From the NCBI RefSeq assembly GCF_028330525.1, contig NZ_JAQMSD010000148.1, positions 62,001 to 126,000 of the forward strand: a stretch of DNA of 64,000 nt. The letters are read 5' to 3'. Made by a program: the position numbers and the translations under genes. The first letter of the stretch is position 1. Each line of letters begins with the position of its first letter. The notes beneath the pieces were generated by a model. The model had not been told where the DNA came from. It ran no database searches and saw only the letters and a program-made list of their open reading frames with translations. Below, one piece after another: positions 1-64,000 of the stretch. This DNA is from Spirulina sp. CS-785/01. GTDB taxonomy: Bacteria; Cyanobacteriota; Cyanobacteriia; Cyanobacteriales; Spirulinaceae.

Positions 1-326
1 GAGAAACTGAACTCTTAGAAACGGTGGCAGAATTCCTCGATTTATCCTTCACCTCAGCAGAGGAGTCTCCTGCTGCTTCTCCCCCAGACTCCCTTCCCCC
101 CACTCCGGAGCAGTCGGAAAATACTGATCTTCAAGGGATGATCGCCAAGATGCCCTCTAACTGGCAAGAACAACTTTATTATGCAGCTGCTCAAGGGAGT
201 GATAATATACTCTTTCAACTCATTGCTCAGATTCCGGAACAGGATGCAGAGTTAACTGAACAACTCACTCACTATACGCTCTCGTTTCAATTTGATAAAA
301 TTATTGCTATGGTTGAAAGTCCCTAA
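1..326 (+). CDS. Hybrid sensor histidine kinase, C-terminal end (partial)
   Basis: The reading frame is open to the left window edge, so this is the last ~107 residues of a larger protein; the first internal start-like codon (GTG at 24) is not the real start. The tail has an acidic, Ser/Pro-rich linker and then a helical segment with the pattern MPxxWxxQLxxAAxxGxD, ending LSFQFDKIIAMVES. Tails of this kind close many cyanobacterial hybrid histidine kinases, after the receiver domains. The next gene, 120 bases downstream on the same strand, is a response regulator, which supports a two-component pair. No catalytic domain lies inside the window, so the kinase call rests on the tail pattern and on context. 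Confidence 0.55.
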   Translation, partial: ETELLETVAEFLDLSFTSAEESPAASPPDSLPPTPEQSENTDLQGMIAKMPSNWQEQLYYAAAQGSDNILFQLIAQIPEQDAELTEQLTHYTLSFQFDKIIAMVESP

Positions 327-357
327 ATTCGGCATTTAACACCCTGGAAAAGCCTCG

Positions 358-391
358 GTTTTCACGAGATTTTCACGGGATTTTCACAAGT
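358..391 (+). repeat. Three tandem TTTTCACRRGA-type repeats
   Basis: The gap between the kinase tail and the response regulator holds three consecutive near-identical 11-mers (TTTTCACGAGA, TTTTCACGGGA, TTTTCACAAG). They could be a regulator-binding array or a simple slippage product. A second short repeat (CATTTTTT twice) sits just before the start codon. Confidence 0.6.
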
Positions 392-446
392 TTATCCCTA
401 AAATGGAGTCAGTCCACGTAGTCATTTTTTCATTTTTTCAGGTTCT

Positions 447-2351
447 ATGGCACTAGATACCGATTTTTCTGATTCAAGCGATCGCAACCCTAATTCCCAA
501 TCTAACCTGTTGCTAACCCCTCAACCCCAGTCCCAAGACTCCCCATGGCAAGCCGATATCCTCATTGTTGATGACACCTTGGACAATCTCCGCCTACTCT
601 CCACCATGCTCCATCAACAAGGGTACAATGTGCGCAAAGCCGTCAATGGACAGATGGCCCTAACCGCAATCCGTACCATTCCCCCGGATTTAGTGCTGCT
701 CGATATTATGATGCCAGACCTCAACGGCTACGAGGTGTGTGACATTCTACAAAATGACCCCAACACCGCAGACATTCCCATCATCTTTCTGACAGCCTTA
801 AATGATGCTTTTGATAAAGTGAAAGCCTTTCAAGTAGGAGGTGTGGACTATATTACCAAACCCTTTCAACTCGAAGAAGTCTTAGTCCGAGTCCAACGGC
901 AAATTGCCTTTAACCGGGCAAACCAGGAAATTCGTCAATGGAATAATTGTCTCGAAGAACGAGTCCAACAACGTACCCAACAACTCGAAGATGCGGTACA
1001 AGAGTTACACTTGGAAATTACAGAACGGAAACGAGTCCAACAACAGTTACTAGAGTTAGCCCACCACGACTATTTAACCGGACTGCCCAACCGGGGCCGC
1101 TTCTTAGATCAACTCCAGGAAGAACTAGAGAAAGGTCACCACACCCCTGACTATCAATTTGCCCTCTTGTTTCTTGACTGCGATCGCTTTAAAGTCATTA
1201 ATGATTCCTTGGGCCATAGCGTTGGGGATAAATTATTAATTGCGATCGCGCAACGCCTCATACACGACCTCGCCGGACCCGACGCATTAGCCCGCATGGG
1301 AGGCGATGAATTTGCCCTGCTCATCCCCGATATTAGCAAAGCCCAAGATGTTTACGCCTTAGCCGAATATCTCCTAGGATTATTTGAAACCCCCTTTTTT
1401 CTCCAAGGGCGAGAAATCTATATTAGTGCCAGCATTGGCATTGTCTTCGGGACCCACGACTACCAACAACCCGAACATCTCCTGCGCGATGCCGACAGTG
1501 CCATGTATCAAGCCAAAGCCACCGGGAAAGGGCGTTACGAAGTCTTTCACCCCACCATGCACAGTGCCGCCCTCGAAACCCTACAACTCGAAAATGACCT
1601 CAGACGGGCCATCGAACGCCAAGAATTTTTAGTCTATTATCAACCCCTCGTTGATCTCCAACAAGGTAAAATTATGGGGTTTGAAGCCCTCGTCCGGTGG
1701 CAACATCCCCAAGAAGGACTCCTCACCCCTGCCCGGTTTATCCCCGTCGCCGAAGAAACCGGACTCATTCTAGAAATTGGTCAGCAGGTATTAAAATCTG
1801 CCTGTCAGCAACTACGAGACTGGCAAAACGCAGGACAAGTTTCAGCAGATATCTGCATTAGTGTTAATTTAACCGCCCATCAATTTGTCCAAGCCAACTT
1901 AGTCCAAACCATTGATAAAATCTTAGCCGAAACCCAACTCAACCCCGCCAACTTAAAATTAGAAATCACCGAAAGTGCCATAATGGCCAACACCCAACTG
2001 GCCGCCACCACCTTTCAACAACTGCGAGACCGCAACATTCAACTGAGTATTGATGATTTTGGGACAGGATATTCCTCCTTGAGTTATTTGCACTCCTTCC
2101 CCGTAGATATACTTAAAATTGATAAATCCTTTGTGCAAACTTGGCAAGGAACACCCGAAACCCAAGGACTCATTCCCACCATTTTAAGTATCGCCCAAAC
2201 CATGGGCATGATGGCCATTGCCGAAGGCATCGAAACCCCCCAACAGTTACAGCAGTTGCGGTCCTTAAACTGTCCCTATGGTCAAGGGTTCTGGTTCTCT
2301 CAACCTGTTCCCCCAGAGGAGGCCGTACAATTATTGGCTCAGGAATGGTAA
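447..2351 (+). CDS. Response regulator with GGDEF and EAL domains
   Basis: A 634-residue c-di-GMP turnover protein. Residues ~35-155 form a receiver domain with the acidic pair VDD, phospho-acceptor D86 (LLDIMMP) and K138 (ITKPF). A coiled coil (~160-200) links it to a GGDEF domain whose signature GGDEF is intact at 285-289, so diguanylate cyclase activity is likely. The usual inhibitory RxxD site just upstream is not seen (AGPD stands there), so classical product inhibition may be absent. The EAL domain starts at E413-A-L and keeps the DDFGTGYSSL and EGIE motifs of active phosphodiesterases. Receiver phosphorylation by the kinase encoded just upstream probably sets the balance. Both activities look possible; the net direction cannot be read from sequence. 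Confidence 0.93.
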   Translation: MALDTDFSDSSDRNPNSQSNLLLTPQPQSQDSPWQADILIVDDTLDNLRLLSTMLHQQGYNVRKAVNGQMALTAIRTIPPDLVLLDIMMPDLNGYEVCDILQNDPNTADIPIIFLTALNDAFDKVKAFQVGGVDYITKPFQLEEVLVRVQRQIAFNRANQEIRQWNNCLEERVQQRTQQLEDAVQELHLEITERKRVQQQLLELAHHDYLTGLPNRGRFLDQLQEELEKGHHTPDYQFALLFLDCDRFKVINDSLGHSVGDKLLIAIAQRLIHDLAGPDALARMGGDEFALLIPDISKAQDVYALAEYLLGLFETPFFLQGREIYISASIGIVFGTHDYQQPEHLLRDADSAMYQAKATGKGRYEVFHPTMHSAALETLQLENDLRRAIERQEFLVYYQPLVDLQQGKIMGFEALVRWQHPQEGLLTPARFIPVAEETGLILEIGQQVLKSACQQLRDWQNAGQVSADICISVNLTAHQFVQANLVQTIDKILAETQLNPANLKLEITESAIMANTQLAATTFQQLRDRNIQLSIDDFGTGYSSLSYLHSFPVDILKIDKSFVQTWQGTPETQGLIPTILSIAQTMGMMAIAEGIETPQQLQQLRSLNCPYGQGFWFSQPVPPEEAVQLLAQEW

Positions 2352-2510
2352 GGGGTAATGGATCATTGGTAATAGGCATTGGTGACAAGTTAAGATAACC
2401 TGTCTTTTCTCAAATGTTTAGGGGCATCGGGAGATATTAGCTGACAAAATTGGTTTAATGGGGGGTGAAGTTGTACTTCAACCACTGTTTACCTTTTGCG
2501 AGAATGACTT

Positions 2511-2882
2511 ATGAAACTTTCCTCTTTGCTTGTGGTTACGGTTTTGGGAGTGACGGGGGTGGGGGTTGTTGCGTGTCAAGGGTCTCGCGTGCAAACCTGT
2601 ACTATGGTCGAAATTGAAGATGCGGAATTTGAAGTAGATGTGGGGGATGTGGATATAGAACGGGGAGAAGTCGAAATGAACTGTGGCCGGGATGTAGTGG
2701 ATGTCCGGTGGACTGAAATTCATCGTACACTCAAAGTTGATCCCGGCCAGTATAAGGACAATATCAGTGGGTTTCAACAACAAGTCACCTGTTATAAAGA
2801 CTCCTCGAAGAAAAAAGAAGTCATGTGTAAGCGCACCAACCAAAAACAACTCTATCCCTTGCCTTTCTCTTACGATGATTAA
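2511..2882 (+). CDS. Small lipoprotein of unknown function
   Basis: The 123-residue product starts with a typical signal peptide (MKLSSLLVVTVLGV) followed by a lipobox-like VVAC, so it should be lipid-modified at C22 and anchored to a membrane. The mature part is strongly acidic in its first half (repeated EVDVGDVDIE pattern) and has several cysteines that could form disulfides. I do not recognise the family. It stands alone, with 160 bases to the upstream gene and a repeat-filled gap downstream. The ATG at 2511 is the only start that keeps the signal peptide complete. Confidence 0.65.
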   Translation: MKLSSLLVVTVLGVTGVGVVACQGSRVQTCTMVEIEDAEFEVDVGDVDIERGEVEMNCGRDVVDVRWTEIHRTLKVDPGQYKDNISGFQQQVTCYKDSSKKKEVMCKRTNQKQLYPLPFSYDD

Positions 2883-2898
2883 TACGATGATTAAATTG

Positions 2899-2930
2899 TA
2901 GGTTGGGTGAAGCGCAGCGTAACCCAACAT
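2899..2930. repeat. Dispersed palindromic repeat (TAGGTTGGGTGAAGCG family), copy 1
   Basis: The stretch reads GGTTGGGTGAAGCG followed by CAGCGTAACCCAAC, an imperfect inverted repeat. Related copies lie near 25309, 48128 and 61336. Elements of this type are common between genes in cyanobacteria. Confidence 0.7.
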
Positions 2931-2943
2931 CCCCAAGTAATCA

Positions 2944-3045
2944 ACTACAAGCCTATATTGTAAGCTCTAAAGAGCTTACTACAAGCCTATATTCTAAGCT
3001 CTAAAGAGCTTACTACGAACCTATATTCTAAGCTCTAAAGAGCTT
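2944..3045. repeat. Three 34-bp tandem repeats, each with a palindrome
   Basis: Three consecutive 34-bp units differ at only a few positions. Each contains the perfect palindrome AAGCTCTAAAGAGCTT. Pieces of the same palindrome recur near 51440 and 52450. TTCCCTG heptamers follow to about 3089. Confidence 0.85.
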
Positions 3046-3147
3046 ACGCTGTTCCCTGTTCCCTGCTGTTCCCTATTCCCTGTTCCCTTGCCTCATAAAC
3101 AAATGAACACTTTTTCAGCAAGCCCTAACTAGGCGAGTGAGATTATC

Positions 3148-4038
3148 GTGTCAAAGAAAATTCTGCAAAAAATCATCTGGACAACAGGGATTCTCTTAGT
3201 TTTATTACCTGTTATCCTGTATGGGGGACTGGCCATACAACGTCCCCCTCGGACTCCCTTAGAAAAACAATTATTTTCCGGTATCACCTATCAACGTATT
3301 CCCTACGATAAACCCCGTCCCTTCTTACTCCATCTGATCACCGTTGATCTCAAAACTCCTGGACTGGAATTCTTTGTTAGTCCTGCGGTGAAAGCACCTA
3401 ATGAACGCTGGAAGTTTCCCGCCCAGACGACTACCACATTTTTAGAGAAATATCAACTTAAATTAGCCATTAACGGTAGTTTTTTCACCCCTTTTTATAC
3501 CAAACATCCCCTCGACTATTACCCAAAACCGGGGGAACTGGTGTATGTGCAAGGCCAGTCTATTTCGGGTGGGATAGAATATTCTCCCCCTGGGAATGGG
3601 TGGACGGTGCTTTGTGTCACCCCTCAACAGACCGTAGAAATTGGGGGGGTTAGCTGCCCGTCTGACACCGTTCAGGGGTTGGCTGGGGGGTATCAACTCA
3701 TTGAGGGGGGAAACCCTGCGAGAACGTTCACAGAAGACGAACAGGATAATCTATATCCTCGGACTGCGGTGGGGGTAGATGGGACAGGAGATACTCTTTA
3801 TCTTGTGGTCATTGATGGTCGTCAACCCTGGTATAGTCAGGGGGTGAGTTTAGCCGAATTAACAGATATTTTATTAGAATTGGGCAGCGATCGCGCCCTC
3901 GTCCTCGATGGAGGAGGATCAACAACCTTGGCCATCGAAGACAACGGCCAACCCAAACTCCTCAACTCCCCCATCCACACCCGCATCCCCCTGCGTCAGC
4001 GTCCCATCGCCAACCATCTCGGCCTCACCGTCAAATAA
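3148..4038 (+). CDS. Phosphodiester glycosidase family (NAGPA/DUF2233-like) protein
   Basis: A 296-residue protein with an N-terminal membrane anchor (residues ~9-30) and a periplasmic or lumenal domain of the phosphodiester glycosidase family, related to the enzyme that uncovers mannose-6-phosphate. Family marks visible are LAINGSFF (~108), PRTAVGVD (~205) and the Gly-rich VLDGGGSTTLA near 252-262. Its start is a GTG at 3148; no better in-frame ATG precedes the hydrophobic segment. It probably acts on cell-surface or exopolysaccharide phosphodiesters, but the substrate is unknown. No operon partner is apparent, since ~260 bases of repeats lie upstream and ~500 gene-free bases downstream. Confidence 0.85.
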   Translation: MSKKILQKIIWTTGILLVLLPVILYGGLAIQRPPRTPLEKQLFSGITYQRIPYDKPRPFLLHLITVDLKTPGLEFFVSPAVKAPNERWKFPAQTTTTFLEKYQLKLAINGSFFTPFYTKHPLDYYPKPGELVYVQGQSISGGIEYSPPGNGWTVLCVTPQQTVEIGGVSCPSDTVQGLAGGYQLIEGGNPARTFTEDEQDNLYPRTAVGVDGTGDTLYLVVIDGRQPWYSQGVSLAELTDILLELGSDRALVLDGGGSTTLAIEDNGQPKLLNSPIHTRIPLRQRPIANHLGLTVK

Positions 4039-4260
4039 ACCCATCTCCTTTCTCCTGCCTTAACACACCTCATCGGGTTTCACATCCGCCAACTTTACCT
4101 AATCTTTAAAAAACCAGAGAATTTTGTGAAGATTGTATCAAGATGTTCCTCACCCACTTTTATTAACCCCAGAAATGACGCTTAATACAGAAGTAGAGAA
4201 ACCGCAACCCCAAGGGGTTCGGTGCAAGGGTTTAATCATAGGTATAAGGGTTTAATTGTA

Positions 4261-4291
4261 ATGGCTACAAGCAAAATTTGCTTGTAGCCAT
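4261..4291 (+). terminator. Perfect 15-bp hairpin closing repeat unit 1
   Basis: ATGGCTACAAGCAAA pairs with TTTGCTTGTAGCCAT around one base. There is no T-run, so it may be a processing or stability element rather than a terminator. Confidence 0.4.
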
Positions 4292-4484
4292 TATCCGTGA
4301 AGGGGCTAAAACTCCCCAACCCTGACCCTAAACCCTTTAACTTTACCCAATCTTTAAAAATCCCTCCTGTTTTGTGAAGATTGCATCAAGATCAGTCTAA
4401 CCCGCTTTTCAAGCCTAAAAGAATATTGCTTAATAGAAGAAGAAAGATGCCCAAGGGTATCGGGTGTAAGGGTTTAATCATACT

Positions 4485-4520
4485 GCTACAAGCAAATTTT
4501 GCTTGTAGCTGTTGTCTTTT
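4485..4520 (+). terminator. Hairpin plus T-run closing repeat unit 2
   Basis: GCTACAAGCAAA pairs with TTTGCTTGTAGC (12 bp), and CTTTTT follows five bases later. This has the form of a rho-independent terminator for plus-strand transcription. Confidence 0.5.
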
Positions 4521-4542
4521 TAGCCTCAGAACGCAAAAGTCC

Positions 4543-4869
4543 CTATCGCCATTGTTTATCCTCTAAATTGCGTAACTGTCGTTCCAAGCGGTCAATACGC
4601 CCCCGCAACTCATCCAACTCGGACTGACGAGGGACCCCTAAATCTTGTAAGACATGGCGCATTTGTCGCTGCATTCGTTCTTCAAACTGACCTTGATCAG
4701 TTTTCAGCTTATCAACGACCTCATCCATCATCATCCGGGCCTGGTCGGGATCGATTTTACCCTCTCGGACCCACTGGTCGCCGACTTCCCGCAACCTTTC
4801 AGCCACAAAAGAAGTCGTTCCCACGCCCATCATTAAAAGTTCTTGCATCCAGTTGTTGTTGTTCTCCAT
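4543..4869 (-). CDS. Phasin-like protein
   Basis: The 108-residue product resembles the short cyanobacterial phasin family: an N-terminal hydrophobic or amphipathic helix (LLMMGVGTTSFVAERL), a helical middle with DPDQARMMMDEVV, and the conserved ending LGVPRQSELDELRGRIDRLERQ, which should form a C-terminal coiled coil. Phasins coat polyhydroxyalkanoate granules, but no PHA synthesis gene is in the window, so that role is inferred from the family alone. I placed the start at the ATG at 4869 (MENNNNW); an upstream in-frame ATG at 4908 would add 13 residues that look non-native and would overlap the divergent gene's leader. Confidence 0.7.
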   Translation of the reverse strand: MENNNNWMQELLMMGVGTTSFVAERLREVGDQWVREGKIDPDQARMMMDEVVDKLKTDQGQFEERMQRQMRHVLQDLGVPRQSELDELRGRIDRLERQLRNLEDKQWR

Positions 4870-4935
4870 GCTCTCATCTTGGCAACCAACATCTTTATCA
4901 TGGCACAATTGCCAATAGATAGTGAGAAGAAAACA

Positions 4936-5250
4936 ATGGTCATTGAATGGCTACAGTTTCGAGTGAACCCTGAACACCGAGAACAATTTGTCCAACAGGA
5001 TGCCGAAATCTGGACTCCGGTATTAGCCCGTTATCCGGGATTTAGCGGGAAAGAGGTGTGGGTGTCCCCCGACTCCCCAGAAATTATTATCATTATCCGT
5101 TGGGAGACTCGTGAACAGTGGAAAGCCATTCCCGAAACCGTTTTAATAGAAACTGAAGCGAAATTTGCCCAAGCAATGGGCAATACCTACGATCTCGTCG
5201 AAGGTAAAGAATATCAACTCCGTAAGTTCCCTTATCGTTTTCAGGAATAA
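4936..5250 (+). CDS. TIGR03792-like small protein
   Basis: A ~104-residue protein beginning MVIEWLQFRV and containing RYPGFSGKEVWVSP and IIRWETREQW. This is the pattern of the uncharacterised cyanobacterial family TIGR03792, which has the look of a dimeric alpha/beta-barrel (antibiotic-monooxygenase fold). I chose the ATG at 4936, preceded by GAGAAGA, because family members begin at MVIEW; an in-frame ATG at 4900 is the alternative. Its stop codon overlaps the next start by one base (TAATG), indicating translational coupling to the zinc-ribbon protein. The biochemical role is unknown. Confidence 0.75.
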   Translation: MVIEWLQFRVNPEHREQFVQQDAEIWTPVLARYPGFSGKEVWVSPDSPEIIIIIRWETREQWKAIPETVLIETEAKFAQAMGNTYDLVEGKEYQLRKFPYRFQE

Positions 5251-5606
5251 TGCCCACTTGTCCCCGTTGTGAACAACTGATCACCCAAGACGCGATACAA
5301 TGCCCCCATTGTAAAGTGCAGTTAAAAGCCTTTGGTCATCCCGGTATTCCCCTCCATCAAGCGACGGGAGAGGACTATTTATGTGCCACTTGTTTATATG
5401 ATGCGGATGATTCCTGCACCTATCCCCAACGGCCCTATGCCAAAACTTGCACCCTGTATCATCATGTGGATGATCCCCTAGAGGAGGAGTTTCAATACCA
5501 AGTGAGTCCAACCCGACAAGTCCGGTACTGGATGAGTCGGAATCGCGGTTGGTTGCTGATTTTGGGGCTTTTTCTGGTTTGTGTGTTGGTGGCCTGGTTG
5601 AATTGA
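5250..5606 (+). CDS. Zinc-ribbon protein with C-terminal membrane anchor
   Basis: The 118-residue protein opens with two CxxC pairs (CPRC and CPHC) that should bind one zinc as a ribbon. A second Cys-rich patch follows (CATCLYDADDSC and CTLYHH), and the last ~20 residues form a single transmembrane helix (WLLILGLFLVCVLVAWL). It is likely a tail-anchored protein facing the cytoplasm. Its start overlaps the upstream stop by one base, so the two are co-translated, and the methyltransferase gene starts 29 bases downstream. Function is unknown. Confidence 0.75.
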   Translation: MPTCPRCEQLITQDAIQCPHCKVQLKAFGHPGIPLHQATGEDYLCATCLYDADDSCTYPQRPYAKTCTLYHHVDDPLEEEFQYQVSPTRQVRYWMSRNRGWLLILGLFLVCVLVAWLN

Positions 5607-5635
5607 AGTGAAGATAGAGGAGACAACAGAAAACT

Positions 5636-6298
5636 ATGTCTGGTTTAGCAAATTTACAAAAACGCTTTTTTGCTTGGGGGATGTCCCGGGCCAATGATGC
5701 GGATAGTGATGGGGTTAAATTAAAGGATTGTGATGATCATGAGAGTTTAGGGGAGTTAAAAGCGGCCCTCCTCAACTCAGTCCAAGGGAGAGTGGTGGAA
5801 ATTGGCCCTGGTGCAGGGGCCAGTTTTGCCTATCTTCCCAAGGATATCCAGTGGATTGGCATTGAACCTAATCCCTATATGCACCGTTATCTGCAAGAGG
5901 AAGCGCGAAAACAGGGGATTGAGTCGGTGGAGGTGTATGAAGGGATGGCGGAGAAACTGCCGTTAATAGATGAGTCGGTGGATACGGTGGTTGGCATTCA
6001 TGTGCTGTGTTCGGTGGGTGATGTACAGGAGGCATTAGGGGAAATTCGGCGCGTTTTAAAGCCAGGTGGGGTGTTTGTGTTTCTAGAACATATTGCTGAT
6101 CAACGGGGGAGTTGGAATCGACGTTTACAAGATGCGATCGCGCCTGTCTGGAAAGGCTTATTCGACAATTGCCATCCCCATCGAGAAACGGATCAAGTTC
6201 TGCAAGCACAAGGCTTTGAGAGGGTGGATGAGGAGTATTTTCGCCTCTCTTTCCCCAATTATTCGCCCCATGTGGCCGGGGTGGCCCGGAAGTCTTAA
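5636..6298 (+). CDS. Class I SAM-dependent methyltransferase
   Basis: The 220-residue protein carries the classical nucleotide-binding motif VVEIGPGAGASF (~52-63), the acidic residue at the end of strand beta2 (GIEPN), and the post-motif ALGEIRRVLKPGGVFVFLEH (~124-143) of Methyltransf_11 enzymes. The overall pattern resembles small METTL7-type or phospholipid-type methyltransferases. There is no signal for the substrate. It is the last gene of a three-gene group starting at 4936. A run of GGTAATG-type heptamers begins right after the stop codon. Confidence 0.88.
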   Translation: MSGLANLQKRFFAWGMSRANDADSDGVKLKDCDDHESLGELKAALLNSVQGRVVEIGPGAGASFAYLPKDIQWIGIEPNPYMHRYLQEEARKQGIESVEVYEGMAEKLPLIDESVDTVVGIHVLCSVGDVQEALGEIRRVLKPGGVFVFLEHIADQRGSWNRRLQDAIAPVWKGLFDNCHPHRETDQVLQAQGFERVDEEYFRLSFPNYSPHVAGVARKS

Positions 6299-6299
6299 A

Positions 6300-6372
6300 T
6301 GGGTAATGGGTAATGGGTAATTGGTGATTAGGAATTGGTGATTGGTAATTGGTGATTAGGAATTGGGAATTG
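6300..6372. repeat. GGGTAAT / GGTGATT short tandem repeats
   Basis: Tandem heptamer-like units fill the space just after the methyltransferase gene. Similar arrays recur in other gaps of the window. Confidence 0.75.
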
Positions 6373-6461
6373 AACCACTCCAGACACAGAGGACACAGAA
6401 ATAGAGGAGATGGGGAAAACCCAGAAAAAAGAACCAAGCACAAATTAATTATCCATTCTGT

Positions 6462-6493
6462 TAAAAACTTAGCCTTGGGTTGAACCCCAAGGC
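6462..6493 (-). terminator. Terminator for the leftward small membrane protein gene
   Basis: GCCTTGGG pairs with CCCAAGGC, and on the minus strand the stem is followed by a T-run (AGTTTTT). It lies 14 bases past the stop of the gene at 6507-6827. Confidence 0.7.
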
Positions 6494-6506
6494 ATATTTT
6501 CTTCTG

Positions 6507-6827
6507 TTATCCGGCAGAAGTAGCGGGTTTTTGAGTTACACGAGGTGTATCTAGGGAGAGATTTTTGTTTTTCTTGTCTTCCATTTCCGGGACAAACTCA
6601 ATATGGTTTAAAAGTGTTGTCACAAACGCAAACAGCAAGAAGGGGAGAGACACCACCAAAATGATCCCCACCGCTAGAAACGCATAGGCTTGTTGGGTAC
6701 TACTCCAGAGTGCTACAGTAGTAGCAAGACTAATAAAAATGACAATTAACCACACAATGATTTGTCCATAAATATCACCAAAGGTGAGAGTGCAGTTTAA
6801 ACGATACTTGGGGATTTCGTTTTCCAT
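6507..6827 (-). CDS. Small two-helix membrane protein, unknown function
   Basis: The 106-residue product has two clear transmembrane segments (about 22-44, IIVWLIVIFISLATTVALW, and 47-72, AYAFLAVGIILVVSLPFLLFAF) and polar ends; the Lys-rich C-terminus DKKNKNLS should stay in the cytoplasm. The ATG at 6827 has a good ribosome site, CAGGAG, about six bases upstream. A terminator hairpin follows the stop, so the gene is probably monocistronic. I do not recognise the family. Confidence 0.7.
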   Translation of the reverse strand: MENEIPKYRLNCTLTFGDIYGQIIVWLIVIFISLATTVALWSSTQQAYAFLAVGIILVVSLPFLLFAFVTTLLNHIEFVPEMEDKKNKNLSLDTPRVTQKPATSAG

Positions 6828-6984
6828 GAGAACTCCTGTAATACTTCTTTACAAAATTATGGCCAGCTTTTCTCGTTTTTAGACGATCACTTCAAGTTTT
6901 GAAACAGTTTTCAACATGATTTTACATTCTGTCGAACTTGAGCCAGTATAATTACTGATAGGCTAACGGGAGTTTTTCCCTACT

Positions 6985-7251
6985 TCATTGGGCTACAATA
7001 CACCATTCATGGAGTTCGTAGGTTACACAGTTATTTTTAATCAGGGGGTCCTGGGCGACAATATCCTTTGCTTGTTCGAGGGAGTCTGCTAAAAAGAGTA
7101 GCATCCCTCCACCGTAGTCTCCCCAATATCCTGTTTTAGCTTGGTGTCCCTGTTCTATGAGTTGGCGAACATAGGCCACATGATACGGAACATACTGGTC
7201 AAAGGTTGCTTTGTCAACAATTCCTTTTTCAATCTTAACAAACCAAGGCAT
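6985..7251 (-). CDS. YciI family protein
   Basis: An 88-residue protein beginning MPWFVKIEKG, with YVPYHVAYVRQLIEQGH and the ending DPLIKNNCVTYELHEW. This matches the YCII/ferredoxin-like dimer family, in which a conserved His-Asp pair is thought to be catalytic; HVAYV and DPLI are the corresponding places here. The precise reaction is unknown for most members. I start at the ATG at 7251 because the codon two places upstream (7257) is a weaker TTG and relatives begin at MPWFVKIE. Just upstream, at 7312-7339, the 13-mer ATTGTACTAAAAA is duplicated in tandem. Confidence 0.8.
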   Translation of the reverse strand: MPWFVKIEKGIVDKATFDQYVPYHVAYVRQLIEQGHQAKTGYWGDYGGGMLLFLADSLEQAKDIVAQDPLIKNNCVTYELHEWCIVAQ

Positions 7252-7459
7252 CGTCAATTTGAATCGTAAATAGTATAATTATAAACCGAAAAGACCCAGA
7301 AATCCTAGGCGATTGTACTAAAAAATTGTACTAAAAAAATGTCAGTGCCTAAATTAAACGAATGATCCCTTTGGAAATTAGCTGCAACTCCTTTTCTTCT
7401 GTCCTGCTTCTTGTTCGGTCAATTTAACGATAATTTTACCGTCCTACTGAATTAAAAAC

Positions 7460-8029
7460 ATGGTATTCAAACCCCGCTTCTTCATTGCCCTCTTACCTCC
7501 CCCCAATCTGCAAAAGGAAATTAATCAAATTAAACAACATTTTGCCGACCACTATAACAGCAAAAAAGCCTTTAACGCTCCTTCTCACATCACTATCTTT
7601 CCCCCCTTTCTTTGGCCAGAGGAAGACACCCCCAGACTAGAAACCCATCTCGAACAATTTGCCCAAAACACCCCCCAACTCCCCATTATCTTATCCGGCT
7701 TTGGTGCATTTAAACCGCGAGTGATTTTTATTCACCCCGAAAAAACACCGGAATTAGTCACCCTTCACCAACACCTCAACGACTATTTACAAACCCACCT
7801 CTCCCTACAAGACGAAAAAGCCAAAACCCGTCCCTTTGCTCCCCATATTACCGTTGCGTTTCGAGACCTCAGCAAAAGCAACTTTAAAGCCGCCTGGCCT
7901 CACTTCAAAGATCAATCCTTTGACCATCAATTTACTGTCTCTCAATTAACCCTCCTGCGGCATAATGGAAGACATTGGGAAATTTACCACAACCTTCCCT
8001 TTCAAAGAGAACACAAACCAGTTAGTTGA
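7460..8029 (+). CDS. 2'-5' RNA ligase-like 2H phosphoesterase
   Basis: The 189-residue protein has the two HxT motifs that define the 2H phosphoesterase superfamily: H43-I-T (PSHITIFPPF) and H129-I-T (APHITVAFRD). Members hydrolyse or form 2',5' and cyclic phosphodiesters in RNA or nucleotides. Length and motif spacing (~86 residues) fit the LigT/ThpR-like branch. The gene stands alone with a plus-strand gap of nearly 400 bases after it. The real substrate cannot be deduced. Confidence 0.88.
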   Translation: MVFKPRFFIALLPPPNLQKEINQIKQHFADHYNSKKAFNAPSHITIFPPFLWPEEDTPRLETHLEQFAQNTPQLPIILSGFGAFKPRVIFIHPEKTPELVTLHQHLNDYLQTHLSLQDEKAKTRPFAPHITVAFRDLSKSNFKAAWPHFKDQSFDHQFTVSQLTLLRHNGRHWEIYHNLPFQREHKPVS

Positions 8030-8418
8030 TAGGTTTGAGTTGGCGATTGAACCACAAAGACACAAAGGACACAAAGAGAGGAGTCAGGAGATGGGGGAGA
8101 TGGGGGAGATGGGGGAGAAATTAGTTTATTGCACTTTCAAGAAACTTACGTCACTCGACAGACACCTACCTCAACCTTTACCAAAATAATGTCGCCAGAA
8201 TGCCCCCATTATAATCTTTGATTTAATGGGGGATGAATGGCGACCAACAATAAATTATTATATTATAATCTGCCTTCTGCTTTCTAAAGCCCACTCTATC
8301 CCCAATTTTTCCCTGAATGGCCGTAAATTGGTACAGTAGAGTCAAAAATGGATTTTCAACTAAATTAAACGAGTCGGTGTGCTACTGATTATTGAACGCG
8401 AAACCATAGGAGTCACTG
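8030..8418. other. Gap with ACCACAAAGACACAAAG and ATGGGGGAG repeats and a structured hairpin
   Basis: There is no credible gene. At ~8049-8080 lies the repeat ACCACAAAGACACAAAG, which recurs (often inverted) near 16170, 35340 and 58630. At 8091-8117 the 9-mer ATGGGGGAG is tandemly repeated. A two-part hairpin occupies 8191-8244, followed by an AT-rich stretch that may hold the promoter of the GHL10 gene. Confidence 0.6.
8191..8244. other. Two-arm hairpin element
   Basis: The outer arm GTCGCCA pairs with TGGCGAC and the inner arm CCCCCATTA pairs with TAATGGGGG, separated by symmetric 5-base internal loops and closed by a 12-base loop. No T-run follows. It could be a bidirectional terminator, a leader structure or a small mobile palindrome. 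Confidence 0.5.
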
Positions 8419-11145
8419 GTGAGCAAAAGGAGTTTGAGCGTTTCCCCGCAATTCGTAAAGTTTTGGAACAAGACGATTAAGACGGTCAAACAAGGGGGGC
8501 GACTGCGTTCCCTTGTGGCAAGTATAGCCGTCGGTGTGACGTTAATTACCTTTCCCCTAGAAGCCTTGGCCCAGGCCAACCGGGTGGGAGTGGTGCGGAG
8601 TCGAGATAATGCCCAGCAATGGGATGAGATTGTCAAACGCTTACAGGCGGCTCGACTTAATTATTGTATTCTTGATCTACAAGATGTCCGTCCGGGGTCT
8701 GAGTTGGAACAGTTGGGCAGTGAGGTGAGTGTGTTGCTGTTGCCTAATGTGGAAACTCTGACGGGGTTACAGGTGATGGCCTTGGAGAGTTGGTTAACTC
8801 GTGGGGGGGCTGCTATTATAACGGGGCCGACGGGGAGTTTATCTCAGCCGCAAGTGCGGTCTGAATTGCGATCGCTGCTTGGGGCCTATTGGGGGTTTCC
8901 CCTTAGTAACCCTGCTACCCTAGAACCTAACCCCACTCTCAATTCCCAAACCCAACAGCAACTCCAGCGCATTAGTAGCACGCTTCAGGGGGGAGTCCTC
9001 ATTCCAGTGGGTGAGGAGAGTCAAGTGGTGGCCAGTTGGCAAGCGAATGGTACACCTGCCGCCGTTATTATTAATGATGACACCACTTTTATTGGTTGGC
9101 GTTGGGGGGTGGATCGAGTGGCCCCGGTGAATGTGGATGCCAATTGGTTACAACTGTTATTATCCCGTCACGGTCAATTTACCGCCACGGCTAGTTTAGC
9201 CCCCCAATCCTGTGAGGAGGATGCGGTGGCGACTCCTGAACCTCCTCCCTCGGTGTCCCAAGGTCGTCCCACCCAAGAAACCCCCCTCCCCTCTCGTCGG
9301 CCTCGGACGGGGGAGACAACCCTCCCTCGTCGTCCTCCTCTCCCCCGTCGTCCCCCACAACAACAACAACGGACGCAACCCCAACCTAGTCGCCCCTCGG
9401 GCCGCCCTCTGAGTTCTCGACAGATACAACAGATGCGCCAAGAGTTGGAACGGTTGGTGGGACGGTACGAAAGTGCTTTATTGACTGCCACAGCGAGTAA
9501 TGGGGAGACTTCGATGAGTTTTGCGGATGCGGTGACTCAATCCCTCAATCGCTCGAATACGGTCGAGGTGAGCATTCAAGAGAGTAAACTGAGTCAAGCT
9601 CGGCAGGAATTAGCAACCTTTAATCAACTTTTGGCCCAACAACAATATGACCAGGCCCGGGCCCATTGGTTACAAACCCGGAATTTTATTTGGAATAATT
9701 ACCCGACGGATCAAGGGGTGAATTATCCCGAAACTCGTGCTATGTGGCTCGATCGCGGAACAATTGTTCGCACCAAGTCGGAACGGGATTTGGCGAGGAT
9801 TTTTAACCGTTTAGCCAATGCGGGGATTAATACGGTCTTTTTTGAAACGGTGAATGCCAGTTATCCGATTTATCCCAGTGAGGTGGCCCCGGAACAAAAT
9901 CCCATGACTCAAGGATGGGACCCCCTAGAAGCGGCGGTGAAATTAGCCCATGAACGGGGGATGGAACTCCATGCGTGGGTTTGGATATTTGCGGCGGCTA
10001 ATCAACGGCATAATACGATTTTAGGGCTACCGAGGGACTATTTGGGGCCGGTGTTAACTCAAAATCCCCATTGGGCTGGAACAGACCGCCAAGGAAATCC
10101 GTTTCAACGGAATACGAGGAAGGCGTTTTTTGATCCGGCCAATGAGGAGGTTCAGATTTACTTGCGATCGCTGATTAATGAAATTGCCACCCGATACGAT
10201 GTGGATGGCATTCAATTGGATTATATTCGCTATCCGTTCCAAGACCCCAGGGTGGATTTAACCTACGGGTTTGGGTTAGCAGGCCGTCGGGAATTCCGCC
10301 GCGCAACGGGGGTTGATCCGGTGGATATTCGGCCTAGCGATCGCTTATGGCGACAATGGACTCTCTTTCGGGCCCAGCAAGTGACGGAGTTTGTGGCTTC
10401 GGTGTCGGATTTACTAGAAGAAAATCACCCCGATGTCCTCCTCTCGGCTGCGGTGTTTCCTATTCCTCCCCAACAACGCATGGGTCGCATTCAGCAACAT
10501 TGGGAAGCCTGGGTGGACCAGGATTATTTAGATTTGCTGGTTCCTATGACCTATGCCAATAGTACCCAAGAGTTTCAACAACTCACCGACCCGCTTTTAA
10601 GGGGGGGACAGGGACAAGGGACGATCTTTTTACCGGGGATTCGTTTGTTGAGTTTACCCACGGTGGTGGCGGTGGATCAAATGCAGCATTTACGGGACTC
10701 GTCTAGTGGGGGATACGCACTATTTGCGGCGGAAAATCTCAGTCTCAATTTGCAGAATATTTTAGAGGACACCCAAGGCCGACGAGGGGAGAATCGTGAT
10801 GAACCGATTGCTCATCGACAACCGTTAAAGACGGCCCGCGATCGCTATAATACGTTACAGCGAGAATGGGCGGTGTTGTTACTCAATGACAGTCTGCAAA
10901 TGGACGACTCCCTGATAGAAGACTGGGGAAAACAAGCTCAATCCCTCGAAATCGCGCTCTCTGAACTGGCAGACGACCCATCGGGGAGTAATCTCCGCCA
11001 AGCTATGGCCCAATTACGCAGTTTTCGAGAACAGTTTGATCGTTGGATGCAAGGGTCTTCGGGAGTTACCCCCTATCAAGCGCAAGTCTGGCACAATCGG
11101 TTAGCGAGTATTGCCACGTTATTACAGTATGGAGAGAAAAATTAA
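8419..11145 (+). CDS. Secreted GHL10-type glycoside hydrolase-like protein
   Basis: A 908-residue exported protein. A long signal peptide ends ALA at residue 51. Residues ~55-280 form an N-terminal alpha/beta domain of unknown role, then comes a Pro/Arg/Gln-rich linker (~285-335). From about 425 to 770 runs the family-10-like (DUF187/GHL10) barrel, with ETRAMWLDRG, HAWVWIFAAN, DGIQLDYIRYP and LVPMTYAN. The C-terminal ~130 residues are helical. The GTG start at 8419 has AGGAG seven bases upstream. Relatives probably trim peptidoglycan or exopolysaccharide, but enzyme activity is not proven for most. A large GC-rich hairpin follows the stop. Confidence 0.88.
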   Translation: MSKRSLSVSPQFVKFWNKTIKTVKQGGRLRSLVASIAVGVTLITFPLEALAQANRVGVVRSRDNAQQWDEIVKRLQAARLNYCILDLQDVRPGSELEQLGSEVSVLLLPNVETLTGLQVMALESWLTRGGAAIITGPTGSLSQPQVRSELRSLLGAYWGFPLSNPATLEPNPTLNSQTQQQLQRISSTLQGGVLIPVGEESQVVASWQANGTPAAVIINDDTTFIGWRWGVDRVAPVNVDANWLQLLLSRHGQFTATASLAPQSCEEDAVATPEPPPSVSQGRPTQETPLPSRRPRTGETTLPRRPPLPRRPPQQQQRTQPQPSRPSGRPLSSRQIQQMRQELERLVGRYESALLTATASNGETSMSFADAVTQSLNRSNTVEVSIQESKLSQARQELATFNQLLAQQQYDQARAHWLQTRNFIWNNYPTDQGVNYPETRAMWLDRGTIVRTKSERDLARIFNRLANAGINTVFFETVNASYPIYPSEVAPEQNPMTQGWDPLEAAVKLAHERGMELHAWVWIFAAANQRHNTILGLPRDYLGPVLTQNPHWAGTDRQGNPFQRNTRKAFFDPANEEVQIYLRSLINEIATRYDVDGIQLDYIRYPFQDPRVDLTYGFGLAGRREFRRATGVDPVDIRPSDRLWRQWTLFRAQQVTEFVASVSDLLEENHPDVLLSAAVFPIPPQQRMGRIQQHWEAWVDQDYLDLLVPMTYANSTQEFQQLTDPLLRGGQGQGTIFLPGIRLLSLPTVVAVDQMQHLRDSSSGGYALFAAENLSLNLQNILEDTQGRRGENRDEPIAHRQPLKTARDRYNTLQREWAVLLLNDSLQMDDSLIEDWGKQAQSLEIALSELADDPSGSNLRQAMAQLRSFREQFDRWMQGSSGVTPYQAQVWHNRLASIATLLQYGEKN

Positions 11146-11152
11146 CCTCTCA

Positions 11153-11203
11153 TCACCCCCCCAACCCCCTCTTTCAGGGGTGGGAGAGGGGGTTGGGGGG
11201 TGA
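11153..11203. terminator. Large GC-rich hairpin after the GHL10 gene
   Basis: An arm of about 18 bases (TCACC, C-run, AACCCCCTC) pairs with its complement across a 14-base loop, with one bulged C. There is no T-run. It sits between two convergent genes and may stop transcription from both sides, but it also looks like a dispersed repeat. Confidence 0.45.
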
Positions 11204-11230
11204 GGGCAACTCCAAGTCCGAAAACCCTAA

Positions 11231-11590
11231 CTAGATGGCCTGACTACTGGTTTGTTCATCCGTATAGGTTAGCCATAATTGCGCTAAATCTTCTGCTTGT
11301 TTGCGTGCCGTATCACAAACTTGATACATCCGACGCGGACGGCCTCGGCCTTCAACTTTCCTCCAATATCCTGTCACCGTCTTTTCTTGCTCTAAAAACT
11401 TGAGCGCACTATAAAGAACTGTATCGGAAAGACGATAATTGGGATATTGCTTCTCTAAACATTCAATAAGCTCAGTGCCATAGGATTCTCGGTTTAAAAG
11501 CACCGACAGAATATAGCACACCGCGAGTTCTCGATTGAGATAATGCGGGGGAGGATTGTGAAAAAATTTATAAATGTCTTCAAATTTCAT
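11231..11590 (-). CDS. PadR family transcriptional regulator
   Basis: The 119-residue protein has the PadR winged-helix: ELAVCYILSVLLNRESYGTELIECL (~21-45), then the recognition-helix region LSDTVLYSALKFLEQEKTVTGYW and the wing GRGRPRRMYQVCDTARK. The family regulates detoxification and stress genes, usually repressing its own gene. A perfect inverted repeat, AGTTAAC-N9-GTTAACT, lies about 50-70 bases upstream of its start and is a candidate operator. It has no co-transcribed neighbour, so its other targets are unknown. Confidence 0.88.
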   Translation of the reverse strand: MKFEDIYKFFHNPPPHYLNRELAVCYILSVLLNRESYGTELIECLEKQYPNYRLSDTVLYSALKFLEQEKTVTGYWRKVEGRGRPRRMYQVCDTARKQAEDLAQLWLTYTDEQTSSQAI

Positions 11591-11637
11591 TGGTCTAACC
11601 CATTAAGTTTCCCAGTTAACTAATTTTCAACAGTCTG

Positions 11638-11660
11638 AGTTAACGTGATTACGGTTAACT
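11638..11660. promoter_or_regulatory. Candidate operator upstream of the PadR gene
   Basis: AGTTAAC and GTTAACT form a perfect 7-bp inverted repeat with a 9-base spacer (16 bases centre to centre). A third GTTAAC lies at 11615-11620. The position fits PadR autoregulation, but this is inference. Confidence 0.4.
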
Positions 11661-12036
11661 TCAGTGTCAACTGTGGATGCACCCCATTAAACTAGCCACC
11701 GATTCTTGAGTGTGTTTAGATTTCTCAGATTTGCCTTGTGGACAAGACTTAAACGCTCAAACTTGAAAACTCAATTAAAAGCGCAAATCTAGAAATCAAG
11801 GGGATTGGGCGACTTTCTGCACTGATTGCAGGTTGGATTACGTCAACTATTTTCATTGTAGAAGGATTTTTCCGCCATGCTGCCCCGCATTTCTGCGAAT
11901 ATTCTCCGCTTAAATACTGAAAGTTGACGATCTCCCTTGGACACTATAACAAAATAAATTCTTTGTCAAGATTATTTTTGTTACATTTCCTGAACCCTTC
12001 GCCCATCACGATTACAGAGTGTAACCGTTTGCGGGA
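11661..12036. other. Gene-free stretch upstream of the PadR gene
   Basis: It is AT-rich and free of long reading frames. Apart from the GTTAAC sites at its edge I see no recognisable RNA gene or repeat. Confidence 0.5.
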
Positions 12037-12207
12037 TCAGAACCGCAAAATGTCGCCACCCAGAGGAGGGACGGTTCTCGATTGGCTAACCGTTTCTAGT
12101 CCCTCTGGATTGAGAGTCCCTTGAGACATCAAGACAGTGATTAACACCAGAACTGCATAGATTGCAGATTGTATATACTTGTGCCATAAAACCCCATTAG
12201 AGTGCAT
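12037..12207 (-). CDS. Possible 56-residue single-helix membrane protein
   Basis: The ATG at 12207 is preceded by GGAGG ten bases upstream, and the product has one strong transmembrane segment (IYAVLVLITVLMS) followed by a polar tail ending GGDILRF. Codon content is compatible with coding. I know no family match and the protein is short, so it is only a candidate. Longer forms starting at 12246 or 12297 are possible but have weaker ribosome sites. It is divergent from the DUF3611 gene. Confidence 0.35.
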   Translation of the reverse strand: MHSNGVLWHKYIQSAIYAVLVLITVLMSQGTLNPEGLETVSQSRTVPPLGGDILRF

Positions 12208-12459
12208 CACACTTATTCCTCCCATACCCACGTTATATAAACTCATCGGGATACTTTTCTCTCTGGACGTACTAAGTCCCCCAAAAGGTTTCCTCAAATT
12301 GAGCTACAGTTGGTAAAGGGAAATTTTCCGGTAAGTCTCCTGGCTCGTTACTCAATCCATTTGCCCAGTTCTAGCATTAGGGAGATATGTTTGAGCATAG
12401 CCAATGCTGGAAACCCTCACGATTCAAGGCTTATCTCACTGATTACTGATTACTGCTAT

Positions 12460-13035
12460 ATGAAAGAACGTTCGGAACTCTCCAACCCTATCCCCCAGAA
12501 GGTTCAGCAGGTGTCGGCTGATCTCCGTTTGGCTGGACGGATTGGCTTTTGGGTGCAATTAGTCTTGGGGGTAATTTCTACGGTAACTGTTTTATTTGCC
12601 AGTGTCAGTTTTCTGGATAAGGAGAATACATCCACCCAGGGCATTGAATTTGGCGTATTTTGCGCCATTTTGGGGTTAATTGCGTTGGGGGTGGGGATCA
12701 CTTTTTCGTTTCGGTATTTGCGCATTTCTAAGCTACTGCAAAACCCGAATCCGGGGAAACGTCCCAATAAGGCCGATACCATTCGCGTGATTCGTGTGGG
12801 GTTGGTGGTGAATTTGGTGGGAATGTTGTTGACGATTATTGGGGCTGAGGCCAATGTGGGGTTAGTGTTGGCTAAGTCGTTGACGAATCCTCCTGGTGCG
12901 ATCGCGCAAATTAACCCCAATCAATTGGTCAATTCTCTGGATTTACTGGTAGTCCAAGCGAATACTAATACCATTGCTGCCCATTTTGCGGGGATTGTCA
13001 CTTCTTTGATTCTCCTCAATCGCATTACTCGCTAA
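12460..13035 (+). CDS. DUF3611 family membrane protein
   Basis: A 191-residue protein with four predicted transmembrane segments: ~26-48 (FWVQLVLGVISTVTVLFASV), ~63-85 (FGVFCAILGLIALGVGITF), ~115-140 and ~168-188. The motif YLRISKLLQNPNPGKRPNKADTI between helices two and three is typical of DUF3611, a family found in cyanobacteria and plastids. I start at the ATG at 12460 (MKERSELSNP), which gives the usual family length; the frame is open 50 codons further upstream but that part does not resemble relatives. Function is unknown; a thylakoid or envelope location is inferred from the plastid homologues. Confidence 0.82.
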   Translation: MKERSELSNPIPQKVQQVSADLRLAGRIGFWVQLVLGVISTVTVLFASVSFLDKENTSTQGIEFGVFCAILGLIALGVGITFSFRYLRISKLLQNPNPGKRPNKADTIRVIRVGLVVNLVGMLLTIIGAEANVGLVLAKSLTNPPGAIAQINPNQLVNSLDLLVVQANTNTIAAHFAGIVTSLILLNRITR

Positions 13036-13061
13036 TCTTGGCAGCAGGATAGACGGGAATA

Positions 13062-13090
13062 AAGGACAAAGGGAAAAATCCTTTGTCCTT
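13062..13090. terminator. Bidirectional hairpin between DUF3611 and the petN unit
   Basis: AAGGACAAAGG pairs perfectly with CCTTTGTCCTT around a 7-base loop. It lies between convergent genes and probably ends transcription from both. Confidence 0.6.
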
Positions 13091-13171
13091 GGTGTGTGAG
13101 CTATTCTGTTTTTGATGTCCTTGATTTCCTCTTGGATTTCGGGATTGAGTGGGGTTAACCTCTGGTTGGGG

Positions 13172-13315
13172 TTATTTTTTCATTTTTTCATCCTGCTTGC
13201 GTCGTCTGCGATCGCGCCACTCAACAGCGGATAAATAGACAATCCCCCCACTAATCACAATGAGTAAAGCGATCGCTGTCACAAACAGTAGATCGAGTGT
13301 TGAAATATTCTCCAT
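13172..13315 (-). CDS. 47-residue single-helix membrane protein following petN
   Basis: The frame starts with ATG at 13313-13315, immediately after the petN stop codon with no base between, and runs 47 codons to TAA at 13172. The product begins MENISTLDLLFVTAIALLIV, has one transmembrane helix (~8-30) with a GG kink, and ends in a very basic tail (VEWRDRRRRKQDEKMKK). That shape, a short helix with a positively charged cytoplasmic or stromal end, is typical of small subunits of thylakoid complexes. I do not recognise it as a named subunit. The tight spacing means it is surely co-transcribed and probably translationally coupled with petN. Confidence 0.7.
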   Translation of the reverse strand: MENISTLDLLFVTAIALLIVISGGIVYLSAVEWRDRRRRKQDEKMKK

Positions 13316-13405
13316 TTAAAATCCGTTACGCGCCCACACCACCATTGCAATTGACCAAGTAAATAAAGCCAGTACCGAAACCCAACCTAATGTCAAAATG
13401 TCCAT
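13316..13405 (-). CDS. petN: Cytochrome b6f complex subunit PetN
   Basis: A 29-residue protein, [15 protein letters not shown] followed by [14 protein letters not shown], almost identical to PetN of other cyanobacteria and plastids. It is a single transmembrane helix at the periphery of the cytochrome b6f complex and is needed for complex stability. The length is exactly the family length and the start is ATG at 13405. It heads a two-gene unit with the 47-residue membrane protein, and is divergent from a membrane-protein gene starting at 13484, so both promoters share the 78-base gap. Confidence 0.97.
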
Positions 13406-13483
13406 AATCGTTTCTTTAATCAGTTTTCCAAAACCACATTAAATCCTATCATATCAAGTGATGAACCGAACACGGCCACCATT

Positions 13484-13906
13484 GTGAATAGACCAGAAGA
13501 GCGTATTGAATCTGTCAAAGCCGGATTACTGGGAGCAATTGCCTTTACGGTTGCTCTCAGCGTCCTTGGGAGTCTGAAAGGGATAATCGGACAATTCCCC
13601 TCTCTCTCCACCTCTATGGTGTTATATGGGGGAATTGAGGCTGCGATCGCGCTCTCCATCGGTTTCCTTTTCGGTGTCACCTACCGTTATATTATCCGAG
13701 CCGATCAAAACTCCCATCTCCGAGAAGGGGCCGTTTTTGCCTTCGCCCTCGTCCGCACAGGGACATTCATCGAACAACAAGCGCGAGACACCCTTAATTT
13801 TCTCCCCTGGGTCATTTTTGGTCTAGAAAGCCTCTTTTGTTTCTTCCTCGCCCGTCTCGCCCTCGATATTGCCATAAAACAGCAATGGGTCAAGCCGCTT
13901 CAGTAG
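13484..13906 (+). CDS. Conserved membrane protein, unknown function
   Basis: The 140-residue protein has three or four hydrophobic segments: ~13-34 (AGLLGAIAFTVALSVLGSLKG), ~44-68, ~80-95 (weaker) and ~105-128 (LPWVIFGLESLFCFFLARLAL). The start is a GTG at 13484 without a strong ribosome site. It is transcribed away from petN. The family looks cyanobacterial, but I cannot name it. Its position beside petN hints at thylakoid expression; that is only context. Confidence 0.7.
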   Translation: MNRPEERIESVKAGLLGAIAFTVALSVLGSLKGIIGQFPSLSTSMVLYGGIEAAIALSIGFLFGVTYRYIIRADQNSHLREGAVFAFALVRTGTFIEQQARDTLNFLPWVIFGLESLFCFFLARLALDIAIKQQWVKPLQ

Positions 13907-13917
13907 TTGATAGTTTA

Positions 13918-14035
13918 TGGGGGAGATGGGAGTCGGGAGAGATGGGGAAGATAGGGGAGATAGGGAGTAACAACTGGTTACTGGGTTACTGGATTACTGT
14001 TTACTGGTAACAGTTTACTGTTTACTGTTCCCTTG
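13918..14035. repeat. GGGAGAT and TTACTGG/TTACTGT short tandem repeats
   Basis: Purine-rich GGGAGAT-like units run to about 13965 and are followed by TTACTG-based units (TGTTTAC, ACTGGTT). The array fills the gap between convergent genes. Confidence 0.75.
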
Positions 14036-14075
14036 TTCACAACAAAGAACCAAATTATCCATTCCCCATTCCCCA

Positions 14076-14930
14076 TTACTCATTATCCGATTCTTGTTCC
14101 CGATCAATTTCTAACGGTTGCTTCTCCTCATCCTTTTCTTGTAACTCTAAGGGGATTTTTTCCAACTCTGGTAAAGCAACCAACTTCTGTTTTTGTTTTT
14201 CCCGTTCTTTGGGCATTAAAACAGGTAACGGTTCAGGTTTTTCTAACCAGTAGTCGGCCACAGGTAACGTATGCTCTAAATCTTCTAACGGACGAGGAAT
14301 CACCATTACTGCACTAAATTCCCCGATGCGTTCCGCTTCATTCATTCCCGCTTCTACTGCAACCGCCACATTGGCCACCGTTCCCCGTACAATGGCAGTG
14401 CAGAGACCATCCCCAATGGTTTCATACCCCGCTAACTGGACATCTGCCGATTTGAGCATGGCATCACAAGCCCCCACCATAGCAGGGAAACCGCGTGTTT
14501 CTAATAACCCTAAAGATTGATTACTGAGGCGACTATATCCCCGTTGTTCTTGGCTAATCTCTAATAAATGAGTGCCAATGGGGAAAATGACTTCTAAATT
14601 GGGCATAGGCCGGGGGAGGACAATTTTAGACACCAGTTGGCCAAACTGTTCGGCGGTTTTTGCCCCTTCTTCGACCGCTAGACGAACATCGGCAGTTTTA
14701 CCCCGAATAATCGCTGTACAATAGCCTGAGCCAATTTTCTCATACCCCACTAGGGTAATTCCGGCGGATTTGAGCATCATATCTGCCGTTCCCACAATGG
14801 CCGGAAAACTCCGGGTGGACACTAACCCCAACGCACTTTCCGTCATGGCCCGTCTGCGGGTGTGTTCGCTGTGGGATTGGGGGTTTTGGTTATGGGGTTT
14901 TTGGCGGATTAAGCGGGACTGCAATTCCAT
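14076..14930 (-). CDS. ccmO: Carboxysome shell protein CcmO (tandem BMC domains)
   Basis: The 284-residue protein contains two bacterial microcompartment domains in tandem: residues ~33-115 (SALGLVSTRSFPAIVGTADMM, pore-side GSGYCTAIIRG) and ~139-222 (SLGLLETRGFPAMVGACDAML, GDGLCTAIVRG). CcmO is a pseudohexamer-forming trimer required for closing the beta-carboxysome shell. The N-terminal 30 residues are basic, and the C-terminal 60 are charged and unstructured, longer than in some relatives. It lies away from any ccmKLMN cluster in the window, and is divergent from raf1 with ~110 bases between the starts, so expression of shell protein and Rubisco chaperone may be coordinated. Confidence 0.95.
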   Translation of the reverse strand: MELQSRLIRQKPHNQNPQSHSEHTRRRAMTESALGLVSTRSFPAIVGTADMMLKSAGITLVGYEKIGSGYCTAIIRGKTADVRLAVEEGAKTAEQFGQLVSKIVLPRPMPNLEVIFPIGTHLLEISQEQRGYSRLSNQSLGLLETRGFPAMVGACDAMLKSADVQLAGYETIGDGLCTAIVRGTVANVAVAVEAGMNEAERIGEFSAVMVIPRPLEDLEHTLPVADYWLEKPEPLPVLMPKEREKQKQKLVALPELEKIPLELQEKDEEKQPLEIDREQESDNE

Positions 14931-15042
14931 TCTTGATTTTGGGGTGGGCGATCGCTTGTTGCTTGAAAGCAGAAGTGGGGTTTCCCCTATTCACTAGGAT
15001 AATTTATTCTGCGAGAATATAGGGTTAGTTTATAGAAATCCC

Positions 15043-16122
15043 ATGACTGGACAACCTCCTCACCAAGACAACCCTCTCACCGATGCCGAAGCCCTCAATT
15101 TACTCACTCAGTTACGCCAGAAAACTGGGTCATGGGTGGATTGGGGCAAACGATGCCGACGTTTACAAAATGCGGGTTATACGGTCGAGACCTTGTTTGA
15201 AGAAACGGGTATTGAACCCGGTTATCAAAACTTATTAATTGTGGCGGCCCAGGTTTACGAGTCTCTGGAGAAGGAAAACGCCCCAGAAGACCTGTTGGCC
15301 TACTGTCGAGGCCCCCGCAGTGATATTTTGTACGAGTTTCGGGTTCTCAACCAGAAACAGCGACTGGCGGCGGTGCAGTTGGCCCAGGCCAAGCAGTTGG
15401 ATGTGGATGAAGCCCATGAAGTAGCCCGGGCCATGAAAGATTTTTCCCGCTATTCGACTCCTCCCGAAGGGTTTACCCATCATCCGGGGGATGCGGTGGC
15501 TTATCAATGTTGGAAACGGGCAAGGGCGAAAAAGGATTTACAAGCGCGATCGCGTTTAATTGCCCAAGGCTTAAAATTCGCCAATTCTCCCACTGCGAGA
15601 GCTAAAATTGAACAACTCCTCAGCGATTTTACCGTTGTTTCCATGGAACGGGCCCCCCTCTTACCCTTCTTTCGGTTAGAGGCCGAGGACGAATTACCGC
15701 GCATTATCCCGGTTGCGGGGTCTTTCCCTCTCACCCCCGAACAAGTGGAAGCGGTGGCCCCTCTCCAGGAAACTGAACCCTTTCGCATTGTCCAATTTGA
15801 CACGGCGACCCAATGTTTACCGATTCCGGGTTGGTCGATGGTCTTAAAAGCAGCAGACCCGGTGGCCATTCTCTGTGACACCGATGAATTACCCAATACG
15901 TCCGGCGGTCAAAAAGAGTCTGTTGTGGTGGTGGTGGACCGTCAACAACGGGAGTGGAATGGGCAAAGTTATTTTCTGGTGGCCCAACAAGACCGGGTTG
16001 AGGTGCAATGGTTTCCAGAGTCTCCCCAGTTCCCCATTTTAGGCCAAGTGATTGTCGTGTTACGTCCGAAAAAAATCCTTGATGAGGGGAATATTACTGA
16101 ACCTTGGCAAATGGATGATTAA
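15043..16122 (+). CDS. raf1: RuBisCO accumulation factor 1
   Basis: The 359-residue protein matches Raf1 in length and order: an N-terminal all-helical domain (DAEALNLLTQLRQKTGSWVDWG; GYTVETLFEETGIEPGYQNLL), a middle part with FRVLNQKQRLAAVQLA and GFTHHPGDAVAYQCWKRA, and a C-terminal beta-domain beginning around PLLPFFRLEAEDELPRIIPV. Raf1 dimers bind folded RbcL and drive assembly of the RbcL8 core before RbcS joins, acting in the cytoplasm and early carboxysome. Its gene starts ~110 bases from ccmO on the other strand. Rubisco genes are not in the window. Confidence 0.95.
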   Translation: MTGQPPHQDNPLTDAEALNLLTQLRQKTGSWVDWGKRCRRLQNAGYTVETLFEETGIEPGYQNLLIVAAQVYESLEKENAPEDLLAYCRGPRSDILYEFRVLNQKQRLAAVQLAQAKQLDVDEAHEVARAMKDFSRYSTPPEGFTHHPGDAVAYQCWKRARAKKDLQARSRLIAQGLKFANSPTARAKIEQLLSDFTVVSMERAPLLPFFRLEAEDELPRIIPVAGSFPLTPEQVEAVAPLQETEPFRIVQFDTATQCLPIPGWSMVLKAADPVAILCDTDELPNTSGGQKESVVVVVDRQQREWNGQSYFLVAQQDRVEVQWFPESPQFPILGQVIVVLRPKKILDEGNITEPWQMDD

Positions 16123-16222
16123 TAATTAGTTCTTGGTTCTCCCCCATCTTCTTATTCCTCCCTTTGTGTCCTTTGTGTCTTTGTGGTTTAATTGCCAACT
16201 ATCCACTATCAACTCCCCCAAA

Positions 16223-17131
16223 TCAATAACTAATCTGATCTGACTCATACCGGGGGGGTTCAACGTGGATGAGGACGCGGACGGGGTGAAAGCGTTTTGT
16301 TAAGCGGTCTTCGACTTTTTCGGTGATTTGGTGGGCGGTTTCTACATCTTTGGCCGCTACTACCATGTGCATTTCAATGAATACCTGACGGCCTAAGATA
16401 CCGCGAGAGGCGATATCGTGGCAGTTGATGACTTCTGGGACTTCTAGCGCGATCGCATTAATCGCTTCAGGGGCAACGGCCATCTCATCCACCAACCACG
16501 GTAAATTCTCCCGCAATACCTCCCACCCACTCCGAAACACTAATAAGGCCACCGGAAACGCCAAAATAACATCCAACCATTGCAATTGAGGCAGATTTAA
16601 CGCCTCACTTTGCCAAATGCCCACCAATCCCGCTAAAACCGTAATTGTGACCCACACATCACTCATGGTGTGTTTCGCATCGGCAATTAAAATGGGACTA
16701 TCCACCTTAATCCCCACCCGACGTTCATAGAAGGCCACAAAAATATTAACGCCTAACACAATTAATAAAATCCAGAGTTCGGCCCCCTGAATTGTGACGC
16801 GAGTCATTTCTGCAAATAACCGTTCAATGGCGGCCTGGCAAATCTCAAAACAGGCAATCCCTAAAAAGGCCGCAATCCCCAGGGCCCCAACTGCTTCAAA
16901 TTTATGGTGTCCATAGGGATGATCTCGATCCGGTTGCGGGGACGAGAAATGACTAGCCACTAAGCCTAAAATATTATTGGCACTATCGGTGACACTATGC
17001 AGCGCATCGGCTTGCAAACTGAGTGATCCTATGGCAAAGCCTACTCCTGCTTTGAGGATCATCACGAATAAATTTAAAACTAAGGTAATTAACAGGACTT
17101 GACGAACTTGAGTGCGGTTATCTTGACTCAC
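16223..17131 (-). CDS. Cation diffusion facilitator transporter
   Basis: A 302-residue membrane protein of the CDF family, which exports divalent metals such as Zn, Fe or Mn in exchange for protons. The metal site is visible as ADALHSVTDS in helix two and ADAKHTMSDV in helix five (HxxxD twice). Six transmembrane segments are followed by the C-terminal ferredoxin-like domain (INCHDIASRGILGRQVFIEMHM). I choose GTG at 17131 (MSQDNRTQ); the frame extends to a TTG at 17173, which would add a hydrophobic stretch without a ribosome site. Upstream are tandem 13-mers GGTCTTATAACCT. The metal cannot be told from sequence. Confidence 0.88.
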   Translation of the reverse strand: MSQDNRTQVRQVLLITLVLNLFVMILKAGVGFAIGSLSLQADALHSVTDSANNILGLVASHFSSPQPDRDHPYGHHKFEAVGALGIAAFLGIACFEICQAAIERLFAEMTRVTIQGAELWILLIVLGVNIFVAFYERRVGIKVDSPILIADAKHTMSDVWVTITVLAGLVGIWQSEALNLPQLQWLDVILAFPVALLVFRSGWEVLRENLPWLVDEMAVAPEAINAIALEVPEVINCHDIASRGILGRQVFIEMHMVVAAKDVETAHQITEKVEDRLTKRFHPVRVLIHVEPPRYESDQISY

Positions 17132-17416
17132 GGTAACTGATGAGAAGGGGGTGACAAGAAGACAGAATAGCAAAGAATTCTCGGTTTAACTTGGTCTTAT
17201 AACCTGGTCTTATAACCTGGTCTTAACTCACGCTCTAGTCTTAACTCGCTCTCAAGGGAACACTATCCACAGGATAAGGGATCATTTTCTGACTCCACTT
17301 CACCCAACTCGGTAGTTTTTTAAGTTACTTCCCTTAAAAAGCGGCCATCATTTGCTACAGTCATAACCAACTGAACCTCAACGGGTCAGTCTCTTAAAGA
17401 TTACCTTGATTTCTGT

Positions 17417-17764
17417 ATGTCCCAACTTAAACTTAACTTACTCCAAGGGTCTGTCTCTTTTTCCTTTTCTCCTGAATCAGCCCGCCAACTGCAACAGGAA
17501 ATTGGCCAACTGATGCAAAGTTTAAAAGCGATCGCATCGGCAAAAAGTGAGGGCGAAAAACGCCCTCAACCGCGACCTGCTCTAGAATACTGTTATACAG
17601 GAGATGTATTTTTGGAAATTTTCTGTAATCCTAATATTTATCCCAGTCCTTTTGCGGCTAAAGTCCTAATTACCCTTCGGGATGATCGGATTCGAGTGAC
17701 CGCAGAAGCGGAATTAACGCGCATTGTTGAAGATATTAACCAATATTTAGAACAGGCCGCTTAG
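17417..17764 (+). CDS. Conserved cyanobacterial protein, unknown function
   Basis: A soluble 115-residue protein with an N-terminal beta-strand and helix (LNLLQGSVSFSFSPESARQL), a charged linker (SAKSEGEKRPQPRP) and a C-terminal alpha/beta part (DVFLEIFCNPNI, KVLITLRDDRIRVTAEAEL). I do not recognise the fold or family. A strong rho-independent terminator follows 28 bases after the stop, so it is monocistronic. Confidence 0.65.
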   Translation: MSQLKLNLLQGSVSFSFSPESARQLQQEIGQLMQSLKAIASAKSEGEKRPQPRPALEYCYTGDVFLEIFCNPNIYPSPFAAKVLITLRDDRIRVTAEAELTRIVEDINQYLEQAA

Positions 17765-17792
17765 GATTTTTTGCCTGTAAGTCTTCTTATCT

Positions 17793-17819
17793 GAGTCGAG
17801 AGGACTCGACTCTTTTTTT
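17793..17819 (+). terminator. Rho-independent terminator
   Basis: GAGTCGAG pairs perfectly with CTCGACTC around AGGA, followed directly by seven T. It ends the gene at 17417-17764. Confidence 0.92.
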
Positions 17820-18373
17820 AGAACATTTCCAGTTAACTTTTTAGCTTAAAACTACAAGTCTCTAACAGGTTCTAAATTGCTGTTAGGCTATGGTTTGAGT
17901 TAGCTTTTTTCAGTTGGCTATTGTTTAAAGTGGGCTAAGTTTCAGCCTCCGGAGTCTAACCCCATTCAAGGTTAGCTCGGTTCCAAGGAATCTTTTGAAA
18001 GGTATCTCTAAAACATTTGACAGATTACGTCATTGTCTTATGTTTCATTGTCTTATGTTATTGTCACCCCCCGATTACCAACGAAAGATCCAAAAGAAAA
18101 ATGTCTCCTCTCTGCTTAATTTCTCAGTTTAATTTCTCAATTTTATATTGAGCAATTTTATATTGAGCGTTGCTCTACAGAGAATGTGCCTTGTCGTTGT
18201 CTTGTTACAGTTGTATGACCAATCAGGTAAGAATCAGCAATCAGGCTATTTTAGCCTTGATCAATTGATTGAATTATCAATGAATTAGACCGCCTCAGTT
18301 AGATGGCTCTTATTTGTTTAAGGCCAGTTAGTTTAAGCGAAATTAAACTAAACGGGCTGACTCATTTGGGTGT
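17820..18373. other. 554-base gap between convergent genes
   Basis: I see no protein gene or recognised RNA. There are two perfect or near-perfect 15-base tandem duplications, CATTGTCTTATGTTT (from 18031) and CAATTTTATATTGAG (18138-18167). A hairpin TTAGTTTAA/TTAAACTAA at 18328-18351 may terminate the leftward DUF4327 gene. Confidence 0.5.
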
Positions 18374-18646
18374 CTAATCGTTTTCCCAAGTTTCGCGGCC
18401 AATCAAATCACCAATGCGATCGCGCAATAAATATTCACCTTTTTCTAATTCATACTCCACACAAACCCATTCCCGGGCCGGAATATACTGACACAGCACA
18501 TAGATCGGTTGTTGACGACTCACCACACCCCGATCAATTAACTGACGAGCTTCATCTTGTAAAAGCTCTAAAGTGTAGTGCATCGGTGACGCATTGGGAG
18601 CGGATGCACTAGGGTTAGTGGGAGGAGTGGAAATTGTTTTAACCAT
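18374..18646 (-). CDS. DUF4327 family protein
   Basis: The 90-residue protein carries the cyanobacterial DUF4327 core: YTLELLQDEARQLIDRG, RQQPIYVLCQYIPAREWVCVE, and the strongly conserved end LLRDRIGDLIGRETWEND. The N-terminal ~20 residues (Pro/Ser/Asn/Ala) are variable. I select ATG at 18646, which has TAGGTG seven bases upstream; a GTG at 18655 is possible. The family is small, soluble, nearly universal in cyanobacteria, and of unknown function. Confidence 0.85.
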   Translation of the reverse strand: MVKTISTPPTNPSASAPNASPMHYTLELLQDEARQLIDRGVVSRQQPIYVLCQYIPAREWVCVEYELEKGEYLLRDRIGDLIGRETWEND

Positions 18647-18913
18647 TGTAATCACCTATAATTACCTGCGAATGAGTGTCTTTGTACTCACCATCAAGCT
18701 ATCTGCTACATATAACAAAGTGTTCCTTATTCAGTATAGAGAGTTACAGATTGCTTGCCTAGCAAGATAAGAATTCCAAAAGTTGCTATTATCCGAATTC
18801 ATACTGAGAGGCTAAACGCTCTAGCAGCGTATGTGAGAGGTTTATCCCTGTCTTCTACTTTTTACCTTGACGAATATAGGGGAAAAAGACAAATTTCGAG
18901 AGATTAACAAAAG

Positions 18914-20494
18914 TTATATAAACACCTCACCTGCTTGCTCCATTTTGGAAGCATCCGGGTATAACACCTCCCAGACTAGCCTTTGCGCTTGGGGCATTTG
19001 CCCATAGGTAAAAACCCAAGCACTCGACTCCGGTTCATTCGTTTGTAGCCACTTGAGGACATATGGACTACCATAGATCACAAAACCAACTATCGTACCA
19101 GATTTTAACAAACCTTTAAACAACGATTGAACATTAGGACTTAATCCCGCCGAATTTCGGAAGGGATTTCCCCGAATAAACAGTTGTAATAGAAGCGGAC
19201 TTGTGAGAGCATCCCAATTCAATCGCTCTAAATGCTGCTGCTCAATCACCTGGCACTCATACCCCAACTGCTGAGGGATGGCAATGGCCGGCGTATGCGC
19301 CCCCAAAAACGGCAAATTCAGCGCATCTTGCACCACCACCAAATTTAACGGCTTCTCCGCCCCTTGGGGGACCGATAAAGGCAACGAGCCACCATGCTGC
19401 ATAGAATGCTTTAAAATCGCCTCAGAAGTCGCCTCAGCCATGGGAGTTGCCAACTGGCCCAAATCCACCAACGGTTCATCAAACTGCCAAGAGGGAGCAA
19501 CCTTCCCCTTAACCTGTTGGACTCGCTCCACCGACTCCAAAATACGCTGCTCCGAAATTCGTCCACTTTGTACTGCCTCATACACTGCCTCAATGGCCAA
19601 CTCCGGATTTTCCGGCATTAATAACACATCGGCCCCGGCCTCCACCGCCTGTACACAAATCTCCTGAGCGTCGGCAAAATGCGCCACACCCGCCATAATT
19701 AACGCATCAGTGACAATTAACCCCTCAAACCCCATTTGCTGCCGTAATTGCCCCGTTAAAATTGCAGAGGATAAGGTGGCGGGATACTCAGCATCCCAGG
19801 CCGGGATTTGTAAATGGGCTGTCATAATACTATCCACCCCTTGAGCAATGGCCGCCGCAAAGGGGGGTAACTCCACCTCTGCCAAACGCTCTGGAGAATG
19901 GGGAATCACGGGTAAATGAACATGAGAATCCACCGCAGTATCCCCATGGCCAGGGAAATGCTTCGCTGTGGTTAAGACAGGAGAAGTCTGACACCCCTCT
20001 AGAAAGGCCGTAATGAGTTGACTTACGGTTTCGGGAGTTTCCCCAAAAGACCGAACATTGATCACCGGATTATCGGGATTATTATTGACATCCACCACGG
20101 GAGCGAAAAGCCAATTAATCCCCAATGCCAGAGCTTCTTGGGCAATCACCTCCCCCATACTGCGAGCATAATTTTGGGCTAAGATCGGGGAAATATCCGC
20201 CAAGGCCATGGGAGGGGGAAACCAGGTGGCCCCTTCAAACCGTTGGCCAACTCCTTCCTCAATATCTGCGGCAATTAACAGAGGAGTGTGGGCCCAGGCT
20301 TGGAGTTGGCGCGATCGCGCCTGCAATTCTGCGGCACTCCCCCCCAACAAAATCACCCCCCCAATATTCAACTCCGACAACCAATAGTGCAACTGCTCCG
20401 AAGTCGCCTCCCAACGGGGATAACGGATTTGCGAATCAAACAAATGTCCAGAAGTCCGGACAACAATCATTTGGGCAATTTTAGATTTAAGCAT
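18914..20494 (-). CDS. Glycoside hydrolase family 3, NagZ-like
   Basis: The 526-residue protein has the GH3 barrel with the NagZ signature KHFPGHGDTAVDSHVHLP (catalytic His-Asp loop, residues ~180-197) and the nucleophile aspartate in VTDALIMAGV (~260). NagZ enzymes release N-acetylglucosamine from muropeptides during peptidoglycan recycling. This one is ~180 residues longer than minimal NagZ, with an additional C-terminal alpha/beta region typical of the cyanobacterial group. There is no signal peptide, so it is cytoplasmic. It follows rbfA on the same strand with a 209-base repeat-filled gap. MurQ and NagA, later steps of amino-sugar recycling, are elsewhere in this window. Confidence 0.9.
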   Translation of the reverse strand: MLKSKIAQMIVVRTSGHLFDSQIRYPRWEATSEQLHYWLSELNIGGVILLGGSAAELQARSRQLQAWAHTPLLIAADIEEGVGQRFEGATWFPPPMALADISPILAQNYARSMGEVIAQEALALGINWLFAPVVDVNNNPDNPVINVRSFGETPETVSQLITAFLEGCQTSPVLTTAKHFPGHGDTAVDSHVHLPVIPHSPERLAEVELPPFAAAIAQGVDSIMTAHLQIPAWDAEYPATLSSAILTGQLRQQMGFEGLIVTDALIMAGVAHFADAQEICVQAVEAGADVLLMPENPELAIEAVYEAVQSGRISEQRILESVERVQQVKGKVAPSWQFDEPLVDLGQLATPMAEATSEAILKHSMQHGGSLPLSVPQGAEKPLNLVVVQDALNLPFLGAHTPAIAIPQQLGYECQVIEQQHLERLNWDALTSPLLLQLFIRGNPFRNSAGLSPNVQSLFKGLLKSGTIVGFVIYGSPYVLKWLQTNEPESSAWVFTYGQMPQAQRLVWEVLYPDASKMEQAGEVFI

Positions 20495-20519
20495 TTTGTT
20501 TGTTATTTGTTGTTTGTGA

Positions 20520-20640
20520 AAAAGGGAACAGGGAATCGGGAATCGGGAGTCGGGAGTCGGGAGTCGGGAATCGGGAATAAGATATTTTTTGTTTTCCCCA
20601 TCTCCTCCATCTCCCCCATCTCTCCCATCTCCCCTTTCAC
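20520..20640. repeat. TCGGGAG heptamer array and CTCCCCCAT-type repeats
   Basis: Seven-base units (TCGGGAA/TCGGGAG) repeat about seven times, then pyrimidine-rich CATCTCCCC units follow. The array separates rbfA from the GH3 gene. Confidence 0.85.
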
Positions 20641-20703
20641 AAAAAGGGAGAGATAAACCCTAGCTCATCTCTCCCTCGTGGATTGTATTAAATTAATGGG
20701 GAA

Positions 20704-21087
20704 TTATTCGTCCTTGATAGCTTCATTATCTTTGCGATCTTGATTTAGTTGGTTAAGGAGATGAATAATGCGATCGCCGCGTTCGAGAGAACGATCCTCT
20801 AAAAACATCACCTCCGGAGTACGACGTAAGCGAATCCGTTGGCCCAACTCCCGACGTACAAAAGAAGTCGAAGACCTTAACCCCTCCATGGTTTCGGCCC
20901 GGGCTTCCTCGGTCCCATAAATACTGACAAAAATTTTGGCGTGTTGTAAATCTCCCGACACATCAACATCCGTAACGCTCACCATTCCTGCACCCACGCG
21001 GTCATCCTTAATGCCATTGCACAGGAGTTGGCTCACTTCGCGTTTAATCAACGAGGAAACGCGAGAAACCCGACGACTTGTAGCCAT
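20704..21087 (-). CDS. rbfA: 30S ribosome-binding factor A
   Basis: The 127-residue protein matches RbfA: N-terminal [23 protein letters not shown], middle [23 protein letters not shown], and the KH-like core ending [27 protein letters not shown]. RbfA binds the 30S subunit and helps 16S rRNA 5'-end maturation, notably in the cold. It lies between ycf33 upstream and the GH3 gene downstream on the same strand. The extra C-terminus ([13 protein letters not shown]) is charged and probably disordered. Confidence 0.95.
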
Positions 21088-21200
21088 AGTTTCCCCCTCT
21101 CTTGCTGTGGTTTACATTGGGACTAAGATATCTATTGCCCAAGAGAACGGTGAAACCGTTCCCACTACGTCCAGTGTGACAGATTTTTGCCCACTTTGCC

Positions 21201-21404
21201 TTAAACCGAGGGCAAACCCAGCATCGCTCTTAGGGTTAACACCACAAATACTGTACCACTGAGCAAAATGCCGATCAGGGCAATGGCGGTGGCCGGATTT
21301 TTCAACAACGGTTTCAACCAGCCAAACAGCGCGAAGAAAATCCCCAAGGTAAACGTAATAAAATAGCGGCAATACCGCACTACATTTGCCCAAAAATCAT
21401 TCAT
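21201..21404 (-). CDS. ycf33: Ycf33 / DUF751 family membrane protein
   Basis: A 67-residue protein with two transmembrane helices (~11-30, YFITFTLGIFFALFGWLKPLL, and ~38-60, TAIALIGILLSGTVFVVLTLRAM). This is the pattern of DUF751/Ycf33, a family of cyanobacteria and plastids whose role is unknown. It precedes rbfA by 113 bases on the same strand. The ATG at 21404 gives the standard length. Confidence 0.85.
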   Translation of the reverse strand: MNDFWANVVRYCRYFITFTLGIFFALFGWLKPLLKNPATAIALIGILLSGTVFVVLTLRAMLGLPSV

Positions 21405-21585
21405 AGCTAAACCTCCAGTGAAAAACCCCGTCTTGATTGATCTCTTGAGACTAGGGCCGACTCATCACTGAATAATGTACCGTTTTCAGGCCAGCATTTT
21501 CTCACCCCTAATCCAGATTTCTACCAGAAACCCTGCCAACCTGATAGGCTAAAAGTCTGTATGACAGCCTAGGAGAGCCTCAACT

Positions 21586-22362
21586 GTGACTGTTGCTTGG
21601 TGGATATTACCCTGTTTGGGGATTATAGCGGGTTTATTATCCGGTTTATTAGGGATTGGGGGCGGGGTTGTCCTGGTTCCTCTGTTGGTCTTTTTGGGCT
21701 ACAGTTATGACCAATCGGTGGCCACCAGTAGTTTAGCCATTGTCCTCACCTCCTTCTCTGGTAGTGTACAAAACTGGCGCATGGGAGCATTAAATCCCCA
21801 AAAAGTCTTAACTCTCGGTCTTCCTGCCATTCTCACTGCACAACTCGGCGCGTATCTGGTGGGACAATTGCCCAGTTTCTTTAAAGAAGCGGCCTTTGGA
21901 GTCTTGCTCATTGTCACGATTTTTTTAGTCAGTCTCCGCAAACAACTCAGGCAACAGCAGCGAGACACCAACACCCCCAAATTCTCCCCCATCTTGGCCA
22001 GAGGGGGTACAGGAGCAGTGGCCGGCCTCTTGGCGGGGTTATTTGGGGTGGGGGGTGGGGTGATCATGGTCCCGATGCAAATGCTCTTACTCCGAGAACC
22101 CATTAAAATCGCCATTCAAACCAGCTTAGGGGTGATTGTCATTACGGCCATTTCCGCCTGTACAGGCCACGCGCTGCAAGGGAATGTTGTCTTTTTTACA
22201 GGCATCAGCCTAGGAATTGGGGGACTATTAGGGGCGCAAGTGAGTACCCGCTATTTACCTAAACTTCCGGATCAACTGGTTTCTGTATTATTTCGGGGGC
22301 TATTGGTCATCTTAGCCCTTTATTTTTTCTGGCGGGCTTGGAATAGCTACCTAGGGCGATAA
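21586..22362 (+). CDS. TauE/SafE family permease
   Basis: The 258-residue protein has the two inverted repeats of the TauE/SafE (DUF81) family, each starting with a glycine-rich helix: GIIAGLLSGLLGIGGGVVLVPLL (~12-34) and GAVAGLLAGLFGVGGGVIMVPMQ (~145-167). About eight transmembrane segments are expected. Members export sulfite, sulfoacetate or other small anions; the substrate is not evident. It starts with GTG at 21586, is divergent from ycf33 and is followed by a hairpin at 22403. Confidence 0.88.
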   Translation: MTVAWWILPCLGIIAGLLSGLLGIGGGVVLVPLLVFLGYSYDQSVATSSLAIVLTSFSGSVQNWRMGALNPQKVLTLGLPAILTAQLGAYLVGQLPSFFKEAAFGVLLIVTIFLVSLRKQLRQQQRDTNTPKFSPILARGGTGAVAGLLAGLFGVGGGVIMVPMQMLLLREPIKIAIQTSLGVIVITAISACTGHALQGNVVFFTGISLGIGGLLGAQVSTRYLPKLPDQLVSVLFRGLLVILALYFFWRAWNSYLGR

Positions 22363-22402
22363 CTTCCAGATAAAGATGAAGAAATATTACTCAATGGCTT
22401 CA

Positions 22403-22423
22403 ATCGGTCAAAAAAAGACCGAT
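22403..22423 (+). terminator. Hairpin after the TauE-type gene
   Basis: ATCGGTC pairs with GACCGAT around seven A. It lies 40 bases past the stop codon. There is no T-run on the plus strand, so termination is only probable. Confidence 0.45.
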
Positions 22424-22447
22424 AATACTACCTTTTAACCATAATTT

Positions 22448-22461
22448 GTAATTAAAGTTAC
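22448..22461 (+). promoter_or_regulatory. NtcA-binding site upstream of the ammonium transporter
   Basis: GTA-ATTAAAGT-TAC is a perfect match to the NtcA consensus GTA-N8-TAC. A weak minus-10 (TACAAG at 22482) follows at 20 bases, and TAAGAT at 22492 is an alternative. This places amt expression under nitrogen control, as known for cyanobacterial amt1. Confidence 0.65.
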
Positions 22462-22657
22462 AGACAGAAATGGATGAACAATACAAGATTGTAAGATTTC
22501 GTTATTTAAACGGACTAAATTCAAACAACTGTCATTTCTATTTTGACTGGTTTGGGACTAGACTTTTGTAGGTAAGATCAGGTAATTATAGAAACGCAGA
22601 ATGATGTTTCAAACGAGCCGTTGGCTTTCTGTTTCAATTCCCTAGGTCAAAAGGATT

Positions 22658-22763
22658 GAAGTTGCACCAAAAGTAAGTTGCACCAACAGTTTAGAAGCCA
22701 TTAACCAAAATACTAGCCTGTCCAGGCTTGGTTGATGACGGTGTTTTGTCCACGTTTTGTCCA
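22658..22763 (+). repeat. Short tandem duplications in the amt leader
   Basis: AAGTTGCACCAA occurs twice near 22660-22690, and GTTTTGTCCAC occurs twice in tandem at about 22742-22763. They lie between the NtcA site and the start codon, in a leader of more than 250 bases. Confidence 0.7.
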
Positions 22764-22783
22764 CTCAGGAAAATCTTGTCAAG

Positions 22784-24313
22784 ATGTCTCAATCAATGTT
22801 CAACAAGCAAAGACCATCCATAAGAGGATCGTCCGCAGTTGCTGCTCAAGAGCAAGAAAGTGCAGCAGCGTTACGCCCCGTGAAGCGTCTCTTGCGGCGG
22901 TTTTCGCCTTACTGGTTGCTCTGTATTCCCTTAGTTGCTTTAATTCTAGTGATCACAGACGGGGCGGCTTATGCGCAACACGCCCTTGATCTCGAAGAAA
23001 TAGATATGAGTGATCCCGAAGTCGTGAAAGGGATTCTCGATACGGTTTTCATCTTTTTCTGTGCCGTCCTCGTAATCTTCATGAATGCGGGGTTTGGGAT
23101 GCTGGAAACGGGGTTCTGTCGCCAGAAAAACGCGGTTAATATCCTGTCTAAAAACTTAATTGTGTTTGGAATTGCCGTGATTGCCTACTGGGCGATTGGA
23201 TTTGCTTTCATGTACGGGACAGGAAGTGCCTTTATGGGGTTTGCCGGATTTTTCCTCTCTAGTAGTGATCCCGAAACTTACGGGTTAAGTGCCTTTCCTG
23301 GCGGTTTACCCATTTCCGTCTCCTTCTTATTCCAGGTAGCCTTTGCAGCCACCGCCGCCACCATTGTCTCCGGGGCAGTAGCAGAACGGATTAAGTTTGT
23401 GGATTTCTTAATTTTTTCCTTTCTGTTAACTGCTATCTCTTACCCCATCACTGGCCATTGGGTTTGGGGGGGCGGAATCCTTTCCTCTATGCCCTTTTTA
23501 GGGGAAGATGTCGGGTTTCATGACTTTGCCGGATCAACCGTGGTTCACTCTGTCGGAGGTTGGGCCGCGTTAATGGGGGCTGCCTTTGTCGGTCCTCGTC
23601 TCGGCAAATACAGCGAAGATGGCAAAATTAACGCCATTCCCGGTCACAATATGAGTATTGCCACCTTGGGGTGTTTAATTCTCTGGATTGGCTGGTATGG
23701 CTTTAATCCGGGTTCGGAATTAGCGGCCACTCCCAATATTACTTATATTGCCATGACCACCACCTTGGCCGCTGCGTCGGGCGGTGTGGCTTCCACCTTC
23801 ACCTCTTGGGTGAAGGATGGGAAACCGGACTTGTCCATGATTATTAACGGCATTCTCGCGGGGTTAGTGGGGATTACTGCCGGATGTGATGCGATTCCCT
23901 ACTGGGGGGCTGTGGTGACAGGTGCGATCGCAGGAATAATTGTAGTCTTCTCCGTCTCCATCATCGACTCTATCAAAATTGATGATCCCGTCGGGGCTAC
24001 CTCGGTTCACCTCGTCTGCGGGATTTGGGGAACAATCGCCGTCGCCCTCTTTGGCGGTGCAAACTTCCTCGCCCAAATCCTCGGCATTCTCACCATTGGC
24101 GGGTTTACCGTTGTCTTCACCTCTATTGTTTGGCTGATTCTAAAAGCCGTTCTCGGCCTGCGCGTCACCGATGAAAACGAGTTTGAAGGCTTAGACATCG
24201 CCGAACACGGCATGGAAGCCTACAACGGCTTTGTCACCGAAACCGATACCTTTACCGCTAGAAGTTCCGTTGGCATCAGTGGAAGTAGTGATGTAGCTGG
24301 GTCTGAAACCTAA
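22784..24313 (+). CDS. amt: Ammonium transporter (Amt family)
   Basis: The 509-residue protein is a full Amt channel: N-terminal hydrophobic segment ending AYAQ (~64, probably a signal or extra helix), then 11 membrane helices. The first twin-His histidine is in [19 protein letters not shown], and the second is in [34 protein letters not shown] and GMLETG are family marks. It conducts ammonium into the cell. I place the start at ATG 22784; the frame extends to a TTG at 22757. A perfect NtcA box lies ~320 bases upstream. No glnB/glnK gene is adjacent. The C-terminal tail ends in Ser/Gly-rich sequence. Confidence 0.95.
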
Positions 24314-24351
24314 CGGGCCAGTTTCCCACACTCAAAAATCTCTCTGAAACC

Positions 24352-24414
24352 ACCTACCTTTTCGCTATAGAATGTTGGGAGTCATCCCCGTCTTCGTGTA
24401 AAGGTAGGTTTTTT
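24352..24414 (+). terminator. Terminator after amt
   Basis: ACCTACCTTT pairs with AAAGGTAGGT, and TTTTTT follows. The 38-base loop holds a nested GGGA/TCCC hairpin. An attenuator for the following gene is an alternative reading. Confidence 0.7.
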
Positions 24415-24435
24415 CTCTATTGTTTAAGTATCCCC

Positions 24436-25272
24436 GTGTCTTCTCCCTCTAAACATTCTCTGAGTTGGTCGTTACTGTCCATTTTGATCAATGGACTCCT
24501 GATCTTAGTCGTTGCCCATCTCTGGCAACGCAAGCAACCCGTCTCTCAAGTCGCCCTAGCCAACTTCTCCGGGTTGTCCATGCAGTTATTAGCCAAAACT
24601 CCCTTTTCTGAAGAAAATGCCTTTGGGACCCGGCAACGCCTCACCTACGAACAATGGCGCGAACTTTTAGCCCAAGAGGCAGCCATTGCGGCCCGAGATC
24701 AACCGGATAATCTAGCGGTTTTGTTGGGAGACTCCATCACCCTCTGGTTTTCCAGAAATTACCTCCCCCCCCATCAAACATGGCTCAATCAGGGCATTTC
24801 CGGGGAAAAGACCATGGGGTTATTACGTCGGTTAGAGTTTCTCGATGAGACGGACCCCCAGGTTATTTTTATTATGATTGGCATTAATGACATTCTCTGG
24901 GATGTGGAAGATGCCACACTTTTAAGTAATTATCGCCTCATTATCCGTTATTTAAAGACTGTTCACCCGGACACAGAAATTGTCATCCAGTCCATCCTCC
25001 CCCACGCAGGAGAACAAGCGACCTGGGAAGGAAAAGAGCGTCTTTTGGCGAACCCAAACACACGCATTCAGCGACTCAACCGGGAGTTAAAGACGATGGC
25101 GGATGAGGAAAATGTGTTATTTCTCAATTTATATCCTCTGTTTGCGGATGAACAGGGGGCGTTAAAGTTAGAGTTAACGACGGATGGGTTACATTTGAAT
25201 GGAGAGGGGTATGAGGTGTGGTCAACGGCGTTACAGTTGTTTAGTGATTTAGTGTTTAAGGCGGAGTCTTAA
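24436..25272 (+). CDS. GDSL/SGNH-type esterase
   Basis: The 278-residue protein has an N-terminal membrane anchor (~10-30) and an SGNH hydrolase domain: GDS with nucleophile S100 (VLLGDSITLW), the block III GxND (IGIND, N151), and the catalytic DxxH (DGLHLN) near the C-terminus. Such enzymes remove acyl groups from lipids or polysaccharides outside the cytoplasm. It starts with GTG at 24436, about 20 bases after the terminator stem of amt, so read-through or an own promoter in the leader is needed. The substrate is unknown. Confidence 0.9.
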   Translation: MSSPSKHSLSWSLLSILINGLLILVVAHLWQRKQPVSQVALANFSGLSMQLLAKTPFSEENAFGTRQRLTYEQWRELLAQEAAIAARDQPDNLAVLLGDSITLWFSRNYLPPHQTWLNQGISGEKTMGLLRRLEFLDETDPQVIFIMIGINDILWDVEDATLLSNYRLIIRYLKTVHPDTEIVIQSILPHAGEQATWEGKERLLANPNTRIQRLNRELKTMADEENVLFLNLYPLFADEQGALKLELTTDGLHLNGEGYEVWSTALQLFSDLVFKAES

Positions 25273-25308
25273 TGGGTCGGCGTAAAATCTAAAATAGCAG
25301 TAGCAGTA

Positions 25309-25374
25309 GGGTGGGTTACGCTGTCGCGCTTCGCACCAAAAGCCCGAAATCCCTATCGCTTCACCCAACCTACG
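25309..25374. repeat. Dispersed palindromic repeat (TAGGTTGGGTGAAGCG family), copy 2
   Basis: GGGTGGGTTACGCTG at the left and CGCTTCACCCAACCTACG at the right form an inverted pair. It lies after the GDSL gene, between convergent genes. Confidence 0.7.
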
Positions 25375-25416
25375 TTAATGTACCCAATTTGGTGTCTCAC
25401 ACCCGATTAACCGAAA

Positions 25417-25436
25417 CCTTGGGTTGAAACCCAAGG
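25417..25436. repeat. CCTTGGGTT hairpin repeat
   Basis: CCTTGGGTT pairs with AACCCAAGG. The same palindrome occurs at 6472-6493 and 52543-52564, and a variant at 31432-31451. An adjacent AGTCGGCT/AGCCGACT hairpin follows. Confidence 0.7.
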
Positions 25437-25566
25437 CTCATAGCTCAAGTCGGCTCAAGCCGACTCATTCCTATCCGGTGTAGGATTCTTGCATTAATTT
25501 GTGTTCTCTCAATCCGTAAAAACGGGTTTTTGCTCTCAGCCTTGAGGTTTAACCCAAAGTTCAGTT

Positions 25567-26910
25567 TCACTGCAATTCCTTTAATTTCGCTTTGGCGTTG
25601 ATTAACAGGTCTTGAGCTTTATTGTAGGCGGTTGTGCCGGGTTTGACTTTCTCTAACTGATTGATAATCCCTTGGAGATCGGCGGCCATGCGGTTGGTGG
25701 TTGCAGTATCGGGGTTATTGGGGACAGAACTTAATAATCTTTGGATTTGCTCTTGGGCTGTCTCTAAGGCTTGGACAGACTCCCGTTCGGCGGTTTCTCG
25801 GAGGCGAATTTCGCTCAAGTTGGTTTGATATTGAGCCATTAAATTTTGGGCTTCTACATAACCCGCTTTGTTGTCTGAGGAGACTTGTTTTAATTGTTTA
25901 ATGGCTTCCTCCCAGAGGATGGCAATTTCTCTCCATTTAGAGGCGGGATGGGGTGGGTTTTGGCTGAGTTGGGCGGCCTGCATGGCGTAGGCTTTGGCAG
26001 CACTGACAAAGGTGGAGGTGGTTTGGGTGTTGGCCGCAACGCCGACGACTTCTTGGAAGTCCCGTTGATGGGCTTGGAGTTGCTGCTGGGCCGATTGCCC
26101 GGCGAAGGTTTGTGGGGGGAGTTGGGCGAATTGATCGATCGCGGTTTGCCATTTTGCGATCGCTGCTTGTTTTGCTTCTTCACTGCCCGCCGTCTGATAC
26201 GTTTGTTTGGCTTGGGTGAGGGCGGTTTCAGCTTCTTGCAGTTGGGTTAACGCATTACTTTCCTGAAAAACTTGCGCCTCCATACGCCCCACTTGTTTCC
26301 GGGCCTGTTCAAATTCATCCACGGTAAACCGCCAAGTACATCCAAATAAAGTACAGTAGGTCTTAGGTTCATAGCCCAAAAACCACACAGGCAAGGCATC
26401 TAAATGATCTTGGGCTTGGGTAACTTTTTCGGCCCCTAGTTCAATATCGGCGGCACTGGTGGCTTGATTAATCAGTTGATCTGCTTGTTCAACTTTGGCA
26501 ATTGCACCCCGATAATTCCGATCCATACTCAAGAAACTGGGCAATAATACAAGGGGCGCAACATTGGCCACTGGCCGACGAATGGGAGGATAAGGCAAAT
26601 TTGCCACCCACAGAAGCCCCACTGCCCCTAAAACACCAATTGCCCCCCATTTGAACTGCCATCCTAACCCTGATGGACGATTGGCTTTTGCCGCTTTCTC
26701 AATCACTTTCGGGTCAAACTGGGGAAACATATCCTGCACGGTTTGTTGCAATTCTGCTTTCTGGGCATAATCTCCCGATTGTTGACGGAGTTTGGCCAAA
26801 CGTTTGAGGACAATTTTTAGTTGTACGTCGCTTCCCATTTTGTCTTGGGCTGCACAACGTTTGGCTTCTTCGAGGAGGATTTTATAAGCGCGATCACTAA
26901 GACGAGGCAT
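25567..26910 (-). CDS. Membrane-anchored coiled-coil protein, unknown function
   Basis: The 447-residue protein has a soluble N-terminal part (~1-80, helical, KILLEEAKRCAAQD), one transmembrane helix (~87-106, FKWGAIGVLGAVGLLWVANL), then a long Gln/Ala-rich helical region (~130-447) with repeated modules such as EAETALTQAKQTYQ and WREIAILWEEAIKQLKQV. A Cys pair (TYCTLFGCTWRF) sits in the first part after the membrane helix. The pattern of repeated Trp-containing helical hairpins is seen in cyanobacterial hypothetical proteins; I cannot assign a role. It is transcribed alone. Confidence 0.7.
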   Translation of the reverse strand: MPRLSDRAYKILLEEAKRCAAQDKMGSDVQLKIVLKRLAKLRQQSGDYAQKAELQQTVQDMFPQFDPKVIEKAAKANRPSGLGWQFKWGAIGVLGAVGLLWVANLPYPPIRRPVANVAPLVLLPSFLSMDRNYRGAIAKVEQADQLINQATSAADIELGAEKVTQAQDHLDALPVWFLGYEPKTYCTLFGCTWRFTVDEFEQARKQVGRMEAQVFQESNALTQLQEAETALTQAKQTYQTAGSEEAKQAAIAKWQTAIDQFAQLPPQTFAGQSAQQQLQAHQRDFQEVVGVAANTQTTSTFVSAAKAYAMQAAQLSQNPPHPASKWREIAILWEEAIKQLKQVSSDNKAGYVEAQNLMAQYQTNLSEIRLRETAERESVQALETAQEQIQRLLSSVPNNPDTATTNRMAADLQGIINQLEKVKPGTTAYNKAQDLLINAKAKLKELQ

Positions 26911-26964
26911 GGCTGTTTAGTGGGAATTTCTGTATAATCAACAATCGTTTTTCATTATTTTATC

Positions 26965-27411
26965 TCATTCTTTCGTCAAGTGGAAAACTACCCCGACAGT
27001 TAAGATGTTTTGACTAACATATTGACCTAAAAAAGACAACATTTTGTCAATTCTTTCCTTAACATCTTTAGGGGATGTTTTTCGTCCACTAAACAACTCA
27101 TTCTGTTCTTTATAAAATTTCTCAATATTTTTCGTAATGATAGACTTATTCTCAATTAGTTTAGATTTTCTCACATCGTCCCATCTCCTACGTCTTTGAA
27201 AGTCAGGGTCTAATTTATACTTACCACTTTCTATCATACTAATGATAGACTCAAGAGGATATCTCGCTTGTTCCGTAACAATACGACGTTTTCCTTGAAT
27301 ATATTTCTCATTAATTTCATGGCTATTAGAAACTTTGGATTGATGATTATTTTGATAGTTTGGAGATGAATTAAATTCAATTTTTTCTCCTTCTAATAGT
27401 TTGATGTTCAT
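26965..27411 (-). pseudogene. DUF262 (GmrSD-like) protein remnant with large internal deletion
   Basis: The first ~95 residues from ATG at 27411 match the start of DUF262 proteins (YIQGKRRIVTEQARYPLESI, LDPDFQRRRRWDDVRKSKLIE). At ENKS the sequence jumps straight to what resembles the C-terminal end of the same family (TKNIEKFYKEQNELFSGRKT, KDVKERIDKML). The central part, including the DGQQR-type motif needed for nucleotide hydrolysis, is absent, roughly 200-300 residues. The frame stays open, so a 148-residue protein could still be made. DUF262 is the GmrS-like half of modified-DNA restriction systems and of other defence genes. Confidence 0.75.
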
Positions 27412-27517
27412 AAAACTATAGGTAAAATAATATTTTGGATACTTTTTAATAGTATAACATTGGCATACGAAATGCCATCTCTCGCTAGAGAAGGTACGAC
27501 CAACTGAATCTATAATA

Positions 27518-27546
27518 GAAAAAATGCGGACAGATTGCCCGCATTT
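27518..27546 (-). terminator. Terminator of the transketolase-like gene
   Basis: On the minus strand AAATGCGG pairs with CCGCATTT around nine bases and is followed by a T-run. It lies 30 bases past the stop. Confidence 0.8.
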
Positions 27547-27574
27547 CTTATTAGACTCTGTAGCCAGAGAAACC

Positions 27575-29770
27575 TTAACCCAGTAACTCAACGGCACGCT
27601 TAACGAAACCTTCGGCAGTAATACCATTAATAGACATCACTGCACCTGCACTAGATGCCGTTTCGCCGCGCTTCCAAGCGAACGTATCTCGCGGGCAACT
27701 GCTGCGTAACATGACGGGTTCTAACATGGCACTAGAGCCACCTGTCACGCCGATTAAGGCATCTCCGGCGAACAATTGGTTAAATTCGTCATCGCTGAGG
27801 AAACCGCCGTCAGGCTCGGCACAAGTCTCCCAGGCGGTGTCGGTGGGACGGTAGAGACGACGGGGACTGATCAGAGAAACCACTTTTGAACCAATGCCTT
27901 GGGCTTTTAATTGTTCGGCTGCTTCTAAGCTGGGAATTAAGGTCATATCCCCGACAACGGCAAAGACAACGGTTTTATCTCCGGGGGTTTCTTGTAACAC
28001 AAACGCGCCCTTTTCTAACCCTTGGCGGGTTTGATCTAAGGTGCTACGAATAGGTAACGGAGACTTAGAGGCAGTGATCGTAACGCCTTTATTTTTTGTG
28101 CCTAATGCCCACTCATAACAAGCCTGAATACTATTGGCATCACAAGGGAATAAGGGGAACACATTGCCATTGCGCATCATGGCCGCGAAATAGTTTTCAA
28201 TTTCCGGGCGTTGGTGCGTCCAACCGTTGCGGCCTTGTTCTAATGCCCCGGCGGTGAATAAAGTAACAGTGGAAGGGGTGGGGCGGCGTAATTCAGCCAT
28301 GGCCTGGGTTACGGTTTGCCAGATGGGGAGGCCGTTGATGGCGAAAGATTCGTAGGAACACCACAAGGTCCGTGCGCCATACAAGGCTAAACTAGCGGCT
28401 GTTCCCGCACAAGCGTCTTCGCTGAGGGGTTCATAGACTTGCCCTTGGGGTTGTTGGTGATAGGTTTCGTCGGGGGTGGGGTGGAGGATGTTTAAGCCGA
28501 TGTTGACGTTGTTAATGCCGGAGGCGGCGTTTCCGTCGGCGTTGGTGATCAGGAAGTCGGGATCATTTTGCCCCACATGGACGATGAGTTCTCCCATGGC
28601 CGTTGTGGCGACTTTTTTCTCGCCACCGACGGGGTGTTCGGTGAGGGGGAGTTGGCCTAAGTCGGGGAGGGGCCGTTCTTTTTCGGTGGTGATGATTTCT
28701 ACTGCGGGGCCTCCTGCGGCACGGACGTAGTTATTGCGGATTAATTCCCAGGCTTGGGGGGTTAAGGCGCGTTGTTTGAGGGCTTTGACGATATAATCTT
28801 TTTCTACGGTGTCGCCAGCGTAGAGGTTGTGGGCTTGGGCCCCGCGTTTGTGGACTCCTGCGCCTTTGAGTTGTTTGACGATGAGGACGGTGAGATGTCC
28901 GTCTAGGGCGGCTTTGGCGGCGCGATCGCAGGTATCAATTAACACCCGCATAAATTCCATCCGCTTCTCGAAGGAAAAGAGGGTAGTATCGACGTAATCG
29001 CTGGCTTGGTTTGCGTCGTCAAAGTCTTTGGCATCTACGAGGAAGATTTCTTTAAACCCATTGCCTCCCCAATATTCGATCATTTCGTCGTTGGTTTTGG
29101 TGGACACCATGCTGTGGTGTTCTTGGGAATACCCATTCCAGACTAGGACGGGTAAGAAGTTGGTGACGTTGGGGAAGGCGGTGTTAAAGTGGGCAATACT
29201 GCTCATCACGTAGGGTTCGCCAATCCCTCCATCGCCGATGGTGACGGGGTATAATGTGCCGGGGTTTAATTTGGCCCCTGCCATGGCAAAATGTTGGCCT
29301 TGGCCCAGAGGCCCCGCCGGGTTGAGGAGGCCGGGGATTTGGCCGGAGAGGTGGCCCAGGAGGCCGTGGGTTTCCCGGAAGCGATCGCGCAACTGTTGCA
29401 CCGTTTCAATCCCCATTTTTTCTAGGGAACGGTCGAGAAAGACATTACTATAAAAGCCAGGGGCGTGGTGTCCCACTTCCGTGACAATGTTTTTATAGCC
29501 TAGCATTACTAACGCTGCGATCGTGTCCGCAATACTGGCAAACCCCCCAGGGTGTCCAGAGGCTTTACTCGCGGTAATTTGTAAGGTTAAATAACGTAAT
29601 GCGTCCGCAGCGAGCAAGGTTTGATAAACTGCATTATTATCTCCAGGAGAAATCGCGGTTTGTCCTTGGGGAATTGCGGGGGTTTGTCCGTATTCGTCAA
29701 ATCCCGGTAAACTGTCGGCAAAGTATTGGATGCCTTGACAAAAGGCAGGGGTTGCGGTAGCAACAGTCAT
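27575..29770 (-). CDS. Transketolase-like thiamine-diphosphate enzyme
   Basis: A 731-residue protein with transketolase architecture: N-terminal ThDP-binding domain (ASKASGHPGG; GDGGIGEPYVMSSIAHFN for the GDG motif), a central pyrimidine-type domain (LITNADGNAASGINNVNIGL; PLSEDACAGTAASLALYGA) and a C-terminal domain. It differs from standard TktA in its N-terminus and in having a phosphoketolase-like QVYEPLSEDA block. Relatives in cyanobacteria are often labelled xylulose-5-phosphate 3-epimerase, a name I cannot verify. It probably acts on sugar phosphates in central carbon metabolism. A terminator follows. The gene is divergent from the phosphoribosyltransferase. Confidence 0.8.
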   Translation of the reverse strand: MTVATATPAFCQGIQYFADSLPGFDEYGQTPAIPQGQTAISPGDNNAVYQTLLAADALRYLTLQITASKASGHPGGFASIADTIAALVMLGYKNIVTEVGHHAPGFYSNVFLDRSLEKMGIETVQQLRDRFRETHGLLGHLSGQIPGLLNPAGPLGQGQHFAMAGAKLNPGTLYPVTIGDGGIGEPYVMSSIAHFNTAFPNVTNFLPVLVWNGYSQEHHSMVSTKTNDEMIEYWGGNGFKEIFLVDAKDFDDANQASDYVDTTLFSFEKRMEFMRVLIDTCDRAAKAALDGHLTVLIVKQLKGAGVHKRGAQAHNLYAGDTVEKDYIVKALKQRALTPQAWELIRNNYVRAAGGPAVEIITTEKERPLPDLGQLPLTEHPVGGEKKVATTAMGELIVHVGQNDPDFLITNADGNAASGINNVNIGLNILHPTPDETYHQQPQGQVYEPLSEDACAGTAASLALYGARTLWCSYESFAINGLPIWQTVTQAMAELRRPTPSTVTLFTAGALEQGRNGWTHQRPEIENYFAAMMRNGNVFPLFPCDANSIQACYEWALGTKNKGVTITASKSPLPIRSTLDQTRQGLEKGAFVLQETPGDKTVVFAVVGDMTLIPSLEAAEQLKAQGIGSKVVSLISPRRLYRPTDTAWETCAEPDGGFLSDDEFNQLFAGDALIGVTGGSSAMLEPVMLRSSCPRDTFAWKRGETASSAGAVMSINGITAEGFVKRAVELLG

Positions 29771-29995
29771 GCTGATGTTTCCTCTTGATTGTCTTGACCA
29801 ATGTTAAATAAATCTTACAAGTTGCACGGATACAGAGGAAACTTATCCTAAGAGTGAAATATTTAATTTTTCTTTTTTTGCCCTCCTTGGGTATTGTGAT
29901 CCTATAAAGGCGAATGAATGCAGTTTGCTTTGTGAAGTTTGATGAAGTCCAAGGAAGGGGGTTATTGTTGCCGCTTCCTCCCCTTGGAAGCTGTC

Positions 29996-30730
29996 ATGTT
30001 TCAATTTAACCTTCTACCGATACCGCGTTGGGTGATCGGTGTCTTACAACGACTACAACCCTTATTTTTCCCGTTTTCAACCATGCTTTTTCGTGATCGC
30101 CAGGATGCTGGACAGAAACTCGGCCAACAGTTACGCTCCTATGCACAACAGGAGGATGTGTTAGTGTTGGGATTAGCGCGGGGAGGTGTTCCTGTGGCAG
30201 TGGAAGTCGCCCAACAGTTACAAGTTCCCGTTGATGCGTTTATTGTGCGTAAGTTAGGGTTGCCTGGACATTCGGAAATGGCTATGGGTGCGATCGCATC
30301 CGGAGGCATCCGCGTTTTAAATGAAGCGTTAGTCGAACAACAAAAGATTTCCCAGGCACAAATTCAAGAAGTTGTCAACCAAGAACAGGCCGAATTAACC
30401 CGACGGGAGAACTTATATTACGGAGAAGACGGCCTACAAGAAATCCAAAACCGTACCATCATATTAGTTGATGACGGCATCGCCACCGGAGCAACCATGC
30501 ACGTTGCTGCCTTAGCCTTACGACAAAAGAACCCTAAAAAGATTATAGCCGCCATTCCCCTCTGTGCGCCCCAAACCGCCACCCCAGATCATCTCGGAGT
30601 GGATGAAGTCGTGTGTTTAGAAACCCCGGACCCTCTGCGGGCCATTAGTCTCTGGTATGAGAAATTTGAACAGGTGAGTGATGAAGAAGTGCAACAGTTA
30701 CTCCAAGAGGGTAGTTCTGTTGAAAGATAA
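29996..30730 (+). CDS. Phosphoribosyltransferase family protein
   Basis: The 244-residue protein has the PRTase signature IILVDDGIATGATMHVAAL (~151-169), the PRPP-binding loop, preceded by LGLARGGVPVAVEVA and VDAFIVRKLGLPGH. This architecture is that of the orphan PRTase group often encoded beside dienelactone hydrolase-like genes. Substrate unknown. ATG at 29996 has GGAAG six bases upstream; an in-frame ATG at 30083 (MLFRDRQDAG) matches the usual family start and is the main alternative, because the 29 residues between look like an added amphipathic leader. Confidence 0.83.
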   Translation: MFQFNLLPIPRWVIGVLQRLQPLFFPFSTMLFRDRQDAGQKLGQQLRSYAQQEDVLVLGLARGGVPVAVEVAQQLQVPVDAFIVRKLGLPGHSEMAMGAIASGGIRVLNEALVEQQKISQAQIQEVVNQEQAELTRRENLYYGEDGLQEIQNRTIILVDDGIATGATMHVAALALRQKNPKKIIAAIPLCAPQTATPDHLGVDEVVCLETPDPLRAISLWYEKFEQVSDEEVQQLLQEGSSVER

Positions 30731-30748
30731 TTCATGAATTGACTTAAA

Positions 30749-31363
30749 TCAACCCGCTTGAAAAATTTGCTGTGCGGTTAACGCTAAATCTGGGAAAGCC
30801 CAAGACTCAATCCTTTCATTATCCCGAAATTGCGTGACTTCATACTCTCCATTAACCCGTTTATAAACTGAAATCGTCGGAGATTTAGGATTCCCAATAA
30901 AACGTCTGCCTCCTAACCCCAAATAATCCACAATCCAATATTCCGGAATCCCCATTAATTCGTAATCTCCCACCTTCCTCAAATAATCATTCTGCCAGTT
31001 CTGACTCACCACTTCCACCACTAACCGCACCGAATTTCCTAGGGTAATAACAGACTCCCTTTGCCAACGGGGTTCTTGGTTTAATTTCTCTTGATCTAAA
31101 ACAATCACATCCGGTTGATAACCTGATTCATCATCTAGGGGTTTCAAGAGACAGTCACCAGGGATAGAGTAGGGTAATTCGTAACGGTCAATTTGAACCG
31201 CCAACTTTAAGTTAATCAACCCGGTAATATTGGAATGCGCTCCAGTTCCTAACGGCATTTCAACAATATTCCCATTATGTAACTCATATTTACAAGTGGC
31301 ATTTTCTGGATACCAAGCCACAAATTCATCAAAGGAGATCGGTTGAGCAATCGTCTGAGTCAT
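30749..31363 (-). CDS. Uma2 family (DUF820) putative nuclease
   Basis: The 204-residue protein has the Uma2 restriction-endonuclease-like core: YELHNGNIVEMPLGTGAHS, YQPDVIVLDQ (PD motif), LVVEVVSQNW (ExV strand) and DYELMGIPEYWIVD with the final LxxxxxF tail. The PD-(D/E)xK residues appear to be kept. Family members are abundant in cyanobacteria, and their cellular role is not settled. ATG at 31363 has GGAG five bases upstream (TTG/GTG-type starts further up are unneeded). It is one of three Uma2 genes in the window. Confidence 0.85.
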   Translation of the reverse strand: MTQTIAQPISFDEFVAWYPENATCKYELHNGNIVEMPLGTGAHSNITGLINLKLAVQIDRYELPYSIPGDCLLKPLDDESGYQPDVIVLDQEKLNQEPRWQRESVITLGNSVRLVVEVVSQNWQNDYLRKVGDYELMGIPEYWIVDYLGLGGRRFIGNPKSPTISVYKRVNGEYEVTQFRDNERIESWAFPDLALTAQQIFQAG

Positions 31364-31565
31364 GGTTCTCCTTCCCAACTGGATTCACTCTATACTAGAA
31401 TAACCAATAATGATTAATTGAAAGACAAGAACCTTGGATGAAAATCCAAGGCTCAAAGCCAAAACCCTTTAATTGGGCTAATTCAGAATATAAGCGTGAA
31501 TCCAACGGGTGAAAGTCGCCCTAGGCGAGGCTTTAGACCCAAAATTTTTTGGTAAATCCAGAATA

Positions 31566-31638
31566 TGGAGGTAAGCGGGCTCGAACCGCTGACGTCCTGC
31601 TTGCAAAGCAGGTGCTCTACCAACTGAGCTATACCCCC
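31566..31638 (-). tRNA. tRNA-Ala (TGC anticodon)
   Basis: On the minus strand the 73-base sequence begins GGGGGTATAGCTCAG, has the D-loop TTGGTAGAG, anticodon arm CTGCTTTGCAAGCAG with anticodon TGC, and the T-arm GCGGTTCGAGCCCGC. The acceptor stem GGGGGTA pairs with TACCTCC (one G-T), the discriminator is A, and CCA is not encoded. It stands alone, outside any rRNA operon in the window. Confidence 0.97.
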
Positions 31639-31806
31639 GAATTGCATTCCCTAATTCATTCAATTTGGGAAACCCGTTTAAAATTTCTCTAAAACTAGGA
31701 GGGCTTTTTTAAACGCGCATTTGCTATTATACACTACACATCAGAAATGTCTAGCATTTTTTAAAAATTTCTTTTTTATCCCAGACGCAAACCCACTCAA
31801 ACCGCC

Positions 31807-32706
31807 ATGACGCTAGTTGTTGCCACGTTTTATAAATTTGTCCATCTCCCGGATTTCCAGGAGAAACAGACCCCCCTCACGGAGTTTTGCCAAGACCAGG
31901 AGATTAAGGGGACTATTCTCCTTGCCGAAGAAGGCATCAATGGCACGATCGCGGGGTCTCGGTCAAACATCGACGCAGTGCTGGCCTATTTGCGCTCTGA
32001 CCCCCGTTTGGCGGACTTAACCCCCAAAGAATCCTCCGCCAAAACCCCTCCCTTTGCCCGCTTAAAGGTGCGTCTCAAGCGGGAAATTGTCACCTTGGGA
32101 GTTTCCGACGCAAACCCCACCCAACAAGTGGGTCAATACGTCCCCCCCAAGGACTGGAATGCGTTAATTCGTGACCCCGATGTAGTGGTGATTGATACCC
32201 GCAATGACTACGAGGTGAAGATTGGCACATTTCGCGGGGCCAAAAATCCCCAGACCCACTCCTTTCGGGAGTTTCCCGACTATGTAAACGAGACTCTCAA
32301 CCCCCAACACCCGCAAAAGGTGGCCATGTTTTGTACTGGGGGAATTCGTTGTGAGAAAGCGACCTCTTACCTATTGCGTCAGGGGTTTCAGGAGGTGTAT
32401 CACTTACAAGGGGGAATTCTCAAGTATTTAGAAGAAGTTCCAGAGGAGGAAAGTTTATGGGACGGAGACTGTTTTGTCTTTGATGAACGGGTTGCGGTGA
32501 AACATGGGTTAAAACCGGGGGAGTATGACCTATGTTTGAGTTGCGGTCATCCCATTTCACAAGAGGATCAACAATCGCCGTATTATGAGGAGGGGATTGC
32601 TTGTCCTTACTGTTCCGAGAGCTTAACCCCGGACAAGCGATCGCGTCAAGCCGAGAAGCTCAAACAACGGAAACTAGCCGCAAACCGCCAAAATCCCCTA
32701 ACCTGA
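31807..32706 (+). CDS. trhO: tRNA uridine(34) hydroxylase (rhodanese-like, TrhO/YceA)
   Basis: The 299-residue protein matches TrhO: N-terminal acylphosphatase-like domain ([16 protein letters not shown]) and a rhodanese domain with active loop [10 protein letters not shown] (Cys ~175). A Cys-rich C-terminus follows ([16 protein letters not shown]), probably zinc-binding. The enzyme hydroxylates U34 of certain tRNAs, starting cmo5U/mo5U formation for wobble decoding. The start is ATG at 31807. It is 170 bases from tRNA-Ala(TGC), on the opposite strand. Confidence 0.93.
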
Positions 32707-32731
32707 TAGGGTGAGAGTCAACGAGTCATCC

Positions 32732-33838
32732 ATGAATAGTGTCTTTTCTCCCTTACAACGATTTCTCCTGACCTGGTTATTAGTGTTATTAGTGGGTTGG
32801 GGAACTGCGATCGCATTAGGATATGTGGGAGAATTGATCAGCATTCTCCTCGCATCTGCATTAATCACCTTTTTACTCAACTATCCCGTCTCCCTGCTTA
32901 AATTTGCCCTCCCCCGGCCCGTGGCCGCAGTCTGCGTCTATCTCGTTGCGGCCATTCTCGTCATTTTCCTCGCATTAACCCTCATTCCCCCCGTCTTTAA
33001 CCAAGGTCGTCAACTCATCCTCCGTTTACCCGACTTACTCGAAGAAGGACAACAACAACTGGTGGAGTTACAAACCTGGAGTGTCACCCACAACTTCCCC
33101 ATCAATGTCCAGTGGTTAACCGGACAACTCCTCGGACGCATTCAAACCCAAGTCGAAGCGATCGCCAAAAGTGGGTTTGGGTTAGTCATTGGGACTTTTA
33201 GCTGGTTTCTCGACTTTATTTTAATCCTCGTCCTCTCCTTTTATATGCTTATCGACGGAGAAAGACTATGGGGGACCTTAATTTTCTTCCTCACCCCCAA
33301 AATCAAAGAAGAATTAACCCAATCCTTACGTAAAAACTTACAACGCTTCGTCACAGGACAATTAATTTTAGGCTTATTCATGGCCACCACCTTATCCTTT
33401 GCCTTTCGTTTCCTCGATGTCCCCTTTTTCCTTCTCTTTGCCGTCTTTATCGGTTTAATGGAAATCATCCCCTTTATTGGGGCAACATTAGGCATCAGTA
33501 CCGTGGTCATTATCGTGACTTTTATTGATGGTTGGTTAGCTGTACAAGTGTTAGGTGTCTCGCTCATTTTGCAGCAAATTAAAGATAACTTAGTCGCCCC
33601 TAGAATTATGGGCAACTTAACCGGATTATCCCCCGTCATCATTCTCTCTGCACTCTTACTAGGTGCGAAAATTGGTGGATTATTAGGCGTAATTTTAGCC
33701 ATTCCTTTAACGGGAGTTGTTAAGAGTTTACTAGATATCGTTCTCGATCCCAATTTACCTCCCCAGACCGGATCATTTTTCTATAACCCACTAAAAGCAA
33801 AACAATTAAATGGCAGTCAGGAGGAAGTCAACAATTAA
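32732..33838 (+). CDS. AI-2E family (PerM-type) transporter
   Basis: The 368-residue protein shows the AI-2E/PerM layout: three or four N-terminal helices (ISILLASALITFLLNYPV), a middle amphipathic segment (LPDLLEEGQQQLVELQTW), and the C-terminal bundle with GLMEIIPFIGATLGI, QQIKDNLVAPRIMG and LSPVIILSALLLGAKIGGLLGVILAIPL. Members export small molecules or act as Na+/H+ antiporters; the substrate is not evident. I select ATG at 32732; a GTG at 32711 lies only four bases after the trhO stop, so the genes are probably co-transcribed. Confidence 0.88.
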   Translation: MNSVFSPLQRFLLTWLLVLLVGWGTAIALGYVGELISILLASALITFLLNYPVSLLKFALPRPVAAVCVYLVAAILVIFLALTLIPPVFNQGRQLILRLPDLLEEGQQQLVELQTWSVTHNFPINVQWLTGQLLGRIQTQVEAIAKSGFGLVIGTFSWFLDFILILVLSFYMLIDGERLWGTLIFFLTPKIKEELTQSLRKNLQRFVTGQLILGLFMATTLSFAFRFLDVPFFLLFAVFIGLMEIIPFIGATLGISTVVIIVTFIDGWLAVQVLGVSLILQQIKDNLVAPRIMGNLTGLSPVIILSALLLGAKIGGLLGVILAIPLTGVVKSLLDIVLDPNLPPQTGSFFYNPLKAKQLNGSQEEVNN

Positions 33839-33839
33839 A

Positions 33840-33868
33840 TTGATGACAATCTTAAAAAGTGATATAAT
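33840..33868 (+). promoter_or_regulatory. Consensus-like promoter for the toxin-immunity pair
   Basis: TTGATG (minus 35) and TATAAT (minus 10) are separated by exactly 17 bases. The site lies 72 bases before the ATG of the E5-like toxin. Confidence 0.6.
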
Positions 33869-33940
33869 AATGAATTATGCTGTATTTAATAAAGTTAATC
33901 TGACTGAGAATACGAGTCAACTAAAGTATCAACTAATTTG

Positions 33941-34216
33941 ATGACCAAAATTGTATTTGGTAAAAAAATTAGAAAGCAGTTACCTAAACGAGGTTGGACA
34001 GAAGAATTAATAAAACAGTTAGTTCTTAATCCATATCATGTAAAACCAACATTAGATCAAAGATGGATGCCAGATGGTTCAAAAAACAATGATCCCGCAA
34101 CTAAATATTATCGTCAGGATGGCAACTATGTTGTAGTGAATGATCGGACTGGTGATATTGTTCAGGTTAGTAATATTTTTGATCCACAATGGATTGATCC
34201 ATCTTCTAATGAATAA
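33941..34216 (+). CDS. Colicin-E5-like ribonuclease (stand-alone toxin domain)
   Basis: The 91-residue protein is almost entirely a colicin E5 C-terminal ribonuclease domain: KKIRKQLPKRGWTEELIKQL, NDPATKYY, and YVVVNDRTGDIVQVSNIFDPQW. Colicin E5 cuts tRNAs for Tyr, His, Asn and Asp in the anticodon at the queuine position. Here there is no translocation or receptor domain and no signal peptide, so it acts, if active, inside the cell like a toxin of a toxin-antitoxin pair. ATG at 33941 is preceded by an in-frame TTG. Surrounding DNA is AT-rich compared with neighbours, which suggests transfer. The next gene is the likely immunity protein. Confidence 0.82.
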   Translation: MTKIVFGKKIRKQLPKRGWTEELIKQLVLNPYHVKPTLDQRWMPDGSKNNDPATKYYRQDGNYVVVNDRTGDIVQVSNIFDPQWIDPSSNE

Positions 34217-34285
34217 TTACCATAAATTATAAACATCGAGGTATGTTAGCAAATTAATCTCTTAACTCAAACAAAGGAATTAATT

Positions 34286-34585
34286 ATGGAGACCACACAA
34301 ACCTTAATTCATAAATATAAAGAGATAGGATTTTGGAAAGCAGGAGAACTTCTCCTAAAACCCAAAAATGCCCTTCAACTCATTACTGAATTAGAACAAA
34401 GAAGAATACAAATTTTTGGTGTTGACTTGTGGTATCTACAAGAGAACGGAATAGTAGAAGACCCAAACTCCCTTGATTTAAGTTCTATTACAGATGCGAA
34501 AGAAAGTGCAAAAATCGCCAAAGACTTTATTCAATTCCACTTACCTCAATGGGTCATATTTGTCTCCCTAGTTATTGATGACTAA
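34286..34585 (+). CDS. Probable immunity protein of the E5-like toxin
   Basis: The 99-residue acidic protein starts 69 bases after the toxin, with AAGGA eight bases before the ATG. The segment LLKPKNALQLITELEQRRIQ followed by IFGVDLWYLQENG and later ESAKIAKDFIQF-PQWVIFVSLVI follows the helix-strand order I recall for the colicin E5 immunity protein (helix, GID-type strand, second helix, final strand). Sequence identity looks low, so the call rests on this pattern plus position. It should bind the RNase as an RNA-mimicking inhibitor. It has no likeness to other antitoxin families I know. Confidence 0.65.
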   Translation: METTQTLIHKYKEIGFWKAGELLLKPKNALQLITELEQRRIQIFGVDLWYLQENGIVEDPNSLDLSSITDAKESAKIAKDFIQFHLPQWVIFVSLVIDD

Positions 34586-34637
34586 AACCAAAAACTCCCT
34601 CTCCGTGTCCTCTGTGTTTCTGTGGTTCAACAAAAAC

Positions 34638-35300
34638 TTATTGCTTCCTTGCTAATGTTAACCCATCTGCAATTGGAACTAAACTTATTGACACCCGATC
34701 ATCCTGATACACTTTATCATTAAAACTCCGAATGGCCTGAGTACGGTTATCATCCACCGTCTCATCCGCAACTCGTCCCGACCATAACACATTATCCACC
34801 GCAACTAACCCCCCCGGACGCAATAACTGTAAACAGCGTTCATAATAGTTCTCATAATTGCGCTTATCTGCATCAATAAAGGCAAAATCAAAGGTTTCTG
34901 TTTCTCCTGCGGCAATTAATTCATCAAGGGTATCTAACGCAGGGGCAATGCGTAAATCAATTTTATCTGCGACGTTTGCTTGTTGCCAATAGCGACGGGC
35001 AATTTCTGTTTTTTCTTCATCAATATCACACCCGACAACTTTCCCCTCTGGAGGCAATGCTAAGGCAACTACTAAGGCACTATATCCCGTAAATACACCA
35101 ATATCTAATGTTTTCTTAGCCTTCATTAATTGTACTAATAATGCCATAAATTGACCCTGTTCTGGGGCAATTTGCATTTGGGACATGGGCAGTTGGGCGG
35201 TTTCTTCTCGTAACTGTTTTAAAATGTCCGGTTCACGTAAGGAAACCGCTTGTAGATAATGGTGTAATGAGTCATCTAAACCGAGTGTTTTTTTAGTCAT
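34638..35300 (-). CDS. O-methyltransferase (caffeoyl-CoA OMT-like)
   Basis: The 220-residue protein is a class I SAM O-methyltransferase of the cation-dependent type: SAM loop LDIGVFTGYSALVVALAL (~65-82), GCDIDEEKTEIARRYWQ, metal-binding FDFAFIDADKRNYENYY (~138-154) and VAVDNVLWSGRV. Cyanobacterial homologues methylate catechol-type phenolics in vitro; the natural substrate is unclear. It is transcribed towards the immunity gene. TTGAACCACAAAGAC-type repeats lie on both sides of the gene. Confidence 0.9.
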   Translation of the reverse strand: MTKKTLGLDDSLHHYLQAVSLREPDILKQLREETAQLPMSQMQIAPEQGQFMALLVQLMKAKKTLDIGVFTGYSALVVALALPPEGKVVGCDIDEEKTEIARRYWQQANVADKIDLRIAPALDTLDELIAAGETETFDFAFIDADKRNYENYYERCLQLLRPGGLVAVDNVLWSGRVADETVDDNRTQAIRSFNDKVYQDDRVSISLVPIADGLTLARKQ

Positions 35301-35397
35301 AAGTGGGGGATCTGAATTCTAGTTATTTGTTAGGCATTGAACCACAAAGACACAAAGAACACAAAGAGAGAGGAAAAGCAAGTAAATCCCTTCTCCA

Positions 35398-36783
35398 TTA
35401 AATGTCCAATACTTTCCCCCGTAACCCTCTCGGAGACTCTACCCCATAACGATTTAACAAGGTGGGTAAAATATCGTACAATGTTGCCCCTTCTAGGCGT
35501 TTCCCTCTGCCTGGGTTTTTGGGGTCAGTAAATATCATTAATCCTTGGGGGGCATGGTTGGCATCATCGGGGCCGGTATCATTTTCTTGGGTATAAAGAG
35601 ACGACACCCCTACTGTCCCGACGGAACGCCAGGCCATGTCTTGAAAATAAACAATTAAGTCGGGGGCAATACCGCGAACGCGACGATAAATTTGTTGGGG
35701 TTTAAATGCTTTGACTCCTAATGGTTGGCCATGGGGGTCTGTGAGAGATTCTAAGCGTTCGGCTAGGGCATTGCGTTCTTTTTCGTAGTCTATTAAGGGA
35801 ATAATACCTTGGGGTTCTCTCCCTTGGACGTTCATGAAAATGCGTCCATAATATCCTCCGGCCCCCCAAACTTTGGTTTGAGTCCAGTCCACTGCTGCGT
35901 TTTCTAGGGACTGGGGAGAGGTGGGGGGGGTTTTCAGGGCTAAATATCCGTTTTCATAAAGCCACTGGTTGAGGCAAAAGCCTCCCATTAAGGGTTGTCC
36001 TCCGTGGTCTGATACGACTAAGACGGTTGTATCTTCGCCGCAATAGTTCAGCAATTGCCCAATGCAGTTGTCGATATGGCGATAATAGTCATAAATGGCA
36101 TTTTGAAAGGGGGAGTCGGGGACATGGAGGGGGTGGCGACTGTCCATGTGTTTCCAGAGGGCGTGATGTAGGCGGTCAACTCCCATTTCTACGAAGGTGA
36201 GGAGGTCGGGTTGATATTCGTCGAGGAGATAGGCCGCAAGACTGAAGGTTTGGTTACAGAGTTGATAGATGTCCCCTAGGATGCGCTTTTTGTCGAGGGA
36301 ACGGAAGTTGGGGACATCAAAGAGATAACGGTCAAAAATGTTGGTAATGGCGGCTTTTAAACCGAGGGGGTGGGTAAAGTCTGCGTCGGTGTTGGGGGTG
36401 AGGAAACTGGAGACTAAGACCCCGTTGACCAGTTGGGGGGGATAGGTTCCTGGAACGCCTAAAACGGCGACTTTCCAGCCTGCATCGCCTAAGATATTCC
36501 AGAGTCGGGGAACTTTGACGAAGCTGCCGTTGGCAATGGCCATTTTCTCATAACTGCGATCGATGCGATTACGAAACCCATAAATCCCTAATTCTCCGGG
36601 GTCTCGGCCACTCATCATACAATTCCATGCGGGGACGGTAATGGCTGGGATACAACTGTCTAATGTTCCGTAGGTCCCTTGCTGCATTAATTTGGAGAGG
36701 TTGGGCAAGTCTTCTCGCCAACGGTCAAACAGCAGGGAGGGTTCGGCGCAGTCTAAACCAATGATAATTAATTTAGGAGGCAT
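35398..36783 (-). CDS. Alkaline-phosphatase-superfamily phosphodiesterase
   Basis: The 461-residue protein has the type I phosphodiesterase/nucleotide pyrophosphatase core: metal site IIIGLDCAEPSLLFD, nucleophile region CIPAITVPAWNCMMSGRDPG (a Thr/Ser nucleophile), VEMGVDRLHHALW and VVSDHGGQPL. No signal peptide is evident, so it is likely cytoplasmic. I start at ATG 36783 (MPPKLIII), since the 28 upstream codons are made of the TTCTTGG heptamer array and are not protein-like. It follows the FHA-cyclase on the same strand. Substrate unknown; nucleotide or lipid-linked phosphodiesters are typical. Confidence 0.88.
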   Translation of the reverse strand: MPPKLIIIGLDCAEPSLLFDRWREDLPNLSKLMQQGTYGTLDSCIPAITVPAWNCMMSGRDPGELGIYGFRNRIDRSYEKMAIANGSFVKVPRLWNILGDAGWKVAVLGVPGTYPPQLVNGVLVSSFLTPNTDADFTHPLGLKAAITNIFDRYLFDVPNFRSLDKKRILGDIYQLCNQTFSLAAYLLDEYQPDLLTFVEMGVDRLHHALWKHMDSRHPLHVPDSPFQNAIYDYYRHIDNCIGQLLNYCGEDTTVLVVSDHGGQPLMGGFCLNQWLYENGYLALKTPPTSPQSLENAAVDWTQTKVWGAGGYYGRIFMNVQGREPQGIIPLIDYEKERNALAERLESLTDPHGQPLGVKAFKPQQIYRRVRGIAPDLIVYFQDMAWRSVGTVGVSSLYTQENDTGPDDANHAPQGLMIFTDPKNPGRGKRLEGATLYDILPTLLNRYGVESPRGLRGKVLDI

Positions 36784-36788
36784 ATTTT

Positions 36789-36829
36789 TGGTTCTTAGTT
36801 CTTGGTTCTTGGTTCTTGGTTCTTGGTGT
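36789..36829. repeat. TTCTTGG heptamer array
   Basis: About five tandem copies of GGTTCTT lie right before the phosphodiesterase start codon, in its 5' leader. Copy number variation there could affect expression. Confidence 0.85.
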
Positions 36830-36863
36830 TCCCCTATCTCCGCTATTTCCCAAAATTGGGGTC

Positions 36864-37859
36864 TCACAAGACGCGATTATCCCACAATAATTTATCTAAG
36901 AGGAAGTTATCTAAGTCTTCAAAGCTGGTGGCATAGGTGATGGTGGGGTCTTCATAACCTTTGAGATGGACAATATGTTGCTCGAAGCGTTCTTGGACTT
37001 TGGGGATTTCTGATAAATAGTTGTAGGTCGTCTCTCCTAGGGCCACATCGCGTTTAATTTGTTTGGTACAAGATTCGAGGCGAAAGGCGGTGTTTACGGT
37101 GTCTCCAATGGCGGTATAATCGGGGCGATCGCTCGTTCCGGTATTCCCGACCATGGCATATCCGGTGTTAATCCCGGCCCCAATGTGTAATTCAAAGGGG
37201 AGGGGATACCGAGACCCTAAATCATAACTCATTTTATTCAAATCACTAATGGCCTGGAAAATTTGCACTACTTCTTCTTTGGCAATGCTATCCTCTCCAT
37301 GAAACCAAATGGCCATCACTGCATCTCCGATATATTTATCCACCCAACTCCCGGACTCTCGAATAATATGTCCTGCTTGCTGAAACCAACCGCCAATCAT
37401 TTCTGAGAGCATTTTATCGTTGAGGGTGCGGGCAATAATGGTAAAGTTCCGAATATCCACGACCATCACGGACATTAAGCGACGGACATGGAGGGCGGCG
37501 GTTGGGGTTTCCTGATGATCTTGTCCGGAGTCGGAGGATTTTGGGTCTTTATTCGGATAGCGAAAAATTAATTCTGTTTGTCCGAAGGTGATGCGGTCTG
37601 AGTCTCGCAGGGTGGTGGGGACACTCACCCGACGGCCATTGACAAATGTGCCGTTGCGACTTCCTAAGTCGATGAGGTAAAACTTGCCGGACTCGGTACA
37701 TTGCAGCATGGCATGATTTCGTGATATCCAGCGATCGGGTATCACGAAGTTATTATCGTCACTGCGGCCCATAGTCCAATTATTACTTCCGACGAGGGGA
37801 AGGTAACGATTGCCGTGGAGGGTTCGCAAAATTAAATAGGGGGTGAGTCCCGAATTCAT
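36864..37859 (-). CDS. FHA-domain class III adenylate/guanylate cyclase
   Basis: The 331-residue protein joins an N-terminal FHA domain (~24-100: MGRSDDNNFVIPDRWISRNHA, GSRNGTFVNGRRV), which reads phosphothreonine, to a class III cyclase domain (~130-315). Both metal aspartates are present (VVDIRNF and YIGDAVMAIW), as is the transition-state pair in IGDTVNTAFRLES (N and R). It should make cAMP, less likely cGMP, under Ser/Thr-kinase control. I choose ATG 37859; GTG 37862 precedes it. A second FHA-cyclase gene is at 56825-58462. Confidence 0.9.
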   Translation of the reverse strand: MNSGLTPYLILRTLHGNRYLPLVGSNNWTMGRSDDNNFVIPDRWISRNHAMLQCTESGKFYLIDLGSRNGTFVNGRRVSVPTTLRDSDRITFGQTELIFRYPNKDPKSSDSGQDHQETPTAALHVRRLMSVMVVDIRNFTIIARTLNDKMLSEMIGGWFQQAGHIIRESGSWVDKYIGDAVMAIWFHGEDSIAKEEVVQIFQAISDLNKMSYDLGSRYPLPFELHIGAGINTGYAMVGNTGTSDRPDYTAIGDTVNTAFRLESCTKQIKRDVALGETTYNYLSEIPKVQERFEQHIVHLKGYEDPTITYATSFEDLDNFLLDKLLWDNRVL

Positions 37860-37976
37860 CACGGGAAATTTCTAAGGGGGAGCAAGTCAACAGTACATCA
37901 TTCGCTTTCTATGTTAAATGCAAACTGAAAAATCCCGTTAAAGGGGGGTAAGCAGCAGGCCAAGAGATGGTCAAGC

Positions 37977-38624
37977 TCAAACTTCTGTTTTTTCAGGTTG
38001 GGAGGGATTTTGGGTTAAGACTCGTCGCAGGACTCCGTTAATAAACCGCACTCCTTCGTCATCGGAGTAGCGTTTGGCTAATTCTACGGCCTCGTTAATG
38101 GCGACTTTATCGGGAATATCTAAGAAAAAGATTTCGGCGACGGCTACGGCCAGAATATTCCGGTCAATGAGGGGGACTCGTTGCCATTGCCAATCGACTA
38201 GGGCCGCTTCTAACATTCCCTGAATCTCTTTCTGTCGCCGTTTCACGGTTCCGATTAATTCTAGGGCATATTCCCGCACTTTCGGTTCTGTGGACAGGTG
38301 GATGAGTTCGGGAAAGTCAATGGCGGCCCCAAGACGGTTGATGGCGGTTTGGGTCATTTCCAATCCTTCTTTTAAGAAAGCGCGAGAACTGGCCAGATCA
38401 CTGGTGCGAAATTCACTGCTAATTAAGCGATCGCTCCCCCGTGAAACCTCTGTTCCTGCGGTTTCTAAGGCTTCTCGCACTTCCGCCGCTAAGGTGCGAA
38501 TGGCGGCTAATACTAAGTCATGGAGGGTCTGTTCTTTGAGTTTTTCCGGGTTTCCACTAATCTGACTTAACCCCAGTAAGGCTAATTCACGGGCAACCCG
38601 ACGCGGTTTTTGGCGAGAAGGCAT
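37977..38624 (-). CDS. nusB: Transcription antitermination factor NusB
   Basis: The 215-residue protein has the NusB helical fold: N-terminal [14 protein letters not shown], an inserted cyanobacterial segment (~50-105), and the C-terminal core [42 protein letters not shown] and FINGVLRRV. NusB with NusE binds boxA RNA and prevents early termination of rRNA transcription. DUF502 is directly upstream on the same strand. In some other cyanobacteria ftsY follows nusB, but here a cyclase gene does. Confidence 0.95.
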
Positions 38625-38679
38625 AATTTGGTAATTGGTAATTAGTAATTGGTTCTTTGGACAACTTTAAAATTATCCA

Positions 38680-38734
38680 CTCTCCATTCTCCATTCTCCA
38701 TTCTCCATTCTCCATTCTCCATTCTCCATTCTCC
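38680..38734. repeat. CATTCTC heptamer array
   Basis: About eight perfect tandem copies of the heptamer CATTCTC lie between the DUF502 and nusB genes. Confidence 0.95.
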
Positions 38735-38739
38735 ACTAT

Positions 38740-39603
38740 CTACCCTTCTTCAATTTCAATAGATAGGGTTTGACGGGGTTCGGGCTGGACTTCGGGGTGT
38801 TCTCCTTCGACAGAGACGGGTTCGTATGTTGGCCCTGACTTAGTTAGGTTAATGGGAACAGATGTGGATTGGGAGGGACGGGGGTCTGGGGGAGAAATGG
38901 TTTTAGGACTGACAATTCCTCCGGAAATTAACACCTTAAACGCATCCTCAATAGAAATTGCTAAATTAATAACTTCTGTTTCTGGAACAATTGCATACCA
39001 ACCCGATGTAGGGTTAGGAGTGGTGGGAATAAAAACACTCAGCATCGGTTCAGATAAATGTGCCTGTAAAGGGGCCGTTAATTGTCCCGTTACAAACCCT
39101 AAACTCCAAACTCCTCGTCTGGGATATTCCAGCATCACCACTCGGCGAAATTTGCTTTTGGAGTCTTGTAGGAGGGTTTCTAAAATTTGCTTGAGGGTTT
39201 TATAAATTGACCCGGCGAGGGGGATCCCCTGTAGAATACGTTCCCCCACTTCTAGCAACCAACGCCCCACAATATTACGGGCCATTAACCCGATTAACAA
39301 GATAAAAATTAGGGGGACGGCAAACCCAACCGATAGGTTAATGAGGTTCACTAAAATGGGATGCAGGCCAGGAAACGGGTTCAGTTGTTTAGGAATTTCC
39401 GTTAGAAAACTGATCACCCACCGCGCAATAGTAAAGGTCAACCAGATGGTTGTTGCTAAAGGAATAACAACTAACAACCCTGCGATTAAGTCGTTTTTCA
39501 GGTCTTGCTTAAACCGTTGGAGCACCGATTGCTGCTTCTCCTTGACAACTGAGATAAATAATGGTGAAGAAAAATTGCCAGTTTTTGCCCTTGAGTGGCT
39601 CAA
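38740..39603 (-). CDS. DUF502 family membrane protein
   Basis: The protein (up to 287 residues) has two transmembrane helices (~42-64, GLLVVIPLATTIWLTFTIA, and ~88-108, VGFAVPLIFILLIGLMA) followed by the DUF502 soluble domain (GIPLAGSIYKTLKQIL, RRVVMLEYPRRGVWSLGFVTG, VFIPTTPNPTSGWYAIVP) and a Pro/Ser-rich tail. Function is unknown; relatives exist in plants. The start is uncertain: the frame opens at a TTG (39603) and there is no ATG or GTG before the conserved core at FKQDLKNDLIAG. It is part of the leftward run ending in nusB. Confidence 0.85.
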   Translation of the reverse strand: MSHSRAKTGNFSSPLFISVVKEKQQSVLQRFKQDLKNDLIAGLLVVIPLATTIWLTFTIARWVISFLTEIPKQLNPFPGLHPILVNLINLSVGFAVPLIFILLIGLMARNIVGRWLLEVGERILQGIPLAGSIYKTLKQILETLLQDSKSKFRRVVMLEYPRRGVWSLGFVTGQLTAPLQAHLSEPMLSVFIPTTPNPTSGWYAIVPETEVINLAISIEDAFKVLISGGIVSPKTISPPDPRPSQSTSVPINLTKSGPTYEPVSVEGEHPEVQPEPRQTLSIEIEEG

Positions 39604-39688
39604 GTTCTGTCAAAATCCTTCATCTTAGTCTTCATCATATCTTAACAAATTTTGAGTTTTTTTCTATTGACTCACTACCCATGACCCA

Positions 39689-41188
39689 TTACCCCCCAAT
39701 TCCCAATTGCCCAGCTAAACTGGGGTTGAGGGGGATGAGGGTGGCTAACATGAGGAATAAGGCCAAGAGTCCTAATGCGGCCCTGGTGTCATCGGGTTCG
39801 GTTAACTCGTTGAGACTGGGGCGTTCTAGGTCTCGTTGTAAAAAGAGGATTAAAATGCCCCAGTAGAGGGGGATGGGGTTGGAGGGGTTGAAGATGGCGA
39901 TGATGCCGAGGACAACGAGGGTGGCGACGGTGGTGCGACGGGCGATTTTGCGACCGTAGATGGCTTGAATAATGCGGCCTCCGTCGAGTTGTCCGGCGGG
40001 CATGAGGTTTAAGGCGGTGATCACTAAGCCTAACCAGCCTATGGTAGTTAAGGGGTGAATATCCACGATTTTATCCTCTAGGGATGAGCCGAGGATGACT
40101 TTGGCCATAGTGCCAACGAGGATGGAACTTTGGAAAAATTCGGTGGGAAGTTGAAAGAGACTGCCGGAGTGGGAGAGGAGGAGGCCGAGTATGAGGAGGA
40201 GGAGGGAGACTAGACCACTGAGGGCGGGTCCTGCAATGGCTATGTCAAATAAGGCGGTTCGATGGGGTAATAAGGACTCAAAGCGAGTGATAGCCCCAAA
40301 GGACCCAATTTGCCAACTGGGGATGAGATAGGGGAAACTGAGGCGGACATTGTAGCGGTTGGCGTACCACCAATGACCTCCCTCATGGGCGGCTAAAATG
40401 AGCCAGAGTCCGGCTGCAATGGGGAGGGGTTCGGCATAGCGGCCTAGGTTGCTAAACCAGTCAAACCCTAGCAGCATGGCGGCGGCTTCGATACTGGTGG
40501 CGATGGTGGCCACGAGGAGAACGAGGGCGAGGTTTTTTTGGGCTAAGGTGGAGGGTTTCGGGTCGTTACTACTGGGGAGAACGATGACGACGGGACGGTT
40601 TTCGGGACTCTCTACGAGGAATAAACGGTATTTGTCGCCTAGTTTCGTTTGGAGTTGGGTGGAGAGTTTTTGGTGAACGGTTTCCGGGTCGCCGCGTAAG
40701 TTCCCTTTAAAAATCGCGCCTTCTTGGTAGGAGATAGTTTCGGTGGTAAAGAAGGTGTCGATGCCGAAGATGCCTTTAATTTGCTCTAGGTCTTCGTTGG
40801 GAATGGGGATGACATCGGGGTCGGTGTTGCTGGTTTGGGCGGTGTCGGGGGCGGTTTTGGGTTCGTCGTCCTGTTGTTGGGCCAAGCGTTGGGCGGCTTG
40901 TTCCCGTAACATTTCTTCTTGTCCGGCTTGGCGGAGACGGTTGCCGAGGAAAATATAGAGGCCGGAGGACACGACTAAGAGGAGGATCATGCCGATGAGA
41001 CTAATATAAATCCCTAGGGAGAGAAGGCCAAAAAAGAGTAACCAGGGGGTTATGAGGATGACTGACTGTAGCCAGGCGAGGAGTCCTAATTTGCCGTAGG
41101 GTCTGGCTCGATTGTACCCCCACAGGAGGAAACCGAGGGCGACTAGGACAAGGGCAATGGTTGGGAAGGCGGGTGAGTTGTTTAACAT
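39689..41188 (-). CDS. Site-2 protease family (M50) membrane protease
   Basis: The 499-residue protein has N-terminal helices, a soluble insert (~95-215), and an M50 protease membrane domain with the zinc motif H268-E-G-G-H272 (AAHEGGHWW) and the third-ligand motif LDGGR in NLMPAGQLDGGRII. The arrangement is that of the EGY1-like branch found in cyanobacteria and chloroplasts, which cuts membrane-bound substrates. It starts six bases after the murQ stop, so the two are an operon. Substrates are unknown. Confidence 0.93.
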   Translation of the reverse strand: MLNNSPAFPTIALVLVALGFLLWGYNRARPYGKLGLLAWLQSVILITPWLLFFGLLSLGIYISLIGMILLLVVSSGLYIFLGNRLRQAGQEEMLREQAAQRLAQQQDDEPKTAPDTAQTSNTDPDVIPIPNEDLEQIKGIFGIDTFFTTETISYQEGAIFKGNLRGDPETVHQKLSTQLQTKLGDKYRLFLVESPENRPVVIVLPSSNDPKPSTLAQKNLALVLLVATIATSIEAAAMLLGFDWFSNLGRYAEPLPIAAGLWLILAAHEGGHWWYANRYNVRLSFPYLIPSWQIGSFGAITRFESLLPHRTALFDIAIAGPALSGLVSLLLLILGLLLSHSGSLFQLPTEFFQSSILVGTMAKVILGSSLEDKIVDIHPLTTIGWLGLVITALNLMPAGQLDGGRIIQAIYGRKIARRTTVATLVVLGIIAIFNPSNPIPLYWGILILFLQRDLERPSLNELTEPDDTRAALGLLALFLMLATLIPLNPSLAGQLGIGG

Positions 41189-41194
41189 AGGGGG

Positions 41195-42109
41195 TTAACG
41201 TTCAAGGGTTTGCAGGGCGGTTCTCAGGTTGCCTCGATGGTTGGTGAGGAGTTCTTCCCCTTGTTCTTGGGAAACGCCACCCCAGTGCATGAGGAGGGCG
41301 AGTTTGACTCGTTTCCCACTGTGTTTGAGGAGGGTGTCGGCGGCATCTCGACTGAGTTGGGTTAAGTCTTGGAGGATGCGGAGGGCGCGATCGCGCAATT
41401 TACTGTTGGTGACGGCCACATCAATCATCCGGTTGCCATACACTTTCCCCAGTTTGACCATTACTCCGGTAGAAAGGATATTTAAGGCCATTTTGGTGGC
41501 CGTTCCGGCTTTGAGACGGGTTGATCCCGCTAAAATTTCTGGGCCGACGATTAAGCGAATATCCACATCTACATCTACGGGGACTTGGGAGGCGGGAACA
41601 CAGGCGATAAAGATGGTCATGGCCCCGCGATCGCGGGCTTCGGCTAAGGCCCCGTGAACATAGGGGGTTGTGCCTCCGGCTGTGATGCCAACGACGACAT
41701 CTTCTTGGGAAATGGCGCGATCGCGGATGGCTTGGGCCCCGTCGTCCACGCGGTCTTCTAATCCTTCGGAACTGCGCACTAAAGCCGCTTCTCCCCCGGC
41801 AATAATCGCTTGGACTAATTCCGGGGGAGTACAGAAGGTGGGGGGACATTCCGCCGCATCGAGTACCCCTAACCGTCCACTGGTCCCGGCCCCTACGTAG
41901 AATAACCGTCCTCCCCGTCGGAGGGAAGAACTGGTAATCTCAATGGCTTGAGCTAGGGCGGTTTTCGCTTCTGCGATGGCCGCTAACGTTTGCTGATCTT
42001 CTTGGTTAAAGAGTTCGACCAACTCGACGCTATTGAGTTGATCAAGGGTTTGGCTATGGGGATTAATCTGCTCAGTGAGCAAATGCCCTCTAGAGTCTAT
42101 ATTGATCAT
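41195..42109 (-). CDS. murQ: N-acetylmuramic acid 6-phosphate etherase
   Basis: The 304-residue protein matches MurQ throughout: an SIS domain with LFYVGAGTSGRLGVLDAAECPPTF, the family motif AIIAGGEAALVRSSEGLEDR, and GITAGGTTPYVHGAL. MurQ splits the lactyl ether of MurNAc-6-P to give GlcNAc-6-P and lactate in peptidoglycan recycling. NagA at 54536-55666 could use that product, and the NagZ-like GH3 enzyme at 18914-20494 acts upstream. The gene is followed by the M50 protease with a 6-base gap. Confidence 0.95.
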   Translation of the reverse strand: MINIDSRGHLLTEQINPHSQTLDQLNSVELVELFNQEDQQTLAAIAEAKTALAQAIEITSSSLRRGGRLFYVGAGTSGRLGVLDAAECPPTFCTPPELVQAIIAGGEAALVRSSEGLEDRVDDGAQAIRDRAISQEDVVVGITAGGTTPYVHGALAEARDRGAMTIFIACVPASQVPVDVDVDIRLIVGPEILAGSTRLKAGTATKMALNILSTGVMVKLGKVYGNRMIDVAVTNSKLRDRALRILQDLTQLSRDAADTLLKHSGKRVKLALLMHWGGVSQEQGEELLTNHRGNLRTALQTLER

Positions 42110-42147
42110 ATTGTCGGTTAATCACCGGAACATACGCCTCGAACTTA

Positions 42148-42558
42148 CTATAATAACCCTTCTAGCCAACGGCGTTTCGCTTCGAGTTCATCTTCTGAGA
42201 GATCGGCGTTTTCCGTGGACTCTGGGGAGGGGGAAGCGGGGGGAGAACTGCCTTCTTCACCATTCCAAAGGGGTTCTTCGACGTTACTTTCCGGGGGAAG
42301 GGTGAGTTCTCCAGTCGAGACTAATTCCGCTTCGTAGCCGGCCTCTTGACAGAATTCTTCAATTTCTTCGGCTGGGAATCCCTCAACGGAGGGGGCAGGA
42401 AAGTCTTGGGCTTCCAACATGAGGGCGTAACGAGTCGCGTCGTCTTCTGACTCGAACATCAAGACTTTATTGCGATCGCCAATTTGCAGGGAGTGAATGC
42501 CTTCATTGGCGGTCCCCGCATTGATTAAGAGAACAAAAACTCGTTTCGGTGCAAGCAT
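42148..42558 (-). CDS. DUF3110 domain protein
   Basis: A 136-residue protein; the N-terminal ~80 residues carry the DUF3110 pattern (RVFVLLINAGTANEGIHSLQI, VLMFESEDDATRYALMLEAQDFP, EEIEEFCQEAGYEAELV), a small alpha/beta domain of cyanobacteria and plants with unknown role. The C-terminal part is acidic and Ser/Pro-rich, ending AKRRWLEGLL. I use ATG 42558; the frame begins at a TTG (42567). It precedes murQ by 38 bases on the same strand and may be co-transcribed. Confidence 0.85.
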   Translation of the reverse strand: MLAPKRVFVLLINAGTANEGIHSLQIGDRNKVLMFESEDDATRYALMLEAQDFPAPSVEGFPAEEIEEFCQEAGYEAELVSTGELTLPPESNVEEPLWNGEEGSSPPASPSPESTENADLSEDELEAKRRWLEGLL

Positions 42559-42611
42559 ACTCGCCAATTAAATTTTTATTTTATCTTCTGTTTTCAGGAT
42601 ATCGGATTTGG

Positions 42612-42783
42612 GGGTTGGTTGTTGTTTGTGAATAGGGAACAGGGAACAGTAACCAGTAAACAGTAAACAGGGAACAGGGAACAGTAAACAAGGAACAGTT
42701 GGTTCTTTGTTCTCCCCCATCTCCCCCATCTCCCGACTCCCGACTCCTGACTCCCAACTCCCGACTCCCGACTCCCAACTCCC
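42612..42783. repeat. Heptamer arrays (AGGGAAC, AACAGTA, CTCCCGA)
   Basis: Several different 7-base units follow one another between the VanX-like and DUF3110 genes. Confidence 0.85.
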
Positions 42784-42786
42784 CTA

Positions 42787-43494
42787 TCAACTAACTACCT
42801 TCCCATACCGGGCTACACAATCCTCCTGTCCAGCTTCTCGTTCTAACCAAGCCCAGAGTTGATCCCCTAGGGAAAAGTGCCACCATTCGTAGGGATGTTG
42901 GCGAAATCCGGCGGTTTTCATGACGTTTGATAAAATTTGTCGATTTTGGTGATAAAAGGCTTCTGGGGCGGTTTGAGCGTCTTTGTAGTGATCGGGGTGC
43001 GATCGCTCGGAAAGTTCGTCAATTTCTCCCCCCATATCCACCAACTGTCCGGTTTCATCCAGCAAGGTGACATCGACAGCAGCCCCGGTACTATGGGGAG
43101 GAGGAGTAGTGGGATCACTCGTCGGAATAGCCCAAAATTGCTGCACTTCTTCCCAGAGTTTTTCCCGTTGGGTGGGGGATAAGTCGGCCTCGTTGAGATT
43201 ATGCTGTTTTAGCAGGGAATGAAAGCTATAGTCCACCATAAACTGTTGCACAGAAAGGGGACGGAAGGCATCAAATAAATGGATTTTCCAGCCAAAATGC
43301 TCTTGTTGCAGGTCCTCTTGAGCCTTGAGGAGAGCGTCTAAAACGCTTTGCCGGAGGAAGTAGGGCGAATGACCCTCATAATCTGCCCCCAGTTTAGCGT
43401 AGGGATGGGGGGATTCGAGGGAAAACTTTTCTAGGGGAATTTCGACTAGGGGTTCATGGTTTTCTTGAATGGGAATCGTGTGATAGGGTTTCAT
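42787..43494 (-). CDS. D-alanyl-D-alanine dipeptidase (VanX/DdpX-like)
   Basis: The 235-residue protein is an M15D metallopeptidase: the SxHxxGxAxD motif appears as HSTGAAVDVTL (~134-144) with zinc ligands His and Asp, and the final ExxH as EWWHF (~203-207). R78 in FDAFRPLSVQ matches the VanX arginine. It would hydrolyse D-Ala-D-Ala released from the cell wall. No vancomycin resistance genes are near, so a recycling or housekeeping role is more likely. No signal peptide is visible, so it should be cytoplasmic. Confidence 0.88.
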   Translation of the reverse strand: MKPYHTIPIQENHEPLVEIPLEKFSLESPHPYAKLGADYEGHSPYFLRQSVLDALLKAQEDLQQEHFGWKIHLFDAFRPLSVQQFMVDYSFHSLLKQHNLNEADLSPTQREKLWEEVQQFWAIPTSDPTTPPPHSTGAAVDVTLLDETGQLVDMGGEIDELSERSHPDHYKDAQTAPEAFYHQNRQILSNVMKTAGFRQHPYEWWHFSLGDQLWAWLEREAGQEDCVARYGKVVS

Positions 43495-43522
43495 AGCTTA
43501 TATATTGGGAAATTTTATAGCT

Positions 43523-43762
43523 TTAGTTCTTATTGTGCCGTTTTTCGGGAATGGGTGGCACGGGATCATATCCACCTGCACTGAAGGGATGACAGCGTAA
43601 AATACGCCATAAGGCTAACCCACTGCCTCGAATGATCCCAAATCGCGCGATCGCATCTAGGGCATACTGGGAACAAGTGGGATGAAAGCGACAAGTGGGG
43701 GGAAATAAAGGGGAAATCAAGCGTTGATAAGCGCGAATCAACCCCATTAAAATGCGTTTCAT
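43523..43762 (-). CDS. yidD: Membrane protein insertion efficiency factor YidD
   Basis: A 79-residue protein with the family marks [27 protein letters not shown] and [16 protein letters not shown]. YidD assists YidC-dependent membrane insertion. The three cysteines of the family are present. The usual neighbours rnpA and yidC are not here. The downstream VanX-like gene on the same strand starts 28 bases later. Confidence 0.95.
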
Positions 43763-43836
43763 AGATTTCTGGGATCAATCATTGATAATGTTATTGTAAG
43801 CCTAGTTGCTCGTTTTCTCAGTTACAAGGAAATCCG

Positions 43837-44556
43837 GTGAATATTGAAATTCCTATCCAGGTAATGGCCGTCCTCTCTCTCTCCTCATCCCAAATCCAAG
43901 CAGGAATGGTGGCGGCCTATTTAGGGCTTTTATTAATTATTGCAGAAGGGGCAGGCCGTTTTTTTAAAACTGAACCGGAGTTAACCCGCAAAATTGTCCA
44001 TATTGGGTCCGGGAATGTTTTACTGTTAGCCTGGGGATTGAATATTCCCAGTTGGGTGGCCGTGGATGCGTCAATTGTGGCAGCCCTAGTGGCTTTATTA
44101 TCTTATTTTGTACCAATTTTGCCCAGTATTAACAGTGTAGGCCGTCAAAGTTTAGGGACGTTTTTCTATGCGGTAAGTATTGGGGTGTTGACAGGGTGGT
44201 TTTTCCCGGTGGAGTTACCTCAGTTTGCAGTGATTGGCATTTTGGTGATGGCCTGGGGGGATGGCCTTGCTGCGGTGGTGGGCCAACATTGGGGCCGACA
44301 TAAGTATCAGTTGGGGAGGAATAAAAAAAGTTGGGAAGGATCGGGGACAATGTTTTTGGTGAGTGGGTTGGTGGTATTGTTAGTTTTATGGGGAGTGTAT
44401 GGGTTGAGTTTGTCAGTGGTGGGAATTGCTGTGGTAGTCGGTGCAATAGCCACGTTTCTCGAAGCCTTTTCTCTCCTCGGTATTGATAATCTTACTGTAC
44501 CGTTAGGTAGTGCGCTTTTAGCTTTTTATTTCTGTCAGGTATTCTTGGGATCATAA
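43837..44556 (+). CDS. Phytol kinase (VTE5/SEC59 family)
   Basis: The 239-residue membrane protein has about six helices and the VTE5-type signature: ELTRKIVHIGSGNV (~50-63), MAWGDGLAAVVGQHWGRHKYQLG and NKKSWEGSGTMF. Enzymes of this family phosphorylate phytol (or polyprenols) with CTP, returning chlorophyll-derived phytol to tocopherol and chlorophyll synthesis. It starts with GTG at 43837, with AAGGA six bases upstream. Its 3' end overlaps, on the other strand, the tail of a decayed methyltransferase gene. Confidence 0.85.
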   Translation: MNIEIPIQVMAVLSLSSSQIQAGMVAAYLGLLLIIAEGAGRFFKTEPELTRKIVHIGSGNVLLLAWGLNIPSWVAVDASIVAALVALLSYFVPILPSINSVGRQSLGTFFYAVSIGVLTGWFFPVELPQFAVIGILVMAWGDGLAAVVGQHWGRHKYQLGRNKKSWEGSGTMFLVSGLVVLLVLWGVYGLSLSVVGIAVVVGAIATFLEAFSLLGIDNLTVPLGSALLAFYFCQVFLGS

Positions 44557-45090
44557 CCATACTGGACAAAGATTGTAACTTTAAATACTTAGAATCAGGT
44601 GTAACTACTGGAGTTGCTGTAATTAATCGTTCCGCAATTTTTTCAATCACCGGAATTACAACACTATTTCCTAATAAGTCAAAAGCAATGTCAGGAGAAT
44701 AATTAATCTGATAATCTTCCGGAAACCCAAAGAGTCTTAACCCTTCCCGAATCGTTAGATTTCGTAATCCATCTCCATCGACGACTGCTCAACGATTCAT
44801 ATCAGTGGCCAGTAAGGTAGGTGTAATTTCATTAGGGTGTAAAATTTTGTTGATCTCAAAACTCAATTTTCCGACAACAATATTATATCCTTTGGGAAGA
44901 TCAGTGCGGGGTTGACGCTTTTTGACTAATTTTCCATCTGCATTTTTGACCTCAACTAAATCTTTAGTTTGATCTCAGAAGTCAATACACAACAAGTTTT
45001 GATTCCTTGTTGATGACCAGCATTTTCTAACCCAATTCGCCTTCCTCCTAGTCCTGCAAATAAATCAATAAATTTGATAACTCGACTCAT
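44492..45090 (-). pseudogene. Decayed DNA (cytosine-5) methyltransferase
   Basis: From ATG at 45090 the frame reads MSRVIKFIDLFAGLGGRRIG, the C5-methyltransferase motif I, but ends at TAG (44956) after 44 residues. In another frame from about 44965 leftward lie the family's late motifs (RQPRTDLPKG; NEITPTLLATDMNR; REGLRLFGFPEDYQI; AFDLLGNSVVIPVIEKI). The middle, including the catalytic PCQ loop, is missing, and an in-frame TGA (44789-44791) replaces the expected residue after MNR. This is a deleted, frameshifted and nonsense-mutated remnant of a restriction-modification or solitary enzyme. Confidence 0.85.
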
Positions 45091-45270
45091 AGTTATATAA
45101 ATGTTTTGGGGATTCTTTTCTATATTACAATCTTAGAATAAGATTTAATTAAGCTATTTCAAAATAGACTGGTCAGGCCGTTTAACTTATAATTAAGCCT
45201 TGAAATTGTTAAACCGATCGCCCATTGCCTATAATAGAAACTTTAACACCACCCTCACCCCTCCCCCACC

Positions 45271-46071
45271 ATGAACAAACTCCGTCAACTCATCCCCCAA
45301 AATGAAAAAACTGCCCGCATTGGGGCATTTTACCAACAGCAGATCATCCCTTGGTTGGATGTGTTGGCCCTGTTTCTCTGGGGGACCCTATTTATCCGCT
45401 ATCGTTTCACCGGGGAATTACGGCTTTTAATCCATCCCAACTATTTTAATTTAGTTCTGGCGGCGGGACTGGTCTTTTTGGCCATGAGTGGGATGCGTCT
45501 AGGCCATCTCCTGCAAAATAAACAAATTCAACTCCCCCAAGGTCAACATATCACCCTTTTCCCCCCTGGGTTTGGGACGGGGTTATTAACTCTAGTGGCT
45601 ATTTTGGCCTTTATTATCCCCCCCAGAGTCCTCACCAGTGAAGTGGCCCTACAACGGGGAGTCCGAGAGTCTCTCCCGGTGACGCAAGTGGAAACCCAAA
45701 CCTTTTACACCGATGTGAAACCGGAAGAACGGAATTTGGTGGAATGGGTGCGGACGTTGAATGCTTATCCTGAACCGGATGCGTATAGTGAACTTCCGGT
45801 GGATGTGACGGGGTTTGTGATTCATCTCCCCAATTTACCGGAAGATTATTTATTTTTAGCCCGTTTTGTGATTACTTGTTGTGCGGTGGATGCGTCTCCG
45901 GTGGGGTTTCCGGTGTTGTTACCGTCCACGCGAGATCAGTTCCCCCAAGATACTTGGTTAGAGGTGCAAGGGGAAATGATGACCGCGAGTTTAGATGGGG
46001 AACGTCGTTTAGTCATTCAAGCGACGGATATTAAGAAAATTCCCACCCCGGATGATCCCTATGCGTTTTAA
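45271..46071 (+). CDS. TIGR03943 family protein
   Basis: The 266-residue protein has three or four N-terminal transmembrane helices (WLDVLALFLWGTLFIRY, YFNLVLAAGLVFLAMSG, GFGTGLLTLVAILAFIIP) followed by a soluble beta-rich domain containing LPVDVTGFVIH, FLARFVITCCAVDASPVGFPV and WLEVQGEM. This is the TIGR03943 pattern (YcgQ-like), usually encoded next to a permease of the DUF318/YcgR type and linked to zinc-uptake regulons in several bacteria. No permease lies beside it here. The following gene begins 28 bases downstream on the same strand. Confidence 0.85.
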   Translation: MNKLRQLIPQNEKTARIGAFYQQQIIPWLDVLALFLWGTLFIRYRFTGELRLLIHPNYFNLVLAAGLVFLAMSGMRLGHLLQNKQIQLPQGQHITLFPPGFGTGLLTLVAILAFIIPPRVLTSEVALQRGVRESLPVTQVETQTFYTDVKPEERNLVEWVRTLNAYPEPDAYSELPVDVTGFVIHLPNLPEDYLFLARFVITCCAVDASPVGFPVLLPSTRDQFPQDTWLEVQGEMMTASLDGERRLVIQATDIKKIPTPDDPYAF

Positions 46072-46099
46072 TTCAATTGTTCACTCCTGCTCTCACACC

Positions 46100-47653
46100 A
46101 TGAAACTCAGTAAATTATCTTTTCCCCTTTACCCGATTGATCGAACGTCCATTATGGTGGTTTTCACGTTAATGGTAATGATTCTCCTCGTTTTATTAGG
46201 GGGGGATTTTTGCAGTGAAAATCGCTGTTTAATCCCTACGGGACCGAGGGTACGGGGATTCACTTGGAAGAATCAAACGATTAATGCGAAAGATCGGGCA
46301 TTTCTCCTCGAGTTTAGCCGTCCTATGGATCGGGATACGGTGGAAGAAAATTTAAAAATTAAGCTCACCGATCAGCCCGATGTTGACAATCCTTTACCTG
46401 GTAAAATTAGCTGGATTGGACGACGAATGGCTTATACGTTGAATGATCCAGCCCCTTATGGGAATAGTTATACCTTGGAGTTGACGGGAGCGAAAGAGAA
46501 TTTTCAAGGACAAAGGGAGGGAGATACCATTATTCCTTTTACGGGAGCGTTTAGAACCCCGGATCGGATTTTTGGTTATATTGGCTTAGAACGAGAGGAA
46601 CGGGGACGTTTGGTGCTGTATAATTTAACACAACAAGAGAAGAAAATTCTCACCCCGAATGATTTAATTGTGACGGAGTTTGAACCCTATGCGGGGGGAG
46701 AATCTATTTTATTTAGTGCGACGGAAAGGCAACAAACCAAAGATGGGGTTTTAGAGCAGAAACTCTATAAGGTGAGTACGGGGTTATCGAAGCGAGATGG
46801 GCAAAAAACGGATTCGGAAGCTGTTCCGGGCAGAGTGGAGTTGGTGTTAGATAATGAGGAGTATCGCAATTTAAAGTTTGATTTGTCAGAAGATGGGAAA
46901 ACGATTGTTGTTCAACGGGTAAATCGAGATGATCCACAGGATTTAGGGTTATGGATTATTCAGAATAATGGCAAGGCTAAACCGTTAGAAAATCAACCTG
47001 GAGGGGTGTTTAAAATTGCGCCAGATAGTCAAACTATTGCCAGTACCCAAGGGGAAGGAATTGCCCTGTTATCCCTTGAACCGGGGGCTGAACCGTTGGA
47101 GTTTTTAGCCCAGTTTGGAATGGTGTTAACGTTTTCCCCTGATGGAAGTTCGGCAGTTATGGTGGATTTTAATAAGAATAATCCTGATAAACTTTATACT
47201 CGTTCTCTCTATTTAGTAAATAATCAAGGGGGGAAAGAGTTGATTTTAGATACTCAAGGATCGGTGATTAGTTGTGAGTTTGCTCCGGGGGGAGAGCAAT
47301 TGTACTGTTTGCTGACGAATTTAATTGAGGATGTGGAGTATGTGGAACAACCGTATATTGCGATTATTGATTTAGAGGAAAAAGAGGAAATTCCTTTAAT
47401 TACGTTACCGGATTATCAGGATATTCATATTAGTTTGGCCCCGGATGGGTTGGGGTTATTGTTTGACCAAATTACCACTGATCCTGATGCGGAGGAAGAA
47501 CATACTTTAAAAACCAATGCAGGAGAAGCGATCGCAAGTGGTCAATTATGGTTATTAATCCCCCCAGATCAACTCCTGTCGGAGAATGAAGGACAACCCC
47601 CAGAACTAGAAGAACTCCCCTTTGTGGGGTTTTCTCCCCAGTGGATACCCTAA
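46100..47653 (+). CDS. Membrane-anchored Ig-like/beta-propeller protein
   Basis: A ~517-residue protein: one N-terminal transmembrane helix (~15-35, SIMVVFTLMVMILLVLLG), then an Ig-like domain (~55-150, LLEFSRPMDRDTVEENLKIKL typical of Big_5 domains), then a TolB-like propeller with repeated blades (FDLSEDGKTIVVQRV, FSPDGSSAVMVDF, LAPDGLGLLFDQI). It is exposed on the periplasmic side. I use ATG 46100 rather than upstream ATG codons that overlap the previous gene. The genes are probably co-transcribed. Function unknown. Confidence 0.75.
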   Translation: MKLSKLSFPLYPIDRTSIMVVFTLMVMILLVLLGGDFCSENRCLIPTGPRVRGFTWKNQTINAKDRAFLLEFSRPMDRDTVEENLKIKLTDQPDVDNPLPGKISWIGRRMAYTLNDPAPYGNSYTLELTGAKENFQGQREGDTIIPFTGAFRTPDRIFGYIGLEREERGRLVLYNLTQQEKKILTPNDLIVTEFEPYAGGESILFSATERQQTKDGVLEQKLYKVSTGLSKRDGQKTDSEAVPGRVELVLDNEEYRNLKFDLSEDGKTIVVQRVNRDDPQDLGLWIIQNNGKAKPLENQPGGVFKIAPDSQTIASTQGEGIALLSLEPGAEPLEFLAQFGMVLTFSPDGSSAVMVDFNKNNPDKLYTRSLYLVNNQGGKELILDTQGSVISCEFAPGGEQLYCLLTNLIEDVEYVEQPYIAIIDLEEKEEIPLITLPDYQDIHISLAPDGLGLLFDQITTDPDAEEEHTLKTNAGEAIASGQLWLLIPPDQLLSENEGQPPELEELPFVGFSPQWIP

Positions 47654-48224
47654 AACTACATTTTGGGGGGTTAAACCTGTTAAAAACGGGTTAAGTAACC
47701 CAAGCTATCATTTTGTTGGGTTGGGTTACTACTACTACTGATGATCTGTTACAGGAGAGTTTACTGCATAAAATGTGCATTTTGTCAAATCGACTCCCCG
47801 AAAAATAGGTCATCGACTGTCTTCAATTAAGGGGGTTGTGGGGAGTGACTTGACGATAGCATGGGAGTTTGGGGGGTATTTTAGAAAATTGGATATAATA
47901 CCCCTTTGGATTTTAATTTTTTGTCAAGGGGCCTTTATGCTAGCAAACGCCGTGGCCTCGTTGCCATTTTTTTGAGTTAATTTTTGTAAATTTGGGGATT
48001 TTATACTGATATCTGATTGTTTAATTTGGTTTTGATAATTTAGGATTATCAAATAGGAGTGGGTGGAGGAGTTTTGGAAATAGAGCGTTTGAGGGAATGT
48101 TCACCCAACGTATTTTAAATATTTTCATAGGTTGGATAGACGAAGGAAACCCAACGTTATTTCACCTATTGTTTTGTTGGGTTACGCTGTCGCTTCACCC
48201 AACCTACTACTTATTTTCTATTGG
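47654..48224. other. 571-base gap between convergent genes
   Basis: There is no convincing gene; a 66-codon frame at 47775 has no ribosome site or family. The gap holds an AACCTGTT/AACGGGTT hairpin (~47673-47691), GGGTTGGGTTACTACTACTAC, and copy 3 of the TAGGTTGGGTGAAGCG-type palindromic repeat. Confidence 0.5.
48128..48207. repeat. Dispersed palindromic repeat (TAGGTTGGGTGAAGCG family), copy 3
   Basis: ATAGGTTGGATAGACG at the left and CGCTTCACCCAACCTAC at the right bound an ~80-bp palindromic element, with inner AACCCAACG and TTGTTGGGTTACG parts. Confidence 0.7.
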
Positions 48225-48617
48225 TTAAGAATTAGGACTATTTCGGATATCGTCTAGAGGAGAATTCGGTTCATTTGAGTTTGGTCGTGAACTTGGTTGA
48301 TTTTCTTCTTCATCAGGGTAAAATTCGATGGAAAACTTAGCTCGGCATTTTCCTTTTTGCCATCCTTTTCCGTCATCGGTTAAAATTTTACAGTCAATTC
48401 CCTCTTCTAGAAAATTAATTGCACTTTTTTGATTACGTACACTGTGTTTTATATGATTTTTCATTGCTTCAATAACTTCATCAGCTTGATAAGTTGCTGA
48501 AAGTTCTGACTCTAGCTGCCAGAACCAGTAAGCATTGTGGTTTCTATCTTTTGCCGACTCATGGGTTCGTGTAATAATTATTGCTTCAGAGTTAACCGTT
48601 CGATATTGATTAGACAT
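48225..48617 (-). CDS. KGK-domain-like protein
   Basis: The 130-residue protein ends its folded part with GWQKGKCRAKFSIEFYPDEEE, the mark of the cyanobacterial KGK family (named for that tripeptide). It has an N-terminal beta-region (TVNSEAIIITRTHESAK), a helix (YQADEVIEAMKNHIKHSV) and an Asn/Ser/Pro-rich tail (PSSRPNSNEPNSPLDD). The role is unknown. It lies downstream of the dynamin-like gene on the same strand, with 209 bases between. Confidence 0.75.
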   Translation of the reverse strand: MSNQYRTVNSEAIIITRTHESAKDRNHNAYWFWQLESELSATYQADEVIEAMKNHIKHSVRNQKSAINFLEEGIDCKILTDDGKGWQKGKCRAKFSIEFYPDEEENQPSSRPNSNEPNSPLDDIRNSPNS

Positions 48618-48826
48618 TCCATGTTTTTGAGTTCTTTTTTAAAGAATTTACCATTGATTGTTTTGTTATGCAATAGGGTTCAAAAAATATTTTAACGCCA
48701 TACTTTCTCTTTTTTTATTATCAATAATTCTTTGGGGCGTATGCAATACACCCCTACATTACTCAATCTTAAACCAATTCTCGGTAGGGGCGCAATGCTT
48801 GCGCCCAAAACCAAGATAAACCTAAC

Positions 48827-51292
48827 CTATTCCATCTCGTCTTCTGTGTCTCCCTCCTCCTCAACATCTAACTCCTCAACCTCCGCATCAACCACCCCAA
48901 CAGGAGCAAAATCATTCTCTCCAATAATCGGCAGTTGCTTCTCATACAACATCATCGCTTCCAAACAAGAATTAATCCCCTGAATTGACTCATTGTACTG
49001 CTCAATACTCCCTTCAATGTCATCCTGTAACTGACGATTCTTAGCAATTTTTTCCTCCGCTTCTCGTTGTAAGGACTGCTCTAAATTAGCCCTTGCTCGG
49101 TCATACTGTTGTAAAATATCATCAGCGTGCTTTTCTGCCATCGGAAGGCTTTCTGTTTTAATCGCTTGGTTGACCTCTTGACGGAAGTTTCGGCGAATGG
49201 TAGCAGAGACTTTGGGTTCAAAATCTAGCTTTAACAATTGCCGAATTGCGGGTTCTGCCTCGATAATGCTTTCTGCACCATAACTTTGAGAGGTTTGCTG
49301 TAACGTTTGGCGAAACTGATAAACTGAAAATGTCCCTTCGTCATAGAAGCGGGGACTTTCTCGCACATAGCGATCGCACTCCTTCCGAGCAGCACTCACC
49401 AACGCAATAGTTAAGCGATTCTCTAACCCTTGAATCTTCTCTTCAATCCCCCCATCACCCCGCAATAAACGGTACAATCGTTTATAGTGATCCGTCTGTT
49501 GTAAACGCTCCGCCAACCGTTGCGAAAATGCCTGAGCAATAGTGCGAGAATAGTCCACCAAAACATCCTCTAATTGATTGGCAATATAATAAATGGCCTC
49601 CACTAAAATCGCCAAAAAGGGAGCAGTCGCATTCCGAGGATGACTCATAGTTGCGCGTTCATAAGTATCCGCCACCGAAAACGCTTTTAACAGTTCATCC
49701 AACCGATTCACCATCTTTAACTTCAACTGGTTAAAATCAGCCTCAAACTGCTCATCCTTATTATTAATCACCCGATTAATTTCAGCCTCCATATACTCCT
49801 GAAAGTCTTGGCCAATCTCCTGTAACTGCTGGTTGAGTCGTTCCAACTCCCGTGCTTTCATCGCGTCCAGTTCATAGGGTTCACTGGCCAACACTTGACG
49901 ATGGGCTAAATAATATTTCCGTAAAGCAATACATAGCGGTTGTAAATCATCCGCTAAATTGGCATAGAGTTGCGGTCGTTTCTCCTCCGTGAGATAACGA
50001 GTAATCGCATTACGAAACTCCTCAACCCCACTATCTTGAATTAACTGCTCAATCAACGGTGTTCCCCACTCGCTCAAAATGCGTACATAATTCTCATTGG
50101 GGGTTTCATAGCCATACACCGACACCCCAAACGTCGTGCCAATTAATTTCCCGGAATTGGCACAATAATTATTAAACGCACTAACAAATTGGGGGGTTTC
50201 TTCCTCCCCTCCCAACCCCTTCACACTCTCGGCAAAAAGACTCTCTAACCCATAGCGATCGCTGCTTTGAGTATGCTTCACCTGACTACCATAAAATCCT
50301 AACAGGCCACTGGTCTTATAAATGCGTTTCGTGTCCCGAAATTCACTCTGAATGAGACGCTCTAACCGTTGTCGCAATTGTGCATTATACCAAGTCTCAT
50401 CAATGCGATTAAAGACATAGAAGACGCGATCGCGGATTCCGGGGTTATTTTTCATTTTCTCCAATAACGAAGTCTCCTCGCTCGTCATATCCCCCGCAGC
50501 AGCCGGTTTTAACACCGTTACCACCGCCGACGTATCCGGATGCTCAATCTTACTATACGTCAACGCCGCATCCTTCTTCACAGGTGCATCAATCCCCGGC
50601 ACATCCACCAAAACATTCCCATCTTCAAGCAGAGGATGAGCGCAATAATATTGCAACTTCTTCAACACCGAACTATTACTCCCCCGACGGGCATAATCTG
50701 CGGCCTTGGTGAGATTATCAAACCCCAACTGATCCATCGAATAAGTTGCATTTTGTACCGTTTGGATGCGATCGCGGTTCTCCAAATACCCATCCAACAG
50801 TAAAATGAGAGCATTCGCTTGTTTGGCCCGTTCCGACTTACTTGCACCCCCCTCTTGTTGTATAATGGTGCGACAATCTTGGGTGAGTTGATCAATACTC
50901 TCTGGTTGATTAATATTGACCGTAGAATTGAGTAACAAGCGATCGCACAAAATCTTCACCTGTTCTCGAATTTCCGCCTCACTGAGAAACGTCAACACCA
51001 CCCGTTCCTGTCCAGAGTCCGCATATTCAATGGTGCATTCCGTCCCCGTCGCGTGTCCCTCCGCACTGTAGAGCAACTCCCGTTCCAACAGCGCATTAAT
51101 CAACATCGACTTCCCCGCACTAAACGCACCCGCAAAGACAATCTCAAAATTCGGAGAAATTGCTTTTTTCAAAGAAGCCTCAATCGCGCTAGTATCCTGA
51201 AGGGTGCGTAACTCCTCCTCTTGGTGAAATAGCTGTAATAAACGGTTGACTTGTTCTTGGAGACGGACACACTGGGGGTGTACTTGACTCAT
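48827..51292 (-). CDS. Dynamin-like GTPase
   Basis: The 821-residue protein has an N-terminal GTPase domain with G1 GAFSAGKS (55-62), G2 in HATGTECT, G3 DVPGID and G4 NRID, followed by long helical regions (~330-800) with coiled coils (ELDAMKARELERLNQQLQEI; EAEEKIAKNRQLQDDIEGS). This is the layout of bacterial dynamin-like proteins, which bind and remodel membranes; a paddle is suggested by the hydrophobic ATAPFLAILVEAIYYIANQL (~568-587). The C-terminus is strongly acidic. No second dynamin gene, the usual partner, is adjacent, so it probably acts alone or as a homomer. Confidence 0.9.
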   Translation of the reverse strand: MSQVHPQCVRLQEQVNRLLQLFHQEEELRTLQDTSAIEASLKKAISPNFEIVFAGAFSAGKSMLINALLERELLYSAEGHATGTECTIEYADSGQERVVLTFLSEAEIREQVKILCDRLLLNSTVNINQPESIDQLTQDCRTIIQQEGGASKSERAKQANALILLLDGYLENRDRIQTVQNATYSMDQLGFDNLTKAADYARRGSNSSVLKKLQYYCAHPLLEDGNVLVDVPGIDAPVKKDAALTYSKIEHPDTSAVVTVLKPAAAGDMTSEETSLLEKMKNNPGIRDRVFYVFNRIDETWYNAQLRQRLERLIQSEFRDTKRIYKTSGLLGFYGSQVKHTQSSDRYGLESLFAESVKGLGGEEETPQFVSAFNNYCANSGKLIGTTFGVSVYGYETPNENYVRILSEWGTPLIEQLIQDSGVEEFRNAITRYLTEEKRPQLYANLADDLQPLCIALRKYYLAHRQVLASEPYELDAMKARELERLNQQLQEIGQDFQEYMEAEINRVINNKDEQFEADFNQLKLKMVNRLDELLKAFSVADTYERATMSHPRNATAPFLAILVEAIYYIANQLEDVLVDYSRTIAQAFSQRLAERLQQTDHYKRLYRLLRGDGGIEEKIQGLENRLTIALVSAARKECDRYVRESPRFYDEGTFSVYQFRQTLQQTSQSYGAESIIEAEPAIRQLLKLDFEPKVSATIRRNFRQEVNQAIKTESLPMAEKHADDILQQYDRARANLEQSLQREAEEKIAKNRQLQDDIEGSIEQYNESIQGINSCLEAMMLYEKQLPIIGENDFAPVGVVDAEVEELDVEEEGDTEDEME

Positions 51293-51487
51293 ACTTACCT
51301 CTATAACTGTTCAAAACACGAACAATTAGAGGATACACAAACAACTAATCTTATTTCGCACCCGCAAACAAATATTTCGATTGTGAAATTTCTGACCCCC
51401 TCTTACCCGTAAGTTGAACCCCAAGTAGAGAAAGTTGGTAGTAAGCTCTTGAGAGCGTCCTCCCCCTAGATATAAACCAAAAGTGTA

Positions 51488-52252
51488 TTAAGATTCCTGA
51501 TCCGGATCAACCCCCAACGCTAAAAGACGCTCCCGCAAACGTTGCACATTCGCCTCCGCTTCCTCTGCTCTAGCGCGTTCCTGCTCTGCTCTAGCGCGTT
51601 CCTGCCCTGCTCTTTCCTCCCCCGTTAACAACAAATTCCCCTCCCTATCCCACCAACGCAACCAAGGCAACTCCACATTCTGATAACGACCTTGCCACAA
51701 ACCCAACTCCACCCCCAACTCCTCAAGGGGAAAATGTCCCCTCTCATTAGGACTCACCCGTTCATAATGACTCCTCACCAACTGATACACCTCCACCTGC
51801 TCCCGTCTCACCTCATAAATCGCATAATAGGCAGGTCGAATCACCGTTTCATATACCCAAAACTTCCCCGTCCAAGGCGTTGTATCTCGTTCCTCCTCAC
51901 CATTCCCCGACACAAACTCAATCACAATTTGCGGAGGGATTAACTCTTGCCACATCACATAAGACCGTCGCATCTCTCCCTCCAGCATCGGGGGGACATT
52001 CGGCACATAAAACCAGTCCGGTGCTTCTGCACCGTTTTGTGGGGGGTCTGTGATGCGCCAATAAATCCCGCTATCCTGTCCAATGGCATATTGTCCATCA
52101 GGATGCACCCGCTCTAAAATCGCCGTGATAGAATCCGTTAAGAGAAGACTTTGCGGGTGTTCTTGAAAGTTTTTCACAAACGTTCCATCCTCACAGGGAA
52201 GCTCCTTATGGTCCGGTAAGTGAGTAAAAGTAGGGTCTTCAGTAAAAGTCAT
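51488..52252 (-). CDS. Uma2 family protein with C-terminal charged repeat
   Basis: The 254-residue protein has the Uma2/DUF820 core in a longer variant: GIYWRITDPPQNGAEAPDWFYVP (PD region), QIVIEFVSGNGEEERD, KFWVYETVIRPAYYAIYE and WLRWWDREGNLLLTGEE. The tail is a charged coiled coil (ERARAEQERARAEEAEANVQ) built from a short DNA repeat, as is common in this cyanobacterial group. Function of the family is unsettled; a nuclease fold is predicted. It is 195 bases upstream of the dynamin-like gene on the same strand. Confidence 0.85.
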   Translation of the reverse strand: MTFTEDPTFTHLPDHKELPCEDGTFVKNFQEHPQSLLLTDSITAILERVHPDGQYAIGQDSGIYWRITDPPQNGAEAPDWFYVPNVPPMLEGEMRRSYVMWQELIPPQIVIEFVSGNGEEERDTTPWTGKFWVYETVIRPAYYAIYEVRREQVEVYQLVRSHYERVSPNERGHFPLEELGVELGLWQGRYQNVELPWLRWWDREGNLLLTGEERAGQERARAEQERARAEEAEANVQRLRERLLALGVDPDQES

Positions 52253-52581
52253 AGTACAAAATCAGGTAAGCTGTTACGCATTTAAATTGGGATACCGTAG
52301 CGACCAAGACTTGTCCTGAACTTCGACAGGCGGAAACTGAGCTTGTCGAAGTTCAGTTTTCAGGGAGTTGAAGGATGGTCGCACTACAGGATTTCTGGAA
52401 TTCTTGATGTTTGGGTTTAGATGATGAACAGCTTATTATTCATCCATTCGTAGTAAGCTCTTTAGAGCATATTCTAACCGTTCCTAGTAAACTCTCAGCG
52501 AACCTACTTCACCCAACCCGTTTTAACGGGTTTAAGCTCTTAGCCTTGGGTTTGAACCCAAGGCGCATTAAGTAAGGTGAC
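52253..52581. other. 329-base gap with several hairpin repeats
   Basis: It holds a TGAACTTCGACA/TGTCGAAGTTCA hairpin (~52317-52353), a piece of the AGTAAGCTCTTTAGAGC palindrome (~52450), an AACCCGTTTTAACGGGTT palindrome (~52515) and the CCTTGGGTT hairpin at 52543-52564. No gene is seen. Confidence 0.6.
52543..52564. repeat. GCCTTGGGTT hairpin repeat
   Basis: GCCTTGGGTT pairs with AACCCAAGGC. It lies 17 bases past the hypB stop and may help end its transcript, but lacks a T-run. Confidence 0.65.
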
Positions 52582-53385
52582 TCACGAAACCCCGTATTTC
52601 ACTAAATAATCATACCAACCCTGCATCCCTTCCCCCGTCTTCGCCGAAACCTCAAAAATTGTCGCTTGGGGATTCATTTTTTGAATATTCATCAAAGCCT
52701 TATCCCGGTCAAACCCCACCACTTCCGCAATATCAACCTTATTCAATAACACCACATCCGCCGATTTAAACATAGTCGGATATTTCAAAGGTTTATCCTC
52801 TCCCTCCGTCGTAGATAGCATCACCACCCGCAAATTTTCCCCTAAATCATAAGACGCAGGACAAACTAAATTCCCGACATTTTCAACAATCAAAACATCA
52901 AGAGAATCTAAATCTAACTGTTGTGCCGCTTGTAAAACAATATCCGCCTCTAAATGACATAACGTTCCCGTCGTAATTTGAATAGTAGGGATACCTTTTT
53001 GTTGTAATCGTTGAGCATCATTATCAGTCTCTAAGTCCCCTACAACAACTCCACACGACAACTTTTCTTGTACCTCAAAAGCCGTTCTTTCTAACAGCGA
53101 AGTTTTACCCGAACCTGGAGAAGAAACTAAGTTTAAAACTAATAAACCTTTGTCTCTAAAAAACGCTCTATTCTGTTGAGCAAAAACTTCATTTTTCTGT
53201 AAAACTGATTCTTGTAACTTTACAGTTTTTTCCTGCTTTTTAGGGTGATGATGTCCATTCCCATGATGATGGGAATGTTCATGGTGATGTTCATGGGAAT
53301 GTTCATGGGAATGTTCATGATCATGTTGATGGTTATGGTGAATATGAACCAAATTTTTGTCACTACAGCCACAAGTTCCACACAT
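52582..53385 (-). CDS. hypB: Hydrogenase nickel incorporation GTPase HypB
   Basis: The 267-residue protein starts MCGTCGC (high-affinity nickel motif), then has a His-rich stretch (~15-50, with repeated HEHSHEH) that stores nickel. The SIMIBI-class G domain follows: P-loop SSPGSGKTSLL, switch VGDLETDNDAQR, VENVGNLVCPA (metal-site Cys) and NKVD. With HypA it loads Ni into [NiFe]-hydrogenase. ATG 53385 has GGAGG nine bases upstream, inside the end of hypA. The start is two bases past the hypA stop, so the genes are coupled. Confidence 0.97.
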   Translation of the reverse strand: MCGTCGCSDKNLVHIHHNHQHDHEHSHEHSHEHHHEHSHHHGNGHHHPKKQEKTVKLQESVLQKNEVFAQQNRAFFRDKGLLVLNLVSSPGSGKTSLLERTAFEVQEKLSCGVVVGDLETDNDAQRLQQKGIPTIQITTGTLCHLEADIVLQAAQQLDLDSLDVLIVENVGNLVCPASYDLGENLRVVMLSTTEGEDKPLKYPTMFKSADVVLLNKVDIAEVVGFDRDKALMNIQKMNPQATIFEVSAKTGEGMQGWYDYLVKYGVS

Positions 53386-53386
53386 T

Positions 53387-53743
53387 TTAAGCAACCTCCA
53401 GAGTTGTTAATTCTAATTCAGTTAATTCAATTTCTCGACCCGCAAGAGTTTGATAAACAATTTGTTTACATTGGGGACATTCATAAAAGAAGTCAGAGGG
53501 GTTAAATTCCTCTTGACAAGAAGGACAATAACACTTAACGGGAATCATCTCTATTTCTAGAGTTGCCCCTTCTGCCATTGTATCTTGTGTGACCACATCA
53601 AAGGCAAACTCTAACGCTTCTGGCACAACCCCGGACATTGCCCCGATACTCATTTTTAACCGCTTAATTTGACTGGCATTTTGCTCTTGTGCTTTCGCCA
53701 GGGCAATGTCTAGCGTTTGTTCCATAATACTCACTTCGTGCAT
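53387..53743 (-). CDS. hypA: Hydrogenase maturation nickel metallochaperone HypA
   Basis: The 118-residue protein begins MHEVSIME (H2 is the nickel ligand) and has a zinc-ribbon with CYCPSC and ECPQC. HypA delivers nickel together with HypB to the hydrogenase large subunit. I use the ATG at 53743, since the 29 upstream codons of the open frame are GGAGATGGG repeats. hypB follows immediately, and the maturation protease gene is 105 bases upstream on the same strand. Confidence 0.95.
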   Translation of the reverse strand: MHEVSIMEQTLDIALAKAQEQNASQIKRLKMSIGAMSGVVPEALEFAFDVVTQDTMAEGATLEIEMIPVKCYCPSCQEEFNPSDFFYECPQCKQIVYQTLAGREIELTELELTTLEVA

Positions 53744-53747
53744 AGTA

Positions 53748-53880
53748 GTTGATAGTTGATAGTTGATAGTTGAACTACTCCGGACACGGAGATGGGGGAG
53801 ATGGGGGAGATGGGGGAGAACCAAGAACAATTGTTAATTGTTTAATTGTTAATTGTTAATTGTTAATTGTTTAATGGTTT
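53748..53880. repeat. GTTGATA, GGGGGAGAT and TTAATTG tandem repeats
   Basis: Three kinds of short unit lie end to end between hypA and the protease gene, including seven-base TTAATTG copies that run into the 3' end of the protease gene. Confidence 0.8.
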
Positions 53881-54289
53881 CCACTGCCTCTTGAATGCCT
53901 TGTTGGGTGGTGGGGGAGAAGGTTTCGCCGAAGTCGAAGTTTACCGCAGGGATGAGTAACCAGTAAGCGTTGGGGGTGGCGTTGTAGAGGTGTTGGGTGA
54001 GGGAGAGGAGGGCTTGGGGACTGGTACTATGGGCGAGGGAGGTTTTGCTGGGGTTGGGTTCAATGGCGTAACACTGTAAACTGGTGTTCTCCTCACTCCG
54101 TTGGACATCCACAAAAATGACGGTCTGACTTTGGGCAATGGTATCGGCTAACTCTGGGGTTAACTGGTGAACGGACAAGCTATCCACTTCTGGGGTTTGC
54201 CAACGGTCTACTCTCTCTGCAACCGCTTGGCCGGCCCCGTCATCACTCCGCAATGTATTCCCATAACCAATGACTAGATAATTACGCAT
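53849..54289 (-). CDS. [NiFe]-hydrogenase maturation protease
   Basis: The 146-residue protein has the HyaD/HoxW signature VIGYGNTLRSDDGAGQAVAERV (metal-binding Asp), VIFVDVQRS for the second acidic site, and a C-terminal ILH-like helix. It cuts the C-terminal extension from the hydrogenase large subunit after nickel insertion. HoxW-type processing of a bidirectional hydrogenase is likely in a cyanobacterium, but the structural genes are not in the window, so HoxW versus HupW is left open. The last residues (QLTINN) are encoded by the TTAATTG repeat. Confidence 0.9.
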   Translation of the reverse strand: MRNYLVIGYGNTLRSDDGAGQAVAERVDRWQTPEVDSLSVHQLTPELADTIAQSQTVIFVDVQRSEENTSLQCYAIEPNPSKTSLAHSTSPQALLSLTQHLYNATPNAYWLLIPAVNFDFGETFSPTTQQGIQEAVETIKQLTINN

Positions 54290-54379
54290 ACTGCCACAAA
54301 ACGCCTACAGTTTCACTATGTCGGCTCTTGCGATAAACCTAGGCAAATTTAACCAAATCTTCCGAAACTTGGAGTTCAA

Positions 54380-54495
54380 CCAGAAAGGGGGGAGATAGGG
54401 GAGATGGGGAAGATGGGGGAGAACAAAGAACCAAGAACAAACAACATTACTGTTTACTGTTTACTGTTTACTGTTCCCTATCCCCTGTTCCCTTT
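54380..54495. repeat. GGGAGAT and TGTTTAC arrays
   Basis: Purine units and then heptamers TGTTTAC (three to four copies) lie between nagA and the protease gene. Confidence 0.8.
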
Positions 54496-54535
54496 TTCAC
54501 CAATAACTAAACAAGAAAAACTCATTATCCATTCA

Positions 54536-55666
54536 TTAACCCAGTCGTTGCCAGGTGAGTCTGTCTTGCTGACTCCAGCGTAAAAAGGAGGCGGGTTGTC
54601 CGACAGATAACCCTTTTAACCCGATGGCCTGACGGGGACTTTCGGTGGCTAAGGCAATGGCGGTTTCTATGGAAGTTACTCCCCAACGGACTAAGTTTTC
54701 GACTCCGACTAACAAGGGTAAGGTTGTCCCTGCTAATGTTCCTTCTGGGAGTCTTGCTGTTCCCGCTTTTACGGTAATTTTTCGACTATCCCAAGGATAC
54801 ATTCCATCGGGTAAACCTATGGGGGCTAACGCATCACTCACTAAAAATAGTCCTTGCTTTCCCTGCGCCGCCCGGAGTAGAATTTGCAGCATGGTGGGAC
54901 AAATGTGTTGGCCATCGGCAATAAAGCCACAGAAGACTTTTTCATGGGTCATGGCTTCTCCTAGCAAACCGGGGTTTCGATGATGTAACCCTGGCATGGC
55001 GTTAAAGGCGTGTGTCACCATGCTGGCCCCTTGTTGAAAGGCGGTTTTGGCTTGTTCTGCGGTGGCGAGGGAATGCCCTAAACTGACGGTAATGCCTTGG
55101 TTGCGTAAGTAGGGAATGGTGTCTCCTGTGGGGTCTAGTTCGGGGGCAAGGGTGATAATTTTGATAATGTCCCCATACTCTCCGATAACTCGTTTCACTT
55201 GTTCGAGGGTTAAGGGTAAGAGATGCTTTTCGGGATGGGCCCCTCGTTTTTTGGGGTTGAGAAAGGGCCCCTCTAAATGAATGCCTAAAATTTTCGCGTT
55301 TTGGGGGGGTTGTTGGTGGAGAAAGTCGGCGAAAACGGCGAGGGATTGTTGAATTTTATCAATGGCTGTGGTGACTAGGGTGGGACAATAGCTATCAATG
55401 CCTTGGGTCCAGAGATAATGGCTAATTTTAGGTAAAATCGGTATATCTTGGGGGGTGAGGTCGGGGAAGGCTAACCCTAAACCGCCGTTAATTTGTAGAT
55501 CAATGCCCCCTAGGGAAAGCCAGTCTCCGGCTAGGTCTAGGATATCCCCGGTTGCTGTTTCGGTTTGGGGGCGAATGGCTTGGATGTGGCCTTGGCGGAT
55601 GGTAATTTGTTGTAGTTCGGAAAGGCCGACTAATCTGGCGTTAATGATGGTGCAATTATTGAGCAT
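54536..55666 (-). CDS. nagA: N-acetylglucosamine-6-phosphate deacetylase
   Basis: The 376-residue protein fits NagA: an amidohydrolase barrel with GGIDLQINGGLG in place of the classical HxH, LGIHLEGPFLNPKKRGAH (metal and substrate loop), SLGHSLATAEQA, THAFNAMPGLHHRNPG and LVSDALAPIGLPDG. It turns GlcNAc-6-P into glucosamine-6-P in amino-sugar recycling. The first metal motif reads DLQIN, as in mono-metal NagA enzymes. MurQ and a NagZ-like enzyme are encoded elsewhere in the window. The decayed GNAT gene overlaps its start. Confidence 0.93.
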   Translation of the reverse strand: MLNNCTIINARLVGLSELQQITIRQGHIQAIRPQTETATGDILDLAGDWLSLGGIDLQINGGLGLAFPDLTPQDIPILPKISHYLWTQGIDSYCPTLVTTAIDKIQQSLAVFADFLHQQPPQNAKILGIHLEGPFLNPKKRGAHPEKHLLPLTLEQVKRVIGEYGDIIKIITLAPELDPTGDTIPYLRNQGITVSLGHSLATAEQAKTAFQQGASMVTHAFNAMPGLHHRNPGLLGEAMTHEKVFCGFIADGQHICPTMLQILLRAAQGKQGLFLVSDALAPIGLPDGMYPWDSRKITVKAGTARLPEGTLAGTTLPLLVGVENLVRWGVTSIETAIALATESPRQAIGLKGLSVGQPASFLRWSQQDRLTWQRLG

Positions 55667-56087
55667 TTTTATACTGAATTAAACAAAGTTGGCCATTTTG
55701 GTCTGTGAAGCCTCATTTTTTCTAGAATTTGACCATTTCTGACCTATAGGTGAGGGAGAAGACTTCGATGGCCAGTAAATGGGGATGCTGGAGAAGGGGT
55801 GTTGTTAATTTTCGCCCTCGTCCTTGCTTTGGGTGGGTTGCAGGGAGGATAAGATCAAAAATATAAGTGTGATCAATATAGTTGGTGAGGAGGCGAGAAA
55901 AGGCGACGAGATGGTTGTTGTGCGGCTCACAAAATGCGACAATTTCTTTAGAATGTTGTAGCATTTTGGGAATATCTCGTCGTTGTCTCGGAAGAATTAA
56001 AAGCAATTGCGTCCACCATGGCTTTTGGTATAGTTGGTATAAGTCTTCTAGGTGAGCTTCGCTGAGATGTTCGATCGCAATATACAT
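55656..56087 (-). pseudogene. GNAT N-acetyltransferase with two in-frame stops
   Basis: The first 121 codons encode a GNAT-like domain (AFSRLLTNYIDHTYIFDLIL; QGRGRKL is the acetyl-CoA loop region). The frame stops at TAG (55722-55724) right after SEMVKF. If read through, the frame continues KK, a TGA at 55713, then GFTDQNGQLCLIQYKNAQ, which is the usual end of this family, where F-Y-x-x-W-G-F is expected. Two nonsense mutations therefore truncate the last strand. A shortened product could still be made. It is divergent from purE. Confidence 0.75.
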
Positions 56088-56102
56088 AAACTATTTTAGA
56101 TT

Positions 56103-56630
56103 ATGAGTGATACTCCCTCAGTCATCGGCATCATTATGGGTAGCGATTCCGATTTACCGACCATGCAGGCTGCGATTCGGGTCTGTGAAGATTTTAACAT
56201 TCCCTGTGAAGTGGCGATTGTTTCGGCTCACCGAACGCCAGAGCGGATGGTAGAGTACGCTAAAACCGCCCATACTCGCGGAATTAAGGTGATTATCGCC
56301 GGGGCCGGAGGGGCGGCCCATTTGCCGGGTATGGTGGCTTCTCTGACTCCTCTCCCGGTGGTGGGAGTTCCGGTGAAAACGCGATCGCTACAGGGGGTGG
56401 ATTCTCTCTATTCTATTGTACAGATGCCCCGTGGGATTCCGGTGGCGACGGTGGCGATTAATAATGCCCAAAATGCGGGTCTTTTGGCGGTACAAATTTT
56501 AGCGTCTCAACAACCTGAATTGTTAGACCAGGTTTTACAATACCGTGAGATGTTACAACAATCGGTTTTAGAGAAGCAAGATAAGTTAGAGCAATTGGGA
56601 TATCAAGACTATTTGGCCACGATGGGATAA
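56103..56630 (+). CDS. purE: 5-(carboxyamino)imidazole ribonucleotide mutase
   Basis: The 175-residue protein has all PurE class I motifs: [12 protein letters not shown] (10-21), [10 protein letters not shown] (catalytic His), [13 protein letters not shown] and GVPV. PurE moves the carboxylate of N5-CAIR to make CAIR in purine synthesis. It stands alone, divergent from the broken GNAT gene. After the stop is GATCTCT/AGAGATC and a set of AGAGATTAACGT-like tandem units (~56660-56700). Confidence 0.97.
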
Positions 56631-56824
56631 GGGCCGTAGGGGTTATCGGGTTGATCTCTGCGATAGAGATCAATGTAGAGATTAACGTAGAGATTAATGC
56701 TAGGTCTTGATGAATTGAGACGTTTTACTCAAATTTTCACGGTTTTCGAGTCAGAAAAGCTAGACCGTTTTGGGCTAGTGTTCCTTTGTTATATCGCTCT
56801 TTTAGCCTCAGTTTCTGGTGGCCT

Positions 56825-58462
56825 ATGTCTTATTTTCTTGTTTTTCATCCCAAGACTGCAACGGAACGGGTGTATAAGTTGCAATGGGGAATTAATACCT
56901 TAGGACGTTCTCCCCACAATCTCATTTCTATCCCCCATAATAGTTTATCTCGTCGTCATGCGACAATTGTAGTGGAACGCGATCGCTTGATTCTCAAAGA
57001 TTTAAAAAGTCTCAATGGCACTTTTGTCAATCAAACTCGCATTACTGAAAAAATTATTAAAGATGGCGATCGCATTACTTGTGGTTTAGTCGATTTTCTC
57101 TTAATTGATTCTCTGAATGAGTCGGAAACAACAGACCAATTAGATACAGAAGGCATTAAAATTGTTCAACAAGTATCTCCCCAACAAAAACAGGTTAGTT
57201 ACCGAGATTTTCTCGCACCTAAAGCGAAACAAGATACCGCGTTAAAACTGAGAGAGAGTGATGATACTCAACGCTCAGTTGATAAATTAAAAATTTTATT
57301 AGAAATTAGTAAAGAATTATCGAGTCCTGAAGACTCGAATCAATTATTAGAAAAGGTTTTAGATTTATTATTAGAAATTATTAGCGTGGATCGAGCCGCC
57401 ATTTTATTGGTTCACGAAAACACGGGCAAATTGCAACAAAAAGCCGCGCGATCGCGCAATAACCTGTCCGTGAATTATCAATTTTATAGCACCAAAATCA
57501 TCAATTACGTTTACCGCAAACAAACCGCCGTCCTCACCGATGATGCCAAAATTGACCAACGCTTTGAAGGCTCACAGTCCATCCTCAGCCAAGCCATTCG
57601 CGCTTCCATGTGTGTCCCCCTCCAACCCAAAGACAACGTAATTGGCGTACTATACGTCGATAATTTATCCCAATCCAAAGCCTATACCCAAGAAGACCTA
57701 GAATTTCTCATCGCCTTAGCCAACCAAGCAGCCATTGCCATCGAAAACACCCGTCTCACCAACCAAATGCGCGAAGAAGCCGTATGGCGAGATAAACTCG
57801 AACGCTTCTTCCCCGCAACCGTCAGTCGTAAACTACGAGAAGCAGGCAACCTCGACATTATCGAAACCGAAATCACCGCCTTATTCGCCGATATCAGCAA
57901 CTTCACGCAAATGTCCTCCACCATGCAGCCCCGGGAAGTCATCGAAATGCTCAACGATTACTTTAACGTCATGGTTGAAGAAATCGTCTTTGCCAAAGAA
58001 GGCACATTAGAAAAATATATCGGCGATGCACTCCTCGCCATTTGGGGGGCCCCCTATCCCCAAGAAAACGATGCCGATCGCGCCGTACAAGCAGCCATCG
58101 AAATGCAATACGCCGTCCGTCGTCTCAACCGGGAATGGCAAGAAAAAAACCGCCAACCCATCGCCATTCATATCGGTTTAAACACCGGCCCAGTCGCTGC
58201 GGGAAATATCGGCTCTAAACGCCTCTTACAATACGCCGCCATTGGCGACACCACCAACGTCACCAGTCGTATCTGTAACGTCGCCAAAGCCAACCAAATT
58301 CTCCTCTCCCAAAACACCGTCGATAAATTAACCCATGATCTCCCCCTCGAAAAACTCCCCTTAATTCGAGTCAAAGGCAAAAAACACCCCTTACAACTCT
58401 ATCGCCTCCACTGGAAAAAAATTAACACCCACACGACAATTCCCACCCCAGAGGAGTTGTAG
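56825..58462 (+). CDS. FHA-GAF-adenylate cyclase
   Basis: A 545-residue signalling protein. The FHA domain (~1-95: LGRSPHNLISIPHNSLSRRHA, LKSLNGTFVNQTRI) is followed by a GAF domain (~155-310: LDLLLEIISVDRAAILLV; CVPLQPKDNVIGVLYVDN) and a class III cyclase (~355-520) with both metal Asp (LFADISNF, YIGDALLAIWGAP) and the N/R pair in IGDTTNVTSRIC. It should make cAMP in response to a GAF ligand and a phosphorylated partner. ATG 56825 is chosen because FHA begins at YFLVFHPK; the upstream in-frame ATG 56786 adds 13 residues. Confidence 0.92.
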   Translation: MSYFLVFHPKTATERVYKLQWGINTLGRSPHNLISIPHNSLSRRHATIVVERDRLILKDLKSLNGTFVNQTRITEKIIKDGDRITCGLVDFLLIDSLNESETTDQLDTEGIKIVQQVSPQQKQVSYRDFLAPKAKQDTALKLRESDDTQRSVDKLKILLEISKELSSPEDSNQLLEKVLDLLLEIISVDRAAILLVHENTGKLQQKAARSRNNLSVNYQFYSTKIINYVYRKQTAVLTDDAKIDQRFEGSQSILSQAIRASMCVPLQPKDNVIGVLYVDNLSQSKAYTQEDLEFLIALANQAAIAIENTRLTNQMREEAVWRDKLERFFPATVSRKLREAGNLDIIETEITALFADISNFTQMSSTMQPREVIEMLNDYFNVMVEEIVFAKEGTLEKYIGDALLAIWGAPYPQENDADRAVQAAIEMQYAVRRLNREWQEKNRQPIAIHIGLNTGPVAAGNIGSKRLLQYAAIGDTTNVTSRICNVAKANQILLSQNTVDKLTHDLPLEKLPLIRVKGKKHPLQLYRLHWKKINTHTTIPTPEEL

Positions 58463-58465
58463 GTT

Positions 58466-58622
58466 TGGGTAATGGGTAATGGGTAATGGGTAATTGGTTT
58501 GGTAATTGGTAATTGGTAATAAATAATTAATCAATCTTTATCTCCCCCATCCCCCCCATCTTCCCCATCTCCTCCATCTCCTCCATCTCCTCCATCTCCC
58601 CCATCTCCCATCTCCTCCATCT
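58466..58622. repeat. GGGTAAT heptamers and CTCCATCTC arrays
   Basis: Seven-base units (GGGTAAT, then TTGGTAA) are followed by CATCTCCTC 9-mers. The CTTTGTGTCCTTTGTG repeat ends the array near 58650. Confidence 0.85.
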
Positions 58623-58665
58623 TCCCTTTGTGTCCTTTGTGTCTTTGTGGTTAACTCATCAACTA

Positions 58666-59646
58666 TCAAACCCCTCTTTCATAGGAATAAATATCCCCAA
58701 CTTGCTCAAATAACTCATCAGAACAACGGGATAATTCCTGAATATCCTCCGACCGAATCAAAGGTTGTAACGATTCCATATTTTTTTGAATCTGTTGGCG
58801 ATTTTCCGTGAGTCCAGAAATCATCGCACCAACCCCCGGTTGCTGAATTAACCAATTGAGAGCCACTTGAGACACAGAAAACTGATACTTTTTGCCAATT
58901 TCTGCCATTTTACTCAGCAACGTCTGAACCCCTTGCCAATCACCATGTTTCGCAATCATATTACTATAATAAAACCCGCGAGCGTGTTCCCCTTCAGCAG
59001 GAGGACTTTTAACCCCTAAAAATTTATCCGACAAAAAACCCCCAGCCAACGGACCATAACACAACAATTGAATGTTATTCTCGACGCAGAGTTCCTGCAT
59101 CGACTTCTCCACCCGTCGATCAATTAAACTATATTGCACTTGATGGGTTTGAATCGGCGCGTATTCGAGAGCTTTTTTTAACATCAGCGTGTCAAAATTC
59201 GTCACCCCTAATTGATGAATTTTACCCTGTTCTAAATACCGATTCAATACCTTAAACGTCTCCGCAAAATCTAACTGAGGATTGTGCCAATGGACTTGTA
59301 AACAATCTAGATAATCTCGCTGTAAATTTCGTAACGAATTCTCAACTTTAGACTGAATTTGTTTAGGCGTAGGAAGGCCATTAAAAAACACCGCTTTCGT
59401 ATAAATTTTACAGTCGGTTCTCCCTTTTAAACATTTCCCTAAAAGACGCTCACTGCGTCCATAAATATCAGCCGTATCAAAAATTCTAACTCCCCAGGCT
59501 TGATAAGTGCCAATGGTGCGTTCAATGTCTTCTTCCGTGAGAGATTTCCAACTCCGATCATCGAGTTGCCAACAACCGAGAATAATAGAATCGGCGATGG
59601 TTTTGGCTTGAGTATTCATTGCGGCGGTTTGCGGATTATTCCCCAT
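58666..59646 (-). CDS. Aldo/keto reductase
   Basis: The 326-residue protein is an AKR barrel with the tetrad placed in RIFDTADIYGRSERLLG (Asp, Tyr), IYTKAVF (Lys) and LQVHWHN (His). The cofactor-binding end includes GAMISGLTENRQQIQKNM. Substrates are unknown. The ATG at 59646 overlaps the yjbQ stop by 11 bases, indicating coupling; an internal ATG at 59619 (MNTQAKTI) resembles the start of homologues. Neither has a strong ribosome site. Confidence 0.88.
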   Translation of the reverse strand: MGNNPQTAAMNTQAKTIADSIILGCWQLDDRSWKSLTEEDIERTIGTYQAWGVRIFDTADIYGRSERLLGKCLKGRTDCKIYTKAVFFNGLPTPKQIQSKVENSLRNLQRDYLDCLQVHWHNPQLDFAETFKVLNRYLEQGKIHQLGVTNFDTLMLKKALEYAPIQTHQVQYSLIDRRVEKSMQELCVENNIQLLCYGPLAGGFLSDKFLGVKSPPAEGEHARGFYYSNMIAKHGDWQGVQTLLSKMAEIGKKYQFSVSQVALNWLIQQPGVGAMISGLTENRQQIQKNMESLQPLIRSEDIQELSRCSDELFEQVGDIYSYERGV

Positions 59647-60052
59647 AAATAGTCACGAGAATGCGACGTTGACGAGGCCGGACATCACATTCGAGATGAA
59701 AAATTTGTTGCCAAGTCCCCAGTTCAAGTTTTCCCTGAGTCACAGGCACGGTTAAAGATGGCCCCAGTAACGTGGCGTGTAAATGGGAATGGCCATTGCC
59801 ATCGTGCCACGTTTGCTCATGTTTATATTCTAAACTAGGGGGGATTAATTTCCGGAGCGTTTCCGGTAAATCTTGCCGCAATCCGGGTTCAAATTCGATC
59901 GCGCCAATGGCCCCCGTACTGCCTATATTAAAAATATGGGCAATTCCGGTTTGAATGTTGCTTTTTTGGACAATAGACTGGATATCTTGGGTTAAATCGT
60001 GCAGATCTCCATCGGCACGAGTCGAAAGGTCCAGTTGTTCTTGATGAACCAT
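59636..60052 (-). CDS. yjbQ: YjbQ (UPF0047) family protein
   Basis: The 138-residue protein has the UPF0047 pattern GIAHIFNIGSTGAIGAIEFEPGL, EHTWHDGNGHSHL-like EQTWHDGNGHSHLHATLLGPS, LGTWQQIFHLECDVRPRQRRI. The family is labelled secondary thiamine-phosphate synthase on weak evidence. Histidines of the HDGNGHSH loop bind a metal. The aldo/keto reductase gene overlaps its end. Confidence 0.9.
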   Translation of the reverse strand: MVHQEQLDLSTRADGDLHDLTQDIQSIVQKSNIQTGIAHIFNIGSTGAIGAIEFEPGLRQDLPETLRKLIPPSLEYKHEQTWHDGNGHSHLHATLLGPSLTVPVTQGKLELGTWQQIFHLECDVRPRQRRILVTIYGE

Positions 60053-60082
60053 AAGTCTGCTCTGGTGTACGTTTTTTAGTCT

Positions 60083-60508
60083 TTAATCAAATAAATCCAG
60101 GGGAAGATGGCCATAAACCCCATTGACTAAATCATCTTCGGCTTGACAAGCGACTAAAACCCCACGATAGTTTCCCTCCTCATAGTCGGTTAAGTAATGG
60201 GAGAGGGTGGCGGTATTGAATTTAATATAAACGGGAGTCTCCACGGGGGAGATTTCTTCGAGCTTGAAGGGGATGGTATAGCCGAAGGCGGTTAAGTAAT
60301 GACTAAGTGCGGTATAACCTTGATAGGCGTTATCGGCACAAATCCCTAAGTTCTCCGCTTCGGACTCTTTCACCATTAATAAGAGGGCGTTTTGGAGTTG
60401 TTCTTTTTCTTGGGAGGATTGAACGGTTTTAACTTCTGCACAGCTAAAGGTGTCTAGGAGTTGCCGAGCTTGGGTGAGGGTCGGCGTATCAGTGGTAAAA
60501 TCGGACAT
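60083..60508 (-). CDS. DUF1824 family protein
   Basis: The 141-residue protein shows the DUF1824 pattern: ARQLLDTFSCAEVKTVQSSQE, LGICADNAYQGYTALSHYLTAFGYTIPF, VYIKFNTATLSHYLTDYEEGNYRGVLVACQ and an acidic end GVYGHLPLDLFD. The family occurs in cyanobacteria, and its role is not known. It precedes yjbQ on the same strand with a 30-base gap, so they are likely co-transcribed. Confidence 0.85.
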   Translation of the reverse strand: MSDFTTDTPTLTQARQLLDTFSCAEVKTVQSSQEKEQLQNALLLMVKESEAENLGICADNAYQGYTALSHYLTAFGYTIPFKLEEISPVETPVYIKFNTATLSHYLTDYEEGNYRGVLVACQAEDDLVNGVYGHLPLDLFD

Positions 60509-60579
60509 AAGAGCAATCTGTTGGGCAGTTTACGAAGCTATCAGTCCCACTGTAGTATAAATCCGCCTGTTGAGGGAAA

Positions 60580-61233
60580 TCAACTGATAAAGGCTTGATG
60601 TTCTGCGGCTCGCAGTCCCGCTTGTAGGGTTTCCAGAACGGCGGCGAGATTATTTTGTAACAGTTGCGGTTGATTGAGCCATAACCCTGGAAAGATACGA
60701 CTGCGGAGAATGCCCTCCTCATCGGGGGAAAGGGACTGATACACACCTTCTTCTAAATAGAACCAATCCAGTCTCTGTTCAAAGAGTTGCCAAACCAGAT
60801 ATTCTTCAACCCCATTCCGTCGATACACCCGTTTTTTATCACCTAAATCAATGGCTGCACTACTGGCGGCAATTTCCATCACCAGTTCCGGTGGGCCTTG
60901 AATGTACCCCTCTGGACTAAGTTCAGTCTGTCGCCCTGGAATGAGCAACACGCCATCCGGTTGCACTTCGTTGTCGGAGTCGAGGCGAACGGTGGGTTCA
61001 ATGCCTATTTCTGTCGGCGGAGTTGCCATCTTATACGTCCATAGCAATCCTATCAAATCAGCGTGAGGTTTGGCATGAGTGGTAAACTTTAGCGGAGATG
61101 CCATATATACGACTCCTTCAACCAATTCGGCTTTCTGATCATCAGGCATCGCCGCGTAACGTCGCTCAAATTCTCGGTAACTGAGGCGATCGCCATTTTC
61201 TAATGGTGGACAACTTTGAGGCTGAATCTGCAT
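60580..61233 (-). CDS. Uma2 family (DUF820) putative nuclease
   Basis: The 217-residue protein has RLSYREFERRYAAMPDDQKAELVEG, EVQPDGVLLI (PD motif), PELVMEIAASSAAIDLGDK (ExA strand) and YRRNGVEEYLVW, the standard Uma2 core, ending LWLNQPQLLQNNLAAVLETL. It lies 71 bases upstream of the DUF1824 gene on the same strand. It is the third Uma2 copy in this window and differs clearly from the other two. Confidence 0.88.
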   Translation of the reverse strand: MQIQPQSCPPLENGDRLSYREFERRYAAMPDDQKAELVEGVVYMASPLKFTTHAKPHADLIGLLWTYKMATPPTEIGIEPTVRLDSDNEVQPDGVLLIPGRQTELSPEGYIQGPPELVMEIAASSAAIDLGDKKRVYRRNGVEEYLVWQLFEQRLDWFYLEEGVYQSLSPDEEGILRSRIFPGLWLNQPQLLQNNLAAVLETLQAGLRAAEHQAFIS

Positions 61234-61280
61234 AGTTCGGAGACTGTGGGGACAGTTTTATTATATTCGGCGACGCACCT

Positions 61281-61488
61281 AAGTTCAGTGACCAATTACC
61301 GATTCCCCATTACCGATTACCAATGACCTAAAACGGTAGGTTGGGTGAAGCGATAGCGAAACTCAACGAAAGCCCTGTCCATGTTGGGTTTCACCCTTGT
61401 TACATCCAACCTACGCTCTAAATTACCTTCTAGTTAAGTTCAGTGACCAATTACCAATTCCCCATTACCGATTACCAATGAACTAAAA
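61281..61488. repeat. Palindromic element flanked by 53-bp direct repeats
   Basis: Two direct repeats, 61281-61333 and 61436-61488, differ at only two of 53 positions. They consist of ATTACCGATTCCCC-type units and enclose copy 4 of the TAGGTTGGGTGAAGCG palindromic repeat (61336-61414). Confidence 0.85.
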
Positions 61489-61506
61489 ATGCTCGGTGAA
61501 CGGGAA

Positions 61507-62670
61507 CTATTCATCATCTCCCAACAATTCCTCAATGGCCTGGCGTTCTACGGGTTGTTTGTGGGGTGGGGTTTGTCTTGCGTCGGTAATTAACCAATCT
61601 AAGGCTGCGGCCTGTACGTCGATGGTGGCCCCGTTTTTATCCACACAGTACCGACCGAAGACTAATTTATCAATGAGACGAATCCCTGGACCTAAGCGAG
61701 AATATTCAAAAATCACACTATTATCGACCGTTGCCCCACTACAGATATAACAACTCCGGCCAATCATCGAGGGGCCAATAATTTTTGCTCCGTCTTCAAT
61801 GCGGGTCATTCCCCCGATATAGACCGGCCCGGTAATATCGACTTGATCCCAATTGGCCGTGACATTTAAGCCCGCATAAACCCCCGGAAAGATTTCTTTG
61901 CCGGGGATGGGGACGTTTTTAATGTCTCCCTGTAATACTCCTCTGACTGCGTGCCAATAGTCGGGGACTTTGCCGATGTCCACCCATTGGAAATCCATGG
62001 CCACGGAGTAGAAGGGGGCGTTCATTTCTACTAATTTGGGGAATAAGTCGCTGCCAATGTCATATTTTTCACCGGGGGGGACATAATCGATCACTTCCGG
62101 TTCAAAAATATAAATCCCGGTGTTGATCATGGTGCTGAGGGCTTCTTCTACTGGGGGTTTTTCTTGGAAGGCTTTAACCCGGTCATCCTCATCGGTGACG
62201 ACTACCCCGTAACTGGGGACTTGTTCTTTGGGAACGGTTTTAGTGACTAAGGTAGCGATCGCACCTTTTTCTTTATGCCAGCGAACCGCTTCAGTCAAGT
62301 CTAGGTCAATGAGCGCGTCCCCGCATAAGACAACAAACGTATCATCGAAAAAAGGATTAAAATCTTGAATGCGTCGTAGTCCCCCCGCAGACCCCAAGGC
62401 TTCCCCGACTAACTGACCATTAACGATGCGCCCTTCAAAAGAATAGGCAATCTCTACGCCAAACCGTTGACCATCTTGAAAATAGTTCTCGATTTCGCTG
62501 GCTAGGTGACTGACATTGACCATAACCTGATCGAAGCCATGTTTCCGCAGTAGTTCCAGCAAAAACTCCATCACGGGTTTATGCAAAATAGGAATAAGCG
62601 GTTTTGGGGTGGTGTAAGTAATGGGGCGTACACGAGTTCCCGTACCCGCCGCCAGAATCATGGCTTTCAT
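61507..62670 (-). CDS. NDP-sugar synthase (nucleotidyltransferase with left-handed beta-helix)
   Basis: The 387-residue protein has the nucleotidyltransferase signature LAAGTGTRVRPITYTTPKPL (~7-26), the metal region VLCGDALIDLDL, GVVVTDEDDRVKAFQEKP and TGIYIFEPEVIDYV, followed by a C-terminal hexapeptide-type region (GPVYIGGMTRIEDGAKIIGPSM; GATVDNSVIFEYSRLGPG). This is the mannose-1-P guanylyl / glucose-1-P nucleotidyl family of cyanobacteria; the actual sugar is not certain. It would supply NDP-sugars for exopolysaccharide or glycolipids. The gene is monocistronic. Confidence 0.9.
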   Translation of the reverse strand: MKAMILAAGTGTRVRPITYTTPKPLIPILHKPVMEFLLELLRKHGFDQVMVNVSHLASEIENYFQDGQRFGVEIAYSFEGRIVNGQLVGEALGSAGGLRRIQDFNPFFDDTFVVLCGDALIDLDLTEAVRWHKEKGAIATLVTKTVPKEQVPSYGVVVTDEDDRVKAFQEKPPVEEALSTMINTGIYIFEPEVIDYVPPGEKYDIGSDLFPKLVEMNAPFYSVAMDFQWVDIGKVPDYWHAVRGVLQGDIKNVPIPGKEIFPGVYAGLNVTANWDQVDITGPVYIGGMTRIEDGAKIIGPSMIGRSCYICSGATVDNSVIFEYSRLGPGIRLIDKLVFGRYCVDKNGATIDVQAAALDWLITDARQTPPHKQPVERQAIEELLGDDE

Positions 62671-62797
62671 GCTACTCTTCCTCGATATAAACTCTCGATA
62701 TTGTCCTAATTCGATATGATTTTAACTTAACTTCTGTAAAGTCCCGTGTTCTTGTTCCCCCTGATGCCATTTAAGGTTTATCTTGTCAGTTTAATCA

Positions 62798-63580
62798 TTA
62801 TTCGAGACTTTGGAGCAAGGGAGTTATGGCTAAATCTTGGTAAAACTCCTCTTGGGATAATTCAACTTTAGACTGAGCCGACAACAGAAGTAAAGCCCAA
62901 AAGACCCCAACCCGGTGATGGTTAGGGGATGCGTGGTCGGGTTGGGGGTTGTAGGTCGCCCACCATTGAATTAGCGGTTCAAGAGCGATCGCGTTTTCTG
63001 GTTCGTTTAATTCCCCCAGATGTTCGAGGAAAAAGGCTTCTAACTGACCAGCCATTTCCGTTAAATTCTCATTATGGGCTAGTTCGCTAATTTGGCGGAC
63101 GGTGGCTTTACGAGTCTGGGTTCTTTGTCGGGGTTTGGCGGGGGGTTTGGTTTCCAATACCGTCGCCATCTGTTGAATTTGTTGGATTAATTCTTGTAAT
63201 GTCACCCGACGACGACGCAGGGGAGGGGCCGTGGGACGACGACGGATATGTTTTTCTAAGCGAGGGGGGAGGGGTTGGTCGTCTTGGGGGTTCAGGGGGT
63301 CTAAGTCCTCCTCAAACCCTTCTTCTTCTTCTTCTTCCTCCTCCAATTGTTCCAAGGTGTTGGCCTTGAGAAGCACTAACATAGAGGCCCAAAGAAAGGC
63401 TTGGCCAGACTGGGATAAGTCGGCGGTTTCGGTCCCCGGTTGGGGAGTGTCGGTGAGGGTGAGTTTGCTTAAATAGCGGTCGATCACATCGATCACTTGT
63501 ACGTCCCACGGGTCAATTTCTCCCCGTTGGGCCAAGTCGAGGAGAACTGCGATCGCTTCTTGGGCAAAATTTTGCGGCAT
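62798..63580 (-). CDS. scpA: Segregation and condensation protein A
   Basis: The 260-residue protein fits ScpA: N-terminal EAIAVLLDLAQRGEIDPWDVQVIDVIDRYL, SGQAFLWASMLVLLKANTLEQLEEEEEE, and a C-terminal winged helix (VGVFWALLLLSAQSKVELSQEEFYQDLAI). A Glu tract (seven to eight Glu) and a Pro/Arg-rich linker divide it. ScpA is the kleisin that bridges SMC heads. ATG 63580 (MPQNFAQEA) is chosen; the 21 upstream codons of the open frame are hydrophobic repeat-derived sequence. scpB and smc are not in the window. Confidence 0.88.
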   Translation of the reverse strand: MPQNFAQEAIAVLLDLAQRGEIDPWDVQVIDVIDRYLSKLTLTDTPQPGTETADLSQSGQAFLWASMLVLLKANTLEQLEEEEEEEEGFEEDLDPLNPQDDQPLPPRLEKHIRRRPTAPPLRRRRVTLQELIQQIQQMATVLETKPPAKPRQRTQTRKATVRQISELAHNENLTEMAGQLEAFFLEHLGELNEPENAIALEPLIQWWATYNPQPDHASPNHHRVGVFWALLLLSAQSKVELSQEEFYQDLAITPLLQSLE

Positions 63581-63651
63581 ATAGCAAAAATAGCAGACAG
63601 AGAAAGAACCAAGAACAAACCACCAAGAAAAAAAGATTGACAAAAATTAAA

Positions 63652-64000
63652 TTATGTGCTATCTGCTGGTTGCTCCGAGGCAGGGAGGGCTTGTTGGCGT
63701 TGTTGTTCCATCTCACTGCGATATTGTTCTAAATCTTGTTGTAATTCCTCAATCCGCTTCTCTTTGGCCTTGACTTCAGAGCGCATATCCCGTAAATCTC
63801 CCAAGGTCGAGAGTTGTTTTTGTAACTTGACCCAGAGACTGAACAACCAAGCTAAAATCGCCCCCAGTCCGAGGGTTAACAATAATTCAATAGCCAACGG
63901 GGCCTCTACCTCCAACCCCGGAATGACACGCACTGTCACCGAAGCCGTATTCTCTAAACAGAAAAGCGCGATCGCCAGACAAAACAGAAAAATCAGTAAA
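63652..64000 (-). CDS. LapA-domain (DUF1049-like) membrane protein, partial
   Basis: The frame runs through the right window edge, so the N-terminus is missing; the GTG at 63939 lies inside the gene. It encodes a first hydrophobic helix (LLIFLFCLAIALFCLENTASV), a short loop, a second helix (APLAIELLLTLGLGAILAWLFSLW) and a coiled coil (~KLQKQLSTLGDLRDMRSEVKAKE). The spacing of two helices around a 15-residue beta-like loop, then a coiled coil, matches LapA/DUF1049 proteins. It lies upstream of scpA on the same strand with a 71-base gap. Confidence 0.75.
   Translation of the reverse strand, partial: LLIFLFCLAIALFCLENTASVTVRVIPGLEVEAPLAIELLLTLGLGAILAWLFSLWVKLQKQLSTLGDLRDMRSEVKAKEKRIEELQQDLEQYRSEMEQQRQQALPASEQPADST

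Follow-up and report, generated by a model that had tools for sequence, protein, structure and literature searches.

A phylum-wide one-helix membrane protein gene next to petN that probably helps cytochrome b6f work with photosystem I in cyanobacteria

What is encoded by the short frame that opens immediately after petN in Spirulina sp. CS-785/01, and which complex does its product serve? The parts list of cyanobacterial photosynthetic electron transport is usually taken as nearly complete, and the frame, located in a 64,000-nucleotide stretch of DNA analyzed here (the window), belongs to a phylum-wide gene with neither a family model nor an assigned function. The upstream gene is certainly petN, matching PF03742 in Pfam (E 1.9e-18) and NF011331 in NCBIfam (75.4 bits against a cut-off of 56). 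Its TAA is followed on the minus strand, with a zero-base gap, by the ATG at 13315 of a 47-codon frame (Table 1), confirming the arrangement described in an earlier, sequence-only reading of this DNA. The encoded protein is MENISTLDLLFVTAIALLIVISGGIVYLSAVEWRDRRRRKQDEKMKK. That reading also considered both genes easy to overlook, which is true only in part: petN is modeled in both Pfam and NCBIfam, and sgl0002, the Synechocystis counterpart discussed below, has a long-standing locus tag. No Rfam family came near its gathering score in a search for structured RNA at the petN locus, and promoter and terminator scans, which returned no more than shuffled sequences do, were uninformative. Two genes on the plus strand flank the pair. 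A 140-residue hydrophobic protein without a Pfam family (13484-13906) is encoded divergently from petN and recurs at this position in 36 of the 165 loci, and a DUF3611 membrane protein gene (12310-13035) is convergent with the pair and is not conserved there in other loci.

Table 1. Features of the petN locus in the window.
Feature	Position	Strand	Remarks
petN, cytochrome b6f subunit VIII	13316..13405	(-)	29 codons + TAA
47-codon gene, one-helix membrane protein, sgl0002-type	13172..13315	(-)	ATG start abuts petN stop; open frame
Predicted transmembrane segment, residues 8-30	13226..13294	(-)	Hydropathy peak at residues 9-27; S/T-G-G-x-x-Y-L face (22-28)
E-W-R-D-R-R-R-R motif, residues 32-39	13199..13222	(-)	Start of basic C-terminal tail, predicted cytoplasmic

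The 47-codon frame is a real protein-coding gene under purifying selection. Across 13 close pairs with frame-shifted controls, which is the comparison that we rely on, pN/pS is 0.14 in frame, while the two shifted frames give 1.2 and 3.7. Two other tallies were set aside: one was filtered on low pN and is biased, and one was selected on pS alone, giving a ratio of 0.52 that mixes in saturated distant pairs. Homologues are present at E<=0.01 in 370 of the 390 genomes of the class and in 13/13 genomes of the family to which this Spirulina belongs (f1); a profile search of 36 divergent genomes found the gene in every one. Among the 20 misses, 11 also have no full petN match, which suggests gaps in fragmented assemblies. 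In others (G038, G100, G193, G302 and G357), an intact or overlapping copy next to petN came up in a profile search, two genomes retain a broken remnant only (G395 and G365), one sequence ends inside petN (G273), and one genome has petN without the small gene beside it (G284). The genomes of the phylum sample outside Cyanobacteriia gave one marginal match, with a stop inside (G448, E 7e-4), and no copy was found in the phage records and viral contigs searched. The gene is as widespread as petN, and the two occur together throughout the class, also in the Gloeobacter-like genomes of f28. The sequence-only reading had named a lack of coding constraint and a lack of conservation downstream of petN as the results that would count against it, and both the constraint and the conservation are present. 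It is barely credible that so short a frame yields no functional protein, as a chance frame or a regulatory leader, given the in-frame ratio, the conservation of the same residues across the class, and the separate and different disabling lesions, described below, that occur only where photosynthesis is lost.

The usual neighbor of the small gene is petN; a single lineage has petE in that place. Among 165 distinct copies, 152 lie immediately downstream of petN in the same orientation, at a median spacing of 15 nt; 132 of these 152 lie within 50 nt, and 7 overlap petN. The start codons of these linked copies, picked by rule, are GTG in 76, ATG in 73 and TTG in 3. The tight coupling proposed from the window alone is thus real there, with its gap of zero, but the exact zero is one state of a spacing that varies across relatives. 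In most cyanobacteria, petN and the small gene would be co-translated. The remaining 13 copies mostly lie next to genes with no evident link or common theme. In two loci of one genus (L225 and L227), the gene instead follows the plastocyanin gene, petE, on the same strand after a short gap; the neighbor in L225 passes the plastocyanin cut-off (TIGR02656, E 6.6e-37), and L227 carries the same plastocyanin sequence in its own frame. The petN and petE linkages both point to the segment that leads from cytochrome b6f through plastocyanin to photosystem I (PSI).

The 47-residue protein contains one hydrophobic stretch, whose best 19-residue window (residues 9-27) has a Kyte-Doolittle value of 2.56, and its net charge is -2 in residues 1-8 and +5 in residues 31-47. 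A one-helix protein with a basic tail, as first proposed, is borne out by this single hydropathy peak and by the charge of the C-terminal part. An AlphaFold2 model consists of a single continuous helix (residues 6-46) with a mean pLDDT of 91.4. The window protein shows the pattern that is near-invariant across relatives, in which the helix is followed by a G-x-x-Y-L-T/S-x-x-E-W-R-D-R-R-R motif. Conservation is high both in the predicted transmembrane segment (G24 91%, Y27 100%, L28 96%) and in the tail (E32 85%, W33 93%, R34 91%, D35 98%, R36 95%, R37 96%, R38 95%). By the positive-inside rule, the tail is predicted to be on the cytoplasmic side of the membrane. No Pfam or NCBIfam family covers the protein, and neither the single sequence nor the profile has a credible relative in the PDB.

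A counterpart in Synechocystis sp. PCC 6803 has been listed before. The gene sgl0002 (49 aa) starts 42 nt after sml0004 (petN) and is annotated as hypothetical (PMC5126843, Table 2). One of our relatives (L035) has exactly this length and gap. In a meta-analysis of 756 microarrays, sgl0002 fell into a 43-gene cluster whose members nearly all belong to photosystem II (PSII), PSI, b6f, and the phycobilisome, and its single hydrophobic domain and its position by sml0004 were also remarked upon (PMC4770689); a link to photosynthesis was therefore already suggested in 2016. The window gene and sgl0002 share their strand, their position after petN, a similar length and one predicted hydrophobic domain. 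On these features of position, length and topology, we take sgl0002 to be the probable Synechocystis counterpart. The gene itself is thus already known, without an assigned function, and what is new here is a natural experiment in reduced genomes.

Four single-contig genomes of one genus (G365, G395, G437 and G438; 2.5-3.1 Mb) look like the spheroid bodies of rhopalodiacean diatoms. In all four, psaA/psaB as well as the genes for CP43/CP47 are absent or full of stops, petN is intact, and the small gene is broken. The lesions differ from genome to genome: a stop at codon 2 with small deletions (G395), a one-base deletion with an 11-base insertion (G365), a lost start with deletions (G438), and indels with a frameshift (G437). 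The gene is intact in the free-living relatives G359 and G435. One of the endosymbionts (G365), the only one for which this set is shown, has full-length, stop-free petA, petB, petC, petD, and petM in the 85% of its sequence that was read; petG was not found in that portion. Rhopalodiacean endosymbionts are reported to have lost both photosystems, while their thylakoids and respiratory electron transport remain. The categories of lost functions given in PMC12903740 do not include b6f. The small gene is thus retained together with PSI, and the four genomes with petN but no working PSI carry it as a pseudogene. This pattern of decay predicts that the gene matters for the photosynthetic, PSI-coupled use of b6f and not for its respiratory use. 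These endosymbionts lost many photosynthesis genes together, and the profile cannot separate PSI from functions related to chlorophyll or plastocyanin.

A core b6f subunit is expected wherever the complex is kept, and the four pseudogenes beside intact petN genes do not agree with such a role. The small protein resembles PetG, PetL, PetM, and PetN in size, in having one helix, in its gene neighborhood and in its predicted N-out orientation, but it matches none of them in sequence, is dispensable where pet genes are kept, and is absent from solved b6f structures. An overlooked and loosely bound ninth structural subunit could still be argued from the petN linkage and from a size class and predicted orientation like those of the small subunits. 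We consider it very unlikely, since the gene is dead in the four genomes that keep petN, one of them with the pet set described above, and no PDB chain matches it, whereas cyanobacterial PetN chains do match. PetN chains are found in 9 to 13 cyanobacterial b6f entries (Synechocystis 7r0w/7zxy, 2zt9/4h44/4ogq, 1vf5, and others). The profile search gave no match in the cyanobacterial b6f structures of the same PDB library, which does not hold chains of unknown residues.

A factor for PSI assembly or stability that is merely co-transcribed with petN would account for a gene that tracks PSI, rather than b6f or PSII, in the reduced genomes, and assembly factors need not appear in solved structures. 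In addition, the gene upstream of one copy of the Pseudanabaena type belongs to the enoyl-CoA hydratase family and resembles menB. However, the dominant linkage across the phylum is to petN and the second is to petE, with none to psa genes in the loci read, and we regard this explanation as unlikely.

Cytochrome b6f binds one chlorophyll a. The protein might help to place this pigment, or a carotenoid, into the complex, or it might couple pigment supply with b6f biogenesis, and in either case would become useless once chlorophyll is no longer made. This fits the linkage to petN, and the phyletic pattern that it predicts is the same as that for PSI: the gene is lost in genomes whose chlorophyll pathway is missing or damaged (PMC5638926) and kept in the UCYN-A-like genomes described below. 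In the published counts, ten of ten chl genes are dysfunctional in EtSB and one of ten is impaired in RgSB (PMC5638926). The death of the small gene in the RgSB-sized G395, despite nine of ten chl genes being reported intact, argues weakly against a role in pigment insertion or supply, and the petE linkage in one lineage is not what such a role predicts. The chance that it is correct appears low.

Two further genomes (G403 and G404; 1.49 and 1.44 Mb) look like UCYN-A. Both have intact psaA/psaB and petN and no intact CP47/CP43 pair; the long CP43/CP47-type match in G404 is a 347-residue frame that resembles an IsiA/Pcb-type antenna. The small gene is open in both, directly after petN, and selection acts on it, as seen from the pN of 0.08 versus a pS of 0.48 in the helix. 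Retention without PSII is thus documented in one lineage, the UCYN-A-like genomes. According to PMC6315102, PSI in UCYN-A probably works together with b6f and NDH-1, with cyclic flow included. The tails in these two genomes (L191 and L192) read MDRHSSYFQKQNEKNKL or MDRYGRYSQKQSEENKF, and the W-R-D-R-R-R motif is gone. Erosion of the tail in this one PSII-less lineage hints that the helix and the tail have different partners, and the protein may, for some of its role, depend on more than PSI.

These genomes also bear on whether the protein could belong to PSII or the phycobilisome, perhaps as a half-length relative of PsbZ. The first transmembrane helix of PsbZ (Ycf9) is likewise a hydrophobic helix followed by an x-Y-x-x-x-x-W motif. 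Among 24 members, 4 give a weak match to the PsbZ model (best E 7.8e-5) and 2 to Ycf9; erosion of the tail motif where PSII is missing would also agree with a PSII partner. However, PsbZ has two helices, no basic tail and a different phyletic pattern, and the small gene occurs in f28 genomes without any PsbZ match above the cut-off. The weak HMM matches failed in a profile-profile comparison (hhalign probability 5.3%, E 0.0073, one comparison), and the small protein has one helix (6-46) and one hydropathy peak in place of the two-helix architecture. A PSII-specific protein is expected to be lost with PSII, and here the gene is open and under purifying selection in G403 and G404, which have no intact CP43/CP47. 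As for the phycobilisome, the gene occurs in small, Prochlorococcus-type f16 genomes, a type that is not known to have phycobilisomes. Membership in PSII or the phycobilisome is highly improbable.

The best reading is that the protein is neither a core b6f subunit nor a part of PSII, and that it probably helps the cytochrome b6f complex to work with PSI; the molecular step is inferred. Since it is not needed by b6f as such, is not tied to PSII alone, and persists with PSI, an accessory role at or near b6f is suggested, all the more so as the protein is in no solved complex, although PetN is. We put at roughly 0.55 the probability that this conserved one-helix protein is a non-core accessory, and not a stoichiometric subunit, in PSI-coupled electron transport through b6f. 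The coupling to b6f proposed at the outset is supported by the distribution of the gene, its linkage to petN and the in-frame constraint, and the protein may lie in the thylakoid, as was also proposed. The initial list of candidate partners (b6f, NDH-1 and the photosystems) can be narrowed, as the protein is dispensable to a b6f kept without photosystems, persists with PSI in the absence of PSII, and is linked once to plastocyanin. PetP and PGR5-like proteins are non-core regulators around b6f and PSI. The small protein would be similar to them in being an accessory tied to the photosynthetic rather than the respiratory use of b6f; no sequence relation to them was found within the Pfam, NCBIfam, and PDB searches.

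An accessory of this kind would serve photosynthetic electron transport, including cyclic flow, that passes through b6f to PSI. Its N terminus would face outward into the lumen, with the basic E-W-R-D-R-R-R tail on the cytoplasmic side. The G-G-x-x-Y-L face may pack onto a further helix, either close to b6f or in the space between b6f and PSI, while the tail may bind an acidic partner or lipid head groups at the cytoplasmic face. As a docking, regulatory or assembly factor, the protein could adapt b6f to the delivery of electrons to PSI by plastocyanin or cytochrome c6. A more elaborate version, possible if rather unlikely, is a component of two parts, in which the helix is needed wherever b6f feeds PSI and the cytoplasmic E-W-R-D-R-R-R tail only where the chain is also supplied by PSII; this component would then be a switch or tether that shares b6f between respiration, cyclic and linear flow. 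How one pool of b6f serves these three processes in cyanobacteria is a long-standing question, and the protein may be part of the answer.

Several loci have unusual arrangements. In five filamentous, Oscillatoriales-type loci (L084, L094, L100, L107 and L117), the gene has moved behind a gene for a protein of ∼560-600 residues. In two small f16, Prochlorococcus-like loci (L197 and L198), the C terminus of petN is altered (W-G-R-N-G-D-G-T-I-D) and overlaps the start of the downstream gene. In L246 (G130:C4:527500-532500, positions 1728-2945), three copies surround one petN: two identical direct copies lie within 422-base repeats (99.8%), and an inverted copy that bears a stop is located between them.
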